A stretch of DNA of 36,584 bases, taken from Sulfurovum sp. FS08-3 (GTDB lineage: Bacteria; Campylobacterota; Campylobacteria; Campylobacterales; Sulfurovaceae). Where the stretch lies: positions 1 through 36,584 of the forward strand of contig JQIS01000002.1 of NCBI GenBank assembly GCA_000830175.1, written 5' to 3'. A program made the translations under genes and the position numbers. This document shows, piece after piece, positions 1 through 36,584 of the stretch. The notes under the pieces are model-generated. The model saw nothing but the letters and a program-made list of their open reading frames with translations, was not told the DNA's origin and did no database searches. Numbering within the stretch: the first letter of the stretch is position 1; every line of letters starts with the position of its first letter.

Positions 1-66
1 TACAAGACTCGAACTTGTGACATCTACCTTGTAAGGGTAGCGCTCTACCAACTGAGCTAAGCGACC
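1..66 (-). tRNA. tRNA-Val (TAC), 3' end cut by window edge
   Basis: Read on the minus strand, the sequence begins GGTCGCT and continues with a D-arm (AGCTCAGTTGGTAGAGC) and an anticodon arm CTACC-CTTACAA-GGTAG, which puts TAC in the anticodon position (valine). The T-arm is seen in part (GTTCGAGTC). The acceptor 3' strand lies outside the window. It is the second gene of a tRNA pair, 14 nt after tRNA-Lys. Confidence 0.93.
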
Positions 67-80
67 CAATCAAAAATTAG

Positions 81-156
81 TGGTGACCCATCTAGGATTC
101 GAACCTAGGGCCCATTCATTAAAAGTGAATTGCTCTACCAGCTGAGCTAATAGGTC
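81..156 (-). tRNA. tRNA-Lys (TTT)
   Basis: A complete cloverleaf is visible on the minus strand. The acceptor GACCTAT pairs with ATGGGTC (one T-G wobble), the anticodon arm is ATTCA-CTTTTAA-TGAAT with anticodon TTT, and the T-loop is GGTTCGAATCC. The discriminator is A and the CCA end is encoded. It is the first gene of the tRNA-Lys/tRNA-Val pair. Confidence 0.96.
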
Positions 157-177
157 AATAATTTTTGGGTGGGCAAA

Positions 178-206
178 ATTATATCTTACTTTTTAATATT
201 TGTCAA
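178..206 (-). promoter_or_regulatory. Sigma70 promoter of the tRNA-Lys/Val operon
   Basis: On the minus strand a perfect TTGACA (206-201) and a perfect TATAAT (183-178) are separated by exactly 17 nt. Downstream comes GCCCACCC, a GC-rich discriminator in otherwise AT-rich DNA, as often seen at stable-RNA promoters under stringent control. The regulation is inferred; the promoter match is direct. Confidence 0.9.
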
Positions 207-267
207 TAGTTTTGAAAAAATAATAACTCATTTTTTATTTGTTGATAGAGTTTTTGGAGTAGGGTTT

Positions 268-293
268 AAAAAAGAGCATCAAAGGAGTTGCTC
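268..293 (-). terminator. Intrinsic terminator overlapping the pncC stop codon
   Basis: On the minus strand GAGCA (293-289) can pair with TGCTC (278-274) across a 10-nt loop, followed directly by six T residues (273-268). The pncC stop codon TGA (281-279) lies inside the hairpin loop. The stem is only 5 bp, so strength is uncertain, but stem plus T-tract fits the end of the speA-pncC unit. Confidence 0.6.
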
Positions 294-749
294 ATAAAGC
301 ATCTCAATGGCTCTAGTGGTGGCTTGAGTTTGTATATCTTCACGGTTGCCATCAAAAAGATTATGCGTTATCTTGATTGTATCGGGAGTTAAAACACCGA
401 TATAGACAGTACCGACGGGCTTAAGTTCACTTCCGCCATCGGGTCCTGCAATCCCGCTAATGGCTATGGCATAATCACTCTTTGTCGTTTTGGCTACACC
501 TGTGAGCATCTGCTCTACGCACTCACGGCTTACGGCACCAAACTCCTCAAAGATAGAGTTTTCAACACCTAGCCATTGATGTTTGATAGCGTTGGAGTAG
601 CTCACTACCGAGCCGTTAAATACCGATGAGACTCCCGATATAGCCGTAAAAGCACTGGCTACTCGTCCGCCTGTGCAGCTCTCTGCAAAACTTACACTTT
701 GATGTGTCTGTTTTAACCTATCGATAATTTCTACTACTTTTTTCATCAT
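279..749 (-). CDS. pncC: Nicotinamide-nucleotide amidohydrolase (CinA C-terminal family)
   Basis: A 156-residue stand-alone CinA-C domain protein, the usual length for PncC. Family members deamidate nicotinamide mononucleotide to nicotinate mononucleotide in the cytoplasm, recycling pyridine nucleotides. The hallmark ESCTGG (residues 23-28) contains the active-site serine and cysteine region. GIAGPDGG (99-106) and PVGTVYIG (111-118) are the other conserved blocks. The start ATG lies immediately after the speA stop codon TAA (no gap), and a second ATG follows, so the protein begins MMKK or MKK. The tight join indicates cotranscription and probable translational coupling with speA. The N-terminal MoCF-like domain of full-length CinA is absent. 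Confidence 0.9.
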   Translation of the reverse strand: MMKKVVEIIDRLKQTHQSVSFAESCTGGRVASAFTAISGVSSVFNGSVVSYSNAIKHQWLGVENSIFEEFGAVSRECVEQMLTGVAKTTKSDYAIAISGIAGPDGGSELKPVGTVYIGVLTPDTIKITHNLFDGNREDIQTQATTRAIEMLYEQLL

Positions 750-2579
750 TTAGTAGGACTTTAAATAGCTATTTTCGCTCAAATAGAGATAGAGTTTGCC
801 TAGTAGCTCATCTTTTTCACGACTTGTAAGGGTAGAAATCTCTTCGATTTTTTGTTTGAGCGATTTATCAATGTAGCTTGTGTCGTAATCAAGGTCATCA
901 AGCAAATCGACAAGATTTTGAGCCTCTATAATATCTTCAAAGATATATTGTCCGCTCTCATCAAATTTCACAATGACTTCGGTTGGATGCGTGAAGAGAT
1001 TGTGTTTCATTCCCAGTACCTCTTGATAGGCACCCGTGAGGAAAAAGCCCAAATAGTAGTCTTCATTGTCCAAATCAATATCGTGCAAATTGAGTGGCAG
1101 TTCTTTGTTGTAACCTATCTCTCCATCGCTATCGCAGGTAATATCCCAAATAGTAGCCGAACGGGTTGGCTTTTTGGATAGGTGCGAAAGCGGCACGATA
1201 GGGAAGTGTTGCCCAAGACCCCAAAAATCGGGAATCGATTGAAAGATGGAGAAGTTTACCAAATAACGCTCTTGCACTTTGTTTTGTATCTCTCGAAGCT
1301 CTTGTATGTGTTCATTTTCGAGCAATGATGTAGCCTTTTTGATAATAAGGTCGGCTAAAATTTCACTGTTGGAGCGATCGACGATGTCGATATAACCCAA
1401 ATCAAAGAGCGTCAAAAGAGACTCCATGTGGTCAAGTGCATCGTGGAGATACTCCCGTGCGGTGCTTTTTTTCATGGTGCTGTAGAGTTCGTAGAGTTCT
1501 TGAACCAAAGGCGGGTTTTGCTCTTTGAGACGCAGTGCTTTTTCGTGATACTCTTGCGAAAAGAGTTCCAAAACAGGTGCTACCGTGACGGTGTGAGCCG
1601 AAGAGACAAAACGCCCCGATTCAATAAATATTTCAGGCTCATTGACCTCATTGCGTTTGGCAATTTCAGACATTGAAAAGACAACGTCGTTGGCAAATTC
1701 ACCGATGGAGTAGTTGCGATCTCGTTTGGCAACGTGTTGGCTATACTCTACGGCTAGTCCTCCCCCTATGTTGATAGCGTTGAGATTTTTGGCTCCCATC
1801 TTTTTGAGTTGAGCGTAGATGTGTCCCGCTTCTCTAAGTGCCTTTTTCATCGGTGATATTTCGCTCATTTGCGAACCAATATGGAAGTGAATCATATAGA
1901 GTTTGCTAAGGAGTTTGTGCTTTTTGAGCATATCATAGACTTCAAGTAGCTCTGTAGAGGTGAGTCCAAATTTGGAATCGTACCCACCGCTTTTGGCCCA
2001 TACGCCCACACCTGAGCTGTGAAGCCTAATGCGTACGCCTATTTTGGGGGCAAAGATACGAAACTCTTGACTTATTTCTAAAATTGTCTTAAGCTCATTG
2101 AGTCCTTCGATAATAATCGTGATGTTGTGACCCATGTTTCCTGCTATAAAACAAAGCCCAATCATATCTCGGTCTTTAAAACCATTGACAGTAATAGGCT
2201 CTCCCATGCGTGTATGCGACATAGCAATGATAAGTTCTGCCTTACTTCCCGCTTCTAATCCGTAATTGAAATCTTTGGATATATCAACAATGGTATTGAC
2301 AAAATTGGGAAACTGATTGACCTTGAGGGGAAAAACGGCTTGAAAAGAGCTTTTGTACTCAAGTTCGGCTCTGGCACGATTAAATTCATAAAATAATGAA
2401 GCAATCTGTTTTTGGACAATGTGAGGAAATCGAAAGATCATAGGTCCTCGATAACCCATATCTCGAATCTCTTGAGTTAGTTGCAACAAAGAGGGTTTGT
2501 TGCCGTAATTGATATTTATCGTATCACCATCGATAACGAAATTGTTTTCAGACCATATTTCTAATCCAAAATCTTTCAT
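750..2579 (-). CDS. speA: Biosynthetic arginine decarboxylase
   Basis: A 609-residue PLP-dependent fold-III decarboxylase making agmatine from arginine, the first step of the agmatine route to putrescine and spermidine. The PLP lysine is in FPLKVNQ (K86). The barrel motif HFHIGSQ follows near residue 233, the phosphate-binding GGGLAVEY near 275, and the catalytic cysteine region ITCDSDG has C482. Length is slightly under the E. coli enzyme (about 630-660), as is common outside enterobacteria. A GAGG ribosome site lies about 7 nt before the ATG. The gene heads a leftward unit with pncC and diverges from the HAD phosphatase. Confidence 0.95.
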   Translation of the reverse strand: MKDFGLEIWSENNFVIDGDTININYGNKPSLLQLTQEIRDMGYRGPMIFRFPHIVQKQIASLFYEFNRARAELEYKSSFQAVFPLKVNQFPNFVNTIVDISKDFNYGLEAGSKAELIIAMSHTRMGEPITVNGFKDRDMIGLCFIAGNMGHNITIIIEGLNELKTILEISQEFRIFAPKIGVRIRLHSSGVGVWAKSGGYDSKFGLTSTELLEVYDMLKKHKLLSKLYMIHFHIGSQMSEISPMKKALREAGHIYAQLKKMGAKNLNAINIGGGLAVEYSQHVAKRDRNYSIGEFANDVVFSMSEIAKRNEVNEPEIFIESGRFVSSAHTVTVAPVLELFSQEYHEKALRLKEQNPPLVQELYELYSTMKKSTAREYLHDALDHMESLLTLFDLGYIDIVDRSNSEILADLIIKKATSLLENEHIQELREIQNKVQERYLVNFSIFQSIPDFWGLGQHFPIVPLSHLSKKPTRSATIWDITCDSDGEIGYNKELPLNLHDIDLDNEDYYLGFFLTGAYQEVLGMKHNLFTHPTEVIVKFDESGQYIFEDIIEAQNLVDLLDDLDYDTSYIDKSLKQKIEEISTLTSREKDELLGKLYLYLSENSYLKSY

Positions 2580-2609
2580 AAATAGACCTCACATGAATTG
2601 TAGTATGGC

Positions 2610-2615
2610 ATTATA
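2610..2615 (-). promoter_or_regulatory. -10 element for speA
   Basis: TATAAT on the minus strand, about 30 nt upstream of the speA start codon in the 121-nt divergent spacer. No clear -35 hexamer is seen, which is common for sigma70 promoters in Campylobacterota. Confidence 0.6.
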
Positions 2616-2670
2616 CTCAATTGATTTTAAATAGCGGTTTTGTTGTTGTCGTTTTTTAAACCCTATAGGA

Positions 2671-2676
2671 TATAAT
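2671..2676 (+). promoter_or_regulatory. -10 element for the HAD phosphatase gene
   Basis: TATAAT 24 nt upstream of the ATG at 2701, in the spacer shared with speA. No good -35 is visible. Confidence 0.6.
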
Positions 2677-2700
2677 CACTCAAAAAATGGGAAAAGAGCC

Positions 2701-3351
2701 ATGAAAAAGATAAATATTTTATTTGACCTTGATGGGACACTGATTGATTCGACGTGTGCGATATTGGAGAGTTTTGGTGTAGCCTATCAATCCATGAACC
2801 AAAACAAACCCGAAGATAAGCTTATCAAAGCACAAATCGGGCATCCCTTAGAGGATATGTTTGTTACATTGGGAGTCGATAGGAGTGAGGTTGAAGCCTT
2901 TGTCTATCACTACAAGATGCACTACCGCAAAATCAATCAAGCCATGACGACCCTATTGCCCTATGCCAAAGAGGCTATTGAGAAGGCTCACAAGGTAGCC
3001 CATTTGGCAGTGGTCACGACTAAGACAAGTCAATACTCTATCGAACTACTTAAACATTTGGGTGTGTTTGACTACTTTGATGTTTTTGTGGGGCGAGACG
3101 ACGTGGAGTTTCCTAAGCCTCACCCAGAGCCTATCCAAAAAGCCCTCAAAGCTCTCAATAACGGCTACTCCTCATGGATGATTGGCGATACTTGTATGGA
3201 TATGCAAAGTGCTAAAGCAGCCCAAATTAACGCCATAGGAGTGGAGTGCGGTTATGTGCCTTTGGAGGAGCTTAAAAAGTGCAGTACTATTATCAAAAGC
3301 AACGCCCTTGAAGCGGTTAATGTTGTCGTTTCGTACAATATTGGTGATTAA
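2701..3351 (+). CDS. HAD-family hydrolase, phosphoglycolate phosphatase-like
   Basis: A 216-residue HAD subfamily IA phosphatase. Motif I is DLDGTLIDS (9-17, nucleophile Asp9, general acid Asp11). Motif II is the Thr in VVTTKTS (104-110). Motif III Lys is in EFPKPHPEP (K139), and motif IV is IGDTCMDM (161-168). A helical cap lies between residues 18 and 90. The KPxP arrangement and size resemble Gph and pyrophosphatase PpaX-type enzymes, so the substrate may be 2-phosphoglycolate, but substrate cannot be fixed by motifs. Single gene, divergent from speA and separated by 84 nt from the por operon. Confidence 0.85.
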   Translation: MKKINILFDLDGTLIDSTCAILESFGVAYQSMNQNKPEDKLIKAQIGHPLEDMFVTLGVDRSEVEAFVYHYKMHYRKINQAMTTLLPYAKEAIEKAHKVAHLAVVTTKTSQYSIELLKHLGVFDYFDVFVGRDDVEFPKPHPEPIQKALKALNNGYSSWMIGDTCMDMQSAKAAQINAIGVECGYVPLEELKKCSTIIKSNALEAVNVVVSYNIGD

Positions 3352-3413
3352 TGAGATAAATTTACCCTATAAAAGCACCATTTAAGAATTAGCATATTAG
3401 AATAGCATAATAC

Positions 3414-3419
3414 TATAAT
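3414..3419 (+). promoter_or_regulatory. -10 element of the porCDAB operon
   Basis: TATAAT 17 nt before the porC start codon, so the leader would be very short. The upstream 50 nt is A/T-rich without a clear -35. An AGGAG ribosome site follows. Confidence 0.5.
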
Positions 3420-3435
3420 TGAATTAGGAGAAACG

Positions 3436-3999
3436 ATGGTAGAAATCAGATGGCACAGTCGTGCAGGTCAGGGTGCCGTTACGGGTGCGAAGAGCCTAGG
3501 AGATGTTGTCTCTACGACAGGCAAAGAGGTGCAAGCCTTTGCTCTTTACGGTTCGGCCAAAAGAGGTGCTGCGTTAAGAGCGTACAATAGAATTGATGAT
3601 GAGCCTATTCTCAATCATGCAAAATTCATGAATCCTGACTTTGTTTTGGTTATCGACCCAGCATTGGCATTTACTGATAATATTACCGAACACGAGGATA
3701 GTGATACAAAGTATATCATTACAACACACCTAACCAAAGAAGAACTTATCGCAGGTATTCCCGCACTTCAAGGAAGAGAAGATAGAGTTTTTACTGTTGA
3801 TTGTGTGCAAATATCTCTTGATACAATTGGACGTTCTATTCCTAATGCACCGATGCTAGGAGCATTTGTTAAAATTTCTGGAATGTTTGAGCTTGACTAT
3901 TTCTTGGAAAACATGAAGAGAGTATTGTCCAAATTTCCTCAAAAAATCATTGATGGAAATATGGCTGCAATCACTAGAGCTTATGAAGAAGTCAAGTAA
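3436..3999 (+). CDS. porC: Pyruvate:ferredoxin/flavodoxin oxidoreductase, gamma subunit
   Basis: A 187-residue 2-oxoacid:acceptor oxidoreductase gamma domain. The N-terminal HSRAGQGAVT (7-16) matches the family signature, and the conserved RRGA-type segment reads YGSAKRGAALRAYNRI. It forms part of the four-subunit enzyme that interconverts pyruvate plus CoA with acetyl-CoA plus CO2, passing electrons to ferredoxin or flavodoxin. In Campylobacterota with a reductive TCA cycle it works in the carboxylating direction; here that direction is an inference. First gene of the operon. The 2-oxoglutarate enzyme (OorDABC) is a possible alternative, but subunit order gamma-delta-alpha-beta favours Por. 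Confidence 0.9.
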   Translation: MVEIRWHSRAGQGAVTGAKSLGDVVSTTGKEVQAFALYGSAKRGAALRAYNRIDDEPILNHAKFMNPDFVLVIDPALAFTDNITEHEDSDTKYIITTHLTKEELIAGIPALQGREDRVFTVDCVQISLDTIGRSIPNAPMLGAFVKISGMFELDYFLENMKRVLSKFPQKIIDGNMAAITRAYEEVK

Positions 4000-4010
4000 G
4001 AGGAGAGAAA

Positions 4011-4469
4011 ATGCAACATTTAAAATTATTAGCAAACGATAACCGAGGACTAAACGAACTCGAAAACGGTACGGGTCTTATGGGTTGGCACGAGGTGACA
4101 CAAGGGAGTATTCTTCCCTCATTTGAAGGCGATGCAACCCATATTGCTCATCTTAAATCCGAAGAGAGAAGCTATTCAAACTTTAACTCCTATACCGCCA
4201 CAGTTGCTTCATGGAGAGTATTAAAGCCCGTCTATAACCGAGACATTTGTATTGATTGTCAAAACTGTTGGGTATGGTGTCCCGATAGCTCCATTCTTTC
4301 ACGCGATAAGCAGATGCTAGGAATTGATTATGACCACTGCAAAGGGTGTTCGGTATGTGTTGAGGTTTGTCCTACCAATCCCAAATCGCTCATTATGTTC
4401 TCCGAACAAACACCACTTGAAGATGCACTAGGTCAATGGCCCGAAAAAAAGAAAAAAGAAGATAAATAA
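4011..4469 (+). CDS. porD: Pyruvate:ferredoxin oxidoreductase, delta (2x[4Fe-4S]) subunit
   Basis: A 152-residue ferredoxin-like subunit carrying two 4Fe-4S motifs: C80-x2-C83-x2-C86-x3-C90-P and C110-x2-C113-x2-C116-x3-C120-P. It relays electrons from the thiamine site of alpha/beta to the external acceptor. An N-terminal extension of about 70 residues precedes the ferredoxin fold. The C-terminus is Lys/Glu rich (EKKKKEDK). The ribosome site GAGAG lies 5 nt before the ATG, and the spacers to porC (11 nt) and porA (10 nt) show a single operon. Confidence 0.92.
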   Translation: MQHLKLLANDNRGLNELENGTGLMGWHEVTQGSILPSFEGDATHIAHLKSEERSYSNFNSYTATVASWRVLKPVYNRDICIDCQNCWVWCPDSSILSRDKQMLGIDYDHCKGCSVCVEVCPTNPKSLIMFSEQTPLEDALGQWPEKKKKEDK

Positions 4470-4479
4470 AAGGATCCCT

Positions 4480-5715
4480 ATGGCAGAAAAATACGATTTA
4501 CAAGAGAGAGAAGTTTGGGATGGTAACTTTGCAGCTTCTCAGGCGTTAAGACAAGCTCAAGTTGATGTTGTGGCGGCTTACCCTATTACGCCCTCCACGC
4601 CAATTGTTGAAAACTATGGTAGTTATGTGGCCAATGGCTATATTGATGGCGAATTTGTTATGGTTGAATCCGAACACGGTGCAATGAGCGGATGCGTGGG
4701 TGCATCAGCAGCAGGAGGACGTGTGGCAACCGCTACCTCTTCGCAAGGTTTTGCATTAATGACGGAAGTTCTTTATCAAGCTTCAGGTATGCGATTGCCT
4801 ATCGTTCTTACAGTCGTAAACAGAGCTTTGGCTTCTCCTTTGAACGTGCGTGGAGACCACTCCGATATGTATCTAGGACGTGATTCAGGTTGGATTCAAC
4901 TTGATTGTTTCAATGCACAAGAGGCGTACGATATGACATTGTGTGCCTTTAAAATCGGTGAAAATCACGATGTAAGATTACCTGTAATGGTACATCAAGA
5001 TGGATTTATCACTTCGCACACAGCACAAAATGTTTATCCACTCAAAGATGAGGTTGCTTATGGCTTCGTGGGTGATTTTAAGCCCGTTGATGATATGCTT
5101 GATTTTTCACGTCCTGTTACTTATGGAGCGCAAACCGAAGAGGATTGGCATTTTGAGCATAAAGCAAGACAACACAAAGCGTTAATGGATTCACGAAGCA
5201 TCATCGACGATGTATTTGCTCAATTTAAAGAGATTTCAGGACGAGAATACAAAAGAGTCGAAACCTATATGATGGAAGATGCCGAAGTGGCTATCGTGGC
5301 ACTTGGAACGACGGTAGAGACGTGTATTGTAGCCGCTCGTGAACTTAGAAAAGAAGAGGGTATTAAGGCTGGAATTGTAGCACCACGATGCTTTAGACCT
5401 TTCCCATTTGACAAGATTCGTGATGCGTTGGGCAATGTAAAGGCAATTGCTTGTTTGGATAGATCAAGCCCAGGTGGTGCTATGGGTGCACTTTTCAATG
5501 AAGTAAGTGCCGCTATCTATACTACCAACGCAAGACCGCTTGTAACCAACTTTATCTACGGTTTGGGTGGAAGAGATTTCTCAATTGCAGAAGCCAAAAG
5601 AATCTTCAAAGAGCAAAAAGCACACGCCGATGCGGGTAAAATTACAACAGATATCCAACAGTTCTCAGGACTACGAGGACCACACCTTGGATTTTTCCAA
5701 ACCAAAAGGAGCTAA
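4480..5715 (+). CDS. porA: Pyruvate:ferredoxin oxidoreductase, alpha subunit
   Basis: A 411-residue alpha subunit with the family motif YPITPST (34-40), which contacts substrate and thiamine diphosphate, and the central RGDHSDMYLGRDSGWIQ block. Domain order is the pyrimidine-binding domain (about 1-240) and the transketolase C-terminal-like domain (about 260-400). It forms the active site together with porB. The stop codon is 3 nt from the porB start. Confidence 0.94.
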   Translation: MAEKYDLQEREVWDGNFAASQALRQAQVDVVAAYPITPSTPIVENYGSYVANGYIDGEFVMVESEHGAMSGCVGASAAGGRVATATSSQGFALMTEVLYQASGMRLPIVLTVVNRALASPLNVRGDHSDMYLGRDSGWIQLDCFNAQEAYDMTLCAFKIGENHDVRLPVMVHQDGFITSHTAQNVYPLKDEVAYGFVGDFKPVDDMLDFSRPVTYGAQTEEDWHFEHKARQHKALMDSRSIIDDVFAQFKEISGREYKRVETYMMEDAEVAIVALGTTVETCIVAARELRKEEGIKAGIVAPRCFRPFPFDKIRDALGNVKAIACLDRSSPGGAMGALFNEVSAAIYTTNARPLVTNFIYGLGGRDFSIAEAKRIFKEQKAHADAGKITTDIQQFSGLRGPHLGFFQTKRS

Positions 5716-5718
5716 GAG

Positions 5719-6672
5719 ATGGCAGCTACATCTATTAAAAATTTAAAAGAATTTTCAACATCAAACGATCGATTTGAGGGAGCACATACACTTTGCCCAG
5801 GGTGTGCACACTCCATGATCGTTCGAGAGCTTATGAACTGTACTGATGACAATTTGGTTATTGCAACCAATACAGGATGCTTGGAGGTTTCTACGGCGGT
5901 ATATCCTTTTACATCATGGGATACATCTTGGATTCATATCGGATTTGAAAACGCAGCCACAGCAGCATCAGGTGCTGAGGCGATGTACAAAGCACGAAAA
6001 AGAAAAGGAAGCCTCAAAGATAACGATGCTTCTGTTAAATTTGTAGCTTTTGGCGGAGACGGTTCAACCTACGACATTGGTTTCCAATGGCTAAGCGGTG
6101 CAGTTGAGCGAGGGCATGACTTTACCTATATTTGTTTGGACAATGAAAACTACGCCAATACAGGTGGGCAACGCTCATCGGCTACACCCATTGGTGCGAC
6201 AACAACAACCGCACAAGCAGGAAGTCACTCGTACGGTAAAAAAGAGAAGAAAAAAGATATGATTGCTATTATGGCGGCTCATGGTGCTCCTTATGTAGCG
6301 CAACTAGCTCCCAACAAATGGAAATCAATGGCAAAAGGTTTTCAAAAAGCTCTTGAGACTGAGGGACCTTGTTTTATCAACACTGTTTCAGCATGTTGTA
6401 CAGAGTGGAAATTTGATCCCAAAGATACAATCGGTATTACCGATTTGGCTACCGATTCGCTTATTTTTCCGATCTATGAGATTATTGATGGTCACGAGCT
6501 TAATATCCTCTATAGACCCAAAAATGTCATTAAGGTAGAGGATTATCTTGCAGCACAAGGGCGATACAAGCACCTCTTTAAACCTGAATACAAACACGTT
6601 ATTGAGCAAATTCAAAAAGATGTCGATAAGCAGTGGGAAATGCTCCAAAGAAGAGAAGAGGCTAGAATTTAA
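5719..6672 (+). CDS. porB: Pyruvate:ferredoxin oxidoreductase, beta (TPP-binding) subunit
   Basis: A 317-residue beta subunit. CPGCAHS (26-32) and C54, with a later cysteine pair near 225 (SACCTEW), are the expected ligands of the proximal 4Fe-4S cluster. The thiamine diphosphate/Mg motif runs from GGDGS (112-116) to DNENYANTGGQ (141-151). The carboxy-terminal 25 residues are charged and helical. It ends the por operon and is followed 28 nt later by a 12-bp hairpin with a T-tract. Confidence 0.94.
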   Translation: MAATSIKNLKEFSTSNDRFEGAHTLCPGCAHSMIVRELMNCTDDNLVIATNTGCLEVSTAVYPFTSWDTSWIHIGFENAATAASGAEAMYKARKRKGSLKDNDASVKFVAFGGDGSTYDIGFQWLSGAVERGHDFTYICLDNENYANTGGQRSSATPIGATTTTAQAGSHSYGKKEKKKDMIAIMAAHGAPYVAQLAPNKWKSMAKGFQKALETEGPCFINTVSACCTEWKFDPKDTIGITDLATDSLIFPIYEIIDGHELNILYRPKNVIKVEDYLAAQGRYKHLFKPEYKHVIEQIQKDVDKQWEMLQRREEARI

Positions 6673-6700
6673 TTCTAATCCTCTACTCCTCATTCAAAAC

Positions 6701-6747
6701 AAGTGTGTATGCGATAAATAGGTTGCATACACACTTTCCTATTTTTT
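6701..6747 (+). terminator. Strong intrinsic terminator after porB
   Basis: A perfect 12-bp inverted repeat (AAGTGTGTATGC at 6701-6712 and its complement at 6725-6736) with a 12-nt loop is followed on the plus strand by TCCTATTTTTT. On the minus strand the stem is followed by GTTTTG, so it may act weakly against read-through from serA as well. Confidence 0.8.
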
Positions 6748-6819
6748 ATAAAATCAACTTTGAAATATGCGATTGTTCAATAAAAAGCAAAATAGAAATC
6801 TGTAATTTGATTGATTTGT

Positions 6820-6846
6820 ATATTAGCCCTACAAGAGAGCTAATAT
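6820..6846 (-). terminator. Hairpin just after serA
   Basis: An 8-bp inverted repeat (ATATTAGC/GCTAATAT) with an 11-nt loop begins 5 nt after the serA stop codon on the minus strand. No T-run follows, so it may stabilise the 3' end or act as a weak terminator. Confidence 0.35.
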
Positions 6847-6850
6847 TGTA

Positions 6851-8440
6851 TTACATAATGGCGTAAGAGACGTTGATACAAGCAGGAAGTGCTGAAATCT
6901 CTTCGATAAGTTTTTTGGTAATTTGCCCATCAACACGCACTACTGCCAATGCTTGACCTTTGTCGTGTCGTCCGAGTCTAAAATCAGAAATATTAAGTTT
7001 GTGTTTGGCTATAATAGTACCCACGTCACCAATGACTCCAGGCTCATCGTTGTTGCGTATAAGAAGCATTTGACCGCTAATTTCAACATCCAAAGAGTAG
7101 TTGTCAATATCAACAACACGTTGAAGATTGCCCTCGAAGACTGTTCCACCAATTGTAAGTACGCCTTGTTCGGTTGTCAATTTAATAGCTACAATGTTAT
7201 TAAAACCGCTTGTATTGGGTTGCGTGACTTTCATAATCTCAATAGTACGCTCTGCAGCTACAAATTCTGCATTAACAAAATTGATTTGATCTCTAAGTGA
7301 CTCACTCAAAACCCCAACGGTTGCATAAGTTCCAAGAGACTCGATGTACTCGCCAATATCGCCTTTGGCAATCACTTTAATTGATTTTATGCGTGACTTG
7401 GTGAGTTGTGCCGACATATTGCCCATTTTTTGGATAAGCTCCAAAAAGGGACGCACATAATTGGGCAACTCATTCTCTTTGATGGGTAGATTGAGGGCAT
7501 TAGGATAGGCGATTCCTTTGGCGGCTTCAATGGCTTGTTTGGCAGCTGAAACGGCAATGTTGCGTTGAGACTCTTTGGTATTGGCTCCCAAATGCGGTGT
7601 AACGGTTACATTTTCAAGGTCAAGCAACGGATGATCGGTGGCGGGTTCTTTGTCAAAAACATCAATACCTGCCATTCGCACTTTGCCACTTTTGAGTCCT
7701 TCAAGTAGAGCCTCTTCGTTGTAGAGTCCTCCTCTGGCACAATTGATAAGTATCACACCCTCTTTCATCTTGGCAATCTCTTGAGTATCAATCATCCCAA
7801 TGGTTTCATGCGTTTTGGGTGTATGAATGGTAATAATATCACACATCAAAATATCTTCAAAATTTTTAGTATAGGTGATATTGAGATCGGTTGCTTTTTT
7901 GGGATCAATATAGGGGTCGTAAGTAATGACATCCATATCAAAAGCTTTGGCTCGAATACCAACACGTGAACCGATGTTTCCAAAGCCAATAATCCCTAAT
8001 TTTTTATCTTTGAGTTCTGTGCCGTACCAATCTTGTCGTCGCCATACTCTATCGACTTTGAGGTTGTTGTGGGCATAGGGAAAGCTTCTTACGCATGAGA
8101 GCATATGTGTCATAGTAAGTTCAACGGCTGCAATGGTGTTGGCAGTAGGAACATTCATGACGATAATACCCCGTTTGCTGCATCCATCAATATCGACATT
8201 ATCGACACCTACCCCCGCTCGTACGACGGCTTTGAGTTTGGTTGCATTGACCAAAAAGGCTTCATCGACATCGGTAGAACTTCGTGTAATGGCTACATCG
8301 GCATATTGGATAATTTCAGCAATAAGCTTATCTTTTGGCTCATCAGAAGCATTAATCATAGTGATATTTTCATCTTCACCCAGAAGCTCTAAGCCTCTTT
8401 CGTGAATATGGTCGCATACAACAATTGTCATTTTTGACAT
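6851..8440 (-). CDS. serA: D-3-phosphoglycerate dehydrogenase
   Basis: A 529-residue long-form SerA catalysing the first step of serine synthesis (3-phosphoglycerate to 3-phosphohydroxypyruvate, NAD-linked). The Rossmann motif is GFGNIG (152-157). Catalytic residues are R236 (CARGG), E265 (DKEPA) and H283 (TPHLG). After the dehydrogenase domain comes the allosteric substrate-binding domain (about 315-450) and a C-terminal ACT domain (about 455-529, LIRNNDEPGVIGDVG), which in other species binds serine for feedback control. It starts 10 nt after the rpsA stop codon, so the two are cotranscribed, an arrangement also present in Helicobacter. Confidence 0.96.
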   Translation of the reverse strand: MSKMTIVVCDHIHERGLELLGEDENITMINASDEPKDKLIAEIIQYADVAITRSSTDVDEAFLVNATKLKAVVRAGVGVDNVDIDGCSKRGIIVMNVPTANTIAAVELTMTHMLSCVRSFPYAHNNLKVDRVWRRQDWYGTELKDKKLGIIGFGNIGSRVGIRAKAFDMDVITYDPYIDPKKATDLNITYTKNFEDILMCDIITIHTPKTHETIGMIDTQEIAKMKEGVILINCARGGLYNEEALLEGLKSGKVRMAGIDVFDKEPATDHPLLDLENVTVTPHLGANTKESQRNIAVSAAKQAIEAAKGIAYPNALNLPIKENELPNYVRPFLELIQKMGNMSAQLTKSRIKSIKVIAKGDIGEYIESLGTYATVGVLSESLRDQINFVNAEFVAAERTIEIMKVTQPNTSGFNNIVAIKLTTEQGVLTIGGTVFEGNLQRVVDIDNYSLDVEISGQMLLIRNNDEPGVIGDVGTIIAKHKLNISDFRLGRHDKGQALAVVRVDGQITKKLIEEISALPACINVSYAIM

Positions 8441-8450
8441 CTCTTTAGCC

Positions 8451-10121
8451 TTATTTTAAATCTTTAAGTGCATCACCAAATGCGTCACCAAGTGTCATGC
8501 TATCGTCTTGATTGAGATTAATATTTTTGAGAACTTCTCGCTCTTCAATCTTTTCGAGTCGTTTGACAGAGACTCTAATTCTATCGTTTTTGGCATCAAT
8601 AAAGGATACCACCCCTTTTATCTCTTGTCCTTTTTCAATCTCATCGGCTTTGAGTGGATGGAGATCTTCAAGACGAATCAACGCATCAACTCTATTGCCC
8701 AGTTCGATAAAGATACCAAAATCTTTTTTATCTTTTACTACGCCTGTAACGATGTCGTTGATTTTATGGTTTTTTGCAAAAGTTTCGACGGGTGAACTCT
8801 CCAATGCTTTTTTGCTCAATGAAATCTTTTCAGCATTTTTGTCGATATTGATGATTTTTACCTCAATCTCATCTCCTGCTTTAAGTGAATTTTTGGCTGT
8901 TACACTCTTGTCCCATGAAATCTCTTGATTGTGAAGCAATCCCTCAATAGAGCCAATTTTTACAAATGCACCAAAATCGGTTGTTGAAGAGACAGTTCCT
9001 TTGATGATGTCGCCTACTTTGTAAGAGTTTGAAAACTCATCCATGGGTTTTGGAAGAAGTGTCTTGAGGCTTACACGCAATCTTCTCTTCTCTTTGTCAA
9101 TTTCGATTACTTCTACGTTAATCTCTTGTCCTACTTCAATATAGTCTTTGGGGTGTTTAACGTTTTTGTCCCATGAAATTTCCGATACGTGCAAGAAAGC
9201 TTCAAGGTCTTCGCCCAAATCAACAAATACTCCATAAGGTTCGATGTTTGATGCAATAGCCGTAACGGTATCGCCTTTGCCAATCACTTCATCAATATTT
9301 TCCCATGGATCAGGGTTTGCATCTTTGATGGAGAGCGAAAGGTGACGCTTCTTTTTGTCGTAATCAAGTGCTATCACTTCGACTTCATCACCCTCTTCAA
9401 AATATTTTGATGGATTGACGGGACCCTTGTGGGAGATTTGCGAATAGTGAACGAGTCCATCCATGCCACCTACATCCACAAACATTCCATAACTTGTAAT
9501 TTTTTTGATAGTTCCCATAACGGGTTCTTTGTTTTCAAGTACTTTATCGACAATCTCTTGTCTCTCATTTCGCTCACGCTCAATAAGCTCTCTTCGTGAA
9601 ACGACGACAGAGTGTTTCTCTTTATCGACTTTGACAATAATCGCTTTGATTTTTTTGCCAACTGCATCGTTTTTGGGTCCTAAAAATGAGAGGGTTTTGG
9701 GCATAAAAAACTCTAACCCATCGCAATCAATAACGTAACCGCCCTTGTTTTTCTTGGTAATAGTCCCTTCGATAATGTACTCTTGTTCATCATCGTACTC
9801 ATTAATAAACTCATTTAACGCTGCCTTTTTCTTCGCCATATCGTACGAAATAATAGGACGCTCACCTCTGTTGCCTGTGACTACTACGGGGATAACATCA
9901 CCTATATTAAACAAGATAACACCATCTTTGTCTTTTAGCTGATCTAACGGTAGGTATGCTTCATTTTTTCTGCCAATGTCAATAACGGCTTGATCTTCAC
10001 TCTCTCGAATCTCTACAACCGTACCCTCTACCAAATCATTTTTATTCTCTTGCTTTTTAAATGATTCCTCAAGCATTGCTCCAAAATCAACATCTTCTAC
10101 TTCGATCTCATCAAATTTCAT
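8451..10121 (-). CDS. rpsA: 30S ribosomal protein S1
   Basis: A 556-residue protein with six S1 (OB-fold) repeats, starting at about residues 29, 110, 197, 282, 367 and 452. The most typical copies read GxVxxIxxYGxFVDxGxxxGLxHxSxIS (for example VGGMDGLVHYSQIS). It binds mRNA leaders at the ribosome and unwinds them during initiation. The full set of six repeats matches the E. coli-type protein. It is followed immediately by serA and preceded at 124 nt by ispH on the same strand, the order known in Helicobacter. Confidence 0.96.
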   Translation of the reverse strand: MKFDEIEVEDVDFGAMLEESFKKQENKNDLVEGTVVEIRESEDQAVIDIGRKNEAYLPLDQLKDKDGVILFNIGDVIPVVVTGNRGERPIISYDMAKKKAALNEFINEYDDEQEYIIEGTITKKNKGGYVIDCDGLEFFMPKTLSFLGPKNDAVGKKIKAIIVKVDKEKHSVVVSRRELIERERNERQEIVDKVLENKEPVMGTIKKITSYGMFVDVGGMDGLVHYSQISHKGPVNPSKYFEEGDEVEVIALDYDKKKRHLSLSIKDANPDPWENIDEVIGKGDTVTAIASNIEPYGVFVDLGEDLEAFLHVSEISWDKNVKHPKDYIEVGQEINVEVIEIDKEKRRLRVSLKTLLPKPMDEFSNSYKVGDIIKGTVSSTTDFGAFVKIGSIEGLLHNQEISWDKSVTAKNSLKAGDEIEVKIINIDKNAEKISLSKKALESSPVETFAKNHKINDIVTGVVKDKKDFGIFIELGNRVDALIRLEDLHPLKADEIEKGQEIKGVVSFIDAKNDRIRVSVKRLEKIEEREVLKNINLNQDDSMTLGDAFGDALKDLK

Positions 10122-10156
10122 CTTTACACCAATCCTTATTTGCCTATGATTGTGAA

Positions 10157-10162
10157 ATTATA
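10157..10162 (-). promoter_or_regulatory. -10 element for rpsA-serA
   Basis: TATAAT on the minus strand, 35 nt upstream of the rpsA ATG, in the 123-nt spacer after ispH. AAGGAT (10137-10132) is the probable ribosome site. Confidence 0.6.
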
Positions 10163-10244
10163 CTATATTTAATTTAAAATTCATTAAATGCTTTTTTCTA
10201 TATTGCATTTAGATTACTAATGTTACTTTTTAAGCTTCTATTTT

Positions 10245-11075
10245 TTAAGCTATTTGGTTGATAGTGTTGATAACATTTTGCACAATCCAATCGGGAGTTG
10301 AAGCCCCCGCACTGATACCGCACAAGCTTTTGCCTTCAAACCATTGCGGTACAATTTCACTTTCGTTTTCAATTAAAAAACTATCTTTGCAATAGGATTT
10401 GCAAATACTGTGAAGTTGTTTGGTGTTGGATGAGTGTTTTCCGCCAATGACAATCATAATATCGGCCTCTTGAGCAAGCTCCATAGCGGCATCTTGATTT
10501 TCAAAGGTAGCGTTGCAGATGGTATTAAAGACTCTTACCTCTTTGATACGAGAGGTGAGGGCATTGACGATTTTTTCAAAATCTTGAGGTTTGCGTGTGG
10601 TTTGAGAGACGACAGCGACTTTGGATTTAAGCAAACCAAAATCAATATCATCGGGGGTATTGACAATGAAAGTGTTTTTTTCTTGACCGTAACTGTAAAC
10701 CCCTTTGATTTCAGGATGGTCTTTGTCGCCAAATATGACGACTGAATAGCCCTCTTTGCTCATTTGCTCTACGATTTGTTGGGGTTTGGTGACGTAGGGG
10801 CATGTGGCGTTGATGATAGTGTTGTTTTGTTTTTTGAGGATTTGCAACTCATCTTTGGTGATACCGTGGGTGCGTATGATAACGGTCTCTTGGGGGCGTA
10901 GTTCATCGATGGAGGTAGCCAAATCAATGTTGTAGTTTTGTTTGAGTCGGCTAATTTCATCTTTGTTGTGAATAAGGGGACCGTAGGTTTTGCTGTTGGG
11001 ATTGTGTTGAGCTATTTCAATAGCTCTCTTGACTCCATAACAAAAGCCGTAACTTGAAGCAAGTTGAATCTTCAT
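10245..11075 (-). CDS. ispH: 4-hydroxy-3-methylbut-2-enyl diphosphate reductase
   Basis: A 276-residue IspH (LytB), the last enzyme of the non-mevalonate isoprenoid pathway, making IPP and DMAPP with a 4Fe-4S cluster. The three cluster cysteines are C12 (YGFCYGVKRA), C92 (NATCPYVT) and C187 (NTICNAT). Substrate residues H37 (PLIHN), H120 and E122 (DHPEIKGV) are present. The length is typical for this phylum and shorter than E. coli (316). It lies 24 nt after yqeY and upstream of rpsA. Confidence 0.95.
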   Translation of the reverse strand: MKIQLASSYGFCYGVKRAIEIAQHNPNSKTYGPLIHNKDEISRLKQNYNIDLATSIDELRPQETVIIRTHGITKDELQILKKQNNTIINATCPYVTKPQQIVEQMSKEGYSVVIFGDKDHPEIKGVYSYGQEKNTFIVNTPDDIDFGLLKSKVAVVSQTTRKPQDFEKIVNALTSRIKEVRVFNTICNATFENQDAAMELAQEADIMIVIGGKHSSNTKQLHSICKSYCKDSFLIENESEIVPQWFEGKSLCGISAGASTPDWIVQNVINTINQIA

Positions 11076-11099
11076 TGTCCCACCCCACTCTTTTTGGAT

Positions 11100-11543
11100 T
11101 TACTCTAAAATCTTTTTAGCCGTTTCATTGATGCGTTTGCCATCGGCTTGGCTACCAATTTGGGTTTTGGCGGCTCCCATGACTTTGCCTATATCTTTGA
11201 TAGATGCAGCACCAACGGAGGTGATAATGGCTCTAAGTGCCTCTTCAAGCTCCGCATCGTTAAGTTGTCTAGGCATATAGAGATTGATAATATCTATTTC
11301 GCCTTGCTCTTTGGCTACCAAATCCTCACGCCCTGCACTTTGATACTGCTCTAGGGCTTCGTTTCGTTGCTTAATGGCTTTTTGCAACAAAGCAATAATA
11401 TCTTCATCGTTAAGCTCTTTTCGCTCATCGACCTCGATTTGTTTAATCATTGTGTTGATAGAACGAATGGTGTCACGTTTGAGAATCTCTTGGGTTCTCA
11501 TTGCCTCTTTTAAATCGTTTTTGAGTTGCTCTTTTAAGCTCAT
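11100..11543 (-). CDS. yqeY: YqeY/GatB-type tRNA amidase-like domain protein
   Basis: A 147-residue GatB/YqeY family protein: an N-terminal helical part (LKEQLKNDLKEAMR, TIRSINTMIKQ) and the C-terminal three-helix domain that in GatB contacts tRNA, with the conserved YMPRQL and KDIGKVMGA segments. Stand-alone YqeY has no proven reaction. AGGAT lies 6 nt before the ATG, and the spacer from the glycosidase gene is 12 nt, so it is read from the same leftward transcript. Confidence 0.9.
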   Translation of the reverse strand: MSLKEQLKNDLKEAMRTQEILKRDTIRSINTMIKQIEVDERKELNDEDIIALLQKAIKQRNEALEQYQSAGREDLVAKEQGEIDIINLYMPRQLNDAELEEALRAIITSVGAASIKDIGKVMGAAKTQIGSQADGKRINETAKKILE

Positions 11544-11555
11544 GGGTTTATCCTT

Positions 11556-12611
11556 TTAGAGTTTTGATTTGAGACGCTTGATACGTTCGTTGGCTTGTTT
11601 GATTTGATGCAAACTGATCTTTTTTTCTTGCAAGAGGGCATAGGTGGTATCGATAAGTTTTTGAGGTGAGACGACATTGTTGGCATCGAGTTGGTTGCAA
11701 AAGAGCAAAATATCCATACCGCTATTGATAGCCAAAGCGATGGTCTCTTTGAGTCCGTAGTGTTGGCTAATGGCACGCATTTGCAAATCATCGCTAATGA
11801 CTACGCCGTTATAGCCCAACTCGCCTCGCAATTTGCCTGTAATGGTACGATAGGAGAGCGAAGCGGGGTAACGGCTATCGATGTGTTTGTTGAAGACGTG
11901 TGCTACCATAACCGTATCCAACATTCCCTCATCAATGAGATAGCTATAGGGTTTAAGCTCTTTTGCACTCCAAACACGTGTCACATCGACAAAACCTTGA
12001 TGGCTATCACCTAGCGATGAGCCATGCCCTGGAAAGTGTTTGATAGAGGTTAAAATCCCCTGAGCATTCATCGCACGAATAAAAGCTTTGGCGTAGGTTG
12101 CTACCGTTTTGGGATCGCTTCCAAAGCTTCGTTTGAGTCCTACAATCACACGGTTTTGGGGGTTGAGAGCCAAATCAACTACGGGAGCTAGGTTGAAGTT
12201 AATACCCATTTCTCTAAGCACTTTTGCCATGTGGGTGTATTGAGCTACCTCTTTGTTTTGGGCTATATCGGCAGCACTAGAGTATTGCTTGAAGCCATTT
12301 TGAGGTGAGAGTCGTTGCACCTTGCCTCCCTCTTGATCTACTGCTACGAGCAAATCCCCCTGTGAGTAGCTGTGGAGTTTGGTGGTGAGGGCTTTGAGCT
12401 GTGTAGGAGAGGTGATATTTTTGCCAAAGAGAATGACACCGCCTAAGTTGTAGCGATTAATATCTTTGATGATTTGTGAGTGGGCGTTGATACTTGTGCC
12501 GTTAAAACCTACAATAAACATACTACCAATAAGTTTTTCGATGCTCTCTTTGGATTGAGCCACCACTAGCGATGAGCCAATCAAGATTCCTAAAATGAGT
12601 TTTTTAAGCAT
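11556..12611 (-). CDS. Exported family 3 glycoside hydrolase (beta-N-acetylhexosaminidase type)
   Basis: A 351-residue GH3 enzyme. KHFPGHGSSLGDSH (191-204) is the NagZ signature holding the catalytic loop Asp-His pair, and the nucleophile is the Asp of VISDDLQM (D274). VDQEGGKVQRL (91-101) is also typical. Unlike cytoplasmic NagZ it has a signal peptide (KKLILGILIGSSLVVAQS), so it probably acts in the periplasm, on peptidoglycan fragments or another N-acetylglucosaminide. Start is 5 nt after the rhodanese gene; translation is probably coupled. The symbol nagZ is avoided because export makes the recycling role uncertain. Confidence 0.88.
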   Translation of the reverse strand: MLKKLILGILIGSSLVVAQSKESIEKLIGSMFIVGFNGTSINAHSQIIKDINRYNLGGVILFGKNITSPTQLKALTTKLHSYSQGDLLVAVDQEGGKVQRLSPQNGFKQYSSAADIAQNKEVAQYTHMAKVLREMGINFNLAPVVDLALNPQNRVIVGLKRSFGSDPKTVATYAKAFIRAMNAQGILTSIKHFPGHGSSLGDSHQGFVDVTRVWSAKELKPYSYLIDEGMLDTVMVAHVFNKHIDSRYPASLSYRTITGKLRGELGYNGVVISDDLQMRAISQHYGLKETIALAINSGMDILLFCNQLDANNVVSPQKLIDTTYALLQEKKISLHQIKQANERIKRLKSKL

Positions 12612-12616
12612 CTAGG

Positions 12617-13012
12617 TTACTTTTTGTAGGGTGTAGGCTTATACCCCTGAGCCATGAGATTAAGAATGCCCCCTTTGAGATTGACGACATTGTAACCCAA
12701 TTTTTCCGATAGAAATTGTGAAATCATAGTGGTTCGGCTTCCTGTTCGGCAAATCAAAGCAAATTTCTCATTTTTGGCAACGACTTTGTTGAGTTCGCTC
12801 AAAAACTTATCGGCATCGTAGCCCCCTTGCTCATCAAAAAACATAATGGTATGCGACCCCTCGACAATACCCGTTTCCATCCACTCCGAAGGTGTGCGAA
12901 TATCAATGATTTTCATCCCTTTTACAGCACTAGGCGTTGCTTCTATATGCTCAACTGTAGCCCATAGTGTGGCGGAGAGCAACAAGAGTCCCATCAAGAG
13001 TTTTTTTAACAT
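12617..13012 (-). CDS. Periplasmic single-domain rhodanese
   Basis: A 131-residue protein with a signal peptide (LKKLLMGLLLLSATLWA) and one rhodanese domain. The active-site loop is C88-RTGSR, a five-to-six-residue loop typical of sulfurtransferases. The CRTGSR type is common for small exported rhodaneses of sulfur-oxidising bacteria. D37 and R39 in IIDIRTPSEW are the usual structural pair. The sulfur donor and acceptor are unknown. It is first in the compact series with the glycosidase. Confidence 0.88.
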   Translation of the reverse strand: MLKKLLMGLLLLSATLWATVEHIEATPSAVKGMKIIDIRTPSEWMETGIVEGSHTIMFFDEQGGYDADKFLSELNKVVAKNEKFALICRTGSRTTMISQFLSEKLGYNVVNLKGGILNLMAQGYKPTPYKK

Positions 13013-13176
13013 TTTTTTCCTTTATGATGTGTGTCAATTTTTCAATGCGATTGTATCCAAACTTCATTAATATAGAGCCAAAGGAATTATTAATATGAAG
13101 ATATAAGGATAGGACAAACAAACCGTAAAATGTTTCTCATTTCAGCAGAGCAGTGCAGGGCTAAAGAGTAGATTGC

Positions 13177-13782
13177 TTATTTTTTTGCATCTATCTCTTC
13201 AATTTCAAGCTTATCAAGCAAAAGAGGTTTAGCAAACTCCATAATCTTTTCAATTTGTCGCTCTTGACCCTCGATAGTTAGTCTGTACTTTGGGGGAAGT
13301 TTGGGGGTGGTCTGTGGGGTTTCGATGTTTTTGCTGTTTTTGTAGATTCTTGAGACGCACATACCGCAAACATGGACTCGATTATTCGCCTCTTTGGCAC
13401 ACTCTTGGCGAATCTCTTGTATATTGGGAGCTTTGGAGTACTCGATGGTAGAGCCGTGTTTGCAAATGCGACTGTTGAGATTTTCTTGATCAAGACAAAG
13501 TTCACCTTTGTGGCACTCGTAGAGATGCCAAATGGGCTTTTTTTTGTTTTCATTTTTGTAGAGGTGCGAGATGCAGATACTGCAAATATTGGTTGTATGG
13601 GCAATTTTGGCAATGTGTATCCGCATATCTTCAAGACTTCGGGTTTTGAGATAATCTTTAAACTCGACCGAGGTTAATGAATCGCTACCGCAAATGACTT
13701 TCATATCATCAATACCCTCATAGATATGGAGTGTTTTGGTACTTTTGTCGTTTCTCTCTTTTAATAAATATTTCGTCATCAT
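13177..13782 (-). CDS. Unknown protein with a duplicated cysteine module
   Basis: Not recognised. The 201-residue product holds two copies of a module. Each starts with HIYEG/HLYEC (19-23, 86-90) and ends with a CxxC followed by S-x-x-YKN: CSICISHLYKN (67-77) and CGMCVSRIYKN (139-149). Other cysteines are C31, C90, C96, C107 and C128. The pattern suggests two metal (probably zinc) ribbons, perhaps for nucleic acid or protein contact. The C-terminal 40 residues are charged and helical. AGGAG lies about 9 nt before the first of two ATGs. It diverges from the WYL regulator across 245 nt and may share its control. There is no signal peptide. Confidence 0.7.
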   Translation of the reverse strand: MMTKYLLKERNDKSTKTLHIYEGIDDMKVICGSDSLTSVEFKDYLKTRSLEDMRIHIAKIAHTTNICSICISHLYKNENKKKPIWHLYECHKGELCLDQENLNSRICKHGSTIEYSKAPNIQEIRQECAKEANNRVHVCGMCVSRIYKNSKNIETPQTTPKLPPKYRLTIEGQERQIEKIMEFAKPLLLDKLEIEEIDAKK

Positions 13783-13921
13783 CTGCTTTTGCTCCTAAAT
13801 GTTTATCCTTGGCACTATTTTATCAATATCGGGCTTTTTAATAGATTAACTCATTTAAGGGCATTCAAAGAGTAGCTACTATCTACTATAGGAATCTAAA
13901 AAAGAGAAAAAAGATTTTTAT

Positions 13922-13970
13922 TTGTCATATTTTGACGAGATGCTTTGAGATAATTGTCAAAAATTGATGA
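13922..13970. promoter_or_regulatory. Candidate WYL-regulator operator: two direct copies 32 bp apart
   Basis: TTGTCATATTTTGACGA (13922-13938) and TTGTCAAAAATTGATGA (13954-13970) are related 17-mers spaced 32 bp, about three helical turns, so a dimer or tetramer could meet both on one DNA face. Each is an imperfect palindrome TGTCA-N5-TGAYG. The second copy covers the -35 element of the WYL gene. Function is inferred. Confidence 0.4.
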
Positions 13971-13983
13971 GTTGTAGTATAAT
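13954..13983 (+). promoter_or_regulatory. Sigma70 promoter of the WYL regulator gene
   Basis: TTGTCA (13954-13959), an 18-nt spacer and TATAAT (13978-13983) precede the ATG at 14028 by 44 nt. AGGAG lies 6 nt before that ATG. The overlap with the repeated 17-mer suggests autoregulation. Confidence 0.65.
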
Positions 13984-14027
13984 CAACTTCAAAACCCAAT
14001 AGCCAATATTTCAAATAGGAGTCACCC

Positions 14028-15041
14028 ATGTCCGCACCTCGCCAACTTCTCAAATCCATCCCGCTAGATACCAAAGAGACGGTATTGGAGTATCTCAAAG
14101 CTCATGGCTCTACCAAAAGCAACACCCCCTATCTCTACCGTGCCATTGGCAAGAGCAGTTATCGGGGATTGGAGGATGTTTTTCGCTATCTTGAAGAGGT
14201 AGAGAGTATCTTGATCAAAGAAAAAATAGGCAAAGCCTACTATTGGCGACTCAAAGACAAAGACCTTATCAATGAAAAGCTCTCCCAAAAAGATGCGATT
14301 AGTCTTAGCTACGCCATAGAGCTAAACAAAGAGGAGTTTAGCCCCGACACCATCAAGACGCTCAAAAAGATGTTTCAATCCAACAGCAAAACCTTGCTGG
14401 GCAATCTCTCTATATCCGAAGAGCTTGACAATGAGAAGATGAACGGTTTTTACAATACCCTCACCTATGCCATAGAGGAGCATCTCTATCTCAAGCTTGA
14501 ATTTCTCTACGCTTTGCCCCATTTTACTTTCTATAAAGTTAAGCCTATCAAAATCATCTTTGTGAGCAACAACTGGTATCTAGCCTTTGAGTATCAAGAG
14601 CAAAGAAAGAGGCGTTATCAGTTTGGACGACTTGCCTTTATCAAAAAGATAGAGTTTTGCAAAGATCACCGCTACTCCACCAAAAACCGCTTTAAGCTTG
14701 ATTTTGAGCAATATATCAACTTTTTGGAAAACGATGTGCAAAACGCCATGACGCTCTACGACGTAGCACGACAAAAAGCCATCATTCGAGCTACTCCCAA
14801 TGTGGCACGTTACTTCAAATCCGATATGAAAAAGGTACTACCCTCACAAAAATTTATCCAAGAGTGCGAGAATGGAAGCGTACTCTTTAGCCTAGACTAT
14901 ACCCAATCTATAGAGATACTGCCACTTATCCAAAAGTGGCTACCCGACCTTATCATTGTCCAACCCAAAGAGTTACGAGAGGAGTATATTGCCAAATTGG
15001 AGCAAACACTTCAAAATCTTACCAAAGAGAGCCTCTTTTAG
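14028..15041 (+). CDS. WYL-domain transcriptional regulator
   Basis: A 337-residue regulator. Residues 14-80 look like a winged helix DNA-binding domain (TKETVLEYLKAHG... YLYRAIGKSS). The WYL domain lies at about 145-215 and contains the name-giving residues WYL (183-185) with the basic QRKRRYQFGRL stretch. A WCX-type dimerisation domain follows (about 255-337, ATPNVARYFK... WLPDLIIVQP). WYL proteins control many phage-defence and CRISPR loci and may sense nucleic-acid ligands; here that role is inferred from position, being first in a rightward series that leads into cas2-cas1-cas2 and the array. Confidence 0.85.
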   Translation: MSAPRQLLKSIPLDTKETVLEYLKAHGSTKSNTPYLYRAIGKSSYRGLEDVFRYLEEVESILIKEKIGKAYYWRLKDKDLINEKLSQKDAISLSYAIELNKEEFSPDTIKTLKKMFQSNSKTLLGNLSISEELDNEKMNGFYNTLTYAIEEHLYLKLEFLYALPHFTFYKVKPIKIIFVSNNWYLAFEYQEQRKRRYQFGRLAFIKKIEFCKDHRYSTKNRFKLDFEQYINFLENDVQNAMTLYDVARQKAIIRATPNVARYFKSDMKKVLPSQKFIQECENGSVLFSLDYTQSIEILPLIQKWLPDLIIVQPKELREEYIAKLEQTLQNLTKESLF

Positions 15042-15055
15042 ACATTTCTTGACGA
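15039..15055 (+). promoter_or_regulatory. Possible third copy of the WYL operator, before the cas operon
   Basis: TAGACATTTCTTGACGA matches the first upstream 17-mer at 13 of 17 positions, with a full TTGACGA. It starts in the WYL stop codon and ends 42 nt before the next gene, where it could govern the accessory/cas genes. One copy in AT-rich DNA could be chance. Confidence 0.25.
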
Positions 15056-15097
15056 TATATTTGAAGATAATAATCCAAATAAATGTTAGGAGCTGTA

Positions 15098-15616
15098 ATG
15101 AAAGCTAAAATAATTTTCTATTGGATGTTGATTGGTTTGGTCATTTCCCCGTTTCACTATGCATCGGGCGGATATAAGTATCGCATTGATAGAACCAGAG
15201 CGTCGTTTATTGGTTCGGCCTATGGTGAGGCTTTGCGGTGGCCATTTTACTTTTTGATGAGTAGTACTGCTAGAGGTAACAGTGAGGTTGATGGCACTGA
15301 CAATAAGAGCATTGAACTCTCTCTCGTACGCATTGTGCTAGAGCGTGTTGCGTGGGAAGATATAAATGCTGGAGAGGTATTGCTTGAATCTATAGGGCAA
15401 TGTTTCCTAAGTGAATATCGCAAAAGTTTTAATGGAAGCAAACCTGATATCAATTGGCTTAAAGTAGATATAAGTACACCGCTGACTCCACAAGAGGAGC
15501 AGATACGTGACAAGCTCCTAAAAGAGCTTAACGGTAATGATTTTGCGGATATTGTCAAAAAAGGTGCAAAATGTCGTTATGAGAACTATAAAGCCTCAAA
15601 ATCAGATGATAGTTGA
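15098..15616 (+). CDS. Unknown membrane-associated protein coupled to cas2
   Basis: Not recognised. A 172-residue product beginning MKAKIIFYWMLIGLVIS, with a hydrophobic segment at about 5-20 (signal anchor or uncleaved signal) and a second weaker one near 48-56 (LRWPFYFLMSS). The rest is soluble and mixed alpha-helical, with cysteines near 107 and 159 (IGQCFLSE, GAKCRYE). I chose the ATG at 15098 because TAGGAG lies 5 nt before it; an in-frame ATG at 15083 has no ribosome site. The stop codon overlaps the cas2 start (TGATG), so it is translated with the adaptation genes. An envelope location for a CRISPR operon protein is odd. Confidence 0.65.
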   Translation: MKAKIIFYWMLIGLVISPFHYASGGYKYRIDRTRASFIGSAYGEALRWPFYFLMSSTARGNSEVDGTDNKSIELSLVRIVLERVAWEDINAGEVLLESIGQCFLSEYRKSFNGSKPDINWLKVDISTPLTPQEEQIRDKLLKELNGNDFADIVKKGAKCRYENYKASKSDDS

Positions 15617-15885
15617 TGATGCAAAACTTTTTAGTAGCCTACGATATATACAATCCAAAAAGACTCTATAAAGTACGCAAACTGCTCTATAGCTACGCCC
15701 TATCTGGGCAAAAATCGGCTCTTGAGATGCCTCTAACGCACATTTTGTGCCGTGAAATGATACAGCAACTTGAGCCTTTGATTGAGAATGAAGATAGGGT
15801 GAACGTTATCAAAATCGTTGGCAAACCGATTTTATTGGGCAAGGCGGAGACTTTGGAGTATCATAAGGGAGTGATTATTGTATGA
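15616..15885 (+). CDS. cas2: CRISPR-associated Cas2 (first copy)
   Basis: An 89-residue ferredoxin-fold Cas2. The first strand FLVAYDI carries the family Asp (D10), followed by the basic helix NPKRLYKVRKLL, then YALSGQKSALE in place of the usual YGxRVQxSVFE. Cas2 dimers bridge two Cas1 dimers in the integrase. The ATG at 15616 overlaps the previous stop by one base, and a second ATG follows directly. The stop overlaps the cas1 start (ATGA). It differs clearly from the second Cas2 downstream (roughly a third identical by eye), so it is not a recent duplicate. Confidence 0.88.
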   Translation: MMQNFLVAYDIYNPKRLYKVRKLLYSYALSGQKSALEMPLTHILCREMIQQLEPLIENEDRVNVIKIVGKPILLGKAETLEYHKGVIIV

Positions 15886-16757
15886 GACTGGCTATTATTG
15901 ATCAAAAAGATATTACTATCAAGATAGACAATGGAGCTATCAAGCTTCCTATGCACAATATCCCTCTCAATCTCATTGATATTGTGTTGCTCAACCATCA
16001 AGCCACACTTCACACCAACGATATACTCAAACTCACAAAAGCCAATCTATCCATACTCATTATCGCCTCCAATAACAACCATATCGCACTCATTTCAAGT
16101 GCCAATAGCAAAAATGCAGAGCTTAAACTCGCTCAATATCGCTCTTTGGAATACAAAATGGAGTTTGCTCACTATTTTTTGAGACAAAAGTTCACCCATC
16201 ACCATGCGCAACTCAAAGCCAATGGTATGGATATTCAACTCGATTTAGCATTGAATCATCTTAAAATTGCCAAGAGTATTGATGAGATGATGGGAATAGA
16301 GGGGGCGTTTGCACGAGACTATTTTGAGAAGTTTTTTACTCTCATTTCTCAAAACTTTCACAAATCCCAACGCTCCAAAAAGCCACCACTTGACCCACTC
16401 AATGCAATGCTCTCATTTTGGTATTCGCTTATTTATAATATTATCACTATCAAGCTACTCTCTCATGGATTTGAGCCTTCTATTGGCTATTTGCATCAAG
16501 CCTTTAGGAGACACAATGCTCTATCATCGGATATTTTAGAAATTTTTCGTGCTGCTATCAATCAAGCAGTTTTGGGTATATTCAAAAATGAACTCCTTGA
16601 AATCAAAGACTTTAGCTACAAAAATGGCGGTGTCTATCTCAAATACGAGGGGCGTAAAAAAATATGGAAAGAGTTTGTGGCTTTTGTGGAGATACTCAAA
16701 CCGCAAATTGACCATGAGATAGCAACCATAAGAAAGATGATTGATGAAAAAATATGA
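15882..16757 (+). CDS. cas1: CRISPR-associated endonuclease/integrase Cas1
   Basis: A 291-residue Cas1, within the family's usual length. The N-terminal beta domain (1-75) is followed by the all-helical catalytic domain. Metal ligands are E140 (MGIEGAFARDYF), H205 (GYLHQAFRR) and an acidic residue of ALSSDILEIFR (D217 or E220). It catalyses integration of new spacers at the leader end together with Cas2. The start overlaps cas2 by 4 nt, and the end overlaps the second cas2 by 14 nt. All catalytic positions are intact, so activity is likely. No reverse transcriptase or Cas4 fusion is present. Confidence 0.95.
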   Translation: MRLAIIDQKDITIKIDNGAIKLPMHNIPLNLIDIVLLNHQATLHTNDILKLTKANLSILIIASNNNHIALISSANSKNAELKLAQYRSLEYKMEFAHYFLRQKFTHHHAQLKANGMDIQLDLALNHLKIAKSIDEMMGIEGAFARDYFEKFFTLISQNFHKSQRSKKPPLDPLNAMLSFWYSLIYNIITIKLLSHGFEPSIGYLHQAFRRHNALSSDILEIFRAAINQAVLGIFKNELLEIKDFSYKNGGVYLKYEGRKKIWKEFVAFVEILKPQIDHEIATIRKMIDEKI

Positions 16758-17022
16758 TTTTGTGATAGGATACGATATATCTTCGCCCAAACGCCTTGCA
16801 AAGGTATCAAAATATCTTGAATGCTACGCTATGCGTATCCAAAAATCTATTTTTTTGTATCCAAATGTCTCCAAAATAGAACTTAAGGCTAGGATAGACG
16901 AGCTTACGAGTCTAATCGATGCCAACCATGATGATGTGCGTATCTATCAAATAGACACAAAACACTCTCTATCTATCAATAGTGCGATTGATTTGCAAAA
17001 CCCCACTATCATCAAAGGCTAA
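16744..17022 (+). CDS. cas2: CRISPR-associated Cas2 (second copy)
   Basis: A 92-residue Cas2 with the more canonical sequence: FVIGYDISSPKRLAKVSKYL (metal Asp D11) and YAMRIQKSIFLYP, matching the YGxRVQxSVFE motif. The gene begins 14 nt inside the end of cas1; the ATG at 16744 is used because the upstream TTG would add only one residue. Having Cas2 on both sides of Cas1 allows heteromeric Cas2 dimers or two alternative integrase complexes. Which copy bridges Cas1 cannot be told from sequence. Confidence 0.92.
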   Translation: MKKYDFVIGYDISSPKRLAKVSKYLECYAMRIQKSIFLYPNVSKIELKARIDELTSLIDANHDDVRIYQIDTKHSLSINSAIDLQNPTIIKG

Positions 17023-17025
17023 AGA

Positions 17026-17388
17026 GTGCAAAACATCTACCAACAAATCGATAAGATATTTGATAATCCATCCTCCAAACGCCCTAAATGGGCGGATGAG
17101 CTTTTTGAAGAGATTCAAGAACTCAAAGCTTTGCTCAAAGCACAAACTCAACAAACTCAACAAAAGAGCAAAAATGAGAAGAGTGATGATTTTTTTGAGT
17201 TTTTAAGAGAATTTCGCAAAAATTTGCAAACCGATACCGCAAAAAGCATAGAGTATCAAGGGCAAAAGCTAGGTATCGATAGCAATGGACTGCTCTACGA
17301 CAAAGAGACTCTAGTGACACTTAGCAGACAAAAAGCCTATCTAATCTATAACTATTTCTACAAAATACAACTAAAAAATAATTTTTAG
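17026..17388 (+). CDS. Unknown 120-residue protein between cas2 and the CRISPR leader
   Basis: Not recognised. GTG start 3 nt after the cas2 stop, with AAAGG 7 nt upstream. Three parts are seen: an N-terminal amphipathic helix region (KWADELFEEIQELKALLKAQ, about 22-41), a polar Gln/Lys linker (41-54), and a C-terminal domain (55-120) with YQGQKLGIDSNGLLYDKETL and a Tyr-rich end (YLIYNYFYKI). It has no cysteines, no signal peptide and no membrane segment. Position as last gene before the leader suggests a role in spacer acquisition or leader binding; this is inference. Confidence 0.7.
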   Translation: MQNIYQQIDKIFDNPSSKRPKWADELFEEIQELKALLKAQTQQTQQKSKNEKSDDFFEFLREFRKNLQTDTAKSIEYQGQKLGIDSNGLLYDKETLVTLSRQKAYLIYNYFYKIQLKNNF

Positions 17389-17390
17389 TT
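17369..17390 (+). other. AT-only hairpin at the end of the last adaptation gene
   Basis: AACTAAAAA (17369-17377) and its complement (17382-17390) form a 9-bp stem with a 4-nt loop across the stop codon. It contains only two G-C pairs, so stability is low. It may mark the cas/leader boundary. Confidence 0.25.
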
Positions 17391-17539
17391 TCAAAAAAGT
17401 TTAGACAAAGGATTGAAAATCAAACTATTACAAAAAGTAATCTTGCTCAAAGAGAACAAAAAATCTAAACAAACTTCACTGTTTTTTCATGAAAGTTTCG
17501 CTTAAGAATACCAAAGCCCTATTTTACGCTATGTAGAGG
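17389..17539 (+). promoter_or_regulatory. CRISPR leader
   Basis: A 151-nt AT-rich, gene-free stretch between the last adaptation gene and the first repeat. That it is the leader end follows from the degenerate repeat at the other end of the array and the cas genes on this side. It holds GGATTGAAA (17410-17418), identical to nine bases near the end of the repeat, with TTACAA (17429-17434), the first bases of the repeat, 10 nt further on. No convincing -35/-10 pair was found. Confidence 0.7.
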
Positions 17540-19401
17540 GTTACAACACTGACCCGATTTTAAGGGGATTGAAACATTTAATTCTTCGTATACCTTGTCG
17601 CGCCAATACAGTTACAACACTGACCCGATTTTAAGGGGATTGAAACCAATGATTTTAGTCACATCTTCTATTTTGCTTGTAGTTACAACACTGACCCGAT
17701 TTTAAGGGGATTGAAACGGGGAATTTAACTTTCTTATTATTTCGATGAATAAGTTACAACACTGACCCGATTTTAAGGGGATTGAAACACCGAGCTCTTT
17801 CGATATAGTTATCAAGCTCCGGGTTACAACACTGACCCGATTTTAAGGGGATTGAAACCTATCATCATTTGTTCTCTTTATAATTATCGCTTTAGTTACA
17901 ACACTGACCCGATTTTAAGGGGATTGAAACATGGAGTCCCCATATCCGTAACCCTCCCCTACGGTTACAACACTGACCCGATTTTAAGGGGATTGAAACT
18001 TGAAACGTTTGTTGAATATTCCCCATTTACAAGTTACAACACTGACCCGATTTTAAGGGGATTGAAACTTCTCAACTCTGCATAAGTTGTTACACTCAAT
18101 TGTTACAACACTGACCCGATTTTAAGGGGATTGAAACACTCCTCCGAGCTCGTTACACGAGCCGGATTCGATGTTACAACACTGACCCGATTTTAAGGGG
18201 ATTGAAACCCCAATTCCTGTGTTACAGGGAAAACGGTGATACCATATTACAACACTGACCCGATTTTAAGGGGATTGAAACAAAACAAGCGCGATATTAG
18301 GCGAGGCGACTACAATTATTACAACACTGACCCGATTTTAAGGGGATTGAAACCTTAGCCTCCGCCGGTAGTGTTAACCACTGCCAGAATTACAACACTG
18401 ACCCGATTTTAAGGGGATTGAAACAAAGCCAAAATCTCTTCACGAGGCGGTGCATGATTACAACACTGACCCGATTTTAAGGGGATTGAAACCCATTCCG
18501 GACACTCCAGAGAAGTAGCTTCCCTGATTACAACACTGACCCGATTTTAAGGGGATTGAAACCCGCCATCAAAAACTATATTAACACGTCTTTTTTATTA
18601 CAACACTGACCCGATTTTAAGGGGATTGAAACTCAATATCTGTTGCGGAGTATTCATTTTCACCCTTATTACAACACTGACCCGATTTTAAGGGGATTGA
18701 AACCATCGCTATAATCTTTCAAAAGACCTTTTTTATAATTACAACACTGACCCGATTTTAAGGGGATTGAAACAAGCTACGTGGATCCCGACGGTCAATC
18801 CGCCTATATTACAACACTGACCCGATTTTAAGGGGATTGAAACATATTATCCTTTTTGGCATCAACCTTACCATTATATTACAACACTGACCCGATTTTA
18901 AGGGGATTGAAACCACAAGTTTTTCTATCCTTCTTGAATCGACAGAAAATTACAACACTGACCCGATTTTAAGGGGATTGAAACCATCCGGAAGCACCTT
19001 TTCCTCTACCTTTCTTTCGATTACAACACTGACCCGATTTTAAGGGGATTGAAACATTCCATCTTCGTTGCTGTTTAACGGAGATACAAAATTACAACAC
19101 TGACCCGATTTTAAGGGGATTGAAACGTAGTTATCACTCTATCCCCTCCGGTCTCTTCATAATTACAACACTGACCCGATTTTAAGGGGATTGAAACACA
19201 TCAACCTTATTGCCTTGTCGCACTCCCCTACATTACAACACTGACCCGATTTTAAGGGGATTGAAACAAATAATGCTTTGCTCTATCAAACTTCTCTTTT
19301 TATTACAACACTGACCCGATTTTAAGGGGATTGAAACATACTTCCAACCACCCTTGTTCCGTCATTGTAAGTTACAACACTGACCCGATTTTAAGGGGAT
19401 T
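17540..19401 (+). CRISPR. CRISPR array, 27 repeats and 26 spacers
   Basis: The 36-nt repeat starts RTTACAACACTGACCC and ends GATTTTAAGGGGATTGAAAC; spacers are 32-37 nt (repeat-to-repeat distance 68-73). Repeats begin at 17540, 17611, 17682 and so on. The inner 35 nt are identical in the first 26 copies. The first base is G in copies 1-10 and A in copies 11-26. Copy 27 (19371-19401) has G and loses the last five bases (GAAAC replaced by TGTAA). The ATTGAAAC end, read rightward, is the typical 8-nt 5' handle of crRNAs in type I-B/III-like systems. No cas6 or effector lies in the window, so processing and interference must come from elsewhere, if they occur. Confidence 0.98.
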
Positions 19402-19419
19402 TGTAAATAGGTTTTATGT

Positions 19420-19425
19420 TATACT
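19420..19425 (+). promoter_or_regulatory. Extended -10 promoter of the antitoxin gene
   Basis: TGTTATACT (TGN plus TATACT) starts 17 nt after the last CRISPR repeat and 23 nt before the antitoxin ATG. AAGGAG precedes that ATG by 7 nt. Confidence 0.5.
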
Positions 19426-19447
19426 TTAGTCAAAAAGGAGTCTTGAA

Positions 19448-19696
19448 ATGCAAACGATACAATTGAGTATGGATGATATGCTTGTGGATAGGGTGATGAG
19501 CTTTTTGAATCAATTGCCCAAAAATCAATTGAAGATTGATATCAAGCCTCAAGAGACTCTACCCTACGCAACAAAAGACCCCAAAAAACACAGCAGAGTC
19601 CTCAAAAGAGAGTTTGATAGCGATAGTGTCGATGAAGTAGCACTGACGCATATAAAGGATAGTGCCAAATACATTCATGAGCTTAGAAGAAAATAA
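19448..19696 (+). CDS. VapB-like antitoxin of a PIN toxin
   Basis: An 82-residue acidic/basic mixed protein starting MQTIQLSMDDMLVDRVMSFLNQLP, an N-terminus like that of many small antitoxins, followed by a linker (KPQETLPYATKDPKKHSRV) and a helical tail ending KYIHELRRK, probably the toxin-wrapping part. Assignment rests mainly on its partner: its stop codon overlaps the next start (ATAATG), and the next gene encodes the first half of a PIN domain. With the toxin truncated it would have no partner in place. Confidence 0.65.
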   Translation: MQTIQLSMDDMLVDRVMSFLNQLPKNQLKIDIKPQETLPYATKDPKKHSRVLKREFDSDSVDEVALTHIKDSAKYIHELRRK

Positions 19697-19917
19697 TGCG
19701 GTTTTTGGATAGCTGTATTGTGATTGATTATCTCAATGGCAAGATAGAGATAGATGAAAATGACAAATTAAACTACTGTATCAACTCCATTGTAGAGATG
19801 GAAGTGGTAGTAGGAGCAAAAAACAAACGAGAACTTGCAACCATCAACAAAAAAATATCCAATTTTATGATACTTGATATTGAGCAAGATATTATGGAGT
19901 CGCACGTGCGAGTTTGA
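19696..19917 (+). pseudogene. Truncated VapC-type PIN-domain toxin
   Basis: 73 residues beginning MRFLDSCIVIDYLNG, the first PIN motif with its metal Asp (D5), then SIVEMEVVVGA with the conserved Glu. Normal VapC proteins have about 130 residues; the second half, with the remaining acidic residues, is missing. The frame ends inside the 3' end of the oppositely oriented flavoprotein gene, so sequence was lost at the junction near 19.9 kb. Nuclease activity is unlikely. Confidence 0.75.
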
Positions 19918-21097
19918 TAGCACAACTCCATGCGAAGTGTAGATTAAATCCCCCTCTATCGCCATCCACATCCAATACTTCGCCCACAAAGTAGAGGTTT
20001 TTTACGAGTTTTGATTCCATGGTGTGGGGATTGATGGTGGTCGTATCGACTCCGCCTATGGCTACTTCGGCTCCCTTGAAGCCTTGTGTGCCATCTATCT
20101 CTATCTTAAAGTTTTTCAGTGCATAAACCATAGCGTTGATATGTTTTGTAGTAAGGCTTTGGGTGGTTTGTGCTGTGAGTTTGAGTCGATTGAGTATCAC
20201 CCGTGCGAGTTTTTTGTGGATAAAGCCCTCTAGCCAAAGAGCAATAGGTTTATCGCCCACAAGAGTGCTTTGCAATAGATTGTGCAACGCTTTTTTGCTC
20301 CACTGGGGCATCAAATCGGCTTGGATAGTGCAATGTTCGTAGTGACTTAACGCCAAAGAGGCAAAACGGCTCATATCCAATACCGCCAAACCCGATACTC
20401 CATAAGAGGTAAAGAGAATATCGCCTGTCGTTTGAGCCTTTTGGTCGCCGTTGCAATAGAGTGTAAGCGTGGCTATTTGTTTGTACCCTGCCAATTGATA
20501 AATCTCTTTTTGGGGAGAGGTGAGCTGTACAAGCGAGGGCAGGGGAGGGATGATGGGATGATGAAAGCTTTGGGCAATGGTGAGTCCAATATCGCTACTG
20601 CCTAGTTGAGGATAAGCAAGATTGCCCGAGGCAATGACAAGCTTGTGAGCCAAAAAGCTATCGTTTGGCGTGGTAAGGGTAAAAAATTTCTCTTTTTTGA
20701 CATCCAAAACCTCTTGATGCCTCTCTATCTTTGCCCCCAAACGCAAGGCTTCGTACTCCAAAATATCGACAACACTTGCGGCATTTTGACTCATAGGATA
20801 GACTCTTCCCTCTTTGCCCTCGTGTGTAAAAATGCCCAATGACTCCAAAAGCCCCTTGATGTATGGGTACTCGACGATGATGTTGGCGACAAAGTGGGGG
20901 TTTTGCGAATGGAAGCGATGGGGGGTTATGTGGGAGTGGGTAATGTTGCACTTGCCATTACCGCTAATGGTAATCTTTTTGCCTATTTGGGCATTTTTTT
21001 CCAACACCAAAACCTCTTTGCCTTTTTGAGCCAAGAGTATCGCCGACATCAAGCCACTCGCCCCTCCACCGATGATGATGTATGGATGGATTTTCAT
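19892..21097 (-). CDS. BaiN/HI0933-family FAD-dependent flavoprotein
   Basis: A 401-residue flavoprotein. The dinucleotide motif GGGASG (10-15) is followed by the family block EKNAQIGKKITISGNGKCNITH (33-54). A central inserted domain follows, and the C-terminal FAD segment is NLYFVGEVLDVDGDRGG. Family members are annotated as aminoacetone oxidase or NAD(P)/FAD oxidoreductase; the physiological substrate is not settled. The start overlaps the stop of an upstream 50-codon gene (TAATG), which implies coupled translation. The last 25 nt overlap the truncated PIN gene on the other strand; the C-terminus (CAIKLARATP) is not the usual SSGYLAGK-like end and may have been altered by the junction. Confidence 0.9.
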   Translation of the reverse strand: MKIHPYIIIGGGASGLMSAILLAQKGKEVLVLEKNAQIGKKITISGNGKCNITHSHITPHRFHSQNPHFVANIIVEYPYIKGLLESLGIFTHEGKEGRVYPMSQNAASVVDILEYEALRLGAKIERHQEVLDVKKEKFFTLTTPNDSFLAHKLVIASGNLAYPQLGSSDIGLTIAQSFHHPIIPPLPSLVQLTSPQKEIYQLAGYKQIATLTLYCNGDQKAQTTGDILFTSYGVSGLAVLDMSRFASLALSHYEHCTIQADLMPQWSKKALHNLLQSTLVGDKPIALWLEGFIHKKLARVILNRLKLTAQTTQSLTTKHINAMVYALKNFKIEIDGTQGFKGAEVAIGGVDTTTINPHTMESKLVKNLYFVGEVLDVDGDRGGFNLHFAWSCAIKLARATP

Positions 21098-21249
21098 TAT
21101 TTGGAGCGATTGTATTGTAATCTAAGTTGCTCTTTGATGCGTTTTTTGTAGGTAGTAGATAAATCACTGCGACCGCTACTGGCTAGTCCAAAAAGGTCTT
21201 TGCCTAGTTCGTAGGGAGTTTTTGGTTTGGGAGTTGATTTTTTTGTCAT
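21097..21249 (-). CDS. Small basic protein of 50 residues coupled to the flavoprotein
   Basis: A short frame starting MTKKSTPKPKTPYELGKDLF and ending KEQLRLQYNRSK. AGGAAC lies 5 nt before the ATG, and the stop codon overlaps the flavoprotein ATG (TAATG). Strongly basic with no cysteines; the YELGKDLFGLASSG part looks helical. No family recognised. Coding is supported by the ribosome site, the coupling and the lack of other signals in this spacer. Confidence 0.65.
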   Translation of the reverse strand: MTKKSTPKPKTPYELGKDLFGLASSGRSDLSTTYKKRIKEQLRLQYNRSK

Positions 21250-21343
21250 GGTGTGTTCCTATTGGTTGTTTTGGGGTGCGATTGCTTAAGCGTTAAGTTT
21301 ATATTGTAATACACTATCCATTAAATCTCTATAAAAGTTTTGC

Positions 21344-21349
21344 TATAAT
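21344..21349 (+). promoter_or_regulatory. Extended -10 promoter of purM
   Basis: TGCTATAAT (TGN plus a perfect TATAAT) lies 30 nt before the purM ATG, without a clear -35, as expected for extended -10 promoters. Confidence 0.65.
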
Positions 21350-21379
21350 AGTGTCATATTTTTTTTGAAAGTGAAGGCA

Positions 21380-22375
21380 ATGGCAAATATATCCTATAAA
21401 GATGCAGGTGTTGATATTGATGCGGGAAATGATTTTGTAGAGGCGATTAAGAGCGATGTCAAATCGACTTTTGATAGCAATGTAATTGGAGGAATTGGCT
21501 CGTTTGCGGGGGCGTATGCACTGCCTAGCGGATACAAAGAACCCGTCATTTTATCGGCTACCGATGGAGTGGGAACGAAGCTGATGTTGGCTATCCAAAG
21601 CGGTAAACTCGATAGCGTTGGAGTCGATTTGGTAGCGATGTGTGTCAATGATTTGATTTGCAATTTTGGTACACCGATGTTTTTTTTGGACTACTACGCC
21701 ACAGGCAAACTCGACCCCCAAAAGGCTCATGCCGTAGTATCGGGCATTGCTAGAGGGTGCAAAGAGGCACAGTGTGCATTGGTAGGAGGCGAGACGGCCG
21801 AGATGCCAGGGATGTACGCTCCAGAGGACTTTGATTTGGCAGGGTTTGCTGTAGGGATTGCTGAACGTTCTCAAATGGATAGAGTAGCCCTCATCAAAGA
21901 GGGACAATCGCTTGTAGCCCTTCCTAGTAGCGGAGTACACTCCAATGGCTATTCGTTGGTACGCAAGCTCTTTTTTGATAAACTAGGCATGAAATTTGAA
22001 GATGAGTTTAAGGGTAGGGCGTTGATTGAGACGCTTATGACACCGACTAAAATTTATGTCCAAGAGTTCAAAGCCAATCAAGACAAAATCGTAGCCCTTG
22101 CCCATATCACAGGGGGCGGAATCGTCGAAAATCTCCCGAGAGTTTTGCCTGAGGGTATCAAAGCCGTCATCAAAAAAGAGGCTATTAGAGTCTTGCCTAT
22201 CTTTGAATTTATGGCTCACTATGTCGATGAAGAGGAGATGTACCGCACCTTCAACATGGGCGTTGGGATGATTTGGGTAGTTGAAAACGAACATCTCGAA
22301 GCGGTATGCGAATCTACAGGCGGATACCTTATTGGACATTTAGAAGCTGGGGAGAAGGGCGTAGAGTGGGCTTAG
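21380..22375 (+). CDS. purM: Phosphoribosylformylglycinamidine cyclo-ligase (AIR synthetase)
   Basis: A 331-residue PurM, the fifth step of purine synthesis (FGAM plus ATP to AIR). The N-terminus SYKDAGVDIDAGN is characteristic. ATP-binding parts are GIGSFAGAYALP and the glycine-rich LVGGETAEMPGMY, and SSGVHSNGYSLVRK and HITGGGIVENLPRVLP are the other family blocks. The ATG at 21380 (MANISYKD) matches the common family start; a TTG 15 nt upstream in frame is less likely. Single gene; the next gene is convergent. Confidence 0.95.
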   Translation: MANISYKDAGVDIDAGNDFVEAIKSDVKSTFDSNVIGGIGSFAGAYALPSGYKEPVILSATDGVGTKLMLAIQSGKLDSVGVDLVAMCVNDLICNFGTPMFFLDYYATGKLDPQKAHAVVSGIARGCKEAQCALVGGETAEMPGMYAPEDFDLAGFAVGIAERSQMDRVALIKEGQSLVALPSSGVHSNGYSLVRKLFFDKLGMKFEDEFKGRALIETLMTPTKIYVQEFKANQDKIVALAHITGGGIVENLPRVLPEGIKAVIKKEAIRVLPIFEFMAHYVDEEEMYRTFNMGVGMIWVVENEHLEAVCESTGGYLIGHLEAGEKGVEWA

Positions 22376-22423
22376 TCTCTGCCCCTATAGAAGAGGAATT
22401 TTTAAGATAGTTATTTCACACTC

Positions 22424-23029
22424 TCAGGAGAGGTGGAGCGAGAAGACAATCACTTGTTTGCTATTGCACAAAATCTTCTCGACTCGTGTTTGCCACAGTG
22501 TGCCAAAGAGATGCTTCTCGTGGTGGTTGGCTTTGCCTTGTAGGATTTTGGTTATAAGGGGCGGTATCTTTTCATCGGGGGCGATGGATGAGGGGTTGTA
22601 GCTTATATCGACAAAGGCGTGGGTATCGTTGCGAATGAGTCGCATGGTGGCTTCTATGTTTTGAGCAAAGTGCATACGATGGGTGCGATTAAATTGCCCT
22701 CCTATCCCTTTGAAGCCCCAGTTATCAGTAGCTCCCGTGATTTGCGTGGCAATAGCGGCTATGACACCTGTCGTTTCGCTCTCCAAAGGCTTTTGAAAGC
22801 TTACTTCTATCTCGCCTCGCTGGGGTAATGCTTCACCGTAGAGGGCTTTTAAGCCTTCTCGTATCATTAAATAAGCTCCTGCAACCGTAGGGCAACTGTG
22901 TCCTGCCAATTTGACAACATCCAAATAACCAAACGTTATCACACCCTCTTCAAAAGTACCCAAAAACTCCGAGAGTCCATCGTGCAACGTGATAGGCTCA
23001 ACCCTATCGTAGAAGTTAGGATAACGCAT
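22424..23029 (-). CDS. FmdE-like domain protein, function unknown
   Basis: A 201-residue protein. LAGHSCPTVAGAYLMIREG (42-60) resembles the GHxCPGxxxG signature of the FmdE family (formylmethanofuran dehydrogenase subunit E-like), a fold that binds metals or haem through the His/Cys motif. RTHRMHF and the C-terminal HHEKHLFG are further histidine groups. No methanogenic pathway is present, so the name describes the fold only. The ATG at 23029 overlaps the stop of the upstream cytochrome gene (TGATG), linking this protein to a c-type cytochrome. Confidence 0.6.
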   Translation of the reverse strand: MRYPNFYDRVEPITLHDGLSEFLGTFEEGVITFGYLDVVKLAGHSCPTVAGAYLMIREGLKALYGEALPQRGEIEVSFQKPLESETTGVIAAIATQITGATDNWGFKGIGGQFNRTHRMHFAQNIEATMRLIRNDTHAFVDISYNPSSIAPDEKIPPLITKILQGKANHHEKHLFGTLWQTRVEKILCNSKQVIVFSLHLS

Positions 23030-23439
23030 CAAAATCTCTTGCCCTCATAGTAGTCATAGACCCACTGAGCCACGGTGTCGAGTTCTTCGTCGCTGATTTT
23101 GCCTTTTTGGGAGGGCATAAGACCAAATCTATCCAAAGCCCCGCCGTTGCACATGCTCTTATCAAGGTGCGGATTGATAACATAATCTTTGATAAAGGCT
23201 ACGACTACGGCACGATGGATTTCGTTGTCAATATCTTCTACTATTTTAATATTGCTTTTGAGTTGATGCGAGACCTCTATCATGGGTGGGGCTTTCATCT
23301 GCTTGATACGCTTAAGTGTCTCTTCTTTGGAGATAAGTTTGACATGGCACGAAGCACACTGCACATCAAATATCTTTTCGCCATTGAGTGTATTTGCCTC
23401 CAAGGACCCCAAAAGGGCTAAAATAATCAATTGCTTCAC
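23029..23439 (-). CDS. Periplasmic c-type cytochrome, monohaem
   Basis: A 136-residue class I-like cytochrome c. The signal peptide is MKQLIILALLGSLEAN, the haem site CASCH (28-32), and a likely axial Met is in APPM or in RFGLMPSQKG. The C-terminal helix reads LDTVAQWVYDYY. The GTG start at 23439 has AGGA 7 nt upstream and gives a clean signal peptide; an in-frame ATG seven codons earlier would add a charged tail (MHKKGYF). The middle segment (HRAVVVAFIKDYV) is longer than in simple cytochromes. Overlaps the FmdE-like gene by one base. Confidence 0.85.
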   Translation of the reverse strand: MKQLIILALLGSLEANTLNGEKIFDVQCASCHVKLISKEETLKRIKQMKAPPMIEVSHQLKSNIKIVEDIDNEIHRAVVVAFIKDYVINPHLDKSMCNGGALDRFGLMPSQKGKISDEELDTVAQWVYDYYEGKRF

Positions 23440-23509
23440 AAAGTATCCTTTTTTGTGCAACTGTAGCGTAATAGTGCGACTTGGGGCATTGACCTATATC
23501 AACGCAGAG

Positions 23510-24517
23510 TTAGGGATTGTGTTTGAGTTTGCGTTCTTGAAGCAATAGGGCTTGTTGTACGGTGTGGATGGTGGCTTTGGTGGCTTGAATGAGGGAGTTC
23601 CATTGGACTCTCTTCTCTTTTTGGATAGTCTCTATGAAGTTTGCATCGTTCCATGCGATAAAGATTTTGGGATCGAGTATCTTGTCCAAATAGCGTACTT
23701 CGTAATGGAGGTGTGGTCCTGTTGAGCGACCGCTGTTACCGCTTTGGGCAATCACTTCGCCTTTGGTGACATAATCTCCCACTTTGACATAAATGCTATG
23801 AAGGTGGGCGTAAGCACTCTTGAAGCCGTAGTTGTGTTTGATAACGACAAGATTGCCGTAACCGTTGGCATCATTGTGACCAATCGACTCCACAATGCCG
23901 TTGGCGGTTGCTCGAACCTCTGTGCCAATAGAGGCGGGAATATCAAGTCCTCTATGAAAAATCTTTGTACCGTAGATAGGATGTATCCTCCAACCAAAAC
24001 CGCTACCGAGTGAGTGAGCGTAGATAGGTTTACCGTTGGGGACGAAGTGCATAATAACCTCTTTTTGTGCGATAGAGAGTTGGTTGTAGTCGATGGTTGA
24101 ATCGAGTGCAAATCCCTCATCGCTAATACCCAAAATGTTTTTGGTATTTTCAAGCTCTTCGCCCAAAGAGCCAATTTGTTCTTCGAGTGCCAATGAGGCT
24201 CTCTCTTTGTCTTGAATATTTTTTGCAAGGGCGTTGATGGTATCTAGGAGTGCCTCTTTTTGTTTTTGCAAATTGTTGTATTTTTCTTCGATTTCACTCT
24301 TTTTGGTATCGAGTTTGATGAGAGTCTTTTCGAGGTATTGGGTATAGGCAACCGTAGCGATAACAATGAGTAAAATAGCTAAAATAATGTATCCAAATAT
24401 TCTTTTGGCGATATAGCCCATGGTGATTTGTTTGATACCGTCTTTGCCGTGAATGGTAATGACGTGTTTGTTACGCTCTTTTTGCCGTTTTAAAAAAGCT
24501 TTTCTATCGAAGTTCAT
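23510..24517 (-). CDS. M23-family peptidoglycan peptidase, membrane anchored
   Basis: A 335-residue protein with an N-terminal basic cytoplasmic stretch, one transmembrane helix (39-58), a periplasmic coiled coil (about 62-128) and an M23 domain (about 165-285). Zinc ligands of the LytM type are all present: H188 and D192 (HRGLD), and H269/H271 (GPHLHYEV), with H238/H240 (YAHLH). It should cut peptide cross-links in the wall. The arrangement matches the cell-shape endopeptidases of Helicobacter (Csd1-3 group) and coiled-coil EnvC/NlpD-like activators, but since the zinc site is intact, direct activity is likely. Confidence 0.9.
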   Translation of the reverse strand: MNFDRKAFLKRQKERNKHVITIHGKDGIKQITMGYIAKRIFGYIILAILLIVIATVAYTQYLEKTLIKLDTKKSEIEEKYNNLQKQKEALLDTINALAKNIQDKERASLALEEQIGSLGEELENTKNILGISDEGFALDSTIDYNQLSIAQKEVIMHFVPNGKPIYAHSLGSGFGWRIHPIYGTKIFHRGLDIPASIGTEVRATANGIVESIGHNDANGYGNLVVIKHNYGFKSAYAHLHSIYVKVGDYVTKGEVIAQSGNSGRSTGPHLHYEVRYLDKILDPKIFIAWNDANFIETIQKEKRVQWNSLIQATKATIHTVQQALLLQERKLKHNP

Positions 24518-24606
24518 GGTATGAGATTTTAAAGTTTATGCGTTGTATCAACGGTACTCCTTTGTATCGACACAATAATTATATACTCTCTTGATTAACG
24601 GCACTC

Positions 24607-25323
24607 TTAAGCCCCATAAATAAACCAAAGTGCCAACAGTGAGGCGACAAGATAGAGTATCTTGTTTTTGATTTGGGTATTCCAAAAGATTTTTTCGCTC
24701 AACTGATCTCCTACTTCGATTTTGAAAGGGAGTGTGGGGTGATAGGTATTGGTGAGGAGGTAGCGGTTCTCTTTGTGAATCAATCGTCCATAGACGGTAA
24801 CAAGCGTGTGTTGTTTGAGAGTGTAGGCGGTGTATTCGTAGCGTTCAAAGGATTTGGTGAGTTTGTCTTGTTTGTAGGGGTAGCCCTCTAGCAAGGTGGT
24901 GCTTGGTAATGTATCGCTTTGGATGGTTAGGATTGTGTTGCTATCAACTCTAGGAGAGGTATCAAGCGATACGGCTATCTTGCGATTGTGGGTATCAAGC
25001 AACTCAAAGAGACCCGTGGTTTGGCTATAGAGTGCCGTAGAGACCTCATGCGTTCCTTTTTGAGGTTTTTTGCGTTTGTGTTTGCGATAACCCAAGATGT
25101 AAAAGTGATAAAAGGCTACCTCTTTGCGACTAAGGGGGCATTGATGAAGCTCTGGAGAGATAACTTTGCCCCTAAATTTGACGTAGCACCCTACCAAAGC
25201 TTCGTTGAAATAGGGGGTGTGTTTGAAGCGTTGATAGGTTTTGTAGTTTTTGACAATGGCGAGAAGATTGCCAATAAGGGAGACGACGACAATAATGGTA
25301 ACTATCCACACCAACTCTTCCAT
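24607..25323 (-). CDS. Membrane protein, possibly GIDE/BAM-domain type
   Basis: A 238-residue protein with transmembrane helices at about 5-25 and 219-237 and a soluble beta-rich domain between them. The segment GKVISPELHQCPLSRKEVAFYHFYI resembles the conserved core (xSPLSxxxCxYYxxxV) of the GIDE domain, found in bacterial membrane proteins and in the mitochondrial E3 ligase MULAN; there is no RING finger. Assignment by pattern only. It is third in the leftward radical SAM cassette, and its ATG overlaps the stop of the Asn-rich small protein (TAATG), so its synthesis is tied to that protein. Confidence 0.55.
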   Translation of the reverse strand: MEELVWIVTIIVVVSLIGNLLAIVKNYKTYQRFKHTPYFNEALVGCYVKFRGKVISPELHQCPLSRKEVAFYHFYILGYRKHKRKKPQKGTHEVSTALYSQTTGLFELLDTHNRKIAVSLDTSPRVDSNTILTIQSDTLPSTTLLEGYPYKQDKLTKSFERYEYTAYTLKQHTLVTVYGRLIHKENRYLLTNTYHPTLPFKIEVGDQLSEKIFWNTQIKNKILYLVASLLALWFIYGA

Positions 25324-25661
25324 TAGCCGTTGTTCCCGTTGTTGTTATTATTGTTGTTATTGTTATTATTATTGCTAGAACCGCTAGTGGATTGATTGCG
25401 TTGAGGTTCTTGGTTTTCGCCCAAATAGTAGCTCCCATCAATGCGTGTTATCTCATGACCGTCAAACTCATAGATGTACCAATCGTTCCCACTATACGCC
25501 ATAGATTGCGTTACGGTTGTGCCGTTTAGAAAATAGAGTTGTCCATGATGGAAGATGACTCGGCGGGTGGGCGAAGTCAAAAAGTGAGCCATAGTCTCAA
25601 TGAGTTGAGGGTTTGTTGTGATACTGGCCTCTTTCAAAAAGGCTTTGATTCGACGCTTTAT
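25323..25661 (-). CDS. Small protein with a 12-Asn tail, candidate radical SAM substrate
   Basis: Not recognised. From the upstream ATA codon the product is 112 residues: a basic helix (xKRRIKAFLKEAS), a compact aromatic-rich core (about 35-80; YFLNGTT, NDWYIYEFDGHEITRIDGSYYL) and a disordered tail with STSGSS, twelve Asn and GNNG (97-112). A perfect AAGGAG (25673-25668) stands 6 nt before the ATA at 25661; no ATG exists in this region, and the alternative TTG at 25637 (104 residues) has no ribosome site. The tail uses mixed AAT and AAC codons. Position directly after a SPASM radical SAM gene and coupled to a membrane protein suggests a modified peptide or its carrier. Confidence 0.65.
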   Translation of the reverse strand: MKRRIKAFLKEASITTNPQLIETMAHFLTSPTRRVIFHHGQLYFLNGTTVTQSMAYSGNDWYIYEFDGHEITRIDGSYYLGENQEPQRNQSTSGSSNNNNNNNNNNNNGNNG

Positions 25662-25718
25662 GAGATTCTCCTTGGGTAGGGTTGTTTGTATGATACATAC
25701 TATGATAACGGTTTGGTT

Positions 25719-27524
25719 CTAAATAGCATAAAATTCGATATTGGCAAAAGGCAAATTGATGGCTTGAATATGATAAAAGGCATTTTTTTGCTGTTTGGTG
25801 TAGTGGTATTCGCGCATGGTTTTGGTCGTGACAAAGAGATTGTTGCGTACATCATCGATCAAAAGATGGCTATGGTGTCTCAAAATCGCACCCAAATCAA
25901 ACTCCCACAAGCCATTGATATGGGTTGTACTGCCCAAAAGCGAACCCCGATAGAGCGTGTAATCCATAAGATGCTCTTGTTTGTTTCGCCCCTCATCGCC
26001 ATAGACGATGGTAGTATCACGAAGAAGCATGATATGCAAAGCATTATTGACGATGTTTTGGGTATCGCAATGCACCTCAAAGGCTTTGGGGTCGATGGTT
26101 AGCACCAAAGAGCTATCCTTTTCCCAAAACAAAACGCTCTGTTTGGTTTTGAGTATCGCACTAGCAAGAGGATAGGATTTGCCATTGAGCTTAAGAGTAA
26201 ACAATCTATCGCTGTATATCTCTTGCAATACGCTATCGTTTGCTATGAGCGATGAGAGAGCATTTTTATCTTCGTAGAGTTCGTGAGTAATATTTGCCAA
26301 ACGTTTGGGATGAGGTGTCAAACGAGGAAGTTGTGCGATTTTGTTTTCGTAGCAATAGAGACGCACGTGCGACTCCACTTCATCGGGAGCAAACGGGGGA
26401 TAACGGCTAGGATTGTCTTGATAGATTGCTTTTTGCAATGCACAGGTATAGCTTTTGTGCGTTTGGTTTTCACTGCGTACAAAGGTGCAGCCCAAATTGC
26501 AATAGCCAAAATAGTGGCAAGTGAGACACTCTTGATCAATCCCCAAAGCGTTTTCATTGGAGGCGATTTGTTCATAGCCTTTTTGGATAATTCTCTCGAT
26601 GGTATCTTGATAAATATTGCCGTATCGATAGGCTTTGGAGGATTGTCCTCGTGGGCAGGAATAGACCTCGCCATCAAACTGCACCAAAAAAAACTTATTA
26701 CCGCAATTGGAAGCACTGCAACAATATTCAGGAGTAAACTCTCTAAACCAATGCTCCCTAAAGCCCTCTTCAAGCGGTGTACCTCTAAAGCTCTCTTGCA
26801 AAGCTTTGTACAAAATGACCTGTTGGGTATCGCTTAGCATCTGCGTTCCCTCGATTTTGCCCCCAAACTTCTCCTCATTGCGCAGCGAATCAAATCCAAA
26901 CATGATATTAAAACGACTCATATCAAGCCCTATATCGTAATGTAAGTGGTTAATATCGGCAACAAAGGCATCGATATGCTCCAAATGTTCACGCGTCACT
27001 ACGCACGATATTTTTTTGTGGTGAGGATAGGTGGCTAGGAGTTTGAGATTGTTGAGAATTTTTTCAAGCGTAGAGCCTCCCTCTCTATTAACTCGATACT
27101 TTTCATGCAAAAAAAGAGGCAAATCGATACTAGCACTCACCGATACACCGTATTGTTCGCAAAGGGCGTAGTGCTTATCGAAAGTATAGAGATTGGTTTT
27201 GATGTGAATAGGATTGTGTTGATAGCCAAACGATTCGATAATGGGATGATGGTTGCGATAATAGTTTTTGGCAATCTTAAAAAGTGCTTCGAGCGTAGAG
27301 GAGGGTAGGGCGGTCACCTCTCCACCGTGAAACGAGAGATTGTAAGGAATGTAGCCCTTTTGGGTAAACTCTCCAATGGCATACTCAAGCGTCTCTATCG
27401 CTTTTTGGGTATCGATTTTGACCTGCGTCTCGTCGCCCAAATAGCAATATTGACACCCCATATTGCAAAAAAGTGTCGGAACATAGAGCAGATGAATCGC
27501 TTTTTTGTAGGGTTGTGCCTCCAT
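25719..27524 (-). CDS. SPASM-domain radical SAM enzyme, peptide-maturase type
   Basis: A 601-residue radical SAM protein. C20-x3-C24-x2-C27 (CNMGCQYC) binds the SAM cluster, and HGGEV (66-70) is the GGE motif. A SPASM region for two extra clusters has C268, C269, C274, C290, C333, C336, C342, C346 and C361. This resembles sulfatase-maturing and RiPP-maturing enzymes (anSME, GrrM-like). The C-terminal 240 residues after the SPASM domain are unusual in length and unrecognised, perhaps a substrate-recognition part. GGAG lies 5 nt before the ATG. No sulfatase is in view; the downstream small Asn-rich protein is the best substrate candidate. Confidence 0.85.
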   Translation of the reverse strand: MEAQPYKKAIHLLYVPTLFCNMGCQYCYLGDETQVKIDTQKAIETLEYAIGEFTQKGYIPYNLSFHGGEVTALPSSTLEALFKIAKNYYRNHHPIIESFGYQHNPIHIKTNLYTFDKHYALCEQYGVSVSASIDLPLFLHEKYRVNREGGSTLEKILNNLKLLATYPHHKKISCVVTREHLEHIDAFVADINHLHYDIGLDMSRFNIMFGFDSLRNEEKFGGKIEGTQMLSDTQQVILYKALQESFRGTPLEEGFREHWFREFTPEYCCSASNCGNKFFLVQFDGEVYSCPRGQSSKAYRYGNIYQDTIERIIQKGYEQIASNENALGIDQECLTCHYFGYCNLGCTFVRSENQTHKSYTCALQKAIYQDNPSRYPPFAPDEVESHVRLYCYENKIAQLPRLTPHPKRLANITHELYEDKNALSSLIANDSVLQEIYSDRLFTLKLNGKSYPLASAILKTKQSVLFWEKDSSLVLTIDPKAFEVHCDTQNIVNNALHIMLLRDTTIVYGDEGRNKQEHLMDYTLYRGSLLGSTTHINGLWEFDLGAILRHHSHLLIDDVRNNLFVTTKTMREYHYTKQQKNAFYHIQAINLPFANIEFYAI

Positions 27525-27643
27525 TGTATCTCCTTTGGTTATCTAAAGATTGATGCTATTGTATCTTATTTAGGTGTCAAAAAGGAGAAAAAGAGTGGAC
27601 GGTTTTCTCTCAATATCCTATAAAGAAATAATAAAAATTTTGG

Positions 27644-27649
27644 TATAAT
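27644..27649 (+). promoter_or_regulatory. Extended -10 promoter of the Sel1-repeat gene
   Basis: TGGTATAAT lies 32 nt before the ATG at 27681, in the divergent spacer with the radical SAM gene. AAGGAG follows at 27670-27675. Confidence 0.65.
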
Positions 27650-27680
27650 ATTCCTCGCCCAGCGTTACCAAGGAGTGCAA

Positions 27681-29072
27681 ATGGAAGAGATTATTAAACG
27701 ACTACAAATATTAAAACTATCAATTGCCTTAAAAGATTTTGATTCAATTGAGTTGCAAATCAAGAGACTAGAAAAGCTCAATGTCAATCAGCAAGTACAC
27801 AATATCATTGCTCTTATCAAAAACAGACAACACTATCACGCTATGCTATCTATCAATGCTTACCCCAATGATCTCTACAGCAACGAGTACTACAGTAAAG
27901 TAAGAGCCGAAGAAGAAGCGGTGATTGATGAGTTTGAACTCTTCGAGAGCGGTGGAGGTAAGATGCATGAACCCGTCACCAGTGCCAAAGTGCCTCTTAT
28001 TGAGAAGATTGAAGATGAGACGCAAATCCTTAAAGAGTTGCAAGAAGAGGAGGAGAAGATAGCACCCACTCAACCTCAAGAGTCCGATGATGAACCCCAA
28101 GAGCAAGGGGTGATTAAAAACAGTTGGTTTGTTGATGAGGTCGCCACCAAAGAAGAAGAGACCAATCAAAGCCCCCAAACTCATGAAAAGGTACAAGAGT
28201 CGCAAGAGGAGACTCAAGAGGAGGAGATTGCAAACACTCAAACCAAAGAGCCAACCAACACCTACGATAGTTGGCAAGAAGAGAGTAAGATTGCATCCCA
28301 AATCGATACATCCAATCCTCTCTCCTACACCAAAGATTACACCTTTGATGAGCCTCTTAAGCCATTGGAATCCAATACTTATGACCACAATTTGATTATG
28401 GAAGATGATTTGGACGATATTGCCAAAGATTACTATCGTCAAAAATTTGAAGAGGATATTGATCATGTCAAATACGGCAAAGTTCAAGAGAGTAGCCCCA
28501 GTGAAGTACCCACACCAGAAGAGCCTAGTGGAATGGACGATGAGGGCTTCTATCAACCCATTCAGTTTTTAGACCAAAAATTTGACGCTACACTTAAACG
28601 TTATCCTCAAAAAGAGCCTATCGAATCCAACATTGACTCCATTAAACACATTGTAACACTCTTTGAGCAACCCTATGGCGAAAATGAGATTGATATTGCA
28701 CTCAAACAATTTGATGAGTTTAAACGCAACGAAGAGTATGAAGAGGCTGCAAAGATTTTGCTTCTTCTTGCCAATACGCAATCGCAAACGGCACACTTTA
28801 GATTGGCAAGGGAGCTGTTTAAAGGGGATGTGTTGGTACAAAACTATCCAGAGGCCTTTATTGCGATGAATGATTTGGCTCTTGAGGGTTATGTCGAGGC
28901 TATTTGCGATTTGGGACAATTTTATGAGTACGGGATAGGTATCAAAAAAGATCGCAAAAAAGCCCTTTCGCTCTACGAAGAGGCACACCAATTGGGACTT
29001 GAACGAGCCAAAGAGCTGTACGACAAACTTCAAAACGCAAAAAAGAACTTTTTTTCCTATCTATTTGACTAG
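27681..29072 (+). CDS. Sel1-repeat protein with a long acidic disordered region
   Basis: A 463-residue protein in three parts. The N-terminal helical part (1-60, heptad-like EEIIKRLQILKLS...) may dimerise. The long middle (about 80-320) is rich in Glu, Gln, Pro and Ser, very acidic and probably disordered. The C-terminal helical repeats (about 340-455) include a clear Sel1 repeat (AICDLGQFYEYGIGIKKDRKKALSLYEEA). There is no signal peptide, so it is cytoplasmic. The ATG at 27681 is placed by AAGGAG 5 nt upstream. Sel1 proteins are scaffolds; the partner is unknown. The neighbouring PpiD-ftsA-ftsZ genes are separated by a long hairpin, so cotranscription is doubtful. Confidence 0.75.
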   Translation: MEEIIKRLQILKLSIALKDFDSIELQIKRLEKLNVNQQVHNIIALIKNRQHYHAMLSINAYPNDLYSNEYYSKVRAEEEAVIDEFELFESGGGKMHEPVTSAKVPLIEKIEDETQILKELQEEEEKIAPTQPQESDDEPQEQGVIKNSWFVDEVATKEEETNQSPQTHEKVQESQEETQEEEIANTQTKEPTNTYDSWQEESKIASQIDTSNPLSYTKDYTFDEPLKPLESNTYDHNLIMEDDLDDIAKDYYRQKFEEDIDHVKYGKVQESSPSEVPTPEEPSGMDDEGFYQPIQFLDQKFDATLKRYPQKEPIESNIDSIKHIVTLFEQPYGENEIDIALKQFDEFKRNEEYEEAAKILLLLANTQSQTAHFRLARELFKGDVLVQNYPEAFIAMNDLALEGYVEAICDLGQFYEYGIGIKKDRKKALSLYEEAHQLGLERAKELYDKLQNAKKNFFSYLFD

Positions 29073-29099
29073 CAAAACCCGCAAATAGAGGGATAGAGC

Positions 29100-29141
29100 T
29101 TTTGGTATCAATAAATATAAAAATATTTTTTGATACCAAAA
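29100..29141 (+). terminator. Long nearly perfect hairpin between the Sel1 gene and the ppiD-like gene
   Basis: TTTTGGTATCAA (29100-29111) pairs with TTGATACCAAAA (29130-29141). Inside it AAATAT and ATATTT pair around an AAAA loop with one T-T mismatch, giving about 18 bp. It starts 28 nt after the stop codon. There is no T-run after the stem on either strand beyond the stem's own ends, so it may be a terminator, an mRNA-stabilising structure or an RNase III site. Confidence 0.5.
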
Positions 29142-29303
29142 AATATTAACAAAGCGGATCGATTTTTACCCTTGCGGGATGGTATCTATCGTCAAGATTT
29201 GCATATTTTATTAACTATTTTTATATCTTACATCAAGTTTCAATGTAGATTAATCACAACTTTACTAGAATATCGGAATAAATTTAAATACAAGGTACTA
29301 TCA

Positions 29304-30779
29304 ATGATTGGTTGGATGCAAAAACACAACAAATACCTCATTGTCACAATTTGGATAGCCACAATAGCATTTATCGGTGCAGGTTTTGTGGGATGGGGAA
29401 GCTACAGCTACGGCTCAAAGTCAGGAGCTATTGCACAAGTAGGCGATGTGGAGATAACAAAAGCCAAATGGAGTTTGACCTATAGCAATCTTTATGAGCA
29501 ATACAACGATATGTTTCAAGGCAAATTTGATGATGAACAAGCCAAAAAGATGAATTTGCAAGGTCAAGCCTTCAACTCCGTTGCTACACAGGCGAAGTTG
29601 CTCAATCTTGCTAATGAATTTGGTATTTTGGTGAGCGACGAAGAACTCAAAACAAAGATTTATGCAATCAAAGGGTTTCAAAAAGATGGCGTATTTAGCA
29701 ATGAGATCTACACCCAATACCTCAAAAGCATTCGTCTTAAAGCCAATCTTTTTGAAGAGATTGTACGAGATGATGTGAAAATCAATAAGCTTTTTGATCT
29801 GCTTAATGTACAAAGCCTCGATTTTGAACAGAGTATTTTAGCCGCTTCGATTAATCTAGCCGATAAAATTGCCTATCGTGTGGTTACTTCTAATGATATT
29901 AATATTAGTGTAGATGAAAAGGAGCTTAAAAAGTATTGGGAGGCAAATCAAAACGACTACTTTACGCCCAAACGTTACAGTTTTGATGCGGTATGGACTC
30001 CTACGAAAGATACAGAGTTTACGCAAATCGAACTTGACGAGTACTACAAAAACAACAACTTTAATTACATTGATGCAAATGGTACACAACTAGGATTAGA
30101 AGAGGCAAAAGAGAGCGTTGTGCGAGACCTTAAGCTTGATAAAACCAAAAAAGAGGCACAACGAGCCTATATTGATTTTAAGAAAAACAAAGTACAAAAG
30201 AGTGAAACTTTTACATTGGATATAGGGAGTCCAAGGTTTAGCCAAGCGTTGTGGGATGAGATTGCAACAAAAGCAGTAGGGGATATTCTTAAGCCCAAAA
30301 TAGTAGAAGATCAATACGTCACCTTAAAACTTGTTGCAATCGAGGAGCCTCAAGTGATGAAATATGAAGAGGCACGTCCAAAAGTTGTGAAGAAATATGA
30401 AAATTTACAAATTTTTTCTCAAATGGAGCAGATTGCCAAGAATACATTAAATAATATTAAGGATAATAATGTTACTATTATTTCAGATTATCTTACGTTG
30501 AGTAGCCCAATTGAGCTAGAAAATTTAAGCATGGATGAGAGTAACCAATTCCTAAGTGAACTGTTTAAATCAACAGAGGCAAAGGGAATGATCACGGTAG
30601 GCAACAAAATCATAGTATATAATATCATTGATCAAAAGATATCAGACAATAATGAGACAAATAGGGGTCAAATAATATTAGATACTATGAATAAGATGAA
30701 AGAGAGCGATTTTCAAAAAAACCTCCTCAAAGAGTTGGATAATAAGTACAAAATCAAAACATTTGTAAAAGGATTATAA
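29304..30779 (+). CDS. PpiD/SurA-type periplasmic folding factor
   Basis: A 491-residue protein with one N-terminal transmembrane helix (11-31) and the SurA_N-type segment GAIAQVGDVEITKAKWSLTYSNLYEQY, as in PpiD. A parvulin-like region lies near 330-370 but is poorly conserved, so isomerase activity is doubtful; PpiD of E. coli is also inactive. It is probably an inner-membrane chaperone for exported proteins. I chose the ATG at 29304 (MIGWMQKHNK) because AAGGT lies 7 nt upstream and the open frame before it has no protein-like sequence. It directly precedes ftsA (1 nt), as in Helicobacter. Confidence 0.85.
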   Translation: MIGWMQKHNKYLIVTIWIATIAFIGAGFVGWGSYSYGSKSGAIAQVGDVEITKAKWSLTYSNLYEQYNDMFQGKFDDEQAKKMNLQGQAFNSVATQAKLLNLANEFGILVSDEELKTKIYAIKGFQKDGVFSNEIYTQYLKSIRLKANLFEEIVRDDVKINKLFDLLNVQSLDFEQSILAASINLADKIAYRVVTSNDINISVDEKELKKYWEANQNDYFTPKRYSFDAVWTPTKDTEFTQIELDEYYKNNNFNYIDANGTQLGLEEAKESVVRDLKLDKTKKEAQRAYIDFKKNKVQKSETFTLDIGSPRFSQALWDEIATKAVGDILKPKIVEDQYVTLKLVAIEEPQVMKYEEARPKVVKKYENLQIFSQMEQIAKNTLNNIKDNNVTIISDYLTLSSPIELENLSMDESNQFLSELFKSTEAKGMITVGNKIIVYNIIDQKISDNNETNRGQIILDTMNKMKESDFQKNLLKELDNKYKIKTFVKGL

Positions 30780-30780
30780 A

Positions 30781-32187
30781 GTGACAGAGACAATTTTAGC
30801 TATCGATATAGGTTCTACAAAAGTTTGTGCCATTATAGCTGAGATTGAAAACGATCGAATTCAAATCATCGGTCATGGTATCGCCAAATCTCAAGGTGTC
30901 AAAAAGGGTAATATTACCAATATTGAACTCGCCTCAAAAGCCATTAAAAAAGCTTTGGGTGATGCCAAAAGAATTGCAGGTAGCAACATATCTACCGCAA
31001 CTATCTCAATATCAAGTACCTATGCCAAAAGCATTAAATCCAATGGAATTGTTAATATCCCTAGTAAAGATGTGGGATTAAAAGAGATTAATCGTGTTAT
31101 GCAAACCGCTCTTTACAATGCCAATATCCCTACTGAATACAGTTTGCTCCATGTGCTTCCTTATAATTTTAAAGTCGATGAGCAAAGCCTTATTGACGAC
31201 CCCTTTGGAATGAATGCCAATCGATTGGAGGTTGATGCCAATATAATAGTAGCTCAAAAATCAAGCCTAAGTAATCTCCAAAAAGCCATCAAAGCCGCAG
31301 GTGTAGAGGTTGAAAATATTGTAGTAAACGGTTACGCTTCACTTATCTCTACGGTTACCGAAGATGAAAAAGAGCTTAATGTTGCCGTGATTGATATGGG
31401 CGGACAGACTTCCAATCTCGTACTTCATGTAGGTAATGCCATTCGCTACAGTGACTTTTTGGCTGTGGGTTCCAATCATATCACCAACGACCTATCCATG
31501 GCACTACACACTCCGCTCCAAGTAGCCGAAAATGTCAAACTTCGTCATGCTAATTTAATTGAATCGTATAATGATACCATTGAATTGCCCATTATTGGCG
31601 ACGAACGCAACACCAACAGTGTCTCACTTGATACGGTTCATAATGTTATTGTATCGCGTGTAGAGGAGACGCTTTTGTTGCTCAAAAAATCAATTGATGA
31701 GAGCAAACTCAAAGAGCAATTGGGGGGCGGAATTGTCTTGACGGGAGGAATGACCAAAATTAAAGGAATACGAGAGTATGCGCAAATGATTTTTGGTGGA
31801 ATGCCTGTGCGGGTTGCTTTTCCTTCCAAAGTGAGCGGTCTCTTTAATGAACTCAAAGACCCCTCTTTTGCAACCGTCGTGGGACTCTTGCTCTATCGAG
31901 CGGGACACCATACAGAGTATGAGATTAATATCAATCAAAATCTTCTCCACTCCAAAGGTGTTCTTGAAAGCTTTGCAGAAGATCACTCTTTGCAACTTTC
32001 CGATATTCGTCTCAATGATGTCGTAGAAGATACCAAAAATGAGATACGACAACGTAAGGAGCAACAATACGTTGCCAAAAAAGAGAAGAGTGAGATTGGC
32101 TTTTCGCTGGATGAACTTTCGTCCAATCCAATAGAAGAGAATAATCCATTTAAAAAATTTACAAATTGGGCGAAACAGCTCTTTTAA
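30781..32187 (+). CDS. ftsA: Cell division protein FtsA
   Basis: A 468-residue actin-like protein that ties FtsZ filaments to the inner membrane. Phosphate 1 motif is AIDIGSTKVCAII (7-19), the 1C domain follows (about 85-165), and phosphate 2 is VIDMGGQTSNL near 208. VLTGGMTKIKGI (adenosine motif) lies near 320. The C-terminal amphipathic membrane helix is NPFKKFTNWAKQLF at the very end. The start codon is GTG. Length exceeds E. coli FtsA (420) because of a charged linker before the helix. It is followed by ftsZ at 24 nt with AAGGAGG. Confidence 0.96.
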   Translation: MTETILAIDIGSTKVCAIIAEIENDRIQIIGHGIAKSQGVKKGNITNIELASKAIKKALGDAKRIAGSNISTATISISSTYAKSIKSNGIVNIPSKDVGLKEINRVMQTALYNANIPTEYSLLHVLPYNFKVDEQSLIDDPFGMNANRLEVDANIIVAQKSSLSNLQKAIKAAGVEVENIVVNGYASLISTVTEDEKELNVAVIDMGGQTSNLVLHVGNAIRYSDFLAVGSNHITNDLSMALHTPLQVAENVKLRHANLIESYNDTIELPIIGDERNTNSVSLDTVHNVIVSRVEETLLLLKKSIDESKLKEQLGGGIVLTGGMTKIKGIREYAQMIFGGMPVRVAFPSKVSGLFNELKDPSFATVVGLLLYRAGHHTEYEININQNLLHSKGVLESFAEDHSLQLSDIRLNDVVEDTKNEIRQRKEQQYVAKKEKSEIGFSLDELSSNPIEENNPFKKFTNWAKQLF

Positions 32188-32211
32188 TCTATTAAAAAGG
32201 AGGTTATAGTT

Positions 32212-33396
32212 ATGGAAGATTTTGAAATCAAAGAGATCGATTCAAGTAAAAACAGAGTCGAGGGTGCGCAAATCACAGCCATTGGTGTTGGTGGAGGCGG
32301 TGGAAATATGATCAATCACATGATTACCGAAGGCAATATTGATATTCATCTTATTGCAGCCAATACCGATGCACAAGCCCTTAGTACCAATTTGGCTACT
32401 TCAAAATTGCAATTGGGCATTAGTGCAACCAGAGGACTTGGTGCAGGAATGAAGCCTGAAAAAGGACGTGAAGCGGCTTTGGAGAGTTACGATGAAACCA
32501 AAAAAGCTCTTGATGGAAGCGATATTGTTTTTATCTCAGCAGGTCTTGGCGGAGGGACGGGTACAGGTGCAGCTCCCATTATCGCTCAAGCAGCCAAAGA
32601 GGTAGGGGCTTTAACTGTATCGGTTGTTACCACTCCTTTTAAATTTGAAGGTAAAAAACGAACCAAATTGGCAATGGAGGGACTTGAAGAACTCAAAGCC
32701 GAGAGTGATTGTATCATTATCATCCCCAACGAGCGACTTTTGTCTATCGTAGAAAAAAACCTTGGCATGAAAGAGAGCTTTAGACTCGTTGATAATATTT
32801 TGTCACAAGCCGTTGGCGGTATCTCCAATGTAATCCTTTCGCACGGAGAAAACGATATTAACCTTGACTTTGCCGATGTGAAAACCGTTATGTCGCACAA
32901 AGGTATGGCACTTATGGGTGTAGGACGAAGCACGGGAAGTGCGGCTGCTAGTAATGCTGCAAAAATGGCGATTGAATCTCCGTTGCTTAATGATGTTTCC
33001 ATTAATGGGGCAATGGGTATATTGGTTCACTTCCATATTCACCCCGATTATCCTATGCTTGAGATGAGCGATGCGATGGAGACTATCGAAGAGAATGCCG
33101 ATGAGGATGCTAACGTAATTTTTGGTACAACCACCGATGAGAGTATGCCCGTCGATGAAGTACTTATCACTATCATTGCTACAGGATTTGAAAAAGAGAG
33201 CAACATTAAAGCAAGTTCTTCTAGTAAGCGAACTCCTGTGCGAGAGATAAACAACAAAACAGTCAAAGAGAGTGTTGCTAATCCTTTTAATAGAGAAAAG
33301 ATGATTGTCAATGGTTACAACGGTGGTGGACACAACCCTGTCAATAGTGATGACCCTTTGGATATTCCAACGTTTCTTAGACGACAAATGGACTAA
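32212..33396 (+). CDS. ftsZ: Cell division GTPase FtsZ
   Basis: A 394-residue tubulin-like GTPase. The nucleotide loop is GVGGGGGNMINHM (25-37) and the tubulin signature GGGTGTGAAP (113-122). The T7 catalytic loop is NLDFADVKTVM. After a linker (340-380) the C-terminal peptide DPLDIPTFLRRQMD is the binding site for FtsA and other partners. A strong AAGGAGG ribosome site fits its high demand. Second gene of ftsA-ftsZ. Confidence 0.98.
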   Translation: MEDFEIKEIDSSKNRVEGAQITAIGVGGGGGNMINHMITEGNIDIHLIAANTDAQALSTNLATSKLQLGISATRGLGAGMKPEKGREAALESYDETKKALDGSDIVFISAGLGGGTGTGAAPIIAQAAKEVGALTVSVVTTPFKFEGKKRTKLAMEGLEELKAESDCIIIIPNERLLSIVEKNLGMKESFRLVDNILSQAVGGISNVILSHGENDINLDFADVKTVMSHKGMALMGVGRSTGSAAASNAAKMAIESPLLNDVSINGAMGILVHFHIHPDYPMLEMSDAMETIEENADEDANVIFGTTTDESMPVDEVLITIIATGFEKESNIKASSSSKRTPVREINNKTVKESVANPFNREKMIVNGYNGGGHNPVNSDDPLDIPTFLRRQMD

Positions 33397-33423
33397 ATAG
33401 AATTTTCCTAACATAACTTTCCG

Positions 33424-33445
33424 TGAGAGAGCCACTCCTCTCTCA
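33424..33445 (+). terminator. Possible terminator hairpin after ftsZ
   Basis: TGAGAGAG (33424-33431) and CTCTCTCA (33438-33445) form an 8-bp stem with a 6-nt loop, 27 nt after the ftsZ stop. The tail is CT-rich without a clean T-run. Confidence 0.45.
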
Positions 33446-33528
33446 GCCTCCTATCTCTCTTAGCTACCTATCAGCCAATATAAGATACTATTTGTAATTA
33501 TATTTTTTTATTTTACAAAGGATACAAT

Positions 33529-33990
33529 GTGAATATTGTAGAGGGTAATTTAAGCGTCGATAAAAGCAAAAAGATAGCGATTATCAATGCACGATTTAAT
33601 CATTTTATAACCGATAGATTGGTAGAGGGAGCAAAAGATGCCTTTATTCGTCACGGTGGCGATATAGCCAATTTGGATTTGATTTTGGTGCCTGGGGCTT
33701 TTGAGATTCCTTTTGCACTCGATAAGGCATTGGCCAAATACGATGCGGTGTGTTGTTTGGGGGCGGTGATTCGAGGTGCAACGCCGCACTTTGATTATGT
33801 ATCGGCAGAGGCGACCAAAGGAATTGCAAGTGTCACACTCAAACACGGCAAACCCGCTACCTTTGGAGTCCTTACGGTTGATACTATCGAACAAGCGATT
33901 GAACGAGCAGGAACTAAGGCAGGAAACAAAGGTGCTGAAGCGATGATAGGACTTATTGAGATGATCAATCTCTACAGTGAGCTTGCTTAA
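33529..33990 (+). CDS. ribH: 6,7-dimethyl-8-ribityllumazine synthase
   Basis: A 153-residue RibH, the penultimate step of riboflavin synthesis. The substrate loops [15 protein letters not shown] (21-35) and VPGAFEIPF (54-62) and the catalytic His in GATPHFDYV (H87) are all present. GTG is the start: the overlapping ATG is followed at once by TGA in its frame, and AAAGGA lies 6 nt upstream of the GTG. The stop overlaps nusB (TAATG). The ribH-nusB pair is conserved in Helicobacter. Confidence 0.96.
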
Positions 33991-34382
33991 TGGCTACACG
34001 ACGACAAGCCAGACGAGCGGTAATAGGACTTCTCTATGCCTACGATTTGGGCAATGAAAAGATAGCCAAATACTCCGATGAGATTTTGGAAGAGAGCAAG
34101 ATTCGCAACAAACAACGGGATTTTTCCAATAAGCTTTTTGTAGGAACACTTGAGCATTTGGATAGCCTTGATGCCCAAATCAAAGAGCATCTCAAAGAGT
34201 GGGATTATGCTACGATTGGCAAGGTTGAAAAAGCGATTATGCGTTTGGGTGCTTATGAGATTCTTGTTCTCAAAACCGATAAGGCTATTATTATCAATGA
34301 AGCCGTTGAACTTGCCAAAGAGTTGGCGGATGAGCGTTCGCCAAAATTTATCAATGGTGTTTTGGATGCTCTTAACGCCTAG
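33990..34382 (+). CDS. nusB: Transcription antitermination factor NusB
   Basis: A 130-residue all-helical NusB. The basic N-terminus ATRRQARRAVIGLLYAYD contacts boxA RNA with NusE (S10) during rRNA antitermination; the C-terminal part has the family block EIL-x6-AIIINEAVELAKELAD and FINGVLDAL. The ATG overlaps the ribH stop by one base, so expression is coupled to ribH. Confidence 0.95.
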   Translation: MATRRQARRAVIGLLYAYDLGNEKIAKYSDEILEESKIRNKQRDFSNKLFVGTLEHLDSLDAQIKEHLKEWDYATIGKVEKAIMRLGAYEILVLKTDKAIIINEAVELAKELADERSPKFINGVLDALNA

Positions 34383-34435
34383 TATTTAAAAAGATTGGAT
34401 GGAGTAGATTGTACTCAAAAAGCAAAGGATTATCA

Positions 34436-34951
34436 ATGCAAAAACACTTTTTTTGGTTGATCGGATTGGTTATGATGTTTCAAACACTGCTTCAAGCCTC
34501 TCCACAAAACAGTACCTGTCAAAATATCATCGAGCTTCAAAAGCGTTATGACAATACGCCTTCGCCCCAACTGCTTCTTGCAATAGGAGAGATGGCTTCC
34601 AAGCTCGAAGTGAGCCTTGATGAGTATGAAAAAGATACTCTCCTTGCTACGAGTTGCCATTTAAAAGTTGTCAAGTCCGCAAATTATGGTGATTTTGCAT
34701 CGTACGATGGCTACCACTTCAAAAAACTGCTTTTGGAGTATCCGCAATCGGATTTGGTTGATGATGCAACCTATCACCTTATCTATATCTCCGATGATGT
34801 CAATAACTTCACTGACCTTACTGTCGAAAAAGCCAAACTTCAAAAGTTTATTAAAGACTATCCTAAAAGCAATCTTGCACCAAAAGCCAAAAAACGCATA
34901 GCTTTTATAACGCAACATATTAAAAAGGGTGGAGAGTCAATCCTTGATTGA
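34436..34951 (+). CDS. Exported small protein with TPR-like helices
   Basis: A 171-residue protein with a signal peptide (QKHFFWLIGLVMMFQTLLQAS). The mature part is helical, with FKKLLLEYPQSDLVDDATYHLIYI and LQKFIKDYPKSNLAPKAKKRI, spaced like the tetratricopeptide pairs of BamD/YbgF-type periplasmic proteins (repeated YPxSxLxxxA). Two cysteines (near 28 and 71) may form a disulfide. No lipobox. The ATG at 34436 has AAAGGA 6 nt upstream; an earlier in-frame ATG would add nine residues with no ribosome site. Function unknown. Confidence 0.7.
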   Translation: MQKHFFWLIGLVMMFQTLLQASPQNSTCQNIIELQKRYDNTPSPQLLLAIGEMASKLEVSLDEYEKDTLLATSCHLKVVKSANYGDFASYDGYHFKKLLLEYPQSDLVDDATYHLIYISDDVNNFTDLTVEKAKLQKFIKDYPKSNLAPKAKKRIAFITQHIKKGGESILD

Positions 34952-35031
34952 GTATAAACGCTAATAGAAAAATTTTGCAATTTACCCTTTTAAGCTACAA
35001 TTGCCTTTGATTAATGAATTGGAGTATTATT

Positions 35032-35466
35032 GTGCTGAAATTTTCCATTATTGTTGCCATTATATTGGTTATTATTCAATTGATTAAAGTTGATACTACA
35101 CCTCATATCACCGCACAAGCCAATAGCAAAAAGCTCAACGCCCCCCAAGAGGTGATAACTATCCTCAAACGATCGTGCTATGATTGTCACTCCCATGAGA
35201 GTGTTTTGCCATGGTATGGGAAGGTAGCACCTATGTCGTGGGTGGTTGGCAATCACATCAATGATGGTAGAAAAGTCCTCAACTTCTCCACTTTTTACAC
35301 ACTCCCCAAAGCCAAACAAAAAGAGATGTTTGAACGCATAGAACAATCCATCGTCATTCGTATGCCACTTCCTAGCTACACATGGATACACCGTGATGCT
35401 GTGCTAACTCCTCGAGAGAAAAAATTACTCCAAAAATGGAGCAAAGAAGAGTTTAAAAAGTTATAA
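35032..35466 (+). CDS. Haem-binding domain protein, membrane anchored
   Basis: A 144-residue protein with one N-terminal transmembrane helix (4-19) and a Haem_bd-type domain: CYDCHSHESVLPWY (49-62) with the CxxCH haem site, VAPMSWVVGNHINDGRKVLNFS (66-87) and LPSYTWIHRDAVLTPREKKLL. It is presumably exposed to the periplasm and serves in electron transfer or redox sensing. GTG at 35032 is preferred because TTGGAG lies 7 nt upstream; the ATG at 35014 has no ribosome site. The next gene follows after 2 nt. Confidence 0.8.
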   Translation: MLKFSIIVAIILVIIQLIKVDTTPHITAQANSKKLNAPQEVITILKRSCYDCHSHESVLPWYGKVAPMSWVVGNHINDGRKVLNFSTFYTLPKAKQKEMFERIEQSIVIRMPLPSYTWIHRDAVLTPREKKLLQKWSKEEFKKL

Positions 35467-35468
35467 AA

Positions 35469-35840
35469 ATGAAAATACGCATCTATTACGAAGATACCGA
35501 TACGGGTGGGATTGTCTATCATGCCAACTACATCAAATATTGCGAACGTGCTCGAAGTGAACGCTTTTTTGCCAATGCACTATCGCCTACGCAAAACGGG
35601 TGCCATTTTGTGGTGAAAAATATTGAGTGCGATTTTTTGGTATCGGCAAAATTGGGGGATTTGATTGAAGTTAGAAGCAAACTCGTTGGAGCAAAATCGG
35701 CTTCATTGATACTCAATCAAAGCATCTATCGTGACGATGTGAAGCTTTTTGATATGAATATTGTTTTGGTTTATGTTTGCGGGGAGGGTAAGATTTCCAA
35801 AATCCCTCCACACTTTAAAGAGATGTTGCGTTCGTTTTAA
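35469..35840 (+). CDS. ybgC: YbgC/FadM-family acyl-CoA thioesterase
   Basis: A 123-residue hot-dog fold thioesterase. The signature [24 protein letters not shown] (6-29) includes the catalytic Asp of the ExTDxxGxVYH motif. Family enzymes hydrolyse short-chain or 4-hydroxybenzoyl-type CoA esters; YbgC is often linked to Tol-Pal, but tol genes are not in view, so the substrate is open. Its stop codon overlaps the stop of the convergent folE. Confidence 0.85.
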
Positions 35841-36421
35841 AACTGCATACTTTTGGGTTTGTTGATAATATCAAAAAACTCTTTGCGTGTCTTTTTGTCG
35901 CTTTTGAAGAGTCCTCGAAGTGCAGAACTTACCGTGGTTGCGTTGATTTTTTCAACCCCTCGCATCTCCATGCACATATGCCTTGCCTCTACGACTACCG
36001 CTACGCCTTTGGGATTGATGGTTTGGGTGAGTGCTTCGGCGATTTGTTCGGTCATTTGCTCTTGGATTTGGAGTCTTCGTGCGAAGATATTGACGACTCG
36101 GGGTATTTTGGAGAGTCCTACGACTTTGCCATTGGGGATATAGGCTACATGAACCCGCCCGATAATGGGTAAAATATGGTGTTCGCACATCGAATAAAAC
36201 TCAATATCACGCACCACTACCATCTCATCGTTGGTTGTTGTAAAAAGAGCTTTGTTGAGTACTTCATGGGGGTTTTGATGATAACCTTGTGTCAAAAATT
36301 CAAAGGCTTTGGCTACTCGCTGAGGCGTTTTGACAAGTCCTTCACGGCTAGGGTCTTCGCCTATGAGTTGCAAAATTTTGCTCACCGCCTCTTGAAACTC
36401 TTGATGTTGATTGTCGTTCAT
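35837..36421 (-). CDS. folE: GTP cyclohydrolase I
   Basis: A 194-residue type I GTP cyclohydrolase, first step of tetrahydrofolate (and queuosine precursor) synthesis. Zinc ligands are C79 and H82 (MCEHH) and C150 ([10 protein letters not shown]). The N-terminal [20 protein letters not shown] (21-40) is the other family signature. It converges with ybgC, sharing 4 nt at the ends. Single gene; the upstream 160 nt to the window edge is AT-rich without a recognisable feature. Confidence 0.96.
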
Positions 36422-36584
36422 GATTATCCTAAAATTCTAAAATAAGTAGTAGATTTTATCTCATTTCCCTTAAAATTAATACATTTCTCTTGTAATAGTC
36501 AAATCTCTGGTATTTTCTTATTACAGGCTAATCGGTTAGCTCCTCCTGTTACCAATCGTATCCATAAGTGATGTTTTTCTCTAT

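Follow-up and report, generated by a model that had tools for sequence, protein, structure and literature searches.

Two diverged Cas2 genes around a single Cas1: a CRISPR adaptation module that recurs beside type III systems and may encode an asymmetric integrase

The canonical CRISPR integrases (I-E, II-A and I-F Cas1-2/3) share with the locus described here the E/H/D/E residues of Cas1, the Cas2 core and an array composed of leader, repeats and spacers. Those with solved structures that were considered are symmetric, and the orientation of their spacers is a problem that other systems address through Cas4, PAM sensing or fused domains. The I-F Cas1-2/3 integrase of known structure has C2 symmetry; it contains a Cas2 homodimer and both active and inactive Cas1 subunits, and must still choose an orientation, a problem stated in the same paper (PMC12259127). 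The present locus does not follow the canonical rule of one Cas2 per Cas1: diverged Cas2 genes lie on either side of Cas1.

The locus is part of a 36,584-nucleotide stretch (the window) from Sulfurovum sp. FS08-3, whose genome comprises 2.54 Mb in 68 contigs. All its parts, from a WYL gene through U172, Cas2a, Cas1, Cas2b, U120 and the leader to the 27-repeat array, are on the + strand (Table 1). Re-reading of the window's ORFs bears out the gene order, strand and overlaps given in an original prediction made from the letters alone; the gene run stands as listed there, with the addition of the WYL-regulator gene ahead of U172. WYL genes are also found near related modules (e.g. L057, L058, L059, L060 and L061), and the WYL protein is a probable regulator of the module. 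Leader and repeat-spacer array adjoin the cas genes, as in an adaptation module. Among the locus proteins scanned there is no cas4, the mark of Cas4-assisted adaptation, and no reverse transcriptase domain, nor was an ORF of the latter kind read nearby. On the - strand, at 13177-13782, lies the gene of a 201-aa protein with two Cys-x2-Cys stretches, which has no family in Pfam, NCBIfam or PADLOC and is present as well in G012, the genome with the closest Cas1. Right after the array (19448-19917) come a small ORF and a short VapC/PIN-like ORF (73 aa, probably truncated); the same site in G012 carries small gene pairs that differ from these.

Table 1. Features of the dual-Cas2 locus, in window coordinates.
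Feature	Position	Strand	Evidence or remarks
WYL-domain regulator gene	14028..15041	+	PADLOC WYL 3.6e-19; Pfam WCX 2.7e-8
U172, 172 aa, N-terminal hydrophobic segment	15098..15616	+	no family matches
Cas2a, upstream Cas2 paralogue, GQ[KR]S	15619..15885 (ATG; TTG at 15613 possible)	+	PF09827 2.1e-9
Cas1	15882..16757	+	PF01867 1.4e-51; catalytic E140, H205, D217, E220
Cas2b, downstream Cas2 paralogue	16744..17022 (TTG at 16741 possible)	+	PF09827 3.9e-15
U120, helical N-part and C-terminal beta-beta-beta-alpha domain	17026..17388	+	recurs beside related modules
Leader	17389..17539	+	U120-to-first-repeat interval
Conserved leader element GAAAGTTTCGCTTAAGAATA	17491..17510	+	aligned Campylobacterota leaders
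CRISPR array, 27 repeats, 26 spacers, last repeat degenerate	17540..19406	+	

Both Cas2 proteins score above the Pfam PF09827 and TIGR01573 cut-offs and, as predicted, keep the YDI-x3-KRL-x-KV core (YDIYNPKRLYKV; YDISSPKRLAKV). The four Cas1 residues singled out beforehand are likewise present, and they are conserved in related Cas1 proteins. U172, which had been proposed as a new adaptation factor, fared otherwise. It passes no Pfam or NCBIfam cut-off and, among 175 genomes of the same bacterial family, is found at the locus only in the window genome (G000) and in G012; one protein 30% identical to it is encoded on another contig of G014. This distribution rules it out as a module component, and it is probably a passenger outside the module. 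In several relatives the same position, upstream of Cas2a, is taken by a recurring pair of genes whose products, of ~150-175 aa, look coiled-coil or membrane-like by eye (e.g. L057:4950-5925, L062:2522-3512 and L069:10492-11482).

A search with the window Cas1 among the 175 family genomes detects Cas1 of the window clade in 16 others, at 37-98% identity. Their loci have the order Cas2a-Cas1-Cas2b; most also have U120 and an array of related repeat. When one genome per species was scanned, ten Campylobacterota loci fell into the window Cas1 clade (40-62% identity); identities of the more distant Cas1 proteins are mostly 21-36%, with a few higher values over short segments. A Cas2a-type gene precedes Cas1 at fifteen of the distant loci, which come from Pseudomonadota, Nitrospirota, Myxococcota and Planctomycetota. 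Cas2b follows downstream in 14 of these, and at L082 the contig ends before that point. In total, a single catalytic Cas1 with Cas2a before it and Cas2b after it is seen at 37 distinct loci with both Cas2 genes or their remains (23 in Campylobacterota, 14 elsewhere), one of them decayed across the module (L069, from G116) and one broken (L075). The phyla represented are Campylobacterota, Nitrospirota, Pseudomonadota, Myxococcota and Planctomycetota. The sampled loci are mostly on metagenome contigs; the Cas2-Cas1-Cas2 order is also present on plasmids of Sphaerotilus and Aeromonas isolates. None of the remaining Cas1 loci in the Cas1 tree has Cas2 on both sides. Dual Cas2 is a recurrent arrangement in several bacterial phyla, beside type III systems, and no local oddity.

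The original prediction had looked to relatives for loss or decay of one Cas2. Within the dual-Cas2 Cas1 groups, every locus not cut by a contig end holds both genes or their remains, and neither gene has decayed alone; at G116 the module has decayed jointly. Cas2a, Cas1, Cas2b and U120 are under purifying selection, with dN/dS values (NG86, reference G092) of 0.18, 0.16, 0.17 and 0.23, respectively.

In the Cas1 tree, the dual loci of Campylobacterota form one clade (support 100), the other dual loci another (96), and the 54 single-Cas2 loci a third (98). The Cas2 tree, from a short alignment, supports the branch with all Cas2a at 100/96 and that with all Cas2b at 99/88, the rows labelled single inside these branches being cut or mis-assigned dual loci, plus L129. 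A quick Cas2 tree also recovers both groups (96 and 92). With labels set by gene position, and a motif that was spotted in these very sequences, GQ[KR]S is present in 38 of 39 Cas2a (22/22 in Campylobacterota, 16/17 elsewhere), in 0/36 Cas2b and in 0/54 single Cas2. An AU test does not reject a separate Cas2 duplication inside Campylobacterota (p 0.29); despite this, the signature argues for one origin of Cas2a. By its sequence, Cas2a is a distinct Cas2 subfamily. Two loci show another order. The gammaproteobacterial L129 (8862-11432) reads Cas2-Cas2-Cas1, followed by a reverse-transcriptase-like gene. Plasmid pALVIN01 of Allochromatium vinosum (L164:11304-13023) reads cas2-cas2-cas1; III-B genes lie further upstream, within the same stretch.

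In some lineages a further protein lies between Cas1 and Cas2b. Nine loci encode there a protein of ~265-285 aa, Cas1b, and the start of one is seen in L082. Cas1b is homologous to Cas1 across its length (hhalign 98.9%). Its catalytic Glu is replaced in 8 of the 9, the alignment of L089 being ambiguous, and the last acidic residue is lost in all nine; the Asp is retained. Judged by these alignments, Cas1b is a Cas1 paralogue whose catalytic residues have been lost. In many Campylobacterota the same position is taken by a protein of ~80 aa, Cas1N. Its predicted model (pLDDT 92) matches Cas1 N-terminal domains in the PDB by Foldseek; the 50 matches listed consist of chains from Cas1 or CRISPR-associated proteins, one casposase and a protein from Aquifex that bears the title uncharacterized. 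The link to Cas1 by sequence alone is weak (hhalign 31%, E 5e-4). A profile search finds Cas1N in G095 and G021, gives no more than weak partial matches in G120, and does not find it in G000, G012, G014 or G092. The predicted fold suggests that Cas1N is an isolated Cas1 N-domain, and it may be a reduced Cas1b. The window lineage has neither Cas1b nor Cas1N.

U120 falls below every Pfam and NCBIfam cut-off and matches no PHROGs family. Its profile finds matches in 27 of the 175 family genomes; besides full-length U120, these include the C-terminal portions of plasmid Rep_3 initiators and phage O-like/HTH replication proteins. By hhalign the U120 C-domain scores 98.8% against the O-like initiator tails and 91% against the Rep_3 tails; three column-shuffled controls all gave 0.3% or below. 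Rep_3 and O-like initiators with a U120-type C-terminal domain, from the same bacterial family, are shown in L175-L181. The predicted U120 model has a pLDDT of 72 (about 85-89 in the C-terminal domain); a VIA-align 2 search gave no convincing fold match (best Z 3.6) and a sequence search of the PDB none. U120-like tails were not found in the phage or plasmid collections or in viral contigs. That one domain is carried by two unrelated types of initiator suggests that it docks on a replication factor common to both, and U120 probably anchors the integrase on replicating DNA or on part of the replisome. In E. coli, Cas1-Cas2 binds DNA only while replisomes advance (PMC13244154). Were U120 to dock on proteins of replication, the capture of spacers would be tied to replication by an encoded factor. 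As a predicted adaptation partner it holds up in part: it is lineage-specific and lies beside Campylobacterota modules, but it was not seen in modules outside that phylum and so is not required for the module type.

The best explanation, which we consider reasonably probable, is that Cas1, Cas2a and Cas2b form an asymmetric integrase, which U120 may connect to replicating DNA. One catalytic Cas1 would work with an obligatory pair of Cas2 proteins that diverged anciently, most likely as a Cas2a–Cas2b heterodimer bridging two Cas1 dimers. The two ends of such a complex would differ, so that its polarity could set which end of the prespacer is brought to the leader side of the repeat. The heterodimer had been raised in the original prediction, and the idea is strengthened by the findings that no uncut locus of these Cas1 groups lacks one Cas2, that neither has decayed alone and that both are under purifying selection. 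Other lineages would add Cas1 asymmetry through Cas1b or Cas1N; the window lineage would rely on Cas2 asymmetry alone.

The Cas2 core kept by both proteins and their equal constraint also agree with two alternative symmetric integrases, in which Cas1 would join a homodimer of Cas2a or one of Cas2b according to substrate or condition, e.g. spacer source; the Cas2 of the solved I-F integrase is indeed a homodimer (PMC12259127). However, strict co-inheritance, the fixed flanking of Cas1 and the joint decay at G116 fit a single machine better, and the presence of Cas1b and Cas1N at such loci also indicates an asymmetric assembly. We regard two symmetric integrases as rather unlikely. Alternatively, Cas2b alone might be the integrase subunit, Cas2b being like a lone Cas2 in motif and in its position downstream of Cas1, and Cas2a, with its distinct GQ[KR]S motif, might be a derived Cas2, e.g. 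a nuclease, a regulator or a prespacer-processing factor. Yet Cas2a retains the Cas2 core, and all intact loci seen encode it together with Cas1, which makes this division of labour quite improbable.

An asymmetric integrase of the window would insert new spacers at the leader of its array. There an AAAG...TTAAGAA-like element, common to the other Campylobacterota leaders aligned, lies shortly 5' of the first repeat. The repeats, likewise conserved, are of 36 nt and the spacers, all distinct, of 32-37 nt. Repeats 1-10 and 27 begin with G and repeats 11-26 with A, a block-wise change along the array as leader-end addition, with copying of the leader-side repeat, would give. The distinct spacers and block-wise repeat variants are indirect signs that the module may acquire spacers in vivo. 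The spacers have no match in phage and plasmid collections, nor do two exact spacer patterns in viral contigs. In G012, whose Cas1 is 98% identical, a single repeat follows the leader; the array is either labile or collapsed in assembly. The source genome has another array with the window's repeat, at one end of contig C10 (L016:18213-18553), and its trailer resembles the one after the single repeat in G012.

Neither an effector nor Cas6 adjoins the window locus. There is no Cas10 with RAMP proteins there, and RAMP matches in the genome fall only on contig C62. C62 encodes a second Cas1 and a third Cas2, together with Cas3 and two Cas10 that match III-B and III-C models; Cas6, Cas8, Cas7, Cas5 and Cas4 were read by eye, and the array has about 109 repeats of a sequence different from the window's. 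The C62 locus is a I-B plus III-B/C system with its own Cas1 and Cas2. Of the 39 bases of its first spacer, beside Cas1, 35 match the locus's own Cas10c gene, on the strand of the gene (L003:14519-14557 and L003:10209-10243). Relatives of the window module do have Cas10 and RAMP genes in the locus, and of the 16 family genomes with window-clade Cas1, 11 have RAMP genes. Effectors typed beside related modules are III-A (L085, L093), III-B (L089) and III-D (L058, L065), with Cas6 typed at L067; the typing covers these proteins, the neighbours of other loci being judged only from ORF order. III-D genes are next to the module in G014, of the same genus as the source, and III-B genes adjoin that of the Aeromonas plasmid; the stretch read of the Sphaerotilus plasmid has Cas2-Cas1-Cas2 and no annotated effector.

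The predicted adaptation-only character of the operon thus applies to the window locus, but not to the genome, with its C62 effectors, or to relatives with adjoining III-A, III-B or III-D genes. It is a local feature, since the typed neighbouring effectors are all type III and the genome holds the C62 system. Interference would come from elsewhere, most likely from C62 type III complexes using window crRNAs. The least probable reading is that the window locus has lost a type III effector and survives only as a non-functional relic: the lack of an adjoining effector or Cas6 (compared with the III-D genes in G014) and the near-empty array in G012 speak for it, but all frames are intact and under purifying selection against G012 and G092, the leader element is conserved, the 26 spacers are distinct and type III complexes are encoded on C62.

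More tentatively, and as a possibility rather than an expectation, the separate elements can be combined into one heteromeric integrase, with built-in polarity, in which Cas2a–Cas2b would bridge Cas1 dimers, Cas1b or Cas1N would enter in other lineages as a dedicated non-catalytic subunit and, in Campylobacterota, U120 would steer capture to replicating DNA by means of a C-terminal domain borrowed from replication initiators of mobile elements. The recurrent pairing of two unlike Cas2 proteins around one Cas1 suggests that some of the machines that write CRISPR memory consist of unlike halves, not symmetric as described so far. We found no description of the Cas2a/Cas2b pairing in the open-access literature, though an earlier account may exist elsewhere.

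Among known systems, types III-A, III-B and III-D are close in gene neighbourhood, related modules adjoining Cas10, Csm/Cmr or III-D RAMP genes, Csx1 and Cas6. However, type III modules with a single Cas2 have one Cas1 and one Cas2, whereas the window locus has two Cas2 and no adjoining effector. RT-Cas1/Cas2 modules likewise represent type III adaptation with extra parts, and L129 has a reverse-transcriptase-like gene; the window module has no reverse transcriptase, its Cas2 being duplicated instead. An Antarctic soil type III contig listed in passing as 'cas2-cas1-cas1-RT-csm3gr7...' resembles the Cas1b loci in having two cas1 in one type III operon, but one cas2 is listed, and neither a catalytically degenerate Cas1 nor paired Cas2 is described there (PMC11742911). 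The I-F complex is two-fold symmetric about a Cas2 homodimer (PMC12259127), unlike the two diverged Cas2 genes that flank Cas1 in the window. The asymmetry that the C2-symmetric I-F integrase lacks would be provided here by unlike Cas2 halves and elsewhere, in the lineages that have one, also by a non-catalytic Cas1; such a module makes intrinsic integrase asymmetry directly testable.

Follow-up and report, generated by a model that had tools for sequence, protein, structure and literature searches.

A radical SAM/SPASM enzyme family that may modify asparagine-rich C-terminal tails in bacteria and phages

Several radical SAM enzymes with a SPASM domain are known to act on proteins or peptides. 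The domain is recognised by seven cysteines in the motif CX9-15GX4C...CX2CX5CX3C...C. The anaerobic sulfatase-maturating enzyme (anSME) acts on a protein by oxidising one of its residues, and the Asp which follows the third cysteine of its AuxI cluster is the catalytic base. In the GrrM/OscB cyclophane maturases and in HxsB (His-Xaa-Ser) the SPASM enzyme is paired with a protein having a repetitive tail; the cyclophane maturases target aromatic residues in that tail, and the core peptides of sactipeptides and ranthipeptides contain cysteine. Proteusins like polytheonamide are Asn-rich modified peptides which are associated with radical SAM epimerases. Among viral proteins, the closest entry is PHROG 1802 ('radical SAM domain-containing protein', category 'other'); as displayed, it gives neither a target nor a tag nor a bacterial cassette. 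The Campylobacter phages CP220 and CPt10 are reported to have 11-12 radical SAM proteins, which the accessible text discusses as metabolic (PMC2853527). Neither a maturase for Asn tails nor a radical SAM enzyme with a tail fibre as its substrate was found in the accessible parts of the open-licence literature, including PMC2853527, PMC8743553, PMC3322345 and PMC7291426.

The present study deals with a 36,584-nucleotide stretch of Sulfurovum sp. FS08-3, referred to here as the window. It carries a locus of a known kind, a SPASM maturase with a repeat-tailed neighbour; the surprising part is the phage fibre which appears to be a second target of the enzyme family.

The cassette and its enzyme

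The preliminary description of this DNA had proposed a leftward run of three genes, and all three are present on the minus strand (Table 1) in a cassette that is conserved in relatives. Its counts were correct for the CX3CX2C motif, the nine cysteines of the SPASM region, the extension of about 240 residues and the N12-G-NN-G tail. The start of the membrane gene overlaps the stop of the small gene as it had stated, the two having one base in common (TAATG). The length of 112 residues given for the small protein holds if translation begins at an ATA triplet (25661-25659), 6 nt behind AAGGAG; with ATG, GTG or TTG as the start there is just an ORF of 104 residues beginning at TTG. In a relative whose enzyme is 95% identical (L011), ATG is found at the triplet matching this ATA.

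Table 1. Positions of the cassette features in the window
Feature	Position	Strand	Basis
Radical SAM/SPASM maturase, 601 aa	25719..27524	-	Sequence, profile matches, AF2 model
CX3CX2C [4Fe-4S]/SAM motif, residues 20-27	27444..27467	-	Sequence; three Cys invariant in alignment A5 (13 rows)
SPASM region, residues 268-361	26442..26723	-	TIGR04085; Cys spacing matching anSMEcpe
Enzyme C-terminal domain, residues ~370-601	25722..26417	-	Alignment A5; PHROG 1802 matched 3-598
Asn-tailed small protein, 112 aa, ATA start	25323..25661	-	Sequence, homologue alignments
C-terminal tail N12-G-N2-G, 16 codons	25326..25373	-	Sequence
Two-TM membrane protein	24607..25323	-	Alignment A4 (10 rows); AF2 model

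The cysteines of the SAM cluster are C20, C24 and C27, and PF04055 was matched with 37.8 bits against a cut-off of 29.5. The SPASM profile TIGR04085 matched residues 274-361 with 39.1 bits (cut-off 27). Nine cysteines are located in the SPASM region (C268, C269, C274, C290, C333, C336, C342, C346 and C361), and the seven-cysteine motif is found as C274-X10-G285-X4-C290, C333-X2-C336-X5-C342-X3-C346 and C361. Judging from this spacing, the cysteines of the region are likely to be ligands of two auxiliary clusters. The CX3CX2C motif and all the nine cysteines are invariant in an alignment of 11 rows (A1); on addition of phage rows (A5, 13 rows), every one of these cysteines except C269 was still invariant. 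No Pfam match was obtained for the last ~240 residues. This C-terminal domain is common to the bacterial and the phage branch in A5, where it carries the motif NAFYHxxxINLPFxxxxF.

The AF2 model of the enzyme (pLDDT 83.6, pTM 0.64) was best matched by anSMEcpe (Z 25.1, rmsd 3.5, 331 residues aligned), followed by ChlB (Z 22.9) and the sactipeptide thioether enzyme 5wgg (Z 20.4); these comparisons covered the core of the enzyme, as the aligned residues mostly stop near 376. The enzyme is like anSME (4k36-4k39) in its radical SAM core, SPASM cysteine spacing and fold. It differs in having the additional C-terminal domain, and the Asp of anSME is not conserved: in a profile alignment to anSMEcpe the cysteines coincide, whereas the position after the third AuxI cysteine is Pro or His here. 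The outcome of the reaction therefore need not be anSME-like. In a viral fold library, radical SAM proteins aligned to part of the model, with the CP220/CP21 proteins as weaker and partial matches.

The NCBIfam profiles of DynA, anSME and PapB lie near the enzyme, and no equivalog cut-off was reached among the 25 families listed out of 38. An identity as anSME was rejected, since TIGR03942 scored 79.4 against a required 349.45 bits and its Asp is aligned to Pro or His; there is also no sulfatase gene in the conserved cassette. The GrrM/3-residue cyclophane maturase was rejected at 64.8 vs 310 bits, and HxsB scored 58.7 vs 370 bits. A role as a defence system was dismissed as well, the PADLOC matches being marginal, with 2.8e-4 for viperin on the SAM core and 0.0048 and 0.0055 for the rest.

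The asparagine tail in bacteria

The preliminary description had suggested that co-occurrence of the genes be checked. Enzyme and small protein were found in the same 3 of 60 genomes, the genome of the window included, and they were never seen apart in the bacterial branch, leaving aside L014, whose contig ends in the enzyme gene. A scan of genome contigs gave nine loci with the enzyme, namely two of Sulfurovum and one each of Parabeggiatoa, Beggiatoa, Thiotrichales, Thiotrichaceae, Thiothrix, a 'Proteobacteria bacterium' MAG and Pseudoalteromonas. The order of the Thiothrix genome has the enzyme in 3 of 63 genomes, one of them new (L079), and the class of the Pseudoalteromonas genome in 3 of 369, two of them new (L077 and L078). 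When the small protein minus its tail was used as the query, it was likewise found in 3/369 gammaproteobacterial genomes. Both genes occur in G712 and G724, in addition to the centre genome of each 369-genome sample; judging from the handles listed (all but 346), the two samples appear identical except for the centre. It should be noted that the enzyme scans of this class and of 397 Campylobacterota genomes scored no more than three candidates in any one genome, which makes the absences soft. Gene order differs in Pseudoalteromonas, where the enzyme comes after the small and membrane genes. No protease or exporter gene, of the sort that serves leader cleavage or export in RiPP clusters, was noticed in the conserved cassette. 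In L077 a gene for an Rce1-like protease lies ahead of the enzyme, at a distance of two genes.

A tail with 10-19 Asn residues, in most cases interspersed with Gly and always with Gly as the final residue, was present in 13/13 complete bacterial cassettes from Sulfurovum-type and gammaproteobacterial genomes; L014 was excluded because its contig ends within the enzyme gene. The rest of the small protein is much less constant. Identity to the small protein of the window is 35-41% with the tail included (alignment A2), barring one neighbour at 92%, and 21-36% for distant relatives without the tail (A6). With the thresholds applied, no family of Pfam, NCBIfam or PHROGs was matched by the small protein, and its sequence matches in the PDB, most of them maltose-binding-protein fusions, were discarded as they fall in the poly-Asn columns. 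A motif like FDGxxITRIDxxYYLG is retained in most of the small proteins. It is largely lost in L077, the small protein of which still ends with N16-G. The two target sites which had been proposed earlier are thus not equally supported: the Asn tail is a likely site, and there is no support for the YIYEFDG/YY core, which is mostly gone from a protein that retains 16 Asn.

Unlike the targets of GrrM/OscB and HxsB, the bacterial tail consists of Asn and Gly only. Aromatic residues are absent from all 13 tails, which was a further ground for rejecting the cyclophane maturases. A sactipeptide or ranthipeptide was rejected too, as none of the 13 tails contains cysteine and 6 of the 13 small proteins have none at all.

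A tail made of Asn raises the question of epimerisation. The Asn residues could be converted to D-Asn in a redox-neutral reaction, as by proteusin- or EpeE-type epimerases, so as to give an alternating D/L helix or ladder. The homopolymeric nature of the tail and the presence of EpeE among the fold matches of the enzyme (Z 13.2) are in line with this. Against it, the anSME-type fold is much closer (Z 25.1), cysteines for two full auxiliary clusters would suit an oxidative reaction better, and the small protein is without a Pfam or NCBIfam match, hence no known leader type is recognised. Proteusins differ also in that the enzyme here is of the SPASM type and no additional modifying enzyme was noticed in the conserved cassette. 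Epimerisation appears to us quite unlikely. An oxidative change at Asn is favoured by the cysteines for two full auxiliary clusters and by the nearness of the DynA, anSME and PapB profiles.

Behind the small gene, a gene for the membrane protein was found in 12/12 testable loci, which comprise the ten rows of alignment A4 together with L078 and L079, where it was recognised by eye through the motif K-x-K-x-P-x-x-G; L014 and L077 were left out of this count because of contig ends. The AF2 model (pLDDT 83.0) of this protein, which carries the KxKxPxxG motif, has a helix, an OB-like beta domain and a second helix. OB-fold domains matched the model weakly (Z up to 8.7; best Foldseek E 0.014). The product may resemble GIDE/MULAN-like membrane proteins; a GIDE family was not among the Pfam matches listed for 10 members at E up to 1. 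A Pfam match to 'Plus-3' was dismissed (E 0.19).

Tagged fibres in phages

The profile of the bacterial enzymes (A1) matched 8 of 397 Campylobacterota genomes, including that of the window, and five of these belong to another family, in which the enzyme was found in 6/153 genomes. These are hosts of prophages and, from named records, would seem to be Campylobacter-like. The phage-branch enzymes are homologous over the full length including the C-terminal domain, with 34-36% identity (four rows), and PHROG 1802 was matched nearly full-length by the enzymes of both branches, that of the window and that of Campylobacter coli phage CAM-P21 (E 5e-47 and 5e-139). The gene order in the prophages is fibre, a protein of ~212 residues (PHROG 10241; 125 residues in L019) and then the enzyme. 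A tail sheath gene lies farther along in CAM-P21 and in a C. coli plasmid record, the latter with an annotated DUF1353 gene ahead of the sheath gene. In INPHARED, CAM-P21 was the one phage of the enzyme family, the other rows being partial matches of 22-23%; similarly, the two rows of the plasmid search besides the C. coli record were partial matches of 24-25%. The radical SAM proteins of CP220 and CPt10 were absent from the phage-collection matches (two family members, E 1e-8 and 1e-6). The scan of viral contigs for the enzyme gives the number of phage loci as at least those listed, and a search of viral contigs for the DNA pattern of the poly-Asn tail gave 0 matches.

Enzyme genes without the small protein had been named earlier as the observation that would speak against the pairing. 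Such genes do exist in the phage branch; what neighbours them there is a fibre whose C-terminus is rich in Asn, and this strengthens the view that the tail is what the enzyme acts on. No core like YIYEFDG/YY was noticed in the phage fibres. The membrane gene, for which the preliminary description had proposed delivery of the product to or through the membrane, has no counterpart between fibre and enzyme in the phage loci. The fibre has the dipeptide NN among its last six residues in 26/26 rows of loci having both enzyme and fibre (the viral loci being at least those listed), though identical or almost identical prophages, reached by two routes, account for several of the rows. The count omits the viral rows L023 and L037-L039 (partial matches of 23-28%), L086, whose fibre lies beyond the locus, and, as extra copies of contigs already counted, L080-L085 along with L087-L090. 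The fibre ends are STNNNNY, ATNNNNY, SSNNNNY, TGNNF, MGNNF, SSGNNF, MGNNS, CNNNNN, GNNGGSS and GNNNNNGNNNTK.

A natural control is provided by fibres which share one N-terminal anchor (Phage_tail_fib). They were found on 28 viral contigs, 26 of them complete, the cut fibres L043 and L044 being omitted. The tag was present in 7/7 fibres accompanied by the enzyme and the 212-residue gene and in 0/19 fibres with neither gene in the stretch covered; the probability of this by chance is 1/C(26,7) = 1.5e-6, with rows that are not independent. Grouped by tip class, that is by clustering of the tip sequence minus its last ten residues, the tag was found in 3/3 enzyme classes and 0/6 others (1/84 = 0.012). 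Of the 19 enzyme-free loci, four (L046, L050, L058 and L065) end less than 1.5 kb past the fibre, so that absence there rests largely on the missing 212-residue gene. The fibres of L091 and L094 are tagged without having the Phage_tail_fib anchor, and the tip and tag of L091 recur in the anchored fibre of L055. Tip, tag, 212-residue gene and enzyme thus look like one exchangeable unit, and the tag may simply be carried along with the enzyme in a single unit of recombination. Two phage loci have a tagged fibre next to an enzyme gene that is broken; one of these, L047 (identical in contig to L036), belongs to the seven fibres with enzyme in the control.

Could the poly-Asn be low-complexity drift, with a gene order that is simply inherited and no functional link? 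The main Asn run does differ between close relatives (12 vs 8), as drift would predict. On the other hand, the Asn codons of the tail are a mixture of AAT and AAC in 10/10 loci looked at (6 AAT and 8 AAC in the last 20 codons of the window's small gene), the terminal Gly is present in 13/13 cassettes, the tail occurs in both Campylobacterota and Gammaproteobacteria, and the fibre control gave 7/7 vs 0/19. NN ends are also rare among other ORFs: they were seen in 27 of 513 distinct closed ORFs from the loci examined, 23 of which are the small proteins or fibres discussed here and 4 are others. This background counts near-identical prophages separately, and its choice of the longest non-overlapping ORFs lost several small proteins to longer out-of-frame ORFs. 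Chance low complexity was rejected on the mixed codons, the fibre control and the ORF background, and the lack of any functional link is highly improbable.

Alternatively, the Asn tag could be a mere recognition handle, a C-terminal 'follower', and the modification would be on the domain preceding it, at aromatic or DG turns or at the fibre tip. The residues of the FDGxxITRIDxxYYLG type common to most small proteins fit such a role, and phage tags as short as GNNS offer little to modify. It is difficult to reconcile with L077, which keeps N16 without most of the aromatic motif, and with the sequence before the tag, which differs among the classes of fibre tip; homopolymers of 7-16 Asn suggest repeated modification instead. 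We consider this explanation possible and on the whole unlikely.

Proposed function

In the testable loci, the enzyme family adjoins the gene for an Asn-tagged product in two settings, the small protein and the phage fibre. We propose a candidate maturase family for Asn-rich C-terminal tails, which it would recognise and probably modify by oxidation, on the bacterial small protein and on the tip of the phage fibre, and we put the probability of this at roughly two in three. It is supported by a tail which is kept in 13/13 cassettes while the rest of the small protein diverges, by the 26/26 tagged fibre rows together with the control, by tags which are found also on the anchor-less fibres of L091 and L094 along with the tip and tag common to L091 and L055, by the PHROG 1802 match of both branches, and by the anSMEcpe-like fold and cysteine spacing. 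Counting against it are the short and varied phage tags (GNNF, GNNS, GNNGGSS), the Pro or His in place of the anSME Asp, the broken enzyme genes, the near-identical rows, the four enzyme-free loci that end soon after the fibre, and the chance that the tag serves for recognition alone or merely recombines together with the enzyme.

The two kinds of protein apparently share only an Asn-rich end and a nearby enzyme whose C-terminal domain is distinctive, which suggests that the C-terminal domain of the enzyme would read the tag and the core would modify it. The core could abstract a hydrogen, probably from C-beta, of the tail Asn residues, and the two auxiliary clusters predicted from the cysteine spacing could accept the second electron. 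The outcome may be an iterative change of -2 H along the tail, as a cross-link or a desaturation. The inner membrane would be the place where, in bacteria, the modified small protein acts together with the membrane protein; it is the translational coupling of the latter that suggests this location. In phages, the modification would complete the tip of the fibre, which binds the receptor; such an end might, speculatively, cross-link chains or bind a metal or a glycan.

It seems somewhat more probable than otherwise that this is a novel system of Asn-based C-terminal-tag modification, which matures the fibre tips of Campylobacter phages and, in Sulfurovum-, Beggiatoa-, Thiothrix- and Pseudoalteromonas-type bacteria, a poly-Asn protein coupled to a membrane protein. 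Our data suggest a modification of protein tails common to bacteria and phages which was hitherto undescribed. If this is true, C-terminal poly-Asn would be a new class of substrate for SPASM chemistry. Adsorption proteins of phages could then bear a radical SAM modification invisible to sequence and structure prediction, and such a hidden modification of the fibre would matter for the interpretation of phage host range.

Start of the small gene and other features of the window

The small gene probably starts at an ATA codon, at a place where a near-identical relative has ATG; the ATA may be a weak start that occurs naturally, or it may come from a mistake in the assembly. Elsewhere in the window, an ORF with a TTG start adjoins a cytochrome c gene, and its weak FmdE-like match (E 0.0048) was under the cut-off. 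The window also carries a CRISPR array of 27 repeats with a period of about 70 nt, and cas1 (PF01867) and cas2 (PF09827) lie upstream of it, separated from the array by one more ORF.

Feature coordinates
Feature	Sequence	Position
ATA codon	window	25659-25661
FmdE-like ORF	window	22424-23032
cas1-cas2-array region	window	15882-19421
Intervening ORF	window	17026-17388
CRISPR array	window	17529-19421
Region with cassette, Band-7/SPFH gene and NAD-salvage-like ORFs	L013 (Pseudoalteromonas)	148-4714
Rce1-like protease, small protein	L077 (gammaproteobacterial)	2407-3713
212-aa gene	L024 (phage-branch)	10351-10986

Neighbours of two bacterial cassettes

The Pseudoalteromonas cassette is preceded by a Band-7/SPFH gene and, as judged by eye, by ORFs resembling NAD-salvage genes; such neighbours were not noticed at other loci. 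L077 is the most divergent among the bacterial cassettes. An Rce1-like membrane protease and another small protein are encoded upstream of its enzyme.

The 212-aa gene of phage loci

Between fibre and enzyme lies a gene of PHROG 10241, a family with no assigned function, which in the 26-fibre comparison was present only where the enzyme was present. Its product could possibly be a fibre chaperone or an enzyme partner.
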